A DNA stretch of 64,000 nucleotides from NCBI RefSeq assembly GCF_026151205.1, contig NC_087077.1, positions 10,779,983 to 10,843,982 of the forward strand. Reading direction: 5' to 3'. Below, piece by piece: positions 1 through 64,000 of this stretch (positions are counted from its first letter, which is position 1; each line of letters opens with the position of its first letter). This DNA comes from Bolinopsis microptera (Eukaryota > Ctenophora > Tentaculata > Lobata > Bolinopsidae). Below the pieces are notes generated by a model that had not been told where the DNA came from, did not search any database, and worked only from the letters and a program-made list of their open reading frames with translations. The position numbers were made by a program, and so were the translations under genes.

Positions 1-688
1 TGCAAATTTAATTTCTATACTGAAGTCTGTTTGATTGATTTGATATTAGTGGATATCAGTTTCTGTACTGGTACCAGTTACTGTCAGGTTAGATAGGATC
101 AAAGTGTGCTGAGCGGTCACACCTACTATTATTATATTCTAGAGGGGGTGAATTGACCCGTGATTTGCTTACCTGGACTGTTTTAATTTCATTTTGTGGT
201 ACCTTATGTCTTTTTGTAGATATAACTTCATTAAGGTTTATGTAGCAATTTATTAAGTAAAGGAATTCCCCAATTCCAGTGGTATTTTGTGTAATTGGGT
301 GGCACTGTCGCTAATTTGAGATGAATCCTCTGATTTGATGGACAACCTCTAACTTTCCATTACACTATAGTACATTTTATTACAATGCTCGGCACGTACG
401 TGCGTGTTTTGAGATAATTAAAATAACGTTTTAAAAACTTAAACTTGTGAATTTATTTGATATATTCTAACTGTCAAGTATGTGGACGTTGCGAAATACT
501 GTATTTCATTTTCATTTCTAATAAGATTCTTATTCCCGAAGATTATGTGTCCTAATTTGTTGAGATTATAACTTTAATGATGTGGTCAGTGGTGAATTTT
601 GGGATATACGTGGGTTTCTCATCTTCCTGCCAATTGAATTTTGAATTTTGAATTTTGACCCGCCCATTCTGTGATCCTATAGCATAGG
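1..688. other. No gene seen; non-coding AT-rich DNA
   Basis: No open frame of useful length and no recognised RNA gene. The only local structure is a short direct repeat of the heptamer GAATTTT/TGAATTT at about 636-658, and the right end abuts the G-run of the inverted-repeat element that follows. Confidence 0.6.
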
Positions 689-1018
689 GGGGGGGGGTAC
701 CAATGGCATAAATGGCATAATGGAGAATTGGCCAATAAAAATTTCCATTTATGCCATAAAACGTATGCCATTTATGCCATTTTTGATATAATACATTTCT
801 AGTTTATTTATTTGTCATATGAATCTTTAACGATCATTCCAAGCGTTATAAAGCATGAAACATGTCTCTTATTCAAGTACTAATAATAATTTGCGAATTT
901 AAAGTCAAATATGAAGACCTAAATTCATGGCATAAATGGAGAATTGGCCAATAAAAATTTCCATTTATGCCATAAAACGTATGCCATTTATGCCATTTTA
1001 TGCCATTGGTACCCCCCC
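689..1018. mobile_element. hAT-like MITE with GGGGGGGTACC terminal inverted repeats
   Basis: The left end reads GGGGGGGTACCAATGGCATA and the right end is its reverse complement, followed at once by AGCATAGG (1019-1026). The same 8 bp lies directly before the left end (681-688), so an 8-bp target-site duplication is visible; that length is typical of hAT transposons. Internally, an ~80-bp unit (about 703-784) is repeated in direct orientation near the right end (about 925-1011), and each unit is itself an imperfect palindrome built on GGCATAAATGG / CCATTTATGCC. There is no coding capacity, so it is a non-autonomous element. The G-run makes the exact left boundary ambiguous by a few bases; the superfamily rests only on the 8-bp duplication. 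Confidence 0.8.
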
Positions 1019-1133
1019 AGCATAGGAGTATAGGTAGGAGTATAGGTCGATACTATCAGTTATCCATATCAAGTTTCATGCAGTCCACTTTCACACAGTC
1101 AGATTCATGACTGGGCAGTGGGCTCTTAATACT

Positions 1134-1601
1134 AATTCGCTCACTCAAAAATTATCACGTGACATTAGTTTTTATGGTTTTGCAACCGAACACAACGGTT
1201 TTACATAAACCCTAATCCCAACCACAACCCCAAAGCTATCCATAACCCTAACCCGAACCCTAACCCTAACCCGAGCCCTAAACAATAAAATTCATGTATA
1301 TACTAGCCTTTCATAATTCTCCAGGGAAGAATTTTTACCCTATACGTCATAGGGCCGGGGTGATTCGGAATCAGCGTCCACAATTACTGGGCGGCGCTCA
1401 GCCTGTCATTCCGCCTAATCTCTATTCGCCTAATCTCTATTCACCTAATCTCTATTATGAATATGAACATAAATATAATAGCCTGGGATCCCCCGGTAAC
1501 GTCCAAAAATACACCAATTATGTTTACTTTCATATCCTCAGGGCCTTTTCACAAGAATTTTTTTTAAATTTGGGCAAGCGATATATAGTGGGAGCGGATT
1601 G
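1134..1601. mobile_element. Small element with telomere-like tract, copy 1
   Basis: This unit shares its order of parts with the copy at 9340-9706: a CACGTGAC box (1156), a CCCTAA-rich tract (1207-1282), a box ending GTCAT, the 20-mer GGGGTGATTCGGAATCAGCG (1357-1376), and a TCAGGGCC...TTTTT segment near the right end. Imperfect inverted ends are visible, AATTCGCTCACTC at the left (1134-1146) and AGTGGGAGCGGATT at the right (about 1587-1600), weaker than in copy 2. A reverse-complement relative of the GATTCGG box also occurs just outside, at 1664-1679. No protein is encoded. The family assignment is inference from shared architecture. Confidence 0.5.
1207..1282 (+). repeat. Telomere-like (CCCTAA)n tract with variants
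   Basis: Degenerate CCCTAA hexamers, including variants such as CCCGAA and CCCGAGC. The cleanest run is 1240-1282. It lies inside the element at 1134-1601, and a second tract is in the same place in the sister copy, so it need not mark an old chromosome end. Confidence 0.75.
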
Positions 1602-1901
1602 ACTGAGTCAATTTGATATAATTATAGGGCAATTAAAACTAAATCGGTATCTTGACAACTCGGTTTCCCGAATCACCCCATCTTCAGATAAATTTATTGA
1701 TTAGATCTGAAACATACCCCAAAATCTTAATTTCTACGTTTTACAAGACTGTTTTGGTGTGGATTTGTCGGTAAATTTTGTTTGGATTACTGGTTTTGTC
1801 GGATACACCAATTGCTCCTTTATTATTAGCTGGATTTAATTTGCAACAATAGTTCATTTTGATTGAGCTGGTCTGCAGTTGTGCAACATGAATAGTAAAT
1901 A
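1602..1901. other. No gene seen
   Basis: Non-coding, with only the inverted GATTCGG-type box at 1664-1679 (TTTCCCGAATCACCCC), which pairs with the box at 1357-1370. Confidence 0.5.
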
Positions 1902-2432
1902 TCACAGTGCTGGCAAGCACGAGCGGTGTCTTTATTGGGGGTATACTATGTACCCCCTTTACTATTCTATCCCCTTTACTATTATACCCCCTTTACACCC
2001 CCTTTGGTACACGTCGGAAGCCTCTTTCGTGCACGCGAAGCGTGCACTCCGGCCGGAGGCGGCGGCCGAAGGCCGACGCCTCCGGCAGGAGTTTTTCAGG
2101 CATTAAGACTCATCGGAAGTCGTTCAGCAGATTTATTTTTAGTTCAAAATATTCTAATTTGATGTCAAAGATGTCAGAAATAAGAAATAGTTATGTTGAG
2201 ATTTTTAAAAAATTTGCATAAAATACTCGCCAGCACTGTTATACGAAATTCGGTAAAAAACCCGAAATCGCCATATTCAGGTGCCTTAAAAACCATGTTA
2301 AAATTGAGTTAGAGATCTGAAACTTTGCAGGGCGTCTAGACGTTGACCTAATCGACTGTAAAAAAAGTTTCAAGTTTCAGGAGCATCGGGAAATTGGTTT
2401 TCTAGAACCCCTGTTTTACGACAGATTGTCGT
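1902..2432 (+). mobile_element. Module A, copy 1 (A1) of the A/B composite repeat
   Basis: Starts at TCACAGTGCTGGCAAGCAC. The first ~340 bp is bounded by short inverted ends, CAGTGCTGGC and GCCAGCACTG (near 2230-2239). The rest continues to a small hairpin, ACGACA-GAT-TGTCGT (about 2418-2432), that precedes a TATACA microsatellite. Inside are a GGGGTATAC...GTACCCC stem and two GC-rich GAA-triloop hairpins. The reading frames overlapping it are not conserved among copies. It is more diverged from A2 and A3 than those two are from each other (for example AGAAATAAGAAATAG against AGGAATAAAAAATAG near 2178), so it is probably the older insertion. Confidence 0.75.
2029..2085. other. Two GC-rich hairpins with C-GAA-G triloops
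   Basis: 2029-2047 is an 8-bp perfect stem (GTGCACGC / GCGTGCAC) closed by a GAA triloop, with the core GCGAAGC. 2053-2085 is a 9-bp stem, one mismatch, then a 5-bp stem, again with a GAA triloop. The heptamer GCGAAGC is a known, unusually stable DNA mini-hairpin. These GC-rich blocks stand out in an AT-rich setting. Confidence 0.7.
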
Positions 2433-2454
2433 GATATATACATACATATATATA
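2433..2454. repeat. TATACA microsatellite junction
   Basis: Alternating TATACATACATATATAT run separating module A1 from A2. Related runs separate every other neighbouring pair of modules. Confidence 0.8.
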
Positions 2455-2945
2455 TCACAGTGCTGGCAAGCACGACCGGTGCATTTATTGTGGGTATACT
2501 ATGTACCCCCTTTACTATTATACCCCCTTTACTATTATACCCCCTTTGGTACACGTTACAAGCCTCTTTCGTGCACGCGAAGCGTGCACTCCGGCCGGAG
2601 GCGTTTTTCAGGCATTAAGACTCATCGGAAGTCGTTCAGCAGATTTATTTTTAGTTCAAAACATTCTAATTTGATGTCAAAGATGACAGGAATAAAAAAT
2701 AGTTATGTTGAGATTTTTAAGAAATTTGCATAAAATACTCGCCAGCACTGTTATACGAAATTCGGTAAAAAACCCAAAATCGCCATATTCAGGTGCCTTA
2801 AAAACCATGTTAAAATTGAGTTAGAGATCTGAAATTTTTCAGGGCGTCTAGACGTTGACCAAATCGACTGCAAAAAAAGTTTCAGGTTTCAGGAGCATCG
2901 GGAAGTGGGTTTTCTAGAACCCCTGTTTTACGATAGATTGTCGTG
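2455..2945 (+). mobile_element. Module A, copy 2 (A2)
   Basis: Begins with the same TCACAGTGCTGGCAAGCACGA as A1 and A3 and ends at the same ACGATAGATTGTCGT-type mini-hairpin. It keeps the GCGAAGC hairpin (2571-2589) but has lost the second, longer hairpin of A1. Its sequence is closest to A3 at 59465, from which it differs at few positions. Together with B1 it forms an A-B unit of about 2.05 kb matching the A3-B3 unit. No coding capacity is seen. Confidence 0.75.
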
Positions 2946-2970
2946 ATACATATATACATATATATATATA
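2946..2970. repeat. TATACA microsatellite junction
   Basis: TACATATATACATATATATATA run between modules A2 and B1; the equivalent run lies between A3 and B3 (59964-59984). Confidence 0.8.
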
Positions 2971-3132
2971 TTCAGGGATAGACGCTTTGCCAGTCAATTG
3001 TAGCCTGTATTTAATTGTCCATAGATTTAAAAGTCTAAAAGATACAGCCATTTCCGACCACAGGTCTTGCAAATAATTGTTTATACTTTAGTTTACATTG
3101 TATACAAAAATTATATGACGTCATAAACACCC

Positions 3133-3150
3133 CTTGATGACGTCATCAAG
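3133..3150. promoter_or_regulatory. 18-bp palindrome with CRE-type TGACGTCA core (B1)
   Basis: CTTGATGACGTCATCAAG is a perfect palindrome centred on TGACGTCA, the consensus CREB/ATF site. A second TGACGTCA lies just upstream at about 3116. The 18-mer is kept unchanged in B2 (4687-4704) and B3 (60147-60164) although flanking bases have diverged. Binding is inferred from the motif only. Confidence 0.5.
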
Positions 3151-3993
3151 TTAACCGTTTTTAAAACTTGATTTTTGACAAAGTAATAACTTTTAAAATT
3201 AATTTTAAACCATTAAGGAGTAATTTTATTCAAAATCTGAGGAAATTTTCACCTTAGATATTTGTTCAAGCATTCTGAAAATCTACCGGAAAGTTTTTCT
3301 AGCTTGCTCCTTCATAAAGATATTCGTCATTGAAGTTTGTGCTTTTTTGAAGAATTATTTTATAAAAACGTCAATTTTGCGATTTAGTATTCTCTGGTGT
3401 TGGGCCATGCCTTGGGTTGTGGAGCTCAGTTCTGCTTCCTATAGGTATAAATTGTGTCATAGGCTAGTTTTAAAGTTGAAAATCGAAAAGTTGCACACGT
3501 TGGGACACGCCCAAATTGATAGAAAATCGCTAAAATCACTGAAAATTGCTGTTTTCGTCATTTTCTGTCAACTTTAGAGTGCCGTTGTGATTACAGTTCT
3601 TCTTAAAATACTTTGAAACTTTGCATGCTTATCAAGCTATATATAAAACAATTACATGCAAAAATTTACGGCGATTCAATATTGGATGCGCACGCAACGT
3701 CTGCTCAAAGTTTGCACGTGCGAAAGGTGAGAATTTTGCTCATTCGTGATTTCCAACAAATTCTGCTTTGCCACGACAGTTTAGTGTCATTATATATGAA
3801 TTTAATGCCAACTTGAATGAGTATTAAGTGGCATATTCAGTCAGTGATCGACCGATATGCTTCCCTAAACACAAGGAAATGTTTTTAAAGGATAGATTTC
3901 GAAATCGTTGAAACTTCCTCCTTATTAATGAAGATATCAGTTTATATTTCGACTTTATAAAGTACCCTGACATTATAATCAAAAAGAGATGAT

Positions 3994-4505
3994 ATTTTAC
4001 CAAAACCCATAATCATGGGTAGAGTGGACCGCTGTCAGTGTCTCTCTTTCCCAAACAAAAGGAAATGATATTACTTTGATTGACCGTTCTCAAATGCAAA
4101 ATGATACCGAGAATGAAATCGGTCGCTCGCTTTTCCCATTCATTTACAATTGTAATAGATTAAGAAAAACTACCCAAATGCAGCTGCACTCGGCAATGAA
4201 GATTCAATAAACTTCAGCTAATTCAATAAGTAATACTAATAACTACCACCCTTACCCCGAAATACTAGGTATCGACCCGAACGCAACCCAAAGAGATTTT
4301 TACAGCATCTGATTGATGTAATCAATCGAAACTTATTACAATTCGTAAGCCGTGAATGAATGGGAAAAGCGAGCGACCGATTTCATTCTCGGTATCATTT
4401 TGCATTTGAGAACGGTCAATCAAAGTAATATCATTTCCTTTTGTTTGGGAAAGAGAGACACTGACAGCGGTCCACTCTACCCATGATTATGGGTTTTGGT
4501 AAAAT
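3994..4505. repeat. Long fold-back inside B1
   Basis: The arm at 3994 to about 4157 starts ATTTTACCAAAACCCATAAT and the arm at about 4347-4505 is its reverse complement; the ~185-bp loop is unpaired. One or two mismatches are seen over ~150 paired bases. Arms this similar imply recent origin, gene conversion between arms, or selection for pairing. Confidence 0.85.
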
Positions 4506-4524
4506 ACTTATATACATATATATA
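4506..4524. repeat. TATACA microsatellite junction
   Basis: CTTATATACATATATATA between modules B1 and B2, resembling the run left of A2, as expected if the A2-B1 unit inserted into such a run. Confidence 0.75.
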
Positions 4525-4686
4525 TTCAGGGATAGACGCTTTGCCAGTGAATTATAGCCTGTATTTAAGTGTCCGTAGATTCTAAAGTATAAAAGATACA
4601 GCCATTTCGGACCACAGGTCTTGAAGATAATTGTTTAGACTTTAGTTAACATTATGTTAAAAAGTAATTCAACGTCATCATCACCA

Positions 4687-4704
4687 CTTGATGACGTCAT
4701 CAAG
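4687..4704. promoter_or_regulatory. 18-bp TGACGTCA palindrome (B2)
   Basis: Identical to the palindromes of B1 and B3, although B2 is the most diverged of the three B copies. Confidence 0.45.
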
Positions 4705-5554
4705 TTAACCATTTTTAAAACTTGATTTTTCACAAAGTAATCATTTTTCAAATCGATTTTACGCCATTAAGGAGTAATTTTATTCAAAATTTGAGGGCAT
4801 ATTGAAGTTAGATAATTGTTTAAGCATTCTGAAAATCTACCGGAAAGTTTTTCTAGCTTGCTCCTTCATAAAGATATTCGCTATTGAAGTTAGTGCTTTT
4901 TTAAAGAATAATTTTATAAAAACGCTAATTTTACGTTCTAGTATTCTCTGGTGTTGCACCATCCCTTGGGTTGTGGAGCTCAATTTTGCTTCCTAAAGCT
5001 CTAAATTGTGTCATAGGCTAGTTTTAAAGTTGAAAATCGAAAAGTTGCACACGTGGGGACACGCCCAAATTGATAGAAAATTGCTAAAATCACTGAAAAT
5101 TGCTGTTTTCACCAATTTCCGTCAACTTTGGAGTACCGTTGTGATTACAGTTCTTCTTAAAATACTTTGAAACTTTGCATGCTTATCAAACTATATATAA
5201 AACACCATCATGCAAAAATTTACGGTGATTCAATATTGGATGCGCACGCAACTTCCGCTCAAGGTTTGCACGTGCGAAAGGTTAAAATTTTGCTCATTCG
5301 TGATTTTGAACAAATTCTGCTTTGCCACGACAGTTCAATGTCATTATATATGAATTTAATGCCAACTTCAATGAGTATAAAGTGGCATATTCAGTCAGTG
5401 ATCGACCGATATGCTTACCTAAACACAAGGAAATGTTTTCAAAGGAAAAATTTCGAAATCGTTGAAATAACCTCCTTATTAATATTAATGAAGTTATGAG
5501 TTTACATTTCGGCTTTGTAAAGTACCCTGACATTATAATAAAAAAAGAGATGAT

Positions 5555-5914
5555 ATTTTACCAAAACCCATAATCATGGGTAGAGTGGAGCGCTGCCAGT
5601 GTCTCTCTTTCCCAAACAAAAGGCAATGATATCAATTTGAATGACCGTTATCAAATGCAAAATGATACCGAGAATGAAATCGGTCGCTCGCTTTTCCCAT
5701 TCATTTACAATTGAAATAGATTACATGTTATAAATCGAAACTTATTACAATTCGTAAGCCATGAATGAGTGGGAAAAGCGAGCGACCGATTTCATTCTCG
5801 GTATCATTTTGCATTTGATAACGGTCATTCAAATTGATATCATTGCCTTTTGTTTGGGAAAGAGAGACACTGGCAGCGCTCCACTCTACCCATGATTATG
5901 GGTTTTGGTAAAAT
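5555..5914. repeat. Fold-back of B2, almost loopless
   Basis: Arms of ~160 bp (5555-5715 and 5745-5914) are inverted copies of each other. They share private changes, for example AGTGGAGCGCTGCCAG with its complement in the other arm, and ATCAATTTGAATGACC likewise, where B1 has different bases in both arms. This is the signature of arm-to-arm conversion or compensatory change. Confidence 0.8.
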
Positions 5915-7884
5915 ATAACTACAGGAATTTTCAGTTTAAATCTCGTGATCATGATACTGGTATTTGGATGGTCACTAAATTGTAAAATATACAGATCTGT
6001 GAATAGAATCGGCTAAATATTTGGTAATCTGTTCACAAAATTAAATATCGATCAATTCGAACTAATCTCATTCGATAGTCGATCGGAAAACTGAATCTAT
6101 TCTTTTAAAACGAACGTCGAACATACTATAAAAAATTTGAATTGAATGGAATTTGAATTGAATGGAATTGGAATGCCTGCCATGCCAAACCTTTTGAATC
6201 TGAACATTTAGCTCACTACGTACAACTCAGTATTATCATTGATGTCACCACGCTGGCCTGTAACATTACAAAATCTCTGACAAGTGACAACTGGTGTGTT
6301 CTAGGCCGGTTCACGGTATCAGTTTGTGTCCTTCATGACTTATTTGAAAGCCTTAAATTTTCTGTAAGGACTGTAATTACTTTTGGATTACATAATATTG
6401 CATGCCTAGGATTCTTCGATACGTAATGGATAGTATTAGTGGCTCCAGCCACTAGAAAATAAATCCTACCGCTCACTCTAAAATACGAGTATTTATTAAA
6501 CTAGCTTTTTTTTCACGATCGGATAAATTAATATCTGAATTTGTCTTCCCCGCATAATGCTATTAATTCTATAGTGCGGTAGTATACTCGTATTGTCATA
6601 CGTTGTATGACCCGCCGCGCACGAAGTGCGCGGCTCCCCCTGTAGCGTCGAAGACGCTACATAGTGAAACGACCGTGGGGGTCGCAACGTGATACAATAC
6701 TCGTATCGGTATAGTAATTGAGTTTGAATGGTAACGCCCTAGTATGAGTATGATTATAGTCAAGCTAAGGAAATTGCAAGTAGAAGTACCGCTTCTCAGC
6801 TATTGTGGTTTATTTTTAGTGACAATAAACCACGATAGATTGTACAGCGGTTTAGATTATCGAGATTTGACGACTTGCAGTACTTGTTACGATATTATGC
6901 ACGAAGAAAAGCATTAGATTTTGAAAAAGACTAACCAACTAAATTGAATGGTAACAATGGCGATCTGCTTTTTTCTTCCCCAACTTGACCGCTGACGAAT
7001 GAAGTGGTGTGCATATTAACTTGAATATTATTCTGGATGTATTGGCTATTGTTGTAGAGTTTTAGAATGATAAAGAAGGTCCGCGGTTATAATTTGTGCG
7101 GTAATCAGTAATCGTAATTAACCTCTAATAGTTCAGACTTCACAAAGCTGTAACTGTTGATTTAAATTCTGATCACCGGTATTGGAGTGGATGGTATTAG
7201 TATTTATGCTTATACTTTAATATTTTAATTCAGTTTGCAATTATTGACTTCCAGCTGCAGCGTGATAAGTGCACCTTTCAATGTCATCCAACTATGTATT
7301 AACTTATGTGGAACATGGCTAGTGTTGAGATTTGACTTCACACATTTGTGACAAATTCCGATCAGGCCTTAAGGAATTTATAGTTAATTTCAGTATCTAC
7401 ATATTTAAATGTGTGTCAAATTCTGTGAATAAGATTCTACAACATCTCTGTACCACTACCAGTTATAGTTATACTTGTATATAACTATAAGTATAACTGG
7501 TACGTATAGCAGCAAAAATTGAGCACAGAAATTAAAGATTTACGACCAAATTTTATGACACCAGCAGCTGCAGCTATCATCACACATGGGCAACAAAAAT
7601 AGCCATATTTCCGAACGAGCGAGCTTGCTCTAAAAGTGAGACCGCAGACCGTCACGGCTCCAGTCATGCAGTTCCAGGCTGGATTATACTTCTGGGATGG
7701 TCACTAACTACTAGTTAAACTAGGTCAACGTTTTGAAGTTCAGTGCTATAAGTATAGCTATAACTGTCCGATCAAAACAAGCCTTTAACTCATGTAAATT
7801 GTAAACCCGACTCCGTTACTCGTTAGTCAGTGTTTTTTTTTGCAGACAGCTGATTGCTGATTCCAGCCGTGTTCTACTTGTTCC
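5915..7884. other. No gene seen; two GAA hairpins and one AT-rich hairpin
   Basis: No convincing exon. Structures present are the tandem GC hairpins at 6614-6661 and an imperfect AT-rich inverted repeat at about 7460-7501 (ACCAGTTATA / TATAACTGGT ends). A short direct repeat of AATTGAATGGAATT occurs near 6137-6166. Confidence 0.5.
6614..6661. other. Two tandem GC-rich hairpins with C-GAA-G triloops
   Basis: 6614-6634 is a 9-bp perfect stem (GCCGCGCAC / GTGCGCGGC) with a GAA loop. 6641-6661 is another 9-bp perfect stem (TGTAGCGTC / GACGCTACA) with a GAA loop. The same design, with different stem sequence, occurs at 2029-2085 and 2571-2589. Confidence 0.7.
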
Positions 7885-8150
7885 CAGTGGCGTAACGAAG
7901 CGCCCCGCCAACCCTGCTGTCGGGGGAGGGGGGGCACCGAATCGTCGTTTGAATGTGGGACAATTTCGAAAAACTTAACTACGGTACTAGTCTAGTATAG
8001 CAAAACTGCGCGTAGATTTTACCGGAGTATCGTCTAAAATCATCTAATTTGTTCAATTATAGGCAGGGGCGTCAAAAGGGGAGGGACGCCAACGCCCAAC
8101 AGGGGGGCGCTTTTTTAGCGGGGGCGCCAACAGGCAACGTTACGCCACTG
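7885..8150. mobile_element. hAT-like MITE with CAGTGGCGTAACG ends
   Basis: The left end is CAGTGGCGTAACGAAGCGCC and the right end GGCAACGTTACGCCACTG, an inverted pair. CAGTGGCGTA termini are common in animal DNA transposons of the hAT type. The flanks are CTTGTTCC (7877-7884) and CTCGTTCC (8151-8158), an 8-bp target duplication with one mismatch. The element is 266 bp and GC-rich near its ends (G-runs next to GGCGCC/GGGGGCGCC). No transposase is encoded. The 66-aa frame starting inside it at 8049 is not a gene. Confidence 0.8.
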
Positions 8151-8819
8151 CTCGTTCCTGGAAGTTGTTTAAATCTGACTTTGGAGGCCGTCTGCTTTGT
8201 TTTGACGGATGATAAGAGTCTAAATTTCTTTGGTCTATATTACCAATGAACAACCTGATTAGATTACGATGGACAACCTGCCGTTTTGATTTCCATAATA
8301 TCATTATCATACATCTTAAAACCTTTTTAAAAATATCCCTTTACTTCTACATAACAATCTGATCACGCATTTTAAATCGTATCACTTAATTCCTGATCCC
8401 TCCATACTACAAGTACAATATGCATCAAGGCAGGCCATGTTTAGCAATAACAATTTACATAATATAATAATACATATCACATGATAATACGTACCTCTTA
8501 TTCTAGACTTAATTGCGCGTGTATGGATGATTTGTGAACTGTACATTCACAATTTTAACTATAATATTAGCACGTGCGCGCGTCTTAAAAATGATCACGT
8601 GACAACGAAAACGTAATCACGTGACCTCGACCAACTCAGCAGTGGGTGGTGTCGGAAGTTGAATTGGTGTGCGGGCCCCAACTATTTGAAAAAGTCCACG
8701 TCTTGTCATCATTAAAAATGTTCGTTTCCGTTCTGTGTTTCGCCTGACTAGGTAGTATATCTCGTATCCTTATCCTTATCAATCGTATATAATAATAATT
8801 AATTAGCAATTTTTTCATT
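8151..8819. other. No gene seen
   Basis: Non-coding AT-rich DNA; two TCACGTGAC boxes near 8595 and 8618 resemble the box near the left end of the telomere-carrying elements. Confidence 0.5.
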
Positions 8820-9285
8820 CAGATGATGTGGTACGGTTTTTAGACTGATTAAAAATTATGTAAATTTCTCTCACATACCCATACTGATACCCAATGACGA
8901 AGAAGTGTCGTTATCTTTGAGAATTCTAAACTTCTAAAGATATATAGGATGGGTTGGCAGATGCGAACTTAATAATTAATTATAACTTCATCAACCAGTC
9001 ATCGATATTATCTAATGATAATGTGTGCGTGTGAGCGACTAATAATGGTGTAAATTAAGTACTCAATTTTGGACTAAAGTATTTATTGCTATAGTTTGAC
9101 GTTAATTAATTAAATTTAAGTTATTGGACAGTGCCTGCAGTTATAAGGAAGCGATAATTTGAAATATGAGATCATTTGGGAAAAAATAGGTTCATTGCAT
9201 TGTTGGTAAAATGATCATTTCGTTACATTTACGAATTTTAGTAGTAGTACGATTGTATTTGTTGTAGTAGATCTTTATGAAGTTG
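8820..9285. repeat. Diverged segmental duplication, left copy
   Basis: Matches 10047-10475 in the same orientation. Shared landmarks in the same order are TTTTTAGACT, TTTCTCTCACATACCCA, GGCAGATGC, GCGACTAATAAT, TAAGTTATTG.ACAGTGCC, GATAATTTGAAATATGAGAT and TTGTAGTAGATC. The match resumes at about 9762 (GATTTGTTAAAACTTTGATAAT) against 10538, so the element at 9340-9706 interrupts or borders the left copy. Confidence 0.75.
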
Positions 9286-9339
9286 TAAAGTTATATTAAG
9301 ATCCTTTAGTCACATTCACAATTATAAGGGATGATGATT

Positions 9340-9706
9340 AATCACTCTACACTCGACTGTCACGTGACTTTTTAAACACAGTTCCTCTTATAGGTGGCTC
9401 TGAATGACCATTCGAAACACTATAAACCCTCTAATCTGATCCCAACCCTAACCCTAACCCAACCCCTAACGGAAGCATATGCTAAAACCCTAACCCTAAC
9501 GAAAAATTAAACCAACTTCCTAGTATATGGTCATATCACGTGATCGAAACAGTTTTTCGCCGATATCTCGCTAGGGGAGCATTTTAACCCTTTGTCATGT
9601 GGGGTGATTCGGAATCAGCGTTCGAAAATACATCGCATCAGATGGATTTCAACCTTGATCAGGGGCCCTTTAAGAAAAAATCTCGAAGATCGAGTGTAGA
9701 GTGATT
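9340..9706. mobile_element. Small element with telomere-like tract, copy 2
   Basis: Perfect 17-bp terminal inverted repeats: AATCACTCTACACTCGA (9340-9356) and its reverse complement (9690-9706). If the ends are trimmed by one base, TTA flanks both sides, which would fit a 3-bp target duplication of the PIF/Harbinger kind; this is weak. Inside, in order, are CACGTGAC (9361), CCCTAA tracts (9424-9501), ACGTGATC, and GGGGTGATTCGGAATCAGCG (9601-9620). The same order occurs in copy 1 at 1134-1601. It lies between the two arms of an older duplication, as expected of an insertion. Confidence 0.75.
9424..9501 (+). repeat. Telomere-like (CCCTAA)n tract, second copy
   Basis: Two short runs of CCCTAA, separated by GGAAGCATATGCTAAA, inside the element at 9340-9706. 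Confidence 0.75.
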
Positions 9707-10046
9707 TAGCACGCTCGAATTACAAGACCTTCCTCATCCTGTGTCTTCAAGATTCTAGATTTGATTTGTTAAAACTTTGATAATATCTCATTTAAATCTT
9801 CACGTGCCCTAGTTTCATCACGTATACTGTGGACGTGACACAATTAAGGTTATTGCATTCAATTAATATTATAAAAGTGACTAATCTTAAACCTATCTTT
9901 GATTGGCCGAATTGTACCATCCTGAGAAATTTTGGATGGGTTATTGAAAATCCGATTTCATTTTTATTTAACATCACCCAATCTAGCAGATCGCTATATC
10001 AGTTCCCATATATCCTCCTATCAATCTCTTAATTCTCTTTTTTTTC

Positions 10047-10475
10047 AGTCTTGATGACGATTTTTAGACTAATTGCTTTAAAATTAAAGTATGTCAATTT
10101 CTCTCACATACCCAATAATGAAATAGTGTCTTTATCTTTCTGGCTATTCTAAAGATAGTATGGGTAATTGGCAGATGCAGATTGCAGACTTACTTTATAA
10201 CTTTATCAACCGATCATTTGATCGTGTGCTGGCGACTAATAATTGTATGATAATTAGGTGCTTAAATTTGGACATTTCTATAATTGAATTTGAAAACCAT
10301 AGTTTTGCGATAATTTTAAGTTATTGAACAGTGCCCAGTAGGGAATCGAACTGAGCCAGGCCGTCGATAATTTGAAATATGAGATAATTTGAGAAAAGGT
10401 TATAGATTCATTGCAATTGATAAGATTTATCGTTACATTTTGATTTACGATTGCATTTGTTGGAGTAGATCCACT
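10047..10475. repeat. Diverged segmental duplication, right copy
   Basis: Direct-orientation partner of 8820-9285, separated by ~1.2 kb, with many substitutions and indels. The similarity continues into 10538-10585, matching 9762-9810. Confidence 0.75.
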
Positions 10476-10589
10476 TTCTCGTCTTCCTGGGGGGCAGGAC
10501 TCTGGATTCTGGTGATGTTTTAGTTATTCTCACTAGTATTGATTTGTTAGAACTTTAATAATTGCTTATTTGAAGCTTCACGTCTCCCA

Positions 10590-13500
10590 AACAAGCAAGC
10601 AGGGAGGCCTGCAGAGGTAGATTATCTGATATTAAGCACCCAAACAATCATACATTTATCCTAAACTATTGGAGCAAACGTCGTCTAAGCTCAGGATCAG
10701 ACGTCTGTCAGGGTTTGGAAGTTGCCCACTCATGCACAGTGCCTGCAGATTATACTAATCTTATCTATCGGCGCAGGAAATTTACATTCAATTTCATCAT
10801 CATTACACTCCTGAAATTCATTGTTCCTCATTCAGCATCCCATGCTGAACAAAGATCCCTCAGTGTTATTTGACCAACATTTATTACAATTTACTGCCCT
10901 CGGTTAAAACGTGTAAATGTTAAAAACCAGTTTACACAGAAACTTATTACATTAATTATGCGCAGTTTTGAGAGGTTTATACTGTAACTGGTTGTTTGTT
11001 TTCTTGGTAACATATTTCATAAGCTCCTTTATATCCTAGTTAGAGTTTAGACTTAGTGTAGGCCTTGTAATACGTCTGCTAAGCACATGTCATGCCACTT
11101 GACGGCCCTTAAAGTATTGTTTAAAACATAATTTACTATCATTACAACTGGAAACTGAAGCCCTAGAGTTTAATATGGGATATAACTTGGTGCAGTTACG
11201 CAGCCTTGCTAATAATTGCACAGTAAGTAATTCGAAAAGTAAATAGTGGCCTGACCTTTGAAGTTTGGACGACCCTGTATTAGTTCCCACAATCCTATAG
11301 TCTAATGATTGCTAATAATAACTGGTATCAAGTTATCCCAATAACCCCGATTGTACCTGGACCTTGCTTCCGGGACACCGATAAACTAGTGTTATAACTA
11401 GTGTTCTACAATATACAGGGAAGGGTATATTGTATACTTTGTAACCTTACTTGTTATACATTAATTGTAGCCATTAATGATTGTCATAGTGATAGAGGAC
11501 TGTTTTCTGTTTAGCTGTACGTTTCTAGTTCTGTAGACTTCCAGAACTTTCTACAAGCGCTCTTCAGCCAGTATATTGGATAAGTGTTTATTTAATTGGT
11601 TAATCAGATCCGATAATCTCTTCTTCAGATCTTGCGTCCGCGTCCAATGATACATGTTAAGGCTGAATCATCACACAAACATTTGCTCAGTATTTGGTCA
11701 CGCTTTAATATTAGTAATATTCGTTTACAAATGACTAAATGAGGACTTTTTATTTTAGATTAGCTACCGTAGCTCCGTCGAGGAAGAAACTAGTTGGACT
11801 TGTCTATCACTATAAGTTGGTGAGCTACATTTATGGCCAACCTAAACTACGAATAATTAACCATATAATTACTTTTTTATAACACGTTATTTGCACACTC
11901 ACAGCGTCAGGAAATATAAGCATCTTATTAAGAAACTGCTACGAATATCTGGTTAATAAACGAACAGCTGTTTGTGTAAATTCCGCTGTTTTCAATGCGG
12001 CTAGACGGACATTGAGTTGACGAAAGCACAAATTCCGTCTTTATGATCACTAAATGTCCTAAATCTTATAGTACACTTTCCTGTACTCTAACCTGCTAAC
12101 GTAGATACTACGTTCTTACGTTAGTAGTCCACGGTATTTTCACGCTTCGATTAACAGATCATATTATCTTTATTAGTCCTAGATATTAGATAGACTGATT
12201 CCTTTCGTAAACACTTTTACTCTGTATCATTTTGGTAATTGGTTATATTACTGGTTATGGTTATCTTCTATGAAATAGAGGTGTACACATGCATAGCCGG
12301 CATGTCCGAGATTATTCAAAAACAATGGTACGCAAATCTACAATTACGTACAAAATTCTTTGCTAAATTACTTAAATATTTTACAGGATTCTCGAGTCTC
12401 GACAGGTCTTCGTTCCCATTAAAAATAGAGCTATTTCGTCAAAGGCAGGCAGCATATAATGCATCGAACAATGCGGCGATTTTCATAAAATACTCTATAG
12501 TTTAATAAAATTAGTGTAGTTGTGCTTGGTAAAACAATAAATTAGTTGATTTCAAACCAATTTCAGGTCCAGATAAGAGCACAACCATTATTATAATACC
12601 CCCGTTACTCTTCCTCATTACGTTTATTTTCAACTCTAATGAAGCCTGTTCAGGTCTGGTGGTACCTAGCGTACAAAAGCTATTTCAGGTCTTGTGGTAG
12701 CGTACAAAAGCTATTTCAGGTCTGGTGGAAGCGTGTTTTGTATTTTAGACACTGTTATAGACTCCCACTGGTCACGGTCCTTAGTTTTACTCCTTTATAA
12801 ATATTGTGGTCTTAGCTTTATTTCTTTATAAATATTGTGATCTTGAGTTTGATTCCTTTGTTCGCTGCTGAACTGTACTATTTCTCTCGTAATACGCACT
12901 GTTATCAGCCTCTATCTTATTTTATCAGCCGTTTTTTTAAAACTACAGTTTATTAGATAAGAACCATAATATGGCCATATTGTGAAGGTGCTGCTAATCT
13001 TCAAGCGATTTCCAGGACCCCCAGCTAGATATAAAGCTGCTGTAAATGTACGTCAGTATTTTCAGTCGCTCTTCACACTCATTTCTCGACTCCCAGCCAG
13101 TTTTAGGCCTGCTGGCGGAAGTTTTAGGTCTGGCAGACTAGTGACCTGAACGAAGAGAAATATCCTTCCTCTCCCGTTTGCGTTCCTTCCGGCTAATTAT
13201 ATCTCTGACTAAACCACACGGGACTTTTCAACTTGTTCAATTGTCAACTGTTAGAGTGTACAAGTCTAAGTTTATAATAACTCTTTTATTATACGCTATT
13301 ATGTTGTGGACTTTTGAGTCTACTGATAGAAGAAATTATAATTGACATTGAACAAATTTATTATTTCTTTTGTTTGTTTGCACTTTTGTCCTCTACCGGC
13401 TACCCTACCCGAAATTCTCCCGTACTGTGGAGAACCTTTAGATAATATATACTAGATAACTCGGTTATGAGCTCGAGTTCGTAGGAGACAATCGGTCGTA

Positions 13501-16500
13501 AGTTGGGAAGTTCGGTAGAATCCTTAAAACTTGATAAGTTCAAACCGTGAGAACCGTGCAAGGTAAATTTGTGGATGCAGTGGCTGTTGCAGCCTTAGCT
13601 CAGCTAGGCTGCAGCTGCATAGTGCATATAATTATACAGTGCACATAGTCCGACACCATTCCTCCTGTTAGCTTCAATAGACTGCTTTAACTTTGAAGAA
13701 ATAGACATCGGCTGACATAATTTGCAGAATTTGCAGTACAGATTTTAAAATCAGACAAATTATACGTTTTATTTTTTAAATCTCAGCGTATGTCAATTAA
13801 TATTTTACTCCCAGCTTGATTTTTGGCATAAAACTAACTGCATAACGAGCCAATTATAGCCCGACACCTCCTGTCCAGTCTCTCCACTTTTTATATTTTG
13901 AGGTTACTTTAAAAAGTGGTAGCATCGTCACGACTCCAGTTAAACATCAGCCGATATAGTGTCCTCCGAGACACCATTAGTATTTACCAGGGGCACGTGC
14001 TGTTGTTGCGATTAAGTCTGTTACTATAGTTACCCTGTAATAGTTGTGGAGAGAGACAGTGTGAAAATATGGTGTTAACACCACGTACGGGATCTAGGTG
14101 GGAGCTAGGTGGGCTGGAGTTATAACTTGGCGTCTATCTTACTGGGATCGCGCCAAGAAGAATTGTACCCCTCCCCATCCTCCTCATCCTCCTCCCTAGT
14201 CGTCCATGTAAATATAGATCATGATAAAGATCTCGCTATGTCCGTTACTAATCTAAATGTAGGTACTCTTTCCTAATCGAACTGTGGGTTGGACAAATAC
14301 TGTTCTTTTCATTCGTTTCATTTCAAATACTTCGTTGCGATGTACTGCTACACATAACAGGATGATTTAACAATATCTTTTAGATACAGGAAAACAGTAA
14401 ACACTATCGTTGTATAATTGTACTTTTTAGTCGTTACAAAACATTTCGTAGAGAAAATTGAGCAGTATTGAGCATTGTGCTTACTATCTGAACTCAAAAT
14501 AGAATGAAATGATAACAAAATTATGTCTTAACTATATATTGCAGAGTGTTGAGACGATCATATTCACAGTTTAGAGACTAGGTTCGGTGACTATTTTATT
14601 TATAAACATCTGTTTTCGGTCACAATTTGCTTAGTAGCAGCTCTGTATTAAGTTTCTGTACTAAAGGTACTAATAGGTATTTATATTGTATGGTTTAGCG
14701 GTTTACGTTTCAAAATTCGTGATCTTTTTGTATTTCTACACTGAGTAATATCTGTTGTATTTTATCGATTTAATAGTACTTATATTGATAAGTCATAGAT
14801 TGGACCACTATCATAGCACGCCTCGCTAAAATCTGGATGCTGAAATCTCTACAATAGCATCTTATAGTGCGGCACCAGCTCGTCTGGTGGGAGGAGTTGT
14901 ACTTCTATTACTTACCTTATTAAAATATTGAGATTTAAAGGTCGTGGTAACAGGAGAGGTATTATTACATATTATTATATCATATGATTATAATTAACAG
15001 ACTACAGAGAGTCCTAACAGCTACAAGAGGTCTATGATACTATTACTAGAGGTCTGTGGTGATTGTTGAAGTGGTACTGCAAGGTTCAATGTCATTACTA
15101 ATTACCATACTTTAGTTAATGTTGATACCGGAATCTATTAGAGACGATCACGCACGGCGGCACGGAGCTAATTAATTATAGCTGATTAATAACTAATAGT
15201 AATAGAGTAGTTAGAGCTTCAGTTTTGTGCAATCTCAGCAGTTCCGTCCACTGAAGTGCTGAATTTTTACAGATTATTAGCTTGGTTACTGCAACCAATA
15301 CAACTAGAACTTTTCTAATTGTTGGATAGAAAATGTCATTAATTAATCCGTGATTTCCGCCTCAAATAACCATTATCACTCCGCAGCCACTACCACTACA
15401 GTTACGTATCAGTTCCGATAACATCACCAGACTCAAGTCTCCACTGTATACGTCTTCTTACTCCCCACGTGACTGCACAAACATCAGTAATTGCTCACAG
15501 TCATCATATATTCGCATTTAAGATCCACGTTATGTATATAACTAATATCTTCGTCTGACACAGTGTCTTTATCTGAGTTGCTGCACGATTGTCTGCTTGC
15601 TAGTTCACATCAACTTCCAGCCATTATAACTTACAATCACTTCGCACCATCTTATTCAACAACCATGTTATTCGACACACCTGGTTTTTGCTTGTCATCT
15701 GTTCGGCCGTCTTGGAGATCTAGCAATCGACACAAGTAGGCCACATTCCTACTGTCCTCATTCCTACTGTCTTCACTGCTACTGTTTTGATAGTAACTCG
15801 TTGAATGTTGATGTGACATTTTTGGGGAGATTGGATAGAATTCTGCAGAAACCAGGTAATTAGATTTTACATGCAGCACTCGAATAATTAAACAACTCTC
15901 GGATTATGAATAATTAAAAATGTTCGTTCGTCCCCTCTACCGTAGCGACAGACTGCCACTCTTCACGCGAGATTGTGTTTTATTAAATTGCTTGATCATT
16001 TTTGCTTAGTACCATCGCGGTTGATTAGATGTTTTTCAACAAATTCGAGATATCAATAAACAGTTTCCGAATTGTTTTAAATTGAACCTCCACCGTAGCT
16101 TGATGTCGACCACATCGATAAAAAGCGGTATAAATAGTGGTATAAATAGTGGTATAAATAGTGGTCAAAAGTGGTAAAACCGTTGTTTGAATACTGGTAA
16201 AAAGGCTGAGTCGGAGATAGTGATACGTTAAGAGGTTGAGTCAGTGAGGTGTGCATTAGAAGCTAATTGCTACACCGAAGCCCCCTAACACAAACAATAT
16301 CGGTGGCGCGATCACCGCGTCATCCCTGCTTTATCTGAGATTATCTGCCCACTATCTTCTTCTTGCCGGTTCGTTAAGTTTACCATTAAGTTAACGGTTA
16401 ACCAACTCTGTTTTGACGAATGACTGCTGCGGTCTCCAGCGGCTGACTTGAGAACAATCACTATTAACAGAAATCATCTTATTTCAACCTGAGCTGGATT

Positions 16501-17008
16501 TCCATGTTTTATACTTTTAACTTGTGTTAAAAGATGGGAAAACAACTCGTATTTAAGTCGATCTCAGCAAACTCACTTAACTTGCCATGTGACTGGATTT
16601 TGTGTGTAAAAATACATGCTCCTGTATGCTGATTAGCTGAGAGCTGGCACGTGTCAGAGAAATTATTTGTGACCTTTATTTTAGTAATAACAAAGTCTGC
16701 TGTTAAGACTGGTCTAGAATCTCAGACCTGCATACAGCATATTATAATCGTATTCTGTTGATGATTGTTTTAGCTTTTAAGAAACAGATTAGGTATCAAT
16801 TTATCAGTGTCGTTTTATGTTCTCAGTCTCAAAATGGCAAACTTCATCTTCTTCAAATATGACAAATTCATTAATTGTAATCAGTCATCTCCTACGACGT
16901 ACAAAGCATATGAAGTTTTCCTTTTAAGTGCTTTACAAAGTGTTACAGAATCAAACGATTCGTCTTAATTTTCTATCAATTACAAAATCCACTTTATCAA
17001 ACAAATTC
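10590..17008. other. No gene seen; scattered short tandem repeats
   Basis: No frame here looks like protein. Local repeats are three copies of a 31-35-bp unit at 12651-12735 (CAGGTCTGGTGG...GCGTACAAAAGC), 2.6 copies of a ~31-bp unit at 12778-12860 (TTTATAAATATTGTG core), and three copies of a 12-mer GTGGTATAAATA at 16125-16165. A 44-codon frame with a good start context (16834-16968) is the only possible small gene and I do not support it. Confidence 0.5.
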
Positions 17009-17455
17009 TTAAAAGTGGGGAGAATGCTCCCCTGTAGGAATTTTTGAGCACCGAAGGGCCCCGAAGGATACATCATGAGAAGTTCTAACTGAGAACTGAA
17101 CCCGCCAGCCATGACCCTGGCAGATCCCCCGCCCTAATGTATCGATAGCTGCTCACCTTCTCGCGAATCCAGCGTGTAACAGCGTGTAAAGGGCTGAAGT
17201 CTGAACAAGGAGAAGCATTTATATAAACCTCACTCCGTATTGGGTGCCCGCGACTTTCGAGAGCAATCTGCAGATTCCTCTCTACTCGCCACTGTATATC
17301 AGTACAAAAGTAACCTTTATATGGAAATGCTATGCAAAATATTTCCTTGTGTCAACGGAACTGTAATCCAATGACGGAATTTCTTCAGAAGTCAGTTTGA
17401 ATTACGACATGACCGACACAGAATTGCAATATTAACCAAGGGAACCATACTTTCT
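17009..17455 (+). repeat. Hairpin-headed dispersed repeat, copy 1
   Basis: The head is TTAAAAGTGGGGAGAATGCTCCCCTG, with the stem GGGGAG / CTCCCC closed by AATG (17017-17032). About 290 bp later comes a tail with AAAAGTAAC.TTTATATGG, GC.AAATATTTCCTTGTGT, a TCAGTTTGAAT motif and ACATGACCG. The same head and tail occur at 19759-20135 and 23907-24325. The middle is GC-richer and much more variable. No protein is encoded and I do not recognise the family; SINE-like or an RNA-derived retroposon is possible, but no Pol III A/B boxes could be shown. Confidence 0.65.
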
Positions 17456-18009
17456 CTTGTCTTACTTCACTTACTCGGTACTCGATATAATATATAAGGG
17501 CAATTTCATGAAACATGAACAAGGAGGGGAAAAAATAAATTTCAGTTATGAAACTAGCTTTGATTGGAGTCTGAAAGAGAAGATCATAAACTGTAAGACA
17601 CAAAAAACCGCTTATAAATATCTCACTTCGTTTCTGTGTTATCGCGTTTTCAAAATACCCATAAATTGTCATGTTGTACAGGCCAAAACTACTCTATAAT
17701 AAAAGCTGTTTACTAAAAAGAGATTGTTGTAATATTCATTAATTCTTGATCTGTAAAGGTGCATACCACTTCACTGAAGCTGTATGCAAAATTTGGGACT
17801 CAAAATTTAAGCAGATTCAGAGCAATTCTATTCTACTTTCTCCTGTTTTTAGTGTGAATTACTATACATAAAAAACAAAAAAGTTTTCTGCTGGCCACAT
17901 TTCATGTTATTTCTTGCTGAAATCTTGCTAAAACAAGCTAACTCTGATGTCAAGACATAATGTACTTGTTTATTTAGATCCATAGATATCAGATCATGTC
18001 AATACCAGC

Positions 18010-18057
18010 GTCAAGTAAGTTACATGTCAAGTAATTTACGTGTCAAGTAATTTACAC
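18010..18057. repeat. 16-bp tandem repeat, three copies
   Basis: GTCAAGTAAGTTACAT-type unit repeated three times. The core AAGTAATTTAC recurs as GTAATTTACTTTAC near 19278 and 19450. Confidence 0.8.
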
Positions 18058-18363
18058 ATATGCTTTTTATTCAGTAATAGTAGTAAAACACAACAAGTAA
18101 CGATTGTCAAACAGAATAAAAGTTATTTAACAGTGATAATAGATTGGTTCTGGTCAGAATTTCATTAAAGAAATCTATAAAAATGGTTAAAAATGGTTTA
18201 AAATTGACTTTTCGAAAATAATACTTTACTTTACAGAAAATCCAGTGGCCTGCTTGAACACAAATTTTTGAGCTGGGAAACATTCGTACATTTACGCCCA
18301 CCTACCTACTATGTATAACTGGGCTAACTGTGGACCCAATCAGTGGATCAATCAACCAATTAA

Positions 18364-18935
18364 GGGGGCCGGGTGGTCTTCATCAAAATTCCCTCGAAAT
18401 TGACTTTATAGTTGTTTCTGATAGAAGGGAGTGATATCTATCAGATGCTTTTGGTCCCATGGAAAAATATTATTCCTAGCCGAAATTATTGTCGGTCAAA
18501 GGTCAGCACTTATGTGTAATTGTATTGCGCAAGCGATTTTCAATCACGTGTCCTGAAAATCGAGTCTAAAAATCTATCTTCTCCTACATTTTTTGAGCAA
18601 TCACCCTGAAACTTTCAGGATATGTTCTAGAGATAATTTAAAAGAGATGAGCCAGACAGAATTTTGAGATAGGCCTTTAAACATATTTTATTCGATTTTG
18701 AAAATCTTGGACCTCGTTTTTTGACGATTTTTTGAGGTCCAAGATTTTCAAAAATTGAAAATCGCTCGCGCAATACAATTACACATAAGCGCTGACATTA
18801 GACCGATCATAATTTCGTCTAGGAACAATATTTTTCCATGGGACCAAAAGCATCTGATAGATATCACTCCCCTCTATTAGAAACAACTATAAAGTCAATT
18901 TTGAGAAAATTTTGATGAAGGCCCCCCCGGCCCCC
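18364..18935. mobile_element. TTAA-flanked fold-back element
   Basis: The ends are GGGGGCCGGG and CCCGGCCCCC, with ~180-195-bp inverted arms (18364 to about 18560, and about 18755-18935). TTAA lies on both sides (18360-18363 and 18936-18939), the target site used by piggyBac-type transposases. Nested within the loop is a second, perfect 20-bp stem (18696-18715 / 18734-18753, TTTTGAAAATCTTGG...). The outer arms carry TAGTTGTTTCTGATAGAAG, CATCTGATAGATATCACTC and ATTACACATAAG-type blocks with some mismatches. Non-autonomous; no frame is encoded. The superfamily is inferred from TTAA only. Confidence 0.8.
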
Positions 18936-19758
18936 TTAATTGGCTTATGATAAACTGATATATCATTATTAATCATATATTACATAGTTCATACACTTAG
19001 CAAACGAATTAAAGACAAAGGGGCAGCTTTAAACAGTTAAAATCAAAGGATTGTGTAACAGTGTAAACTACTTGACACAAAAGAGTAACTTACTTTACAA
19101 GGAACAAAGGCTTCTACAGAACACAGCTATTAACCATTTACCAAAACAAACCCTTTCCAGTGCAGGCAAGACATTTGCCAGTGTGCATGAAAAATATTTA
19201 AATGTTTACTCTCACACCTGGGCACGAAATGAGATTTCAATACACGTTGGTCAGGAATGTCAATTTGTGCCCTGTAATTTACTTTACATTTTCAAACGTG
19301 CCTCACTCAAAAGCCATAGCAGTTGGAGTAAAAATCTTAATATAGCTGTGTGTGGAGTGCATAGGAGATGTTTCATGCAATTTATCATGATTCTGTTATG
19401 TTTGTGTAATGCTTGAGAGTCAGAATAAGGCCAAATTTTTGTGCAAAGTGTAATTTACTTTACGTGAAATCGCCCATAAATACTTATGCTCTTATGTAAT
19501 GTTATGTAATGCTTAGTCTTGTATGAGAGTATCGTCTGAAGTTGTCGTCCCCAGCGGTTCAGCAGTTTCATATTTTAGCTGATTGAAATCGAACTTACAA
19601 GATCGCATATAAGCTATATTTGTTTGATTTCTATATCTAACACAGCTAATAAGTTGGTAAAAGGTATCTTGGCAAAAGATTGACTTTGCCTAATATAATA
19701 AGGTATAAAATTTATATCCCGATGTTTTTTATCAACTCTTATCTAATAACAGTACTAC

Positions 19759-20135
19759 TAAAAGGTGGGGAGAATACTCCCCTGTATGAATTTGAGCAAC
19801 GGCCGCCGGCTGGCCCCGTGTTCTTCCACTACACCTTATCACCTAATGTAGCGGGCTCGCAGTCTTTAACACAGTACAGATGCTAAATGGAGCTCTAGGG
19901 AATTCCCTGTAGTTCCACAGCTGTGTGGCGTTCAACGCAATTCCATCTAGTTGCCACAACGTACTGGTGCAAAAGTTACTCTTATATGGGGATTAAGTGC
20001 GAAATATTTCCTTGTGTTTTCAAGAACTGTTATTCAATTACTAAACTTCTCTGGTTTCAGTTTGAATAACAATATGACCGGCAGAGAAATTAGATATTAC
20101 CCATGGGAACCGAAATGTATCCTATCTTGCACCTT
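19759..20135 (+). repeat. Hairpin-headed dispersed repeat, copy 2
   Basis: Head ACTAAAAGGTGGGGAGAATACTCCCC (stem at 19767-19782, with ATAC in place of ATGC, still pairing GGGGAG/CTCCCC). Tail with AAAAGTTACTCTTATATGGGG, GCGAAATATTTCCTTGTGT, TTCAGTTTGAATAAC and ATATGACCGGCAGAGAAATT. The tail is very close to copy 1, including TTACC.A.GGGAACC after it. Confidence 0.65.
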
Positions 20136-23100
20136 TACCACTTAATTAACGGTTAAGTTTAAGAAAAGTGCCTAAAATTGCCCCTTCCAGCTGCTCTGCA
20201 GTTCTTATTGTTTTCCATTTGATTATACTTGAGCCATTTGTTTGATTTCTATCAACAAGGTAATCTAAATAATTGCTGGAATAATAATTGGCATGAGGTT
20301 TGTTGGCACGTAGAAAGTGAGTGTTAAATCCTTTAAATGGTTTTAATAACTCTAATCAAATTACGATACTTCTGCGCAAGTCAGTTAAAATTACAACAGA
20401 GCACAGTCAATTATTGTAATCTGATATATGATTTATCTTGTATCTCCCTGCACGTAAACAATTCTCATTTTACGTTCTGTATCTTTTGTGTAGAATCAGA
20501 GAACGAAGCTCTGACCTATAAAATTTTTGATCAATTTATCATACCCTGATTGCTATGACTTGATCTACCTCAAATTGCTTAATTAAGCTATAGTGGGGCA
20601 TATATTGTTCGGCTTGATCTTGTTTCTGACATTTTCTATCGTATCTCTTACAATGTACACTAAGATATTGCTCAATTTGATCATATCCCCAACCTCGCTG
20701 ATCGTATCTCTCCAACAATTCGCACTACACTCCGGCTATAACCGGATAATGAACTATACTATGAACGTCTCAGCAACAAGGTCATTAGCTATCATTGTAT
20801 TGACACACAGTTCCTTGTATTATACAGTCAACAGTAGTTGTGCGTTGTTATAATACCAGATATTACAGTTGTTCCTTAGCTTGACTGAAGACTGTGTTCT
20901 GATACATTCATTAGGAGAATTAGACACATTTTTGCTCCCCGCTCGATATGCATTCTGTTGATTTTATTAAGTCTCATTCTTGTTGTTGAATGATGAAGTT
21001 TGCTATGACTCAGCTGACCTTCATCAAAAACAATTTGCACTTCATGATTGTTCCGTGTTACTTTATGGGCCTGCAGCCGTGCACTTGGCCTCTGAGCTAA
21101 ACCATGGTTTGACAATTGACATAGTGTGTCAAACTAGCGTCTTGCATCCCAGTTATCATATAAGAGACTAGAGTCACGTTTAGTAGTTCAGTTAGTCGCG
21201 GAGTTCGGCTTCACAAATAAACTGTAATGAGGACTAGTATTGTTGCAGGCCTATCTCTTTGTGTTTCGTATTGTGTACTTGGAGTTAAATAAATAAAGAG
21301 AACGATTAAGACACAATATGCACGTTACAGTCTGCATTTAATGATTTGTTCCGTTCGAATTTAACCGTCCATTCATCTTTTAGTTCGTGGACCTTTGATC
21401 TAAACGATTCTTTATCAAAGCCATTTTGCTCAAATACAAAAGTTTCAATTAATTTCAATAGAGAAAGTTGTATCTACTTCTAGTAATTATATACCACGCT
21501 TGCTTAAGTCTATATTTGAACTATTGCTCGAAAGTTTGTCGTAAAAACTATTTGTCTTCAAGTTGGTGACCCGAAATATTGTTTATAATTTGCTGAAAAA
21601 GACTGAGTTTTGATGAGCCACTAAATCATATTACCCAGTGCTTTGCCTGCCCCTAGGTTAGCCACGTGGTTACTGGTTAGTACCCTAAGAGTAAAACTGA
21701 AAATCAGAAAGGCTTATCAAAAGAGTTTATTAGATGAAATGTAGTCAACTAAACTTGCAAGGAGTTTTCGAATGTACTAGAATCCATTTCAGGATTAAAC
21801 CACGTGTACGCGTGCTCACTAAATAACGGATTTAAAATGTTCCTGTTTGAAATTCAGCTGCAATAAGAATGACTTTCCAGACCTTTAAAATATGAATCTC
21901 GGTACTTAAGAGCCCTATCACCTTGTAGCCTAGTAGCCTAAAGTAGCTAGGAAACCCTAGATCTAGCCAGCCCAATTTAACTTATTCGTTGTATCGTTAG
22001 TATGATACCTAGTATCTAACTTTTATTAATTGTTAAGCAAGTATGAAGATAATGTGATACAATGTGATACGTGTCACTCCAAGTAACGGTAGCATAGTTA
22101 CCACACAAGCTGCAAACACAACAGAATGATAACGTGCAGCTTATTGCAACTGTTGTCGTCTTAACAACCCCCACTGCAGGATACCCTTATTTCCCAGGAT
22201 ATGCAGGAATGCCTATCAGGAATGCAGCTATCATAGTTAACGACCAATCACAAGCGGCCGTGCTCAGTATAACACTGTTTAAAATCTGTCATTTGGCCTG
22301 CTGTGCCTGACTGTAGCATTAGTCACGCACAGCAGGCAAAATAATGGATTTTATAACAATAAATAGTCGTGAACTCACAAAGGTCAGCTGTTTAGAGACA
22401 GTTTTTTGAGACCTCTAAAACGTGAATGAGGTAGTCTCCCTGAACCAGGGCTACAGTACGGGCAGGTTAGTGGGAAGTGCAGCTGTTAGCACCAGCCAGC
22501 TACTTTGCTCCCAGCTGGGCAGAGTGCTGAAAGTGGTGCTGAACACATGTTTACAGCCTGCCCAGTTACAGCAGGGTGCTGATGTTGCAAGGTTGACATT
22601 TACTGGGGTTTAAAAGTAGTGTCCCGCTTGGTGGGAAGCTTGGTAATTTGTTTTTTGTATCAAGTGAGAGTTCTTATTATGTGGGGCTATTCGAAGTTAG
22701 AAGTTTTTTTTTCTATCAGCCGTTATAAGTGCAGTGTTCAATGACGGTCAATTATGAATTTATGGTAAGTTTGTTATTGGTTGTTCTATTAAATATAACG
22801 TTTTAGTGGTTGAGTTTAATCATTAAAGGAATCATTTGAAAATCTGATCTTTTTAACCAAGTCTCATTGAGTCAGATACTAAGTATAATCTACTATACAT
22901 CTACTATACATATACTATACATCTACTGTAGAGACCATTTTGTTTTTGGAGCTGTTAGATGATTAGTTAATCTCTCACAATCCCAATTTTTATAATCTTT
23001 TGAAGAAGGACTGTGTCATAGGGCTAAGAGAGCAGATGATATGTCTTGAACTTGGCGTGCTCTTAGGTTAGACAAATGGGGATGATTCGTGCCCTAATGC

Positions 23101-23906
23101 TTAATATCACATCTAGAGGGTTACAAAAGGAGATGTTCACTTGATTCCACTGTAGTCTGTGAGATATCAATATTATTATGGACAGTGTGATTAAGCTTAC
23201 GTAGTACTACTATTTCCGATATCAATTTATACCCACGAGCTAATTACCAGCTAACACCGCAGGATTCATCAGTGATCGTTGATTAATGACTGCAGTAATG
23301 AATAAAGCGGTTTAGAGCTAGATCTAGACATATAACACCCCCGCAAGTATTAACATGTCCCATTAAACATTGCAACCAACTTCAATCTACCAAATAAGTT
23401 TTCAATAAATATGATTAAAGTTGTGGCGGCGGATCCAGCGAATGAGAAGTTCGCGGAGAGGTCACGTGACATTAATAAAGTTGTCGTGAAACAGTAATTA
23501 CAAACATGTTCACAGTGTGGTGGCAGTGAGAGTTTTTGCTCTCTTACTCTCCATGCTCGGTGGATGATTTGTCGCAGATCGCAGCAAGCTGTTTACAATG
23601 TGTCATCATGTCCTGGGAAGCTCGGCTCTTAGTGGTTTACTCACTGATTACTTATCCCTGTGCCATTCTGCTGATTCAGTCTTCAGATACAGTATAATAA
23701 CGATTTGCAGTGGATGTCATCTTTTAAAGTTATTTGTCATGTCCACTTTTCTTAAAGCAAAATAGTAATATTCAACGTTCGTCCGTCCCGGAGCAGAGTC
23801 TAAACCCTAGTTCTGCTTGTGAGTTTGAACCCGTTTCTGAGGTTGATATCAGAAACCAGATTTTGATTTCTATATTTTCATGAGCACTAATATCTTGTTA
23901 AAACTA
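20136..23906. other. No gene seen
   Basis: Non-coding. Local features are an 11-bp repeat ATCTACTATAC at 22888-22928 and a GC-richer patch at 22420-22615 whose 63-codon frame shows no recognisable domain. The region 20876-21115 has an open frame on the minus strand without recognisable similarity. Confidence 0.45.
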
Positions 23907-24325
23907 AAAGTGGGGAGAATGCTCCCCTGCAGACTACTTTTAACACCGGCCGCCCCCGGATCCCTAGGGCTGGACCCCAGCTCGATGGTGAACCTTACCA
24001 GCGTCAACCCACTACTTACCCGAAGACAATTCGCGACTTGTACCTCGAGGGTAATGGGTTGGAGTTACGGCTACATGCCACCTTGCTGAGGTCGTGCGGA
24101 TGCTTTGTGGCTATCAGAACGCTCCTTGTCCCGGCAGTGCAGGCTGCTACTTACTAACAAGCCATGCTGTGGACTCGTCCCATCCTGCCACAAAGTATCA
24201 CGGCTAAAGTTAGCTTTATATGCAGGGATTATGCGAAATATTTTCTTGTGTTTCTGTGAACCCCAATACGTTATACGATTACAAAGTTTCATGTGGTCAC
24301 AAACCAAATATGACCAATAGTTCGT
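23907..24325 (+). repeat. Hairpin-headed dispersed repeat, copy 3
   Basis: Head CTAAAAGTGGGGAGAATGCTCC (stem 23912-23927), then a GC-rich middle, then a tail with TTATATGCAGGGATTATGCG, AAATATTTTCTTGTGTTTC and AATATGACC. The weak candidate frame at 24356 starts about 30 bp after the tail. Confidence 0.6.
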
Positions 24326-24355
24326 CATTATACACGTTCACTCCTGATTGTAGCC

Positions 24356-24553
24356 ATGGCGTCCGAAAAGGCAATCTCCAACATATCAGAATTCCTAGAG
24401 GTATCCGAGACCAGGATAAATCATCTGTTTGAAAATCAGCAGAAAAGATTCAAATACTTTGTAAGCAAGGTATTTAATGTGAAAGCATACTTCAGAAAAG
24501 AATCTACACCTATTGAGGCAGTTCTTGAACAAAGGCATACATTACACGACTAG
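24356..24553 (+). CDS. Candidate small ORF or first exon, unknown protein
   Basis: A 65-codon frame starting at an ATG in a strong animal start context (AGCCATGG). It encodes a mainly helical, charged peptide (MASEKAISNISEF..., ending EAVLEQRHTLHD) without any signal peptide or membrane segment. A splice-donor-like GTAAGC at 24461 falls within the frame, so it could instead be a first exon of about 105 coding bases. No domain is recognised. It sits just downstream of a dispersed repeat and could belong to a longer version of that repeat. Chance open frames of this length are expected in 64 kb; the start context and amino-acid mix are the only arguments for it. Confidence 0.3.
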   Translation: MASEKAISNISEFLEVSETRINHLFENQQKRFKYFVSKVFNVKAYFRKESTPIEAVLEQRHTLHD

Positions 24554-27500
24554 TTTGCACTAGAACTTAATTGACACGTCAAGTGTAAATTGTTTTAGAT
24601 GGTTATCGTTCTGGGTAACGGAAGAATGCTAAGTCAACTTATAGACCTGATCACTAGTGGGAATGTGAACCATATTTGCTCTGTTAGTTTCTTTTAGTAG
24701 TTAGATTATTGCAAGCATTGAAAATAGGAATGTCTTCTACTCTTTAGCTGAATTAGCAGCTGAATTAGCAGCTGAATTAACATCTAACCAGGCAGACAGT
24801 TTCATTGACCATAATTTCTGAAATATTTCCGTATCATCTGTTTATTAATAGAATCAGGTAATTTTATGAAGTCGACAAAATTCTTATTTACAATCGTTTA
24901 GAAAGAAACATTTCCATATTCAGATTTACATAATGCTATAATGGTGAGGATGAAATAAACCTGATCAACACAGCATTACATCGTGGTTAAGGTCGAGCAT
25001 CAAATTTGGATACCCAGAATCTATCTCTAGATAGACCGTAGAACAGCCATTCCTTGGAGTATGACTATGAGACAATTGCCAAATGTGGCTGCTCAGCATT
25101 TTCAAGTCTTGGCGGCCGAGTTTCAATGCTACGTTATACCTGTAAAACTTCTACGGCTAATCTGATCCGCGGTAGGAAAGTGTCTTGTTTTTTTGGGAAA
25201 CATTCTTGACAAAAACGGATTCTTGGTCATGTTAAACATTAAGCTGGTAACGTACGGTATTACTTACTGTCGTTTGGAATTTCACTCAGTCTAAATTAAT
25301 TCCCCTTCATTCGAATGAGACTTTCGGGATTATTTTATGTCCAAATATTGATACCATTAAATTTTTGTGGTCAGCTCAAATTAAGTAAACGGGTATAATT
25401 CTTTGTGGGGCAAATGTCAGCCTGCAGAACACTCAAAATAGTCAACGTGACACAAAGGGACTGCATGTTCTCATGGATTAACATAGATTGAAAATTTGTC
25501 AAAAAAACAAACTTTTAGCCGCCGAGTCAACAGGATATTTACCTTGGGAAGCACCTGTCCCCAAATTTGTCTGGTTGGCCGTCTAGGCTCACTGTACAAA
25601 TAAAATATTCGGATCTCCGAGTCTTCTTAATGGGCTCGAAAAATGTCTTACGGTACGTAGTTTTTCTTCGGAAAATGATGATCTAATGTCAATAATTAAC
25701 CAGTAACCATTTAATGACAATTATATTATTTCTTTTCATTTTAGATAATGATAGGTGGCTTATATCATGCAGAAATTCTCTGCTGTAAGGATATTTTGTT
25801 AGTCTATATTTGCTAGTCTGTATGCATTCCATTTCTGAGGCTTTCATTCCGCAAATTTTAACGTCTGAATTAATATGTTAATAATGTTAATAATGATTTA
25901 TTCAGCTTTGATGATAACAGTTGCTTACATAGTTACTAATGCTTATATAATAATATGCGAATATTATATTAGTGTTCTAAAATTGGCGTCCCTTCCGTCA
26001 CCTACTTTCGTCACAAGAACCGCTCCTAGATGACATGTGACACAATCAAATCTCTTGTTCCTCCATCGGAATACGTCTTACTACTTTTCTAGAACAACCC
26101 CGTTTAAACAATCCCACTAACATCTTAAGATGTTGCAGAGTTGTTAAAACGAGTGACTATAACTATTTAAGTTGTAAAACTGACCTTGTTCTAGGTATCC
26201 CGGTTTTGAGCGTAAGAGATCACACCCTGATGTCTTATGTCTCACTCTCCAGTACTGACGTTTTGTCCGCTCTCTCTCTCTCTCTCTGGTTAAACCCTAA
26301 ATGTCGCGGTTAAGCTTGTAGTTTCGTAGGTTAAACTGTCAGATTAATAGTGTTACGTGATTTTGTACGTGGGCACGTGCCACGTTGGCACGTGATCTCC
26401 TATATTTAATATATTTCCAATAGACTTGCTACGAGTTCACAGTTTCAATATTGTGTAGAGAAAAATAATGGTTTGCGGTTTTCCAGCTGTACGTTTTGTT
26501 GGTTAAGTGTTAATTTTCACGGCTCTTTGAAGTGGTGATTTGTGACACTAGTGGCGGTTTATTCAGTGCTGGAGGTGGCATGATTGTTAATATTCTGGAA
26601 TTCTCTGTGGTAAAGTTCACAACTCAGAGAGGAGGGGGTGACGTATTAACCTTTCCTCATGATTAATAGCTCCGGTGATTTATACCAGATCTTTGCACAT
26701 ACTTGATCCTTTGCTCACCACTGGGGAGGAAGTTGGTTTCAATTTAATCTGCGTGTCCTGTCACGGGGTAGAGAAGGACGAGGACCACGGGGTTGTATAA
26801 AAGGTTAACCACTTGCTTAGGATCCTCCTCCTTGACATAGCTTTGAAAGGGTAAAAGTAACTTTTGTTTCCGGACGTGTTTTCAAGCAGAATTTGGTTCA
26901 GGGCATAACTGAGAAGTTTAATAAGTTCAGTTGGGAATTGGGATCCATTTCCCTCCTAGCTTCTGCCAGGTACACCATGACGGCTTCCTTTCCAGGGCAA
27001 ATTTCCTGGAATTAATTTTATGGCTTCAACTTCAGCTCCATAATCTCATTTTGTTTCCGTTTCACATTCCCTCTTCCAGTCCCTCGCTGCATTACATATT
27101 TCCCTCTTTCAATAACTCTCCTCGGTGGCTCAGCTCAGTGTTACCTCTCCCTGGCTCACTCTTTTCAAAAGAAGAAAAGAGACAAATTATGAGCTTTTGG
27201 TAACTTAAGTTAGGTATTAGGCTTCAACTTATACAAAATCTGCCGGCTGGTAGATTTTGTATAAGTTGTGGTGAACGGCTGAAAGCTGAGAAGGTTGGCC
27301 AAATAATTTGCGCTCCTTTCTGGTATTTTTCTGGAAAAGTTCATACTCTGTCATCCGAAAATTTCATTTGAATGATGGAAATTGTATTTCCAATCCAGGA
27401 TGGATAAGTTACCAATCGATTGCGTCCGAAAATTCACAGAATTGACGTAATAGCCTTAATCTTTCCTGTAAATCTATACCTCTAAAGCTTTAAATTCAGG

Positions 27501-27671
27501 AATGAAACAAATTTTCCGTTAGTTACAGCCATCATGGTTTAGTTTCTCAGTAACATTTTAATCTTTAAATATGTCCTAAGTTTCACTAGCTTTTCTTCTT
27601 GACGCCTTTCTGCAAACTAGTTTGATATAACTGGACCGTGTCTTGACTTTCTCTTACGTATGAATTTCAGT
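24554..27671. other. No gene seen; hairpin and short repeats
   Basis: A 12-bp repeat AGCTGAATTAGC occurs three times at 24746-24780, a (CT)n run at about 26270-26287, and a perfect 17-bp hairpin at 27225-27268. No exon is supported. Confidence 0.5.
27225..27268. repeat. Perfect 17-bp hairpin
   Basis: CAACTTATACAAAATCT (27225-27241) and its exact reverse complement (27252-27268) around a 10-nt loop, GCCGGCTGGT. No flanking duplication is obvious. Confidence 0.8.
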
Positions 27672-28158
27672 TAAGGGGGTGGGGGTCAGTGTTGTAGTGG
27701 TTCACAGCTGGTAATGTGTGCTCTGAGGGGGGGGGGGGTCAGTGTTGTAGTGGTTCACAGCTGGTAATGTGTGCTCTGAGGGGGGGGGGGGGTCAGTGTT
27801 GTAGTGGTTCACAGCTGGTAATGTGTGCTCTGAGGGGAGGGGGGGGGGTCAGTGTTGTAGTGGTTCACAGCTGGTAATGTGTGCTCTGAGGGGGGGGGGG
27901 GGGGTCAGTGTTGTAGTGGTTCACAGCTGGTAATGTGTGCTCTGAGGGGGGGGGGGGGGTCAGTGTTGTAGTGGTTCACAGCTGGTAATATGTGCTCTGA
28001 GGGGGGGTCAGTGTTGTAGTGGTTCACAGCTGGTAATGTGTGCTCTGAGGGGGGGGGGGGGGTCAGTGTTGCAGTGGTTCACAGCTGGTAATGTGTGCTC
28101 TGAGGGGGGGGGGGGGTCAGTGTTGTAGTGGTTCACAGCTGGTAATGTGTGCTCTGAA
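27672..28158. repeat. Minisatellite, 9 copies, invariant core plus variable poly-G
   Basis: Nine copies of a ~43-nt core (GTCAGTGTTGTAGTGGTTCA...GTGTGCTCTGA) start at 27685, 27738, 27792, 27848, 27904, 27959, 28007, 28062 and 28116. Each is separated by a G-run of about 7 to 16. Core differences are few (one ATATGTG, one GTTGCAG), while G-run length varies between every copy. Confidence 0.95.
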
Positions 28159-28333
28159 CACTGATGTTATACAGTTTTGGTGCAGGGATGTAACATTGAT
28201 TTGATGGCGTGACACTGTGTAAATTACTACAACTCCTTGGCCACAGTCCTGAGTCACTGCTACAATAGCTACAGCTGTAGTAGTCAACTCATAAATCTTT
28301 CTCACACTTGTCAAGCTAAACAGCACTTATAAC

Positions 28334-29180
28334 ATGTCCCCCTACACACTGCGCACAACTCTACATCTCCCCTACACACTGCGCACAACTCTACATCTCC
28401 CTACGCACTGCGCACAACTCTACATCTCCCCTACACACTGCGCACAACTCTACATCTCCCTTACACACTGCGCACAACTCTACATCTCCCTACACACTGC
28501 GCACAACTCTACATTTCCCCTACACACTGCGCACAACTCTACATCTCCCTACACACTGCGCACAACTCTACATCTCCCCTAAACACTGCGCACAACTCTA
28601 CATCTCCCCTACACACTGCGCACAACTCTACATCTTCCCTACACACTGCGCACAGCTCTACATCTCCCTTACACACTGCGCACAACTCTACATCTCCCTA
28701 CACACTGCGCACAACTCTACATCTCCCCTACACACTGCGCACAACTCTACATCTCCCCTAAACACTGCGCACAACTCTACATCTCCCTACACACTGCGCA
28801 CAACTCTACATCTCCCCTACACACTGCGCACAACTCTACATCTCCCCTACACACTGCGCACAACTCTACATCTCCCCTACGCACTGCGCACAACTCTACA
28901 TCTCCCCTACACACTGCGCACAACTCTACATCTCCCTTACACACTGCGCACAACTCTACATCTCCCTTACACACTGCGCACAACTCTACATCTCCCCTAC
29001 ACACTGCGCACAACTCTACATCTCCCTAACAGACTGCGCACAACTCTACATCTCCCTACACACTGCGCACAACTCTACATCTCCCTTACACACTGCGCAC
29101 AACTCTACATCTCCTCTACACACTGCGCACAACTCTACATCTCCCCTACACACTTCGCACAACTCTACATCTCCCTTACG
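28334..29180. repeat. 30-bp minisatellite, about 28 copies
   Basis: Tandem CTACACACTGCGCACAACTC + TACATCTCCC with 29-31-bp length changes in the C-run. Because 30 is divisible by three, the minus strand stays open for stretches and encodes a Cys-rich CAVC(R/K)GDVEL repeat, but the 29- and 31-bp units break the frame many times, so I do not call a gene. Confidence 0.95.
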
Positions 29181-29519
29181 AATATCACACAACTGTAAAA
29201 TATTTACTTCCACACGACAATAACCAGGAATCATCATCACCTTGACTGAGTAGCTAGTAACAAACAGATAGCAGCTGCAAGTAACACGTTATATTTAACT
29301 TATACCCACGTCGATCATATAACGTAATGTGTAGATATGTTGGATATACACAGCACGCTCAGTTGTGGAGTTAATTCCACGGATATGTATCTGCTAGTCG
29401 CTTTTAACGGCAGCTATACCAGTCTTACTGCAGTCTTCTGATTTATATGTCACTAGCTACTGTAGTCTGTAGTAGTTTGTGTTTGTGTGTGGACTTGATC
29501 GCACTGAATACTCACTCAT

Positions 29520-30030
29520 TATTGGGAACCTGGTATTTGCATATTTGCATATTCTTCCGTCATGTATTTGCATATTCTTCCTCGTCATCTTTTGTCTCGG
29601 GGCAGTGTTCTTATTTAATATTGTAACTGTAGCAGATCCTGTCAAATCGAGAGTGTATGATTTTATTCTCCTGGATTATTTGACATATTTTAAATAGTAT
29701 TATCCAAGTTTCCCTTATATTCCCTCATTTAAAATTGACGATTTTATCTATTAAATTCCCTCTTTAATGGAGTGGGGTAATGGTATTTATGTGCATACTA
29801 TTAGTATTTATGTGCATACAACTATTCCTCGTCATCCACTATATCGGGGGGGGGGGGGGGGGGTGTTGCTACTTGCATGTACTATACTAGTTCCCGATAC
29901 TCTGTGATTGTGAGTGTTGTGCTGGGTTATTATATTATGTGCTGGGTTATATTTAACATACTTTAAATATTTTGATGAGGACTTCTTTTAAATTCCGTTA
30001 TTTTTTGACGATTTCTTTATATTTGATTTA
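29520..30030. repeat. Diverged tandem duplication of ~250 bp with an 18-G run
   Basis: The left half (29520-29760) and right half (29770-30030) share, in order, TTCCTCGTCATC, a TCGGGG.GTGTT block, GACATATTTTAAATA / AACATACTTTAAATA, and GACGATTT.ATC.ATTTATTAA. The right half contains an uninterrupted run of 18 G at 29846-29863. Confidence 0.6.
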
Positions 30031-33000
30031 TTAATCCGGGCGCCTGGCCGGTGGAAGACTTATAATAATGTAAAATGTAACACAGTTCTTGGGTAAATTT
30101 TCAAATCGTTTTTATGAAAATCTCGTACTTTGTTTTTGAGTATCTGCCGTTAAGTTTGGGTCTCCAACCACTTATCATCTCTATTATTAGAGTAATATAG
30201 TGTATTGGTAGGAAATTAATTTATGCAGTCATTTGAGAACAAAAGACGTTTTTGTAGAAACATTTGCAATCACATTACATAATATTATAAAGAGAATATA
30301 CACTATACAGGTATACTTATAATTAATAAATAATATACGCATGACCAAAGCTAAATGCCTGAATGCCAGCAAGACTCTTTTTCATTTAATTTCGGTTACG
30401 TAGTTCAATTTGTTTGATTTGCTCCGCCGATGAATTTTAAATATGCAGCTTTTTGTTAACCTTTTATTAAATTATACGTACATTATTAAAATACAGGATG
30501 TCATTTTTATTTATTCCATCTAGCTGCTATGGTAAATTCCGCTACTGACCGTTCTCTTACTGCCCTCAACTCCAATCTGTGTCTCTTAGCCAATCTGTGT
30601 CACTTAGCCAGTTAAAGTGCTTCAGTGAGGATGTTTTTTAGAGTTTTATAATAGTATTTTATAACTGTCTCCTTAGTGTGCTCTCCCAGCTAATAGACTG
30701 TCTAATGCACTGTATTCGTTTAAAAAGAGACAGTTCATTTTGCATTCCAGACCCCCTCTTTAGTTCTGTTTAGTCGCTGTTTCAGTGAAGATCTGGTGTT
30801 TATGTGTGTGTAAATGCCGGATCTTTCGTAAACAAGAGCTGATAACTAAAAGGGCGGGTCTGTATGTGTGTGTGTTCAAAGTGCACATTGCAGTAACTCA
30901 CTGAAAACTCACTGAAAATCACTAATAACTCACTAATAACTCACTAATAACTCACTAATAACTCACTAATAACTCACTAAACGTACTTGTGCGCTTATAT
31001 GATATTCACCGATATCGCTCATATTTCCCTGAGATGAGCTATGACATCTCTATTGTTTCGGATGTGATGCCGTTCTTCTAATATTGTTAAATCGGTAAAT
31101 TGTTCGAGTTTCATTTCATGAAATGGATCTGATTTGTCTCCTGCTAGGCTGAAGATCGCGCCATATATAAACATCATGTACATTTTACTCAATTGAACTG
31201 ATACATAACGTTACTGTAGGTGGGTCATATCCGTATGTCATTAGCATTCCATTACGGTCTGGAAAATAGGCATTTACAGTTCCATCTCGATTGATCGCTG
31301 TCTGTCACGCTATCAGTTACCTAAAGGTTTGTTTTTTTCTGTTTTAAGACTACATATCATATTTCTGAATCCCTTGATTACCTGGAAATCCCCATTGACT
31401 ACCTGGGAAACTGGCGTTCATATATTCACCAATTTACTTCTAAGTTCTTAGGTGTAAATCAGTCATTGGTCGTTACACGAAAATAGCGGCTGTTCTGTTT
31501 CATCTTATGATACTTACCATCATATGTTCATTGTTCATCTGTTTATGATAGATTAGCTGACCAGATACCCCTTATTAATATTATCATTAACCATTTACCC
31601 TTCCAAGTTCCATCTCAATTGATTGCTGTCTGTTACTGCTCTGTTTTGTGTTTTGTTGCTTATATTTCTGTTTGATTAATACTCTTGAACAAAGAGTTAC
31701 TTTCTACTATCTGTCTAGTTTCATTCTAGCTAGTATAGCAGTTGTTCTGTTTTATTATTCTTTACATTTCGGTATGTGTGTTTATCTGTTTATCATATGA
31801 GTCTAATAGATATGTTGAATGCTCGTTAGACGTTCGGCAATCTGTTTGAAACCATTTTATTGTTTGAAACAGATATTGCTATCAGGAATTAGCGTATAAA
31901 GCTGTAAGTGACTCCGTTATTTCAGCTTTGAAGTAGAAGGAAATACTTTGAAGTAGAAGGAAATAGCTTGGTAGTAGAAGGAAATAGCTTGGTAGTAGAA
32001 GGACATATCTTAGAAGTCGTTTAAAATATATGATCCACTGAAGTTATTATCGGTAAAGTCGCTAAATGTAATAAAATGCTCTCTAACAAGTCTCTAACAG
32101 GCTACTAACAGGCCGCTTACAAGTCAGTAGAGACTGTCTCTAAGAATGGCTTGTATTACCAACTATTGGCTTTCTCATCCTACAGACTAGACTTCACCCT
32201 CACCGAGCTATCTTAATAACAGCTGGTCTGGCTCTGTGTGATCGTGTCATTAAGCTAGCCATAAATTAGTGTTTAGTAACCGATCTGTGTCAAACTCTAA
32301 CATTTGCTTGTAATCTACGATACAATTATTTCCTGGTACTTTCTCAGGCTGTTCACGTTAATTGATCTTTTTATGATTTCATCCTCAACTCATTCTCTTA
32401 AATTACCAACACGTAAACGCCACCCCACATGTAATATTTAAAGTGTGTTGGTCGGTGGATCAGTTGGAGGTTAATAATAACTAACACCCGTCATAACACA
32501 GCACATTAACCGCCCCCCGCCACTCACTATCACACTCATTATGACTTTATGACGTCGACGTAATTATATGCCTGGTCCTGTGCCGACACAACAGATGAAG
32601 GCAAACTGATTGTACCTGTTATGCTGGGAGCACAGTCAATAACTTTGCAGTTAACTTAGTCAGTAACTTAGGAGTTATTTCTAGGATCTTGGTCAATAAC
32701 TATAAACTATGTGTTTACTCTTCTCCTCCTCATATGATAGTGATGCGAGCATAGTCAACTGCACGCCCTTAACTGCACGCTCATTATTAGTAATACTAAG
32801 GACCTTATAATCACCTTTTATCGCTCCCAGATAATTCGCATGTTGACCCGTTATAATTCGTCCCTCCATAATTTACTTGATCGTATCATATATAATCAAA
32901 TGATTGTTGATTAACCTAAAAGTGTATTTTATCCGTATTTGAGAACAATATTTAGGTTTTTAGAAATTTTAATCCCGTATTTGTCCCTATAAACATCATA

Positions 33001-34755
33001 TCTTCGGGTTTATCATTAAACTGCACGTTGATGGGGTCAACAAAACACACTAAAAATACGAACAACTCATGTTCCTGCCACCTGATAATTCCATATCATA
33101 ACCACAATAACTCAGATGTAATTACTCTGATCTGTGATGGTATCCTATTTTGTCCCTCTTCATAATAGGATAATATTCCTGATCCTACCATATTTATATA
33201 TAATACATTATATTTATATATGTATAATCATAACTTATCCTACGACCGACCTATTTTATTATTTATGCACTGTGAGTACCGTCTCTGTTGTTATGACTAC
33301 CATTTCATCTGCTGATAACCTCAATTAGAAGGGCAGAAGTAAGAACAAGTTTTCCTACCCCTTTCCACCCCTTGCTCCTCTACTACGATGATGTGCGTCA
33401 TTACCATCGCCACACTACTGTTAGCACGTCGTATAATCACTACCTTTCAGCTGTTTATACAGCTCATGCCTTCATATACAGCTGCACCTTCATAACCCGA
33501 TAGTTTATCTTACAGATTCCTTCTCAGTTCATTTATCTTGAACGGAGCTTTAGTCACGTGCACTTCAACATCTGGTAACAGTGCACTATTAGTGGTCACC
33601 ATGGTAACAACTCTTTTAGAGGAGGTGGAAAGAAATCCTCAACATCTAGTCGTAAATAAAAAATCTTCAACATCTAGTTATAAACTGAAATATTTTGAAC
33701 AAATCAACATGTTATCATCTGGTTAAACCGTGAAAGTGAAGAGTTATAAAAGATATTCTGTCTGCAGGATACCGTGACCAATAATAACACGTGATCAATA
33801 ATAACTCGTCAGATTTATAGGGTCATGCATCCTGTTGTTTTTCAGAGCGTTAAAGCTCATTTAAATTATATTAACCACTCTCCGCTCTCGCTCCATGATG
33901 TTTTTGAGAAACAGATGGTGGATAAATAATGTCATTGGTCCAATCTCGGGAAAGTGATCTTATTTTACAGCTGTGAGGTCACACGAGAGGTGTTGCCTCC
34001 CTCACACGGTCGATCTGTCCCCTCATCAAGTTCAGGTGGTGTCTTAAGACTTGTGTGATTCCGTTTCTTATGTGTTATAATATACCATACCACACATAGT
34101 AGAGCTTTATACCATACATGTTACATCTATTTTAGTCAATATCAGTTTCGTGGAATTTTGCTATCTCATTTAGATATTTTGATGACATTTGTAATTTATT
34201 TTCTATTTTGAGAAGCGATCATCAATTTTGATTCCCCAGTCCGTAGTCCAAAATAGGTTCAAATATGTCGTGAAATCTATGCTTGTCTTTAATCTCCTTG
34301 CAAATTGCTTATAAAATTGCCACGAACTACACTTTTGTCAGTCACCCGTTCTATGATGGCTGATGATAATTTTGTGGCACCGTACAACTCCGTAATTTAT
34401 CGGATATTTATCACTACTGCCACTCTCTTTCAGATGGCTTCTTGAATTACTTGCTCCTACCGAGACCCATGTTTGTTGTCGATATATTAGTTGGACGACT
34501 TCAGAATATCTTATGATGAGTAATAGTAGGCTTCATAATTAGAGTTCTCGAAGGGGCTTCCTCTTTTTCTCACCTCCACACCTAAGATATTGTTAACAAT
34601 AGAATCTAGGAGGACAAGTGGAACTGGCACGGGAACTCATTTTGAATACCGACATTTGGTCACAGTATTTTTATCAGGGACTTGAAGGAAAAAGTGGGAC
34701 TAGCGCGGCGACTCGCTTTGTACCGACAGTAAGACATGTTATTACAGACATTTAG
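30031..34755. other. No gene seen; tandem repeats
   Basis: An 11-bp repeat CTCACTAATAA at about 30897-30981 and four 20-bp units (CTTTGAAGTAGAAGGAAATA type) at 31926-32009. A diverged duplication of ~300 bp links 31265-31570 with 31595-31830 (shared AGTTCCATCTC.ATTGAT.GCTGTCTGT and GC.GTTGTTCTGTTT.AT). No exon is supported. Confidence 0.5.
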
Positions 34756-34811
34756 CAGTGTTTAGGTAGCAGTGTTTAGGTAGCAGTGTTTAGGTAGCAG
34801 TGTTTAGGTAA
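34756..34811. repeat. 14-bp tandem repeat, four perfect copies
   Basis: CAGTGTTTAGGTAG repeated at 34756, 34770, 34784 and 34798 with no mismatch, so probably recent. Confidence 0.9.
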
Positions 34812-37017
34812 TTTTATGTATGGTATTTCAGGAGTTTAAGAGGTTCGTTATACTTATATTATCTGGTGAAGTTATTACTTTATTAATTAGATTTCAGGAA
34901 CCTTTCTAATTATATGGGATGTGCTTTAGGAGTATTTATAATTGTAATTAGGTTACAATGAAGCGATGGTCATATTTCCAATTATTAGTCGCTGCAGTGG
35001 ACTAACGACCAGGAATATTAGCATCTCCTAATGGCTAAATCATATTTGCTCCCCCGAAACGGAGCTCCTTTAATAATTGGTCCTCTGAATGGAATTTAAT
35101 CATCATTATTCTATCTTTATAATTATTCTATCTTTGTTCCTGCATTGCTCTCCCGGCCTATTCATATTATTGTAATCATCAATATTTCACTTTTATTAAT
35201 TACCGATTGTGGCACGTTTTTATTGATCATAACCCCAACATTTTCGTCGGGGATCAAGTTAAACTGTTATATGCAGTTTTACCATCACCAGTTATCCGTC
35301 TCCGTAGAAGCATCTATTTTCTGGTACAGTTTATATCTGATACTATCAGGAGCAACAATAATGGTCGACTTTGTCAATTTGGTCTGATAAAGATTGAGTC
35401 CAGTTTCTCTGGGCACTTATTGTGACCACGTAATCAAGTAAAACTATAAGCATTACAAATGTCACTATATAATATGAACACTCAGTGAAGCTGTCATAAA
35501 TTTCACATAAAGACTAAAGTTAAACATGATAATATCTAATATAAGTTTTCATGTATTACTGCCGTTTAGTTTCGTGTCTCTTGGATCTCGTTGCCACTGG
35601 TATATAATATGATTTTAACAGATAACGGCGCCGAATGCTTTTTATGTTATGGGACTTGGGAGCCTGGGAGGGTTATTTCTATGTAGCACTAATTTTGGTA
35701 AGTTTCTTGTCTCTTTTTATTTTGACGTAAATTATCTTAGCACGATTGTGGGGTCAAAAAATTGAAAATTCTAGTTGAATCTTAATCTGGATTAAATATT
35801 CCCGTCTAAAACATTAGATTCAGTATTTATAATGTTAGAAATTGAAGCTCCACCCAATTGTTTGCAGAATCGATTAACAGTGGAAAGTGTTATTAAACCG
35901 CTAGTCGTGTAAGTCCTATAAATAACCTAGTGATCCTACACATTTCATCTGAGAGAATATGTGATATGGAATTAAATTCTCGTTACTGTCATGGTCAAAT
36001 CGTAATGTGATGATACCTCGGAGTCAATAAATAAGTTGCTATAATTTCCATATTTTATGTCACGCTTAAATGGCTTGAAATATACTTGTTGGGGTATTAT
36101 ATTTTCATTTTGGAAGTGTGTTATAAATATTGTAATTCTATGTTCATATTTCTTGTTCAATATTTTATGTTCCATTTTCATATTTTATGTTACTGTGGGT
36201 ACCATATACTGGGTTGTTCAAAATTAGCACTATTTCAAGATAGCAACTAACAGTCACTAATACTAAACTGATCAATTACTTGAAAACCTAGTACTTCAAC
36301 TTCAGTGCCTCTAAAAAAAGACACATTACTTGTATAGAATTCTAAGAATTTATTTTCGCAGAAAAACTCTCCCCTACTCTGTGCGGGGTAATGCAGATAC
36401 TTGCAATTTGCATACCAATAGTTTTACATACCCTTATATTTCAGTCAAACATATCATCTTCTGAGCTGTTATCAGTTCATCACGTACTGTTAACTCTGTA
36501 GTTACTAGTTATAATGGAGTATAATAATAGGAAGACTTATCTGTTACCATACAGCGTCCCGTTATAGGGAAATCTATCAAATCTGATAGGAAAAGTATTA
36601 ATAGATAGGGTGTTAATAGGTCATATCTATTTATTAATTAGATCTATTTATCTAATTAAGTTTTCCTACGACCAACATTTCAACTCGCTATCCACTGATA
36701 TTATGTTAAAAAGTAAAAAAAAAACACCTGGTTTTCACCCCGACTGTTTCCAATGTCCTAGTCAGGTTAGCGTCATAATGAGGTTAAATTATGGGTCTGG
36801 GAGACGGTAAACCTCCTCCAATGAGGCTACATTCCTCCTCCACGTGCACTGAACAAAGTCGCACGTGCACTGAACAGTCCTTCGGTTTACCCTTCATCAC
36901 CTTTTCTCTTTTTTCATCTCTTCCTGTCCTGGCCACTTAGTGTCTGTATGGACATTGCTTGAATATTTCCTCCAGCATGATTAAATCTATCACTCTGGTT
37001 GGCCTTTAAACTCTTCT
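34812..37017. other. No gene seen
   Basis: AT-rich. Two overlapping frames of 72-80 codons at 35145-35425 have no recognisable domain. A small 10-bp inverted repeat (TTAATTAGAT / ATCTAATTAA) lies at about 36634-36659. Confidence 0.45.
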
Positions 37018-37218
37018 TCTCCTCCCATCCTTTCCTCTGATTGACTACTCCTCCCATCCTGTCCTCTGATTGACTACTCCTCCCATCCTGTCCTCTGATT
37101 GACTACTCCTCCCATCCTGTCCTCTGATTGACTACTCCTCCCATCCTGTCCTCTGATTGACTACTCCTCCCATCCTGTTCTCTGATTGACTACTCCTCCC
37201 ATCCTGTTCTCTGATTGG
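37018..37218. repeat. 29-bp minisatellite, about 7 copies
   Basis: Unit TCCTCTGATTGACTACTCCT + CCCATCCTG. The last copies share a C-to-T change (CATCCTGTTCTCTG) that orders the duplication events. Confidence 0.9.
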
Positions 37219-40200
37219 ATCTAAACATGATTGACAGTCCAAGTGATTTAATAATCTCGATGATAGCTGTGCATGGTCCCCACTCCACTTTTCTAATGTC
37301 CAGTTCAGGGGTCGTTTAACCAGCCCTGCCTTGCCAAGGAGAAAAAGAACGTACGTGTGTCTTGGACAGCTTTTGGTTGGTAAATACCTGCTTTTAGGGA
37401 TAGCTTGTCGATATCTTAGGATACCTGTCACCAAACTGATAAAATGCCTGATATCTCTTTAAGTGTTGAAATAAGGCACGACCCTTTCAAAATTTTGACA
37501 ATAACATTTATGGAGTTTTATCACCCAAAAGGAAAGCTTATTATCACGTGATTGTGCATACAATTCCTGATTTCAAGACACCCATCCGATCTTGACGGTA
37601 TAAGATTATTTAGAGCTGTACAAATTCCATTTTCTCGCTCTCCTTTTCGTCTACTAGCCGTCATCACCACGCTTAAAAGCTTGCTTTACAGATCCGGAAT
37701 ATCACCCGACCTCATATTATGCTAAAAATAAACGCTCCGACTCTTATATAACTGTTATTATGAATGCAATATGTTTGTATTTCTAACAAAGTATGATATC
37801 GATGTCGCGCGCATATGGGAAATAGAGTTTCCTTTTTTTACTTGTAGGTTTTTGATGGAGTCTGTTAGACTCGTGTGACACGAAAATAACCAAATACAAA
37901 TATTTGAACTATCGACTTTTAGTATTGTTATTTATCTTTATCTGCCGGAGATAATTTTCATCAGCTATTTTCTTAAATTTTTAAACGCTATTTAAATAAT
38001 ATTTGGCAGTTCATAATTAAATAGCCAATGAGGTTTTCAAAATCTAACGTCAAAATCCCATAATATTTTTATTGGAGTACAGAAATAAGAATCCACCTAA
38101 AGTTGATAATTTAACATCCTGTGAAGTTCCCAAACCTTTATCTTGTGGACTTATTCAGCTTCATTGCTCTAATTATAGTTCAATTATGATCAATTACTGT
38201 AGACAGACCTCCACTCCACCTTATGAAGTGAAGTACAATGTTGTTCTGAGGAGACATTAAAAGCAGAACCACGCGTTATTCAATTTTTCCGGACGAACAG
38301 TTGGATTAAAATGAGCTGGCACTCGGTGAAACACTCTGTGAACACTCGGTGAACACTCGGTGAAACAAGCCTTACTTTTACTGCAAAGAATCCATTGGTT
38401 GATACTTTGTATTTCAATAAAGTACGAATACAATAAAGGCCTCATAGCCGCCACTTTTAATCATACCGTAAGTTTGTTAACTGCAATGTTTAATTTATTT
38501 AATATTATAATGGCAGAAGTCAGCAGCGCGGAGCCGGTATTTTTAACGTCTTGAATTGTTGATAGCAATTAGTTTGGTAACATGAACCATATAAGCATAT
38601 AGTAACATGAACCATCTCTTGGATACTTTACTGCTTTCTCCCACCATACTGTTAACTTTGCGGCTCATCTGTGTTCTGTAAGACTAAGAGTCATCATGGT
38701 CTTGTGTGCTAAATGGAAGAGCTTCGGATGGTCAAGAAATAAAAAACATTGTCTCTTTTATAGGTCCAAAATACTCTTTACCGTCTTCTCCACAATACTA
38801 ACTCAGCCTTGCTGGCTCGCTCTGTATTTTTACCAGGGGTCAAGGTCTTGTAGTTGTGCTAAATGTTTGTGGAATATTTGGGACTGTGTGATTTTATGGC
38901 GCCATCGACAAATACAGTAATCCCAAACATGGCACCATTATATCATACGAGCTGATCTTCGGCAGTGCTGGTTCCTAATTCCTTTATTCTTGACTCTTCG
39001 TCATCCTCGAGGCTAAATATTTCTTGTCTCTTTCCCTCTCTCAGTCTCCATTATCTTATTTCGGAGTATTTACTCGAGTACCAGGGGCACCATGCCGTCC
39101 AAATACTTGTAAACAACACAAGGAAACAAAAATAGTTATATACTCATCATGTTTCCCCATCTTTCCATTTCCGTGTGTGATTATTTGAGTCCTAGGACCC
39201 CTGGCAGTTTTGACAGGGCTGTCAACAACTTTATCAAAAGTGAGCCAGCCATAATCCTGTCATAGATCATAACAATCATCACGTCGTAATGATAAGATTC
39301 CACCACATAGTTATATAAATATTCGGTCTGTGTTGAGTTGACCTCCACTTTTCAGCTGCACAAGATTTTGCAAATCTAGACTCGCGAAAGAGACGCCATG
39401 TTTGTTGATTTCTGCACTTATTAAATCAAGCAAGTGTTTTTTCTTCAATCTATTTCGGTTCTTTGAATCTGCTAATCTGTGCTATAAAAATGTTGCAGGT
39501 GTCACTGAGTAAATCCAAGGTGTGTTTTATATCGAGTTATCGAATGAAACATGAATATTTTATTGTCAAAGAAACCGATTCGTTTTTGTACGAGATATTC
39601 TAAATTCTTGTAAGGTGTTTAAGAAATCAGATCAATTTGTCATTAGTTAAATGATTTCTGATTTTCTGATATAACAAGATCAATTTCATTCAGAATGTCA
39701 TTTACTGAAGCGTGATCTATATATCTTGTCTGGTATTTAGATTTATTTACAAGATATTCATATACATACATTGATGTAGCTGACTGAAATCAAATCTTAA
39801 GGGCGGCCGATTCCATTTATGCCGTCTCAAGTTTATCTCTATTCTCTTTATACTTATTAAGTGCGGAGTCTCGGCCGTTTGCAGGTCTTCTCTCTCTAAA
39901 GCTCTAAGTCTAAGCTCTATCTCAACTCTTTTGAACTCTTGTTGGGTTTTTTGTGAAGAAATAAGTAATATATTTCGTTGAAGTCAGCCTAAAAGTGAGA
40001 TTGAAATCAGAACTTAAGAAATGTAGCAACGAACAGAATTCCTCGTTACATAACGTTTTTTGAGGACAGTTAGTCTGTAGTAAACTTTTGTACCAAATTC
40101 AGTGATGTGCACCGCCGACCACCTATCTGCGACTTTTTGTGTATCAGCGTGAAAAGAAAAACATAAAAGTAAAAATTTTTAAATACGTAAAAACATTATA

Positions 40201-42772
40201 TTACTCTCCATCTAAATGTTCGAATTTCTAACTTTCGTTACTTATTTATTATATGGATTTACTGTTTGTCTTTTTGCAAAAAAAACTAACCTGGTACAGT
40301 CCCTATTGTATACTTATATGGACGCTTCAGGCTTTACTATTGTTTGTTGTCTGAAAAAGTGTCTGAAAATTGTATTTCTGTTTTTCTGGAGTCCTTTTTA
40401 CAGTGACTTCTGAACCGACTAAAGTTTAAACAATAAAGTATAAACCATCGAATAACAATTGAACAATTGATGGGAGGTTGAAACTTGGAGAGTGAAGCCA
40501 TATCTTTTAGCCAAAAGTTGAATGAACATCGTAACTGATCTAGGTGGAGCTTTATATCCGATTCTGTGGGTCAGTTCTTTCATTTCCAACTGTATCGCCA
40601 TCAGTTGCAACTGAACTATTGGATGTTTTTTCCACATGAGTTTGCTGAATTCTGATAGACAAGGGCCAGTTATGTTCCTTATCTTCCTGCAAGTATATAT
40701 ATCTACACAATAAGCATATATCCACAGAGCTTTTCTTTTTTAAACTCCACACAGAATTAGAAGTACCAGATCTACTCTGTTAGTGAGCCGCACTAACTTT
40801 ATAGAAGTTGAGTCACCTGAACGGTTTGATTGCATGGTACCTAGGCGACCAATCATCTTCCCACTCAACGCTAGAATACTTCACTATCCCACACCAAAGT
40901 GGTGCTTGTCACGACAAACTTCTGTTAGATTAACTCCACCTAGAACTCTAGCAAGGATAACACGGATTATAATGTGGTAGTGTTGATAACTGAATAACAG
41001 TAGATAAACCACATTTGTTGAAGTAATAATCGCACTCTCTCGTACTACTCTGTTAGATAAAGTCATCCTGTTAGTTAGATTAAAGGTTAGAACTGTGAGG
41101 TTAGAGATGATAACGTCATTCTGATTGTATAAAGGCTAGAACTGGTCAGGTCCATCCCGCCCACTACACCACATTACTTTATTGTGGTGTTCTCTGATCT
41201 AGAGTGAACGTTCTAGTTGTTCAATCTGTTTTTAAATAACTTTCTACCAGAGTACCACATGTTTCGTCCAATTGTTGTGGTGGCTTCTCCAGTGCTTTCT
41301 AAGTATTCAACTATTCAATCGGTGTTTAATCATCTGAACGACTTTCAACCAATTTTATCGTCAGATTGTTTTGGGAGTTATCATTCCTTTGAATCAGGTA
41401 TTGTGCAATTCATCATACTATTCGCTGTGCTTTTATGGTTGATGCTTGCTGGGGTAGTCAAGAATAGTGAGCAGTGAATAGTAGCAAGGAGTTGGATCAC
41501 TCATTTGTGGTTTTTCCGTTTTTATTGTGTGGGTGAAGTGGGCTACCTTTTTCAAGTACGTTCACTACGTTTTATCGGTGGTGTTCTTGAGGTTATTCAA
41601 GTTTTTGTTGCTCGAGTTATCTGGCCGTCTATTGCTGTAATTCTCCGCGGATGAGTGCGCTAATTTACTTATTTAAATAACGCACACTTAAATTCTCACA
41701 AATCTTTCGTCATTGCTTGCTACTTTACGTTCCTTGAGTGTTTAGTCTGACTTGGCTATCTTGCACAGGGAAAATACATTTACTCAATCTTACGTCTTTT
41801 TTACGTCTTTTCTCTCATACTTTCTTTCTTTTCTCATATTCCTGACATTTATCTAATCGTATCTTTACTTTAGTCTTGTATCATGGCGACGGAAGATAAA
41901 TGATCTATTAGAAATTGCACCTCACAATAATATAGAATTACACTGCTGGCTCTAGAGTGAATTATTTTGTGCACTTTATTCGCATTTTAAATCTTGAAAA
42001 CTTCAAAAACTTTTGACCTGTCTAAAATCCATCATTTACCGAAAGTCCTACGCAAGTGGAATAGATATGCTAACTCAAGAGTAAACGATGGTATATAGTA
42101 CACACTTGCGGTTACTGATGTCTGAAAATGTCCTGGAACCAGCAACCCAGCCACTAGATCCGAGAGCTTTAACTATTATATACAGTACACACACGCAACA
42201 TGTTTACAGATTATAGATCTTAGGACATGACCCGCATGGGAATTGGTGTCTGTCTTTTGTATTTTCGATACTATTGTCCAATTCACTATTGTAGTATTGT
42301 GTGAATCTTTTGTTAATTTGATTTTTTGCTTGAGCTCGTTATAGTGCCCGAACTATCTTTATCAACGCGATTGCGCCATACAATAGGTGATAAAGGTAGG
42401 ATTAGACTTCAAAATTTTAGCTACGATATTTTAGTTGTTTTCATTTTATTTCTATACATTTGTTTCAGTCATCTAATAGAGCGGTCAATCAGCCCTAAAA
42501 ATGGTCAAATCACCCGAGTTATGATTCCAGATAATGTTGTACGGGCCCACTAGACCTCTAGAGAGACGTAGTCTGTTTAGAGTCACCGTGAGTGACAACT
42601 TTGTTCTTCACAAGAATAGTGTTCTTATTAAAGAACAAATATGACGCTAAAGTTTTCACACTTGGTTTCCAATCTCTCCGTGGAAGACTCTAGAAAGTGG
42701 ACTAATAGGTTGTCGCTTGTCAGGTAAAGTTCACACACAGAAAAGGAGTTCAGTCTAGCAAACGGGAGTGAA
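37219..42772. other. No gene seen
   Basis: No recognisable exon, RNA gene or long repeat. Short frames in 40216-41477 encode no known domain. Short repeats of CACTCGGTGAA occur at 38310-38365. Confidence 0.45.
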
Positions 42773-43040
42773 GTTCACATAGTTGTACCAGTTTATATAG
42801 ATGTACCGTTCACATAGCTGTACCAGTTTATATAGCTGTACCGTTCACATAGCTGTACCAGCTTATATAGCTGTACCGTTCACATAGCTGTACCAGCTTA
42901 TATAGCTGTACCGTTCACATAGCTGTACCAGCTTATATAGCTGTACCGTTCACAAAGATGTACCAGTTTATATAGCTGTACCGTTCACATAGTTGTACCA
43001 GCGTATATAGCTGTACCGTTCACATAGCTGTACCAGCTTA
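42773..43040. repeat. 35-bp minisatellite, 7.7 copies
   Basis: GTTCACATAGCTGTACCAGC + TTATATAGCTGTACC, repeating every 35 bp from 42773. Each unit is a half-repeat itself, with AGCTGTACC occurring twice (after CACAT and after TATAT). Confidence 0.95.
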
Positions 43041-43221
43041 ACGGCCCCAAACCAAACTTTTTCTGGATATCAGTTTATTCTCGAGTTTAAACGTAAATCC
43101 AACGTATGAACACATTTATAGTTTTACTTGGTTTGGGTGGCATCATGATGATTTGAAAAGTTGTCCTAACTTCTTGTACTTGTAGAGCTGCTGTTCCTAT
43201 AAATCGCATTATATCAGAGCA

Positions 43222-43283
43222 GGTAACCAGGAGCTGGTAACCAGGAGCTGGTAACCAGGGCTGCTAACCAGGATTACCAGGAG
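43222..43283. repeat. 14-bp GGTAACCAGGAGCT repeat, three copies and degraded ends
   Basis: GGTAACCAGGAGCT units directly upstream of the perfect hairpin at 43284; degraded copies (GCTAACCAGG, GATTACCAGG) lead into the hairpin and one reappears in its loop. Confidence 0.8.
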
Positions 43284-43332
43284 TAGAGCCTGGGCTGTAA
43301 TCATGCTAACCACGATTACAGCCCAGGCTCTA
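43284..43332. repeat. Perfect 19-bp hairpin
   Basis: TAGAGCCTGGGCTGTAATC (43284-43302) and its exact reverse complement (43314-43332), with the 11-nt loop ATGCTAACCAC. Confidence 0.9.
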
Positions 43333-43799
43333 GTCAGATGATAGTAGGAACTATTTTCCTGTGCCCATATAAAATATGTCATCTCCAGTCATAATCTCAT
43401 ATTAGAGTATTAGATTTGGTGGTGTGCTACGTTATTTGCCGGGAACTTTTCGACCGAAATGGTTTTGCATCGCCTCACTTATAATGTCCGTGATATTAAG
43501 TTACAAAATTGCACTCGTCTGAGCATGTCATTATCATCATTATATTATATTATAAGTGTAATGAACCATATTATTAGCAGATCACATACGGCTATTTTAT
43601 GTTCTGACTCAGCCGCTTTTTGCTGAGCCAATTTAATATATACCATCATACTGGCTGCATTTTCTTGTTAAATATGCCGCCGTTTATAATTATTGTTAAA
43701 TATATGTTCTTGGTTTATTGTTAAACTTTATGTCCGTCGACTGGAGAGTAGTTAAGACTGAATTTTTATTCGAATAAAACTTGAACCTCTCTACCAGCA

Positions 43800-44090
43800 G
43801 TACTGCTTGTCTGATTGACAATACTGAATACAGGTACGTGATACAGGTTGTAAGGGTTCAACAAGCAACCAAGCAACTGTCCTCTAAATAAATTCTGGCT
43901 TTTGCTTTGTTTATTTTACAATAAAGTAGTTAGTTACTTGCAAGCTGCAAGTTTAAGCTTTTGTATTGCTTGTATCAGACAAGCAAAATAGGTGATACAA
44001 GTAATATGGGTTCGCTCGACCAACTGTCCTCTACCAATTATATCTGGGAACATTTCCTTGTTTACAAAACAATAACATAGCATTAGTTGA
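43800..44090. repeat. Diverged tandem duplication of ~170 bp
   Basis: The left copy (43800-43930) and right copy (43965-44090) share TGATACAGG / TGATACAAG, GGGTTC, ACCAA(GC)AACTGTCCTCTA, TCTGG, TTGTTTA and ACAATAA.AT in the same order. Confidence 0.55.
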
Positions 44091-44399
44091 GTAAACCGCA
44101 TAAGTCTCAGAGTTTTATATCTCCGTCTATGTCCCTCTGTCACTCCCAGCTTCGAAGCCATATAGTGTGAATTAAATTAAAAATACTTAATTAGCATCTG
44201 CAATTAGTGTCAATGGTGCAAGTAGAATTAACAAACATATACTCGAAACCTCCAACATAATCATACTTATAAGTTAGAAAACTCTCAGTCCGGACTTCCC
44301 TCCTGTCCCTCCCAGCCAGTCCTTGGGTTGCTGTTTAACGTTGGAGGTGCGAGCCGAGTTTAACTCAATAACATAGCTGAACACTCCGAGATAAAGGTG

Positions 44400-44845
44400 C
44401 GAACAGGAAGCTTGGCATATTCAGACATCGCAGACAACGCAGATAGTTGTGAGCTTTTGGAACAGTTTATTATACGCATTTTATCCGGCTTGTTTCACCC
44501 TGAAACGTTTACGAAACTGTTTGGAAACCCCCAGAAAGCTGGTAAGTGAGAGGGCTGTCCCACGTTGGAGCACCCTCTGATTCATTATTCCGGCGTGTAG
44601 TTCAGGGCTTGGCACAGTCTCGTTAAACAGTCTGGGGTTTCAGGCAGAAGCGAGGCAGCGAGCATATTCAGGCATCCAGACAGCTGTTTCAGTTATATAC
44701 TGTCCGCATTGTATCCGGCTTGTTTCATACTGAAGCGATTTGAGAAAGCTGCCAAGATCCGGGCTGTCCCACTGTGTAGGACTCTCTTACTCATTACTCC
44801 ATCGCAGACTTCAGGGTCTACCACAGCTCCAGACAAGCGGAGAGT
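44400..44845. repeat. Diverged tandem duplication of ~240 bp
   Basis: The left copy (44409-44645) and right copy (44660-44840) share GCATATTCAG.CATC, CGCATT.TATCCGGCTTGTTTCA, CTGAA.CG, GAAAGCTG, GGGCTGTCCCAC.GT, CTCTGATTCATTA / CTCTTACTCATTA, and CAGGG. Open frames of 61-96 codons over the right copy lack known domains. Confidence 0.65.
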
Positions 44846-45094
44846 TAGAGCTGACAGAGGTGATACATTGTTTCACCTATACAAGGGCTGCTAGTTTCAT
44901 GTTGCTACCTTTAGTTCACCTTTGTCAGCCCGAACCTCAGACAGTTGGAAATGATTCGGGAGTTCTACCTCTAACTAACAGCCTCCTAAATTCAGTTTTT
45001 AAGGGTCTGAAGGTTAGAGATATCTTTTAGTTAGCAGCAGATCCAATTGAACTCTAGTTTTTCTTCATTGAAATAACTTTAAGCTGCGGTTTCG

Positions 45095-45231
45095 AGCTAG
45101 CTAGGCCAGCTAGCTAGGCCAGCTAGCCAGAGTGGCTGATTGAGCATGTTTATTCGGTGCAGAATGGCCAGATGAGCATGGCACGTGACCTCAGATGAGC
45201 ATTGCACGTGACCTCAGATGAGCATTGCACG
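45095..45231. repeat. Two short tandem repeats (13 bp and 23 bp)
   Basis: AGCTAGCTAGGCC twice plus a partial copy at 45095-45130. Then three copies of the 23-bp unit CAGATGAGCATTGCACGTGACC(T) at 45169-45231; the unit carries a CACGTG E-box. Confidence 0.85.
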
Positions 45232-48061
45232 GGTATTCAGTACGTGTGACCTGTGAGTGTTCACCTCACTGTGAATCAGACCAAGTGAACGCTACTCCCC
45301 CAGATTCCACAACCCCATTAATCAGAGCAGTGAGTCTCTGAGTACAGGGTAGATTTGTAGAGCTGGTTACTGTGAGGTCTGAGCTCCAGTAAGGTCTGTG
45401 AGTCTCTACCAGACGTGTCTCTCAGACGTGAGAATATCTCTAGTTGGGGAGGTAGACTTTAAGGCACGATACCGTGTAATAGACACGGTTTTCACTGTAC
45501 CGGGCACAATATTGTTACTTTTAGTTGATTTTATAGTAATAAGAGAAGCAGGAACTATGAAGAGAGAAATGTTAATTGTCATTCTAGGGAATGTTGAAGA
45601 TTTCTACGAAGTCTGTGTGAATATCTTGTATTTCGTGCTAGTCAGGGTAGATACAGTGCAGCGTTCTAATGAGGATGATATGTTGTAGCAGAAGAAGTGA
45701 TTGTGTGGCAGGAGAAGTGAGTGTTTGGTATATTCTTACAACAATAAAGTGTGAACAGCTCCAGCACAAAGGGGGTTAAGTGTTCAGAACTCTGGCTCCC
45801 TCATGCAGTGAATGTGAATTGTTTGTCATGTGGGGCAGTTAATTAGCGCCGCGCAAATCTTCGTTCTGTTGTATCGGTTTAAAGATCTCTACAGTCAAGC
45901 ACTTTTTATTGTATGGATTGATGATTTTGCTGCCAAAACGCATAACTTTAAACTTTTATCTTTTGTTGTATCGCAGATTCAAGTCTGTTCAAGTGTCTTT
46001 GCTTATGCTAGTACGAAACGTTTTGATTCGTTGCGTTTTGTTTCGTGTATCAATTTACAAAAGGTCGGGTCTTTTTTTCCTAACGAACCTAAACGACACA
46101 TAATTTAGTGTCAAATTCAACTTACAGAAATACTGAAAACTTCCTCCAAGTCCAAGTATGCAGCAGATTCTAACTAGTTATGTCTAAGTGACATCACTTG
46201 TAAGTTGTAAAGTTGTAAGGACAAGTTCCTGTCCTTTAACTACAGACCTTATGTATTGGAGCTGCTGCTGGAAACTTTTAACTTTGTAATCGGGCAAATT
46301 TGAGTGTTGAAACTTCACAGCCTTATCACACTCTGTCAGTTAGTTACTTCGTCATTTCGCACTTTGAGAGCTGAGGATATCTGCTCTGGTATCACCTCAT
46401 CTCGCTGATCTAAAGTCTAAACTGACACCTTGTCTGCTGAAACCATGTTTAATCTTGTCCTCCTTTATTTTAACAACATTCTGCAGCTTTGCTCATTAAG
46501 TGAACTGTCGCCTAGGCCAGCGTGGGTTCCAGTTCAACTTCAACTCTGACATAATATTCTGATTTTGTGATATTCCGGCAGTAAAAATTTAAAAAGACGG
46601 CGGTTACCAAACTTTGAGTTGTCACTTGAGGGTTTTCGGTTGTTGGCAGACGACAGATAGTGGACAAACTATCCTGTTTGACGTCATTAAACGTGATGGT
46701 GACGTCACTATCGCGTTATTTAGATTTTAGACCCTGGTTAAATACACCCGGTATATCCACCATTATGCAGAACTTTTTCAGCCTTCCTTCTAATAGCTTC
46801 CGCTTGCCACTTACCTTAGACTTGAATTCATAGTTCTAATATTCAGCGGACAGTTGGTAATTTACTACTTTTACTGGTGTTAGTTTATTGATTATATTGT
46901 CATATTATTTTTACGAAAAGGTCTGACAGATATGGAAATAGGTGTTTTCCAGCACATCCAGTTAAACAATAGGCACGTAGGTCGTACGTGACGTAGGACT
47001 GCATACAATTAATTGCAAAGTTCTATGATACTTATATTTTTTAAATAGTTATAATAAGTTAATAAACGTTTTAGCAATTAGCAATACGAGAAGGTTAGAA
47101 CCAATATGATATTCGTACTTGCCGGTCACGCACTTGTTTTACTATAGCCATTGTCTATTTTCAACTTGCTAAAACGGCTTCAACAAACTACCAAACTGAT
47201 AAAAATGACCGTTAAAAACTAAATGTCTAGTGTTCCACCACATTGCAGTCCATCTTCACTCTCTTACTAACTCCAGAAGATCAACACCGTCTGCGATACG
47301 ATCATCTTGTTGAGTCTTATAAACTGTTCCTGTGTTTTTCTACCCTTTTAAGTTAAACGTTCCGTTGCCACTAACATGCTAGCAATTTTACAGTTCATTT
47401 TATCTGCGATTATAAAGATCAACACCTGACAACATTCCTCAGCTTTACGTCTGGGTTCTCAAATCTCAACCTTACTTTTGGTGATGCTCTCCAATCTATA
47501 AAGAGTCTAGAGCAGTCGACCTTGCCCGGCTGGTTTTAGGTCCACTGCCGCACAGTGAAGATCAACACTGTCTGGGATACCTACCCAGCCCACCAGAATC
47601 ATCAGTGCAGTCATTCTGCTGTTTCCTTACTAGCTGAACCAGCCTTGTCAATCTAACTAAAGTTGGTCAGCTTTTGTTTGCATCACATACGGAACAGTGG
47701 TCTGTCAACTCTAGCCAGGTCAATGTAATCATAACAGAATCTGGGGCATTGTGCCCCAAAGTTGTTAGTTATTATAATATGTCCTCAACTCATGATCACC
47801 AATTTCTGTGTCGCTACGTTATCAGTTATTATAGCCTCAGCTGATCACCAATTTCTATACATTTCACTTAATGATATGCAACCAATGACGGCTGAGACGG
47901 CCCAGAAGGATTCTCCCAAACGGTCAGAACTGTGTTTGTCGCCAAATCACGTGATTAGTGAAGCGTTTAGTCGCGTGACTTGGACTCGTTATTGTCGGGT
48001 ATCCCACGCATTAATATCAGCTCGGTGTCTGAATCATATTCAAGACCTTTCGCTTATCAAT
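45232..48061. other. No gene seen
   Basis: Several open frames of 60-110 codons (45398-45688, 45830-46108, 47762-48097) show no recognisable domain and no consistent splice context. GAAGATCAACAC-type motifs recur near 47278, 47417 and 47560, about 140 bp apart, a faint ancient tandem pattern. Confidence 0.4.
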
Positions 48062-48199
48062 GCACATCACAGCAGCACGAGAGGGGAGGGCAGCTAGTAT
48101 AATGGAGCACATCACGGCAGCACGAGAGGGGAGCTGGCAGCTAGTATTATGGAGCACATCACGGCAGCACGAGAGGGGAGGGCAGCTAGTATAATGGAG
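48062..48199. repeat. 45-47-bp tandem repeat, three copies
   Basis: Unit GCACATCACGGCAGCACGAG + AGGGGAGGGCAGCTAGTATAATGGA, at 48062, 48107 and about 48154; the middle copy has a small insertion (GAGCTGGCAG). Confidence 0.9.
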
Positions 48200-51100
48200 C
48201 GGTGGAGGTTGGAGGAGTGGGAGTGTGGGAGAGAGGCAAGGTGTTATATTTTGTTATTCTGTTGAAATTTTAATAAGGTTCCCCGCATTTTGATAAGTAC
48301 CGTATTTGATTCCCAGATTGAAATTTAAGTGAAGAATTTGTGAATAGTCAGTTAGTTAATTCCAGCAATTATCAAGTACACTCCCCAACTTGTCTCTGAA
48401 ATGTGAAAGTTAGACAAAATATAGTGCTGCCTGACCTTTGTTACAGCTGTTTCATGTCACGATTGTTAAACTATTAAACTTAAAGTAGTGACGACATGAT
48501 ATCTGGCGCTGAAAGAAGACAAGTATTGGGAGAAATAAGTGTCTTGATTTTAATAACCCATCAGGAGATTTGCCAATATGGGATTGGATTACATTAGCTG
48601 TACACTGGAAACAGCTCGTAATGTTAGGTGATAATCAGTTTCTCCTCTTGTCAGTTGTCTTCTTTTGTATGGTCGCGAGCTTTTTGTGTCCCCGACATCC
48701 AGTTAAACTTAAAGATGGCCTTCAAACAAGCCTACATGTTCTCATCTGTTGAGATGTGAGATGTGTGACCATCCACGCTCAACCATTACACTGTATTACA
48801 CTGTATTAATTACACTAGCATCGAACTTAAAACTAGTATTTTCAGTGAGGGTGTCATTGTTTCTTCGGATTTGTAACATGTATATTTCAATATTTCGGAG
48901 GAGTAGTCAATATCTTATTCTTCTTCTTTTTCAGGGTTATTAAATGTTTAAGTGTCTTTTGATGCTAGCTGTGGCATATTATTGTTGATCATTTACGTTT
49001 CTTGATACGGAGCTGATACTTGGAAGCTCTCAACAACCTTCCCATTTACTTGTTTCGGTTTTTCTACCTTTTCAATGATCGAGAGACTAGAATAGCCCAA
49101 CTCAGCATCCATGACCAAGAATAGCTCAACATCTTAATATAGTTACAGGGACTATTTTCTCATTTTCTGCAACATTTAAAATCTAAAGCATCTACAAATA
49201 ACAGCAATTTATGGTCAATTTTCTCCCTATAAATACGTAAGTACCGGTAAATGCCTATTAGCGGTATTCACCAATTATAGCGATAATCACGTCATTACTA
49301 CGTCTCTGCACAAATTGACTCCCCCTGGCAGTTAAACAGACGTTGTTCCTGGTTACAGGATGAGTTTAAAATTAAATAACAATTTACCGATTTTTTTCCG
49401 TTTTCATCTGGTACGGATGGTCTGATGAGACCGTCACTCGAGTGATATCAAGTTAGGTACTTTATACAACAATGGGAATTCACCAAATATTTCAGATCCG
49501 TTCATTGGAATTTCGTTAGACACATTTCTTATCCTATACCGGGCATATACCAATTTTTCCCGATTTCTCCCACATTAGAAATTGTTCGTCAGTAGGTTAA
49601 AAAATGTATGACGTCCATCATGCCACAAGGCTTTGCATCTGAATCATATTCTGCTGCTTTATTCGACCAATAATAATTCTGTGTGACGTGAAATGTTGAA
49701 TAATTCCACAAAGTTTCCCTCTCTAATATTACCCTCTCACACGAGAGATGTCGAACACTACCTTATATGGCAATGTTACTATAGCAACACTACCTTACAT
49801 GGTAACTGTACTACCTCTCATGAAAGATGTCAAACTCAGTGACAATGTTCCGTAGTTAGTCTGCTACGTCCATGTATTATTTCCACAGTAGTCTACAAGC
49901 ACGTAACATGTGAGAATGAGGAGTGCAGTACAGCAGCTATTTACTTGTACCAAGTTATTGATATACCGGATAACGTAGAACCAAATACCGAAGTAATGGA
50001 ACAATTATACACGATATCCCATCTTCCAAGTCTTCTTCCAGTATAAGTACCATGTAGTCACATAAGTCCGTCAGTTATACAGCTACTTATACAGAGGGAT
50101 CGTCCAGATATTACGTCAGCTTTCTATAGGGGAGATAAAGGTTTCGAAATCGGCCACAACACCGACACTGTATTATGCAGATTGACACAGAAGCTCTAAG
50201 TGCACATTTGCTGACGAAGAAAGGATCTTAATCTTCACAGGTTATTAATTCGTAGAATTGATAATTCGTAGAATTGATAATACATATTATGTATTAATCT
50301 ATTCTGAACAGTATTACGCATCCCATCTTTTCCGTCCTCATTGAATACAAAAACAGGTTTATTTGTCTTGTTAATATATATTCACATTCACAGTCTATAT
50401 CATACGTATACTATTGTTAATCTGGATAAAATTACGTAATAAATATAATGGTGTGACGCAGTAATCCGGAATCCCTGCCCCTTTGACGTCAGAAAATTAA
50501 TCGGTATCATATTTAATCGCTATTATAAGTTCGATCGGTATTATATTTCAAAACTTTATTCAAAGGGGCTAATAATCGCTATTCGTCATTTTTGATTATT
50601 CCGTCAGTCTTGTATTTCCGTCAGTCGTGCCGAGACGGCAGATTTGCTTATATTTACTATATTTTTATGGCAACCTTCACAGTTTTTTTATTGTGATAAT
50701 GAATTAAAAGTGCGAAACTTGCTAAAAAAGGAGCAATTTCTGCTGCAAAACAGAAAGTGGAAAGCCACTTTGATACAAGTGTAATTGCAATGTGTCATGT
50801 AGGAGAGTGGTGAGGCAACGAATCCGATTACAGGCACTGCAACCACCCTGATGTAGAGACCTGGTTCTCACAGTCTCACCTCTGTTTCTTTAATTTGGTT
50901 AATGGTTGTTATTTTGCAGTTCCTTATTGTTAGTGCTATCTTTTATGTCCGGATATCACGTCAGCAAGCGTCCTATCAGAAAATAGTCAATGAATAGCTT
51001 TTGTCATAGCATGGGTAACACTAATTTCGATGCATAATTACGTCAAATCGATAAGGAAACTGCATTTATTTTTCCGGAGAAATCTTGCGTTTGCATGCAT

Positions 51101-52689
51101 GTTGGAGTAACCGTATTGACATTCAACAAAAACACGCGATATTTATCATCAGCATTCAATTTATTCATAACGCTCTTTCCGGATGCCCCTAGTCACAAGC
51201 ATCCGACTTAAGATGCCCCCTTTTTGACGGTCTCAATTAGAGAGCGATTACTTTAAAATCAGTATACTTGATCTCTCAGTGGCAGGGGGCTCTCTCTATT
51301 GCATGGTGTTTACAACAAAATCACTGCGACTGTTATTAAATAATCCATTCATTACTTCCAATACAGCATATATTTTTAGTAACGGCATTATTATTGAATG
51401 TTGTTACATTCAGATTAATTGTTACACAGTGGAGCATTTATTTTTATGTTTTACTGTTAACTGTAATTATTCAATAATTATATTTTTGTTCGGGGTATTA
51501 GCAATTCTCATATAGTGTTTAATTCCTGTTAAATTCATAGTGCAAAATCTGGGACAATCTGTTACAAGAAACATATCCAGCATAATATAAGATAATTTAA
51601 GATATACGGTCTAATTTTGGAAGAAAAATATTTGCACACAAAGCTAATTTCTTTGAACCACGGTATTAAGGTTTCACAACCCAAGTATTTCTATAATTAA
51701 AACTAAAGTATGTAGATTCATTTAACGTGAGTTTTCCTGCCAAAATATGTCGTTTACCCTAGGTGTTAACTGTGACTTAAACACAATTAATAATTAACCG
51801 ATAATTACAGGACACTCCCCAATTTGTTGGTGCTGTTCTATTACTATTACTTATAATTTGGGGCGAGTGATATAAAATTGATGTATTGGATTACACCATT
51901 CATTCTTTATTAATTAGTTACACACCCTACTTAAGATGTCAGCTTCATTAGATTCGTCATTATGGTTATCTAATGAAATCTATTGTCACCTTAAAGTACT
52001 TATAGTTATATAATTATAATATGGCATTTTATTTTACTACAAGTCCTAATTTTGTATGCTCTGCCAATCGAATTCATGGCGACTTTAGCTATCTTCCTCC
52101 AAATTGAATGATTGAGTTTATTATTATGATCTTTGTCCCAATTTATCCCTATTCTAACATAAATGTACTAAGTACTTACTATTAAGTTGCTTTACCACTT
52201 ACAATCGTTTAAAATCCTGCTTTAAATTTAATGTTGATAAATTAAAGAACTCTATTTAATTTGATTATTTAGATTAACCAATGGAAAAAATGGGACGAAC
52301 TGATTTAGCGATTTAATGTTTGACCAAGTACCTAATAATCCTAACCATTTTATTGGCCATTTGCACTGACTGCTGTAGTTTTATGATAGAGTAAACATCC
52401 AGAATAATTAATTGAGTTCTATTTAAAGTATTTTTGATTTTATGAGATCCGTGTTTGTTTTAAACTTTCTGTTCCGATGAGGAGATAAAGTATTTTGATG
52501 AGAGCCGTTCAGACATGGCCACCGTATTGTGTAAATTATTTAGTAAAATCTTATAAAATATCTTTGCCCCATAGGAGCGGGGTAGTACTGTGTTTCGTTC
52601 GATTCGTAGGTACTAACTAATTTATACGAATACTAACAATTTTAACTTTAACTTATAGATTGATGGGAACAAACGGGGGACTTACTTAC
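48200..52689. other. No gene seen
   Basis: AT-rich, no recognisable exon or RNA gene. I saw no long repeats or inverted repeats here. Confidence 0.45.
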
Positions 52690-52762
52690 CATGTGCACGG
52701 ATCTGAATTCTCCAGGTAAGCTTCTTTATTAGTTCCGTTTTATCTGAATTCTTACCGACCAT
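52690..52762 (-). CDS. Weak candidate first coding exon, minus strand
   Basis: On the minus strand an ATG in a good context (ACCATGG, first base at 52762) opens a 24-codon Lys/Arg-containing stretch (start MVGKNSDKTELIKK) that runs to a strong splice donor, CATG|GTAAGTAAG, at the 52690/52689 border. The open frame also extends upstream to about 52912. No downstream exon could be identified in the 52.0-52.6 kb sequence, and no domain is recognised. The call rests on start context plus donor alone. Confidence 0.2.
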
Positions 52763-55134
52763 GGTACAAAGGACTGAAAACTCAAACTGACATACAGACA
52801 AACATGCTCCAAGTATGACCGATGTCAACAAATTGTCAATTTTTTGAGCTTTAAATTTCATCTTTAAAATAAATACCTTATACTTCGAAATTCTTTGCCT
52901 GAACCGCCGCACCGGTCAAAGAAACCATTATGTAACATACACTAGGAATTTTCATTGAAGTTTTTAATATTTATAAGCATTTCGGTTCCTCGTAATGCTT
53001 TTATAAGACAGAAATTCTGAAATTAGGCGGCCAGAAAGTAAGCAGTAAGTCGCCCTTTCCATTTGCCGCACAATTTACCACACCAAGTCCCACCCAACAT
53101 TTAAAAACGAACAGAAAAGCCGATATAACAAAAATATGTACGATATGAAATTTTATTTTACAAGAATCCCGTACCGTTTTGAATAACTTATACTATTTCA
53201 AAACCCGCAAAGTTTTAAGTTTTACTATAAAAAAGCCCGCGCTGTTTTAAATTACAAAACCCCGCAACGTTCTAAGTTTTTCTTTTTTTAACTTGAAGTT
53301 TACTTTACAAAATCCGTACAAAATTCCACGTAGCAGCCCAATAATGTAGAATGAAGAAGCATTATTTAATATTTTGGCCAACATAAAACGGTCGGCAAAA
53401 AGTTATGCCTACGGTTGATGGAAATCTAGCGTCCGCTAACCGCCGTAATTCTTGTTAAGTTTAACGGACGTTGATTCATCGCTATACATTACAAACCCTT
53501 GTTCACCACCATTCTGGTGAAATAATGGCTTCACATGCTTTAACAGTATTAGAATCACTACTGTACGTCGTTTAGTTCTCAAAATTGCATGTTACTTCTT
53601 TACTTGGAGTTTTACTTGCGTTCGTCTCCGCGACTATATTGATAAGCTTGCGCTGCCTTTTCAGGAGCCATGAATAGTCGTCCCTGTCATTGAATAAATA
53701 AAATAGTTACATTTTATTGATAAAACGTTATATTGTTACATTTAGATCTAGATTATACTAATATGAACTGCTTATAGTATACTTTAAAATTAAAGTGTGC
53801 CTTGAAGGATCAAAATAATATAAACTATAAATTATACTATCATTGTAATCCTGAAAACGCGCTTTAATATATGAGTTTTAAAAAATTCGTAATGAAGATT
53901 TCAGGCGCGTGCTGAATTGCATCCTTATCTTGTTTCATATATGACGACCGTCAGTCATGGCCTTGCCAGCTAATGAGTTATGAAACCTTCCTTCTAGAAT
54001 AATCCGAAGCTCTCTTGGACCTAGCACAAACCATTGAGATAATGCACTACACTAAAATCAAATTCACTAAACGTAAAGAACTAAACCTTTTGACGCCAGA
54101 CACCTTGACTTACTTCCACTTATATAATCTAATTTTATCATCTTACTACTTAACTTATTCAATTTAGTCTATCCAACCTTTTCTCTTCTCCTTGACATAG
54201 CTATGCTAATTAACTAATTAGGTACGTTAGGAGGTAATTGATATGACGTAATTGAGGCCACGAACTCGAGCAACTCCACACAAGTATATATATATATTTA
54301 AATTGTTTAGAGTAATAAGCCACTGTAAGTAAATTCGGCTCTTGTCGGCTGCTAACCACCCACATAAATGTATCATATCCTGTATATTCTCGAACTTATT
54401 AGTAGTTACATCCCCCTGCCACTAGGATCTCTGCCGCCAATATAATGCCGCCAAATTGATAAACGCCGCCAAATTGACGGCTGTTATTTTTTTGTATTGT
54501 TATTATAATAATTGTGTCTAAAACTCTTTTAATTTGACCGTGGATATTATACCATAGTAAGCTCTCCCCGATGATTGATGTCCTCTAATCTTGTCAGTAA
54601 GGTTTGTTTATAACTAAATGATATAAATCAATTATCTGTTTAAGGCTGGTGATTGTGCTATGCGTGTCTGTGCTTAGTACTATATAATTAATTATCCGTT
54701 ATCGACGTGTATAACAAGAAGTCGTACAATGGTTAAAAACGTGACCAATTATCGTTGTAATCAACTTAACTGAAGTCGTTATCTTTCAAATCAGCACTCT
54801 ACCAGAACACGAGTTAACGTAAAAATCAAATTTAATTGCACCATAAATAAATAATATAACATTTCCGTGGGAAGCACAAGACATTTTGATTTTCTGCCTT
54901 TGATTCCCGACATCCGCCCACATTGGGCGACGTCAGTCAGGAGACCTCATGCGTCAATTCTGTAATTGAGTAATTGTTGTCAATTCTGTAATTGTGTAAT
55001 TGTTTCCCATACAGAGTTTGTTATAAGAACAATGTCTTCTCCATCAAAGTTACTCCTCCGTATAACGGTAATTAAGGCCACTAACATTCGTACAGTAATA
55101 ACGTTAATATATAAAATGTAAAATTAGACCCGTT
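52763..55134. other. No gene seen; upstream of the transporter gene
   Basis: Non-coding. Short repeats are an AACCCCGCAA.GTT.TAAGTTTT pattern with ~60-bp spacing at 53200-53290, GCCGCCAAATTGA near 54430-54480, and GTCAATTCTGTAATTG.GTAATTG twice at 54955-55003. A TATATAAAA at 55108-55116 lies about 220 bp upstream of exon 1A and could be a TATA box, without further support. Confidence 0.4.
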
Positions 55135-55314
55135 GTAGGAGAAAATACACCTCCTCCCTTCCTAGAATTCTACTATAAGTAGTCTGCATCATTTATCAAA
55201 CCGGCCTTTGAGTATGAGCGTTATTCGTAGGAGAAAATACACCTCCCTTCCTATAGTTCTACTTTAAGTAGTCTACCTCATTTAACAAACCCTTTGAGTA
55301 TAAGCGTTATTCGT
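55135..55314. repeat. 92-bp direct tandem duplication upstream of exon 1A
   Basis: Unit 1 (55135-55226) and unit 2 (55227-55314) both run GTAGGAGAAAATACACCTCC ... AAGTAGTCT.C.TCATTT ... CCTTTGAGTAT.AGCGTTATTCGT with few differences. The second unit ends 23 bp before the start codon of exon 1A, so it may lie in the promoter or 5' untranslated region. Confidence 0.85.
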
Positions 55315-55337
55315 CTTGGTTGTTGATACAGTACTAT

Positions 55338-55447
55338 ATGGCTTTCGTTAAGCTTAAAACGAAGCCTTTGCCGAAGGCTAAGGTCGTTAAAAAGAAGCCT
55401 AGAGTCGTTTATGCGAGGCCGAGGCCTCGATCACCGGGCTATGTACG
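55338..55447 (+). CDS. Alternative first coding exon (1A) of the MFS transporter
   Basis: ATG at 55338 opens 36 codons plus 2 bases and stops at CG|GTAAAT (donor 55448). The peptide is Lys/Arg/Pro-rich: it starts MAFVKLKTKPLP, has a KKKPRVV block, an ARPRPRSP stretch, and ends GYV(R). It is clearly paralogous to exon 1B at 56060: same M-x-FVK-x-K start, same (K/S)PRV block, same GYV(R) end, same donor and same phase 2. Spliced to the exon at 56594 it gives codon CG|C (Arg) and stays in frame. Read without splicing, the frame ends at the TAA inside the donor, so a 37-aa peptide is the alternative reading. AG-type acceptor context (GTTGTTGATACAG) occurs 7 bp upstream of the ATG. It could be a true alternative promoter/exon or a relic of a duplicated gene. 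Confidence 0.6.
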
Positions 55448-56059
55448 GTAAATGTGGGGTTCATTGGGGAATTTACATTGAAACATCAGACTTAACCCGA
55501 CCTCCGAAATTGCGAAAGATACCAATTATTCTTGTTTGAAAGCATTATCAACTACATTCGACACGACTGACCAGTGGTTAGAAATAGAGATTATGGGGTC
55601 TACCTTGTGTTTCACAAGATATATATAAAATTTAGAATTTGAATCGAGTTTAAATCTGATCACCCACTCTTCTAGAACTTTCCTTAAGTACCACATAAAA
55701 TCCTCCTTCATTTACCATTTTAAACCATGTAATATAATCAGTAATTACACTAATTCAACATGGTTACACAAGGTTAATCCAATGTTGTGACCAAAAAAAC
55801 ACTAGCCTCATCAAACTACGTGGCCTTGGAATGTCCAGTATTTGAATATTTGAGTTTGTTACTGCGTTCATTTTAATTCTACGGAATAACGGTATTTATA
55901 ATTTGCCACGGCCTCTCTTGTCACCCTGCTAAATAAACGACGATCTTCCTAATTTGTCGAAGACCTTAAAGTGGGATCACCCCATAGTTAAAATACTAAT
56001 CCGGCCCTTGATATTTATTTCATTTGATTTGCTTGCTGATCCACAGCTGCTGAGTTGTT
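55448..56059. other. Intron 1A / upstream region of exon 1B
   Basis: Non-coding in the + direction. A 61-codon minus-strand frame (55526-55711) has no recognisable domain. The sequence just before exon 1B, GCTTGCTGATCCACAG, resembles a splice acceptor 13 bp upstream of the ATG. Confidence 0.45.
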
Positions 56060-58974
56060 ATGCCTTTCGTTAAATTTAAAAAGAGGGCTGAGCCTAAGCC
56101 GAAGGTCGTTAGTAAGAGCCCCAGAGTTGAGAAATTAAGGCCGAAGGACACTCAATCGTCAGGCTATGTGCGGTAAATTGGGGTAGACGGGGTTTAGTGA
56201 GACACTAAAGACTGAATTTTGATTCTGATCATTAATAAAATTTAATTGGCAAAAATACATATATTCGTAACGAGATGGTTCGAAGTTTCAGTGTTTAACC
56301 ACTGAACAGTGAACGCTGCTATTACTCTATTAGTTTAATACAATGGTTGTGACTTGTGATCATGTGACCTATATTCTATTTTTGGATAGCCACATATCAC
56401 CACTTTCTATCATCACTCTGATGAATAAACGGAAAACATGCCGACAACAACTACATCCGACATAACAGTGACCAGTCCTGAATTATTTAATAAATTAATA
56501 ATAATATTTCCTTCCGTTTCACAAGATGTTTTCTTGCATTTTTTCACAAAATATTTCCTTGTGTTTCATAATATAAAAACCTCTATTCCTCAGCCCGACT
56601 GAGTACGTGACACAGATGAACAGGAAAAATGCTCTGCAACTAGCAGACCAGGAAGTAGCTCTTCAGGAGGTGCTACATTTTCTTGTACAGGGTCTAGCTT
56701 ATCTTCTGCTTATCCTGATTATCTGCAGCTTTGGGTTCGTCACCGGGTTAGAGGTGAGTTTCAACGTGCTTTTAAACGGATTTAGATATTTCGAACTTTC
56801 ATTTTCTATTAACATTACGTTTGGAGGATCAGCAGATTATCAATTTATTGACCAGGAACGACTATTTTTTGTTGCACCCCTCTAAATTCCTCTTCCACAG
56901 TACCTATCGTATCCTCTCCTGATGAGACAGTTGACCTGTACGGAAGAATGGGGAACCATATACCAAAGTGTTTTACCGTCAGCCAATTTACTGGCAAACA
57001 TGATCGGATCTATCGTTGGTGGCATTGCTATTGATAAGATTGGAAGGAGACCAGTATTTATTGTTTCTGCGCTACTTGCTATTGTCGCAGGTTGGTTTAC
57101 AAAATTTAACTTTTTTTATACATAAGCTTCAACTTAAATTTTGTTATTGTAGCATGTATATTGTATAAGTTCAACTAGCAGCGACTTTTTAGCCAAACAA
57201 ATGTGATCACACAATCCTAATTCATATTGTATAAGTTCCGTAGAATATATGAAAACAAAGTTAAACGAAAAACTTGAATAGTTAAAATTAATTATACATA
57301 TTACATTTTACATGCATATTCTAATTTTCTTGAATGGCGTACTCAATTCTGCTATCTGTATATTTATATATATACTACTTGAATATGTAAATTCAGATTT
57401 TAAGTCTCCGTCCGGCTCATTAGACAGGGTAACAGAGTCTGTTAGCAGAGTCCGTTAGCAGAGTCTGTTAGCAGAGTCTGTTAGCAGAGTCTGTTAATAG
57501 AGTCTGTTAGCAGAGTCTGTTAGCAGAGTCTGTTAATAGAGTCTGTTTGCAGAGTCTGATAGCAGAGTCTGTTTGCAGAGTCTGTTAGCAGAGTCTGTTA
57601 GCAGAGTCTGTTAGCAGAGTCTGTTAATAGAGTCTGTTAGCAGAGTCTGTTAGCAGAGTCTGTTAGCAGAGTCTGTTAGCAGAGTCTGTTAGTAGAGTCT
57701 GTTTGCAGAGTCTGATAGCAGAGTCTGTTTGCAGAGTCTGTTTGCAGAGTCTGTTAGCAGAGTCCGTTAGCGGAGTCTGCACCTTAAGTCAGTACTCAGT
57801 CATACGTATATTTAATTTTCGGACACTGTTTATTATCATCAATTATTTTCACCTTATTAGTTATTAAACCTCCATTTTTGCAGAGTTGGTGAGCATGATC
57901 TCGATGGAGACGACCCTGTTCATAGTGGCACGCGGTCTCTCCTCCCTGATAATGGGTGTCCTGTACATCACCACCCTGCTCTACACGATAGAGACATGTC
58001 CAGCTAAACACAGACTCCACTCCTACTTCCTACACTTTCTTGCACAAAACGCTGCCACCACCATTGTCCCTCTCATTATAAGTAATTCTCCGGTTGATGG
58101 GACTACTAACATTTGGCCTGCTGTCTCCAACAGTGTGGTCGTTCTGTTGGCTCTGGGAGTCATCGTGGGGATCCTCTACCCAGAGCCCTCCCAGAGCAGC
58201 AAAATCCGAGCCAACACCGGTTCAAAGTTCCAGAACAGGTTCAGTGTCATGCAGCTGGAGAATGATGACGAGATTCATGCGGAGCCTGAATTCGCAATGT
58301 ACACTGACATGTTTTATAAGGGCGGCAAGGTTGTGGGGTGTCTTCTCATACTCCTATTTTTTATCGGAGGTTTAACTTCCACATCATTGTATCTCTCGTT
58401 TCCCATCATCTATAACTCAAACGGGGTGTGCACTGCGAATGAACAATATTCAAAGCCGTGCATGGAGGAGACTGCGAGTTATGCGACTCACGTGACGAGT
58501 ATCGACGAGCTGGTAACAGTATTTGGGTGTTCCATCTTAGGATCAGTGCTAGCGTACATAGCAGTACAGAGATACGGGAGGAAGAACAGTTACCGGGCCC
58601 CCGCAGCTTTTAGAGTGGTCGTTATTGTCAGTATGGTGATGTGTGGCAGTCACCGTCTCATGCTGTCCCAGGTTGGTCTCCTCGTCCTGTTCACCAACAC
58701 CATGGACTTCACGCTAGATCTTTACTGCTTAGAGCTGTTCGCTGCTAGAAGCAGAGCCACTTCCTTTGGGTTACTCAAAGGACTCAAGTTCTTTGGAACT
58801 GCCATTGCGTTCTTAATTAATCCTTTTATTTTAACGTACGTACCTCCAGACCTTTTGTGGTCAATATATACTGTGGTAGGGACTATTTTATTCGGATGCT
58901 CGTTAGGCCTTAGGAAAGACACTTTTATTATGGCAATTAATATTGAAGAATCTACAATAGACGTTGGATTGTGA
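56060..58974 (+). CDS. MFS transporter (SLC22/SV2/SLC2-like), four coding exons
   Basis: Exons 56060-56172, 56594-56753, 56901-57090 and 57884-58974 (stop TGA), all with GT-AG borders, join to 1554 nt (517 aa). Exon 1 is a Lys/Pro-rich cytosolic tail (MPFVKFKKRAEPKPK..., ending GYVR). TM1 is near residues 68-90, TM2 113-134, then the MFS loop signature GGIAIDKIGRRP (131-142), TM3 142-163 and TM4 166-189. E191-x-x-P194-x-x-x-R198 follows TM4, as in sugar and organic-ion porters. TM5-6 are at about 207-252, a central cytosolic loop at 255-298, and TM7 at 302-321. An outer loop has two Cys (337, 347); TM8 is at 362-382, QRYGRK at 383-388 is the second-half counterpart of the first signature, and AARSRATSFG at 441-450 precedes TM11-12. 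Length and 12 segments fit a complete transporter. The substrate cannot be told: GLUT-type PESPR is absent. AATAAA at 59233 is a possible polyadenylation signal. The intron before exon 4 holds a minisatellite. Confidence 0.85.
57429..57781. repeat. 13-bp minisatellite in the last intron, about 27 copies
   Basis: GTTAGCAGAGTCT and variants (GTTAATAGAGTCT, GTTTGCAGAGTCT, GATAGCAGAGTCT) in tandem. Variants recur in blocks, e.g. the trio TTAATAG / TTTGCAG / GATAGCAG appears twice, which shows higher-order duplication. It ends about 100 bp before the exon 4 acceptor. Confidence 0.95.
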
Positions 58975-59232
58975 CTTGATTTTATGATTTTAGATTTTTA
59001 TCGTATACAACATTTCAGCATTTGACATCTGTATTTCACTGCTTCATGAAAAAATTGAAACTTCAGGACAAAGTGATGAGTAACTCCTCGCCAGACTTGA
59101 GACTTAATGAAAACAAATCCATAGATACTGATAGATACTAAATATAAAATAATTATAATGATATAAATTCTACAAAGAGTAGTTAACATACAATATAAAG
59201 GAATCAAGTCGGAACATCACCCTATCAGTATC

Positions 59233-59238
59233 AATAAA
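59233..59238 (+). terminator. Possible polyadenylation signal AATAAA
   Basis: First clean AATAAA downstream of the transporter stop codon (259 bp after it), before the A3 repeat begins. Confidence 0.35.
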
Positions 59239-59464
59239 TCACTCTCTGCAAAGAGATGGGGAGATACAACATGGCACAACTACATGCACAGCCCATTATA
59301 AAAACCTGAGGATTCATCTAAATCCGTGTCGGCTTCGTTAGTCGGTACGCGTACCCAAGTAACTACTAGTACTATTAGTACAGTTGTGCAATATTCGTTG
59401 CCGAATGGTGAGTCGCGATCGTGTTTTTTATAAAATTCTAAAGATTATAGTATAACTATCATAA

Positions 59465-59963
59465 TCACAGTGCTGGCAAGCACGACCGTTGCATTTATTG
59501 TGGGTATACTATGTACCCCATTTACTATTATACCCCTTTTACTATTATACCCCCTTTGGTACACGTTACAAGCCTCTTTCGTGTTTCGTGCATGCGAAGC
59601 GTGCCTCCGGCAGGAGTTTTTCAGGCATTAAGACTCATCGGAAGTCGTTCGACAGATTTATTTTTAGTTCAAAACATTCTAATTTGATGTCAAAGATGAC
59701 AGGAATAAAAAATAGTTATGTTGAGATTTTTAAGAAATTTGCATAAAATACTCGCCAGCACTGTTATACGAAATTCGGTAAAAAACCCAAAATCGCCATA
59801 TTCAGGTGCCTTAAAAACCATGTTAAAATTGAGTTAGAGATCTGAAATTTTTTTAGGACGTCTAGACGTTGACCAAATCGATTGCAAAAAAAGATTCAAG
59901 TTTCAGGAGCATCGGGAAATGGGTTTTCTAGAACCCCTGTTTTACGACAGATTGTCGTGATAC
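59465..59963 (+). mobile_element. Module A, copy 3 (A3)
   Basis: Starts TCACAGTGCTGGCAAGCACGA after host sequence AACTATCATAA and ends at the ACGACAGATTGTCGT mini-hairpin. Its sequence is closest to A2. The GAA-triloop hairpin is degraded (59589-59605) and the second one is reduced to CCTCCGGCAGG. With B3 it makes an A-B unit of ~2,066 bp (59465-61530). Confidence 0.75.
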
Positions 59964-59984
59964 ATACATATACATATACATATA
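59964..59984. repeat. TATACA microsatellite junction
   Basis: TACATACATATACATATACATA between A3 and B3, in the place of 2946-2970. Its presence here shows that the microsatellite is an internal part of the A-B unit. Confidence 0.8.
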
Positions 59985-61530
59985 TTCAGGGATAGACGCT
60001 TTGCCAGTCAATTATAGGCTACATTCAGGTGTCTGTAGATTTGTACCTATAAAAGATACAGCCATTTCCGACCACAGGTCTTGCAAATAATTGTTTACAC
60101 TTTAGTTTACATTGTATAAAAAAATTATTTGACGTCATAAACACCCCTTGATGACGTCATCAAGTTAACCGTTTTTAAAACTTGATTTTTGACAAAGTAA
60201 TAACTTTTAAAATTAATTTTAAACCATTAAGATGTAATTTTATTCAAAATCTGAGGAAATTTTTATCTTAGATAATTGTTCAAGCATTCTGAAAATCTAC
60301 CGGAAAGTTTTTCTAGCTTGCTCCTTCATAAAGATATTCGTTATTGAAGTTTGTCCTTTTTTGAAGAATTATTTTATAAAAACGTCAATTTTGCGATTTA
60401 GTATTCTCTGGTGTTGGGCCATGCCTTGGGTTGTGGAGCTCATTTCTGCTTCTTATAGGTATAAATTGTGCATTAGGCTAGTTTTAAAGTTGAAAATCGA
60501 AAATTTGCACACGTGGGGACACGCCCAAATTGAAAGAAAATTGCTAAAATCACTGAAAATTGCTGTTTTCGTCATTTTCTGTCAACTTTAGAGTGCCGTT
60601 GTGATTACAGTTCTTCTTGAAATACTTTGAAACTTTGTATGCTTATCAAGCTATATATAAAACAATTACATGCAAAAATTTACGGCGATTCAATATTGGA
60701 TGCGCAGGCAACGTCCGCTCAAAGTTTGCACGTGCGAAAGGTGACAATTTTGCTCATTCGTGATTTCCAACAAATTCTGCTTTGCCACGACAGTTTAATG
60801 TCATTATATATGAATTTAATGCCAACTTGAATAAGTATTAAGTGGCATATTCAGTCAGTGATCGACCGATATGCTTCCCTAAACACAAGGATATGTTTTT
60901 AAAGGAAAAATTTCGAAATTGTTGAAACTTCCTCCTTATTAATGAAGATATCAGTTTATATTTCGACTTTATAAAGTACCCTGACATTATAATCATGAAT
61001 CAAAAAGAGATGATATTTTACCAAAACCCATAATCATGGGTAGAGTGGACCGCTGCCAGTGTCTCTCTTTCCCAAACAAAAGGAAATGATATTAATTTGA
61101 TTGACCGTTCTCAAATGCAAAATGATACCGAGAATGAAATCGGTCGCTCGCTTTTCCCATTCATTTACAATTGTAATAGATTAAGAAGAACTACCCAAAG
61201 GCAGCTGTACTCGGCAATGAAGATTCAATAAACTCCAGCTTGTTCAATAAGTAATAACTACCACCCTTGTCCCTTACCCCGAAATACTAGGTATCGACCC
61301 CAACGCAACCCAAAGAGATTTTTACAGCATCTGATTGATGTAATCAATCGAAACTTATTTATACAATTCGTAAGCCGTGAATGAATGGGAAAAGCGAGCG
61401 ACCGATTTCATTCTCGGTATCATTTTGCATTTGAGAACGGTCAATCAAATTAATATCATTTCCTTTTGTTTGGGAAAGAGAGACACTGGCAGCGGTCCAC
61501 TCTACCCATGATTATGGGTTTTGGTAAAAT
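59985..61530 (+). mobile_element. Module B, copy 3 (B3), with fold-back
   Basis: TTCAGGGATAGACGC start, 18-bp TGACGTCA palindrome at 60147-60164, fold-back at 61015-61530 with ~165-bp arms and a full loop like that of B1 (loop block TACCACCC.T..CCCCGAAATACTAGG). Ends GGTAAAAT, 50 bp before the truncated LINE. It is closer to B1 than to B2 throughout. Confidence 0.75.
60147..60164. promoter_or_regulatory. 18-bp TGACGTCA palindrome (B3)
   Basis: Third identical copy of CTTGATGACGTCATCAAG; a further TGACGTCA occurs about 20 bp upstream, as in B1. Confidence 0.45.
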
Positions 61531-61581
61531 AAAGAGTATAATGAAACTTGTGGAGTAACAGAATAATTTTTTACCGTTTAA

Positions 61582-62759
61582 ATCCAACCACTCAAAATTG
61601 CCAACAGCTGTCATAATTTTACCACTGTATTGGCCCACGTTGTTAACAGCTCGTTCGAACAAGGGGTCTTTCCCCAAGCCTTGAAAACGGCAAAAGTAGT
61701 TCCTGTACATAAAGGTGGATCTAAAACTGACATCAAAAATTACAGACCGATATCTCTACTTGCCACTTTCTCAAAAGTCTACGAAAAGCTTATGCACAAT
61801 CGAGTCATAAATTTTTTGGATACCTACAATATTCTTTGTGAAAATCAATACGGCTTCCGCCCAGGTAGGTCTTGTGAACATGCACTTCTTAATGCTAAAG
61901 ACAGAATTCTCAATTCAATGTCTAAAAAGCAAGTTACTTTGCTCCTCTTGATTGACTTTAGCAAAGCCTTTGACCTTGTGGATCACTCCATACTCCTGAA
62001 TAAGCTCGAGCACTATGGCATAAGAGGTCTAGCTTTAAACTGGTTTAAATCATATCTTATGAACAGAAACCAGTTTGTATCAATTGGATCCTCTGAATCC
62101 TCAGCCAATCCAATTATTTACGGTGTACCCCAAGGTTCAATTTTGGGACCTCTCCTTTTTATAATCTACATAAACGATCTTCCTCAAATATCAGAAATAG
62201 CTAATTTCATCATGTACGCAGATGATGCAAACATTTTCCTAACAGGAGAAAATATAAACGAGGTTTATGATAAGCTCAAAATTCTTAGCGATGTCTTAGT
62301 TAAATGGGTAGATAACAACGGATTAGCTCTAAATCTTAAAAAACGAATTATATGATCTTTTCTCGACAAAGAAACCTCATTTATCGCGATGTAGTAATTT
62401 CTGGTGTCACAATCGAAAGAAAAACAGAAGCCCGTTTCTTAGGTGTTATAATAGATAACAAACTGAACTGGTAGCAACATATTTCTGCCATGAAAATGAA
62501 AATGGCCAGATACATTGGAGTCATGTACAAACTTAAAAAATATTTGCCTCTGGAAGCACGTTTACAAATATATCACAGCTTTGTGCAGTCTCACCTTAAT
62601 TACTGCTCCCTCGTCTGGGGTTTTGCTGCCAAATCCCATATAGAAACACTATTTGTTAAACAGAAAATGGGTCTTAGAGCAATACTACCAGGTTTTGTTA
62701 ATTACTGGTACAAAGATGGTACACCACCAGCAAGTACCAAGGGGAAGTTGGTCGTTTAG
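61582..62759 (+). pseudogene. 5'-truncated LINE reverse transcriptase (CR1/Jockey type), broken
   Basis: The frame is open from 61582 with no stop until 62355. It begins in the region before RT motif 1 (AKVVPVHKGG, NYRPISLL), then YGFRPGRSCEHALL, the motif A LLIDFSKAFD, motif B GVPQGSILGPLLF, and the catalytic motif C YADD, then LNLKK. Next comes a one-base loss in an A-run (62338-62343), which shifts the frame; the shifted frame continues with the usual LINE thumb region (ARFLGVIIDNKLNW, QSHLNYCSLVWG). An in-frame TAG at 62472-62474 breaks it again. The 3' end stops abruptly at about 62754, where satellite DNA begins. No endonuclease domain is present. Motif order is typical of the CR1/L2/Jockey group; the clade is inferred. 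Confidence 0.9.
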
Positions 62760-62767
62760 CTCCGGAC

Positions 62768-62935
62768 AGTCTATGCAACGTCTATGCAACGTTCGTGCAA
62801 CAACAAAAGAACCGTCTATGCAACGTCTATGCAACGTCCCTGCACAATGAACACTCTATGCACACTCCCTGCACGGTCAGTCTATGCAACGTCTATGCAA
62901 CGTCTATGCAACGTCCCTGCGCAGTACCATATGAA
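62768..62935. repeat. 12-bp satellite CGTCTATGCAAC
   Basis: GTCTATGCAACG units in runs of two or three, with variants (GTTCGTGCAAC, GTCCCTGCAC, CACTCTATGCAC), directly after the LINE fragment. Confidence 0.85.
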
Positions 62936-63397
62936 CACCGGCTACTAGCCGGCTAGTAGCCACTTTTGTAATAACAGCTCCTCAACTTCACATTAACAAC
63001 CGGCTACTAACCGGCACTTGAAAAGTGGTCACTAGCCGGCTACTAACCGGCTACTAGCCGGCTAGTGACCACAAAGTGGCTACTAACCGGCTACTAAGCG
63101 GTCACTAGCCGGCTATTAGCCGAGCTCTAAAGCAGACCTATTAGTAGCCGGTTCTAAACCGGCTACTAGCCGGCACTTGAAAAGCGGTCACTAGCCGGCT
63201 ACTAACCGGCTACTAACCGGCTAGTTACCACCAAGTGGCTACTAACCGGCTACTAACCGGTCACTAGCCGGCTCTAAAGCAGACCTATTAGTAGCCGGTT
63301 CTAAACCGGCTACTAGCCGGCACTTGAAAAGCGGTCACTCGCCGGCTACTAACCGGCTACTAACCGGCTAGTAACCACCAAGTGGCTACTAACCGTA
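62936..63397. repeat. CCGGCTACTAA-type satellite with ~147-bp higher-order unit
   Basis: Built from 11-bp CCGGCTACTAA / CCGGCTACTAG and partial inverted forms (CCGGCTAGTAGCC). A higher-order unit containing CTCTAAAGCAGACCTATTAG, ACCGGCACTTGAAAAGCGGT and ACCACCAAGTGGCTAC recurs with a period of ~147 bp (CTCTAAAGC at 63125 and 63272). GC content is well above that of the surroundings. Confidence 0.85.
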
Positions 63398-64000
63398 CTC
63401 CTTTTTATAATCTACATAAACGATCTTCCTCAAATATCAGAAATAGCTAATTTCATCATGTACGCAGATGATGCAAACATTTTCCTAACAGGAGAAAATA
63501 TAAACGAGGTTTATGATAAGCTCAAAATTCTTAGCGATGTCTTAGTTAAATGGGTAGATAACAACGGATTAGCTCTAAATCTTAAAAAACGAATTATATG
63601 ATCTTTTCTCGACAAAGAAACCTCATTTATCGCGATGTAGTAATTTCTGGTGTCACAATCGAAAGAAAAACAGAAGCCCGTTTCTTAGGTGTTATAATAG
63701 ATAACAAACTGAACTGGTCGCAACATATTTCTGCCATGAAAATGAAAATGGCCAGATACATTGGAGTCATGTACAAACTTAAAAAATATTTGCCTCTGGA
63801 AGCACGTTTACAAATATATCACAGCTTTGTGCAGTCTCACCTTAATTACTGCTCCCTCGTCTGGGGTTTTGCTGCCAAATCCCATATAGAAACACTATTT
63901 GTTAAACAGAAAATGGGTCTTAGAGCAATACTACCAGGTTTTGTTAATTACTGGTACAAAGATGGTACACCACCAGCAAGTACCAAGGGGAAGTTGGTCG
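63398..64000 (+). pseudogene. Second copy of the LINE 3' part (direct duplication)
   Basis: 603 bp matching 62152-62754 at an offset of 1,246 bp, from just after RT motif B to the same abrupt 3' end. The only difference I found is TCG (63718-63720) where the first copy has the stop TAG. The A-run frameshift is shared, so duplication came after that damage. The window ends exactly inside the repeat, so the array may continue. Confidence 0.9.

Follow-up and report, generated by a model that had tools for sequence, protein, structure and literature searches.

The window analyzed here is a 64-kb stretch of Bolinopsis microptera DNA (contig C6:10779983-10843982), and a gene, hereafter gene A, was modelled on its forward strand between positions 55338 and 58974. 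Two short exons, 1A (55338-55447; 36 codons plus 2 nt, MAFVKLKTKPLPKAKVVKKKPRVVYARPRPRSPGYV) and 1B (56060-56172; 37 codons plus 2 nt, MPFVKFKKRAEPKPKVVSKSPRVEKLRPKDTQSSGYV), both end at a CG/GTAAAT donor (the slash marks the splice point) and share the acceptor of exon 2 (56594-56753), which encodes the end of the N-terminal tail and hydropathy peak 1 and holds an ATG at 56616-56618. Exon 3 (56901-57090) covers hydropathy peak 2 and part of peak 3, and exon 4 (57884-58974) the remaining transporter body with the stop codon. GTAAAT is a less than ideal donor. In computed joins, 1A and 1B each run in frame into position 56594 through a CGC (Arg) codon, and the joined frames comprise 517 and 518 codons including the stop, respectively (516 and 517 amino acids), with no internal stop. 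When read unspliced, the GTAA at each donor gives a stop (CGG TAA), and 1A and 1B could therefore each be a complete ORF of 37 or 38 codons. Directly upstream of exon 1A, on the same strand, an 89-bp unit occurs twice in tandem (55135-55314) and possibly belongs to a promoter or outron region. Intron 3 contains a minisatellite (57433-57779) made of 26.7 copies of a 13-bp unit; intron 3 of the paralogue described below measures 173 nt. At 62160-64000, a reverse-transcriptase-like stretch recognized by eye is present twice, its copies being accompanied by 11-bp repeats (GTCTATGCAAC; AACCGGCTACT) with a 147-bp repeat in between.

The predicted product of gene A is an MFS transporter. The protein beginning with 1B matched the Pfam families PF00083 (Sugar_tr, E 1.8e-16) and PF07690 (MFS_1, E 8.7e-16), both above the curated cut-offs, and displayed 12 hydropathy peaks at a cut-off set for this analysis and by hydropathy only. 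Twelve membrane helices are the usual number in MFS transporters. Relatives in the PDB were weak, the best being SLC22A6 (E 0.001). In members of the SLC22 family, helices 1 and 2 are separated by a large extracellular loop. No loop of this type was found in the gene A protein, in which, as judged from hydropathy only, 32 residues separate the peaks at 64-82 and 115-133, and so short a first loop speaks against classic SLC22 membership.

Exons 1A and 1B share 72% identity over an ungapped alignment of 86 nt. Six-frame searches of the genome assembly (264.65 Mb in 232 contigs), in which the best candidates were scored, placed the 1B peptide at three sites genome-wide and the 1A peptide at the same three sites plus one weak match (E 0.85). 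Since such matches are so few, the likeness between 1A and 1B is attributed to homology and not to general low complexity. Each of the three strong matches is followed by a transporter exon 2 that shares its orientation and phase. The alignment and the intact joined frames bear out the proposal of the first-pass annotation that 1A and 1B are homologous first exons ending at CG/GTAAAT and joining position 56594 in frame; with their shared end phase and common downstream acceptor, they have the predicted structure of tandem-duplicated alternative first exons. Splicing 1A to 1B in series through a candidate AG at 56046 would lead to a stop after ...GYVRC, with the 1B ATG three codons further on in the same frame.

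An intact paralogue, gene B, was recovered from the 94-kb stretch examined, in which the window numbering is continued past 64000. Its exon 1C (82291-82403) occupies the 1B slot about 26 kb downstream of gene A, ends at the same CG/GTAAAT donor, has the length of 1B and is identical to it at 25 of 37 residues. Exons 2, 3 and 4 (82640-82784, 82958-83147 and 83321-84411) keep an intact frame, and gene B joined to 1C reads 513 codons including the stop, with the intron phases of gene A. We considered and rejected the possibility that gene B is an uncollapsed allele of gene A, introns 1, 2 and 3 being 53%, 69% and 65% identical. A third transporter copy is represented by a 3' fragment, which lies in the opposite orientation at 79300-79526 on the minus strand (positions 4983-5209 of locus L006) and matches the end of gene A at 88% identity; the rest of this copy was not found in the 94-kb stretch. 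The transporter body, initially described as single-copy, is so inside the window, but the intact paralogue and the 3' fragment are present about 15-20 kb past its end.

The start of gene B exon 2 carries no ATG, and the next Met is situated behind helix 1, so that the start codon of gene B is to be expected in 1C or in another upstream exon. The beginning of exon 2 is kept in frame in both genes (PTEYVTQ in A, PTEFLTQ in B), and changes before the ATG of gene A are synonymous or conservative only. A basic tail of the 1B/1C type is thus very probably coding, which we regard as much more likely than the joint use of both exons. The earlier idea of one transporter with two possible N-termini holds as a gene model, and the ATG-less exon 2 of the paralogue strengthens it for the 1B type. 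The three exons contain 12 (1A), 11 (1B) and 10 (1C) Lys or Arg residues and 0, 3 and 0 Asp or Glu residues, respectively. The different uses previously deduced from the acidic residues of 1B are not upheld by this comparison, as 1C, the gene B exon in the same slot, has none; the acidic residues are peculiar to 1B and no mark of the slot.

Pairwise dS values were 0.50 (1A-1B), 0.50 (1A-1C) and 0.47 (1B-1C), with dN/dS ratios of 0.65, 0.57 and 0.40, respectively. Genes A and B can be aligned with 67% identity over 595 nt of the noncoding DNA that separates the 1A donor from the 1B ATG, and this shared DNA indicates that both exon slots predate the gene duplication. In agreement with the first-pass annotation, the exon duplication is not fresh, as seen from a dS of about 0.5 and from the noncoding DNA between the slots that gene B has in common. 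The same noncoding alignment contains 13 gaps whose length is no multiple of 3; 2.5 such gaps would be expected in 113 nt, and the probability of finding none, as in the equally long 1B and 1C, is 0.085. In neutral simulations, the observed amino-acid identity was reached in 5% of the runs for 1B-1C and 15% for 1A-1B, and a stop appeared in 65% and 72%, respectively. For 1B/1C these data favour selection, with borderline significance; for 1A, on which selection is not significant, they are only suggestive. The dS between genes A and B was 0.08 in exons 3-4 versus 0.47 in exon 1 (1B-1C), and the low divergence of exons 3-4 would be consistent with gene conversion in the 3' portion.

The 1A slot of gene B is occupied by an open frame of 240 codons (80832-81553; positions 6515-7236 of L006), and the alignment of genes A and B revealed no basic 1A-type exon in this upstream slot. 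The frame lies directly upstream of a 1A-like GTAAAT donor, and with an exon end at 81553 its phase fits exon 2 at 82640. None of 2000 shuffled versions of the stretch stayed open. A search with a 218-residue query gave 54 places passing E 0.001, including the query itself; three other places are 58% identical over residues 10-113, and the rest show 29-39% identity. We call the frame gag-like because several of its matches sit in open frames of 1400-1570 codons and because the frame at one of them, L011, gives Pfam matches to an aspartyl protease and to zinc knuckles, none of which reaches the curated cut-offs. The frame itself matched no Pfam family at E up to 1, and no close DNA copy was found apart from short repeats on contig C4, by a search that skips very common words. 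In comparison with L011-L013, the frame shows a dN of 0.26 and saturated synonymous differences (five of the nine other fetched loci were compared, from 53 other matches). The frame may be a chimeric first exon, or the remnant of an insertion. Since the 1A counterpart of gene B has been replaced, a 1A-type exon can evidently be lost.

The pattern ACAAATTAATTTGAGGT was taken from the spliced leader (SL) printed for H. californensis (PMC8527503). Its four exact matches in the genome all fall at C13:12.81-12.89 Mb, where an SL-like exon resembling this SL and followed by GT is found in a 5S rRNA array. Allowing one mismatch gave 23 matches, and the reversed pattern gave 5; of the 23, the C13 cluster holds 7 and 16 lie elsewhere, and the two of these 16 that were examined (L044, L045) are unlike SL genes. 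Loci L040-L043 of the C13 cluster consist of tandem 5S rRNA units with the SL-like exon in the spacer. L040, read whole, has four 5S rRNA genes in 3 kb, its copies being ragged, perhaps through assembly noise, and L041-L043 were read in their middle part. These arrays indicate that the species has SL RNA genes. The published H. californensis SL had no match in the 64-kb window at up to 3 mismatches, and the motif AATTTGAGGT has a single occurrence there (minus strand, 20567), no more than chance would give, as 29 of 100 shuffles contain one or more.

Candidate 3' splice-site AGs on the plus strand precede both first exons of gene A, at 55330-55331 (GATACAG/TACTATATG), 6 nt before the 1A ATG, and at 56045-56046 (GATCCACAG/CTGCTGAGTTGTTATG), 13 nt before the 1B ATG. 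The latter aligns with an AG in gene B, and 1C likewise has an AG 13 nt before its ATG. In a ctenophore genome with SL genes, AGs placed 6-13 nt before the ATGs are candidate SL acceptors, with an undistinctive sequence: the pyrimidine content is 0.67 at the AG before 1A, and the AGs of 1A, 1B and 1C rank at the 88th, 88th and 95th percentiles among all plus-strand AGs of the 94-kb stretch, in which six modelled acceptors span the 47th to 99th. The SL was present on 56% of the Hormiphora Iso-Seq reads (PMC8527503).

Our preferred explanation, held with somewhat better than even confidence, is that positions 55338-58974 constitute one MFS transporter gene in which 1A and 1B are both used as alternative first coding exons. 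It is supported by the homology of the exons, their intact frames, their phase and the paralogue. A transcript would take either 1A or 1B and be cis-spliced in frame to exon 2, and the resulting cytosolic tail of about 63 residues would vary over its first 36-37 according to the exon chosen. The 5' end of the mRNA would probably be formed by SL trans-splicing at the AG that precedes the ATG by 6 nt in 1A and by 13 nt in 1B, with transcription starts that may be separate or shared. Since 1A and 1B included in series would run into a stop, the use of one should preclude the other, barring a restart of translation at the 1B ATG. By analogy with SLC2A9 and TTM-1, the tail would most likely affect membrane sorting, stability or the tuning of transport. 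We infer the use of 1A in RNA, the SL acceptors and a function of the tail, the last also from LdAAP24. The role in trafficking or lipid contact raised by the first-pass annotation is likewise conjectural.

A substantial competitor, to which we give clearly less credence, is that 1A represents a decaying or unused duplicate and that the N-terminus of the transporter comes from 1B only. It would agree with the non-significant selection on 1A and with a gene B devoid of 1A-type sequence in the upstream slot. However, the 1A frame is still open after a dS of about 0.5 and a one-codon length change, and its donor is intact in the same phase; 31 random substitutions would leave it free of stops with a probability of about 0.28, which makes frame survival suggestive but not decisive. 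Far less plausible, in our opinion, is that 1A and 1B are stand-alone small genes ending at the TAA within GTAAAT and encoding unspliced basic peptides of 37 and 38 residues. Both exon frames do reach this genomic TAA, and an AATAAA occurs within about 75 nt after 1B and 1C, but the three strong matches of the assembly all precede a transporter exon 2 with which they agree in orientation and phase, donor positions +5/+6 (AT), past the stop, are alike in 1A, 1B and 1C, and exon 2 of gene B requires an upstream start. It is equally hard to credit that the transporter starts at the exon 2 ATG (56616), with 1A and 1B untranslated or unrelated. This ATG does lie in frame, 22 nt into the exon, and a TATAAAA-like stretch is found directly before the acceptor, but gene B lacks that ATG and yet gives an intact 513-codon frame through 1C, and the codons before the ATG differ between A and B only synonymously or conservatively.

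If both exons of gene A are used as alternative first coding exons, the locus would offer a testable case of an early-branching animal with SL trans-splicing that varies protein ends by means of duplicated exons, and in the paralogue next to it a mobile element may have replaced one alternative end. The likely N-terminus of the transporter shifts upstream of exon 2. A combined scenario, which we judge doubtful, is that the N-terminus of a ctenophore transporter is switched by two SL-accepting first exons while in the tandem paralogue the 240-codon frame, derived from a retrotransposon gag, has occupied the upstream slot and yields a Gag-tailed alternative isoform via the same donor. Among the literature matches listed, none dealt with duplicated transporter first exons in ctenophores, which is no proof of absence, and none, by title and start of the abstract, with a Gag-derived first exon of a transporter.

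Homologous tandem exons swapped within a protein have been catalogued in human, with 40 of 236 tandem duplicated exon substitutions being N-terminal (PMC9741552); those are annotated in GENCODE, whereas the 1A/1B pair is a prediction from genomic sequence. In Leishmania, alternative trans-splicing gives two N-terminal forms of the transporter LdAAP24 with a differing substrate range (PMC4637868), but there an acidic tail is truncated by 18 residues, versus the exchange of homologous basic tails proposed here. The C. elegans transporter locus ttm-1 likewise has two start sites, each giving an N-terminus of its own; SL1 is found on both mRNAs, 3 or 4 nt ahead of the ATG, and the isoforms localise differently (PMC3662639). 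It differs in encoding a CDF zinc transporter whose N-terminal exons (two versus one) the cited excerpts do not present as duplicates. In human SLC2A9 (GLUT9), a single MFS transporter body also bears two differing N-termini, and those of the long and short isoforms were concluded to affect membrane sorting and stability (PMC3883675). The authors were unable to pin down the responsible residues and quote another group as seeing no basolateral signal in the long tail, and the cited excerpts do not describe the N-termini as homologous duplicated basic exons. Taken together, alternative first exons on a transporter are a kind of arrangement already known from SLC2A9 and ttm-1, and the one reported here is probably real.
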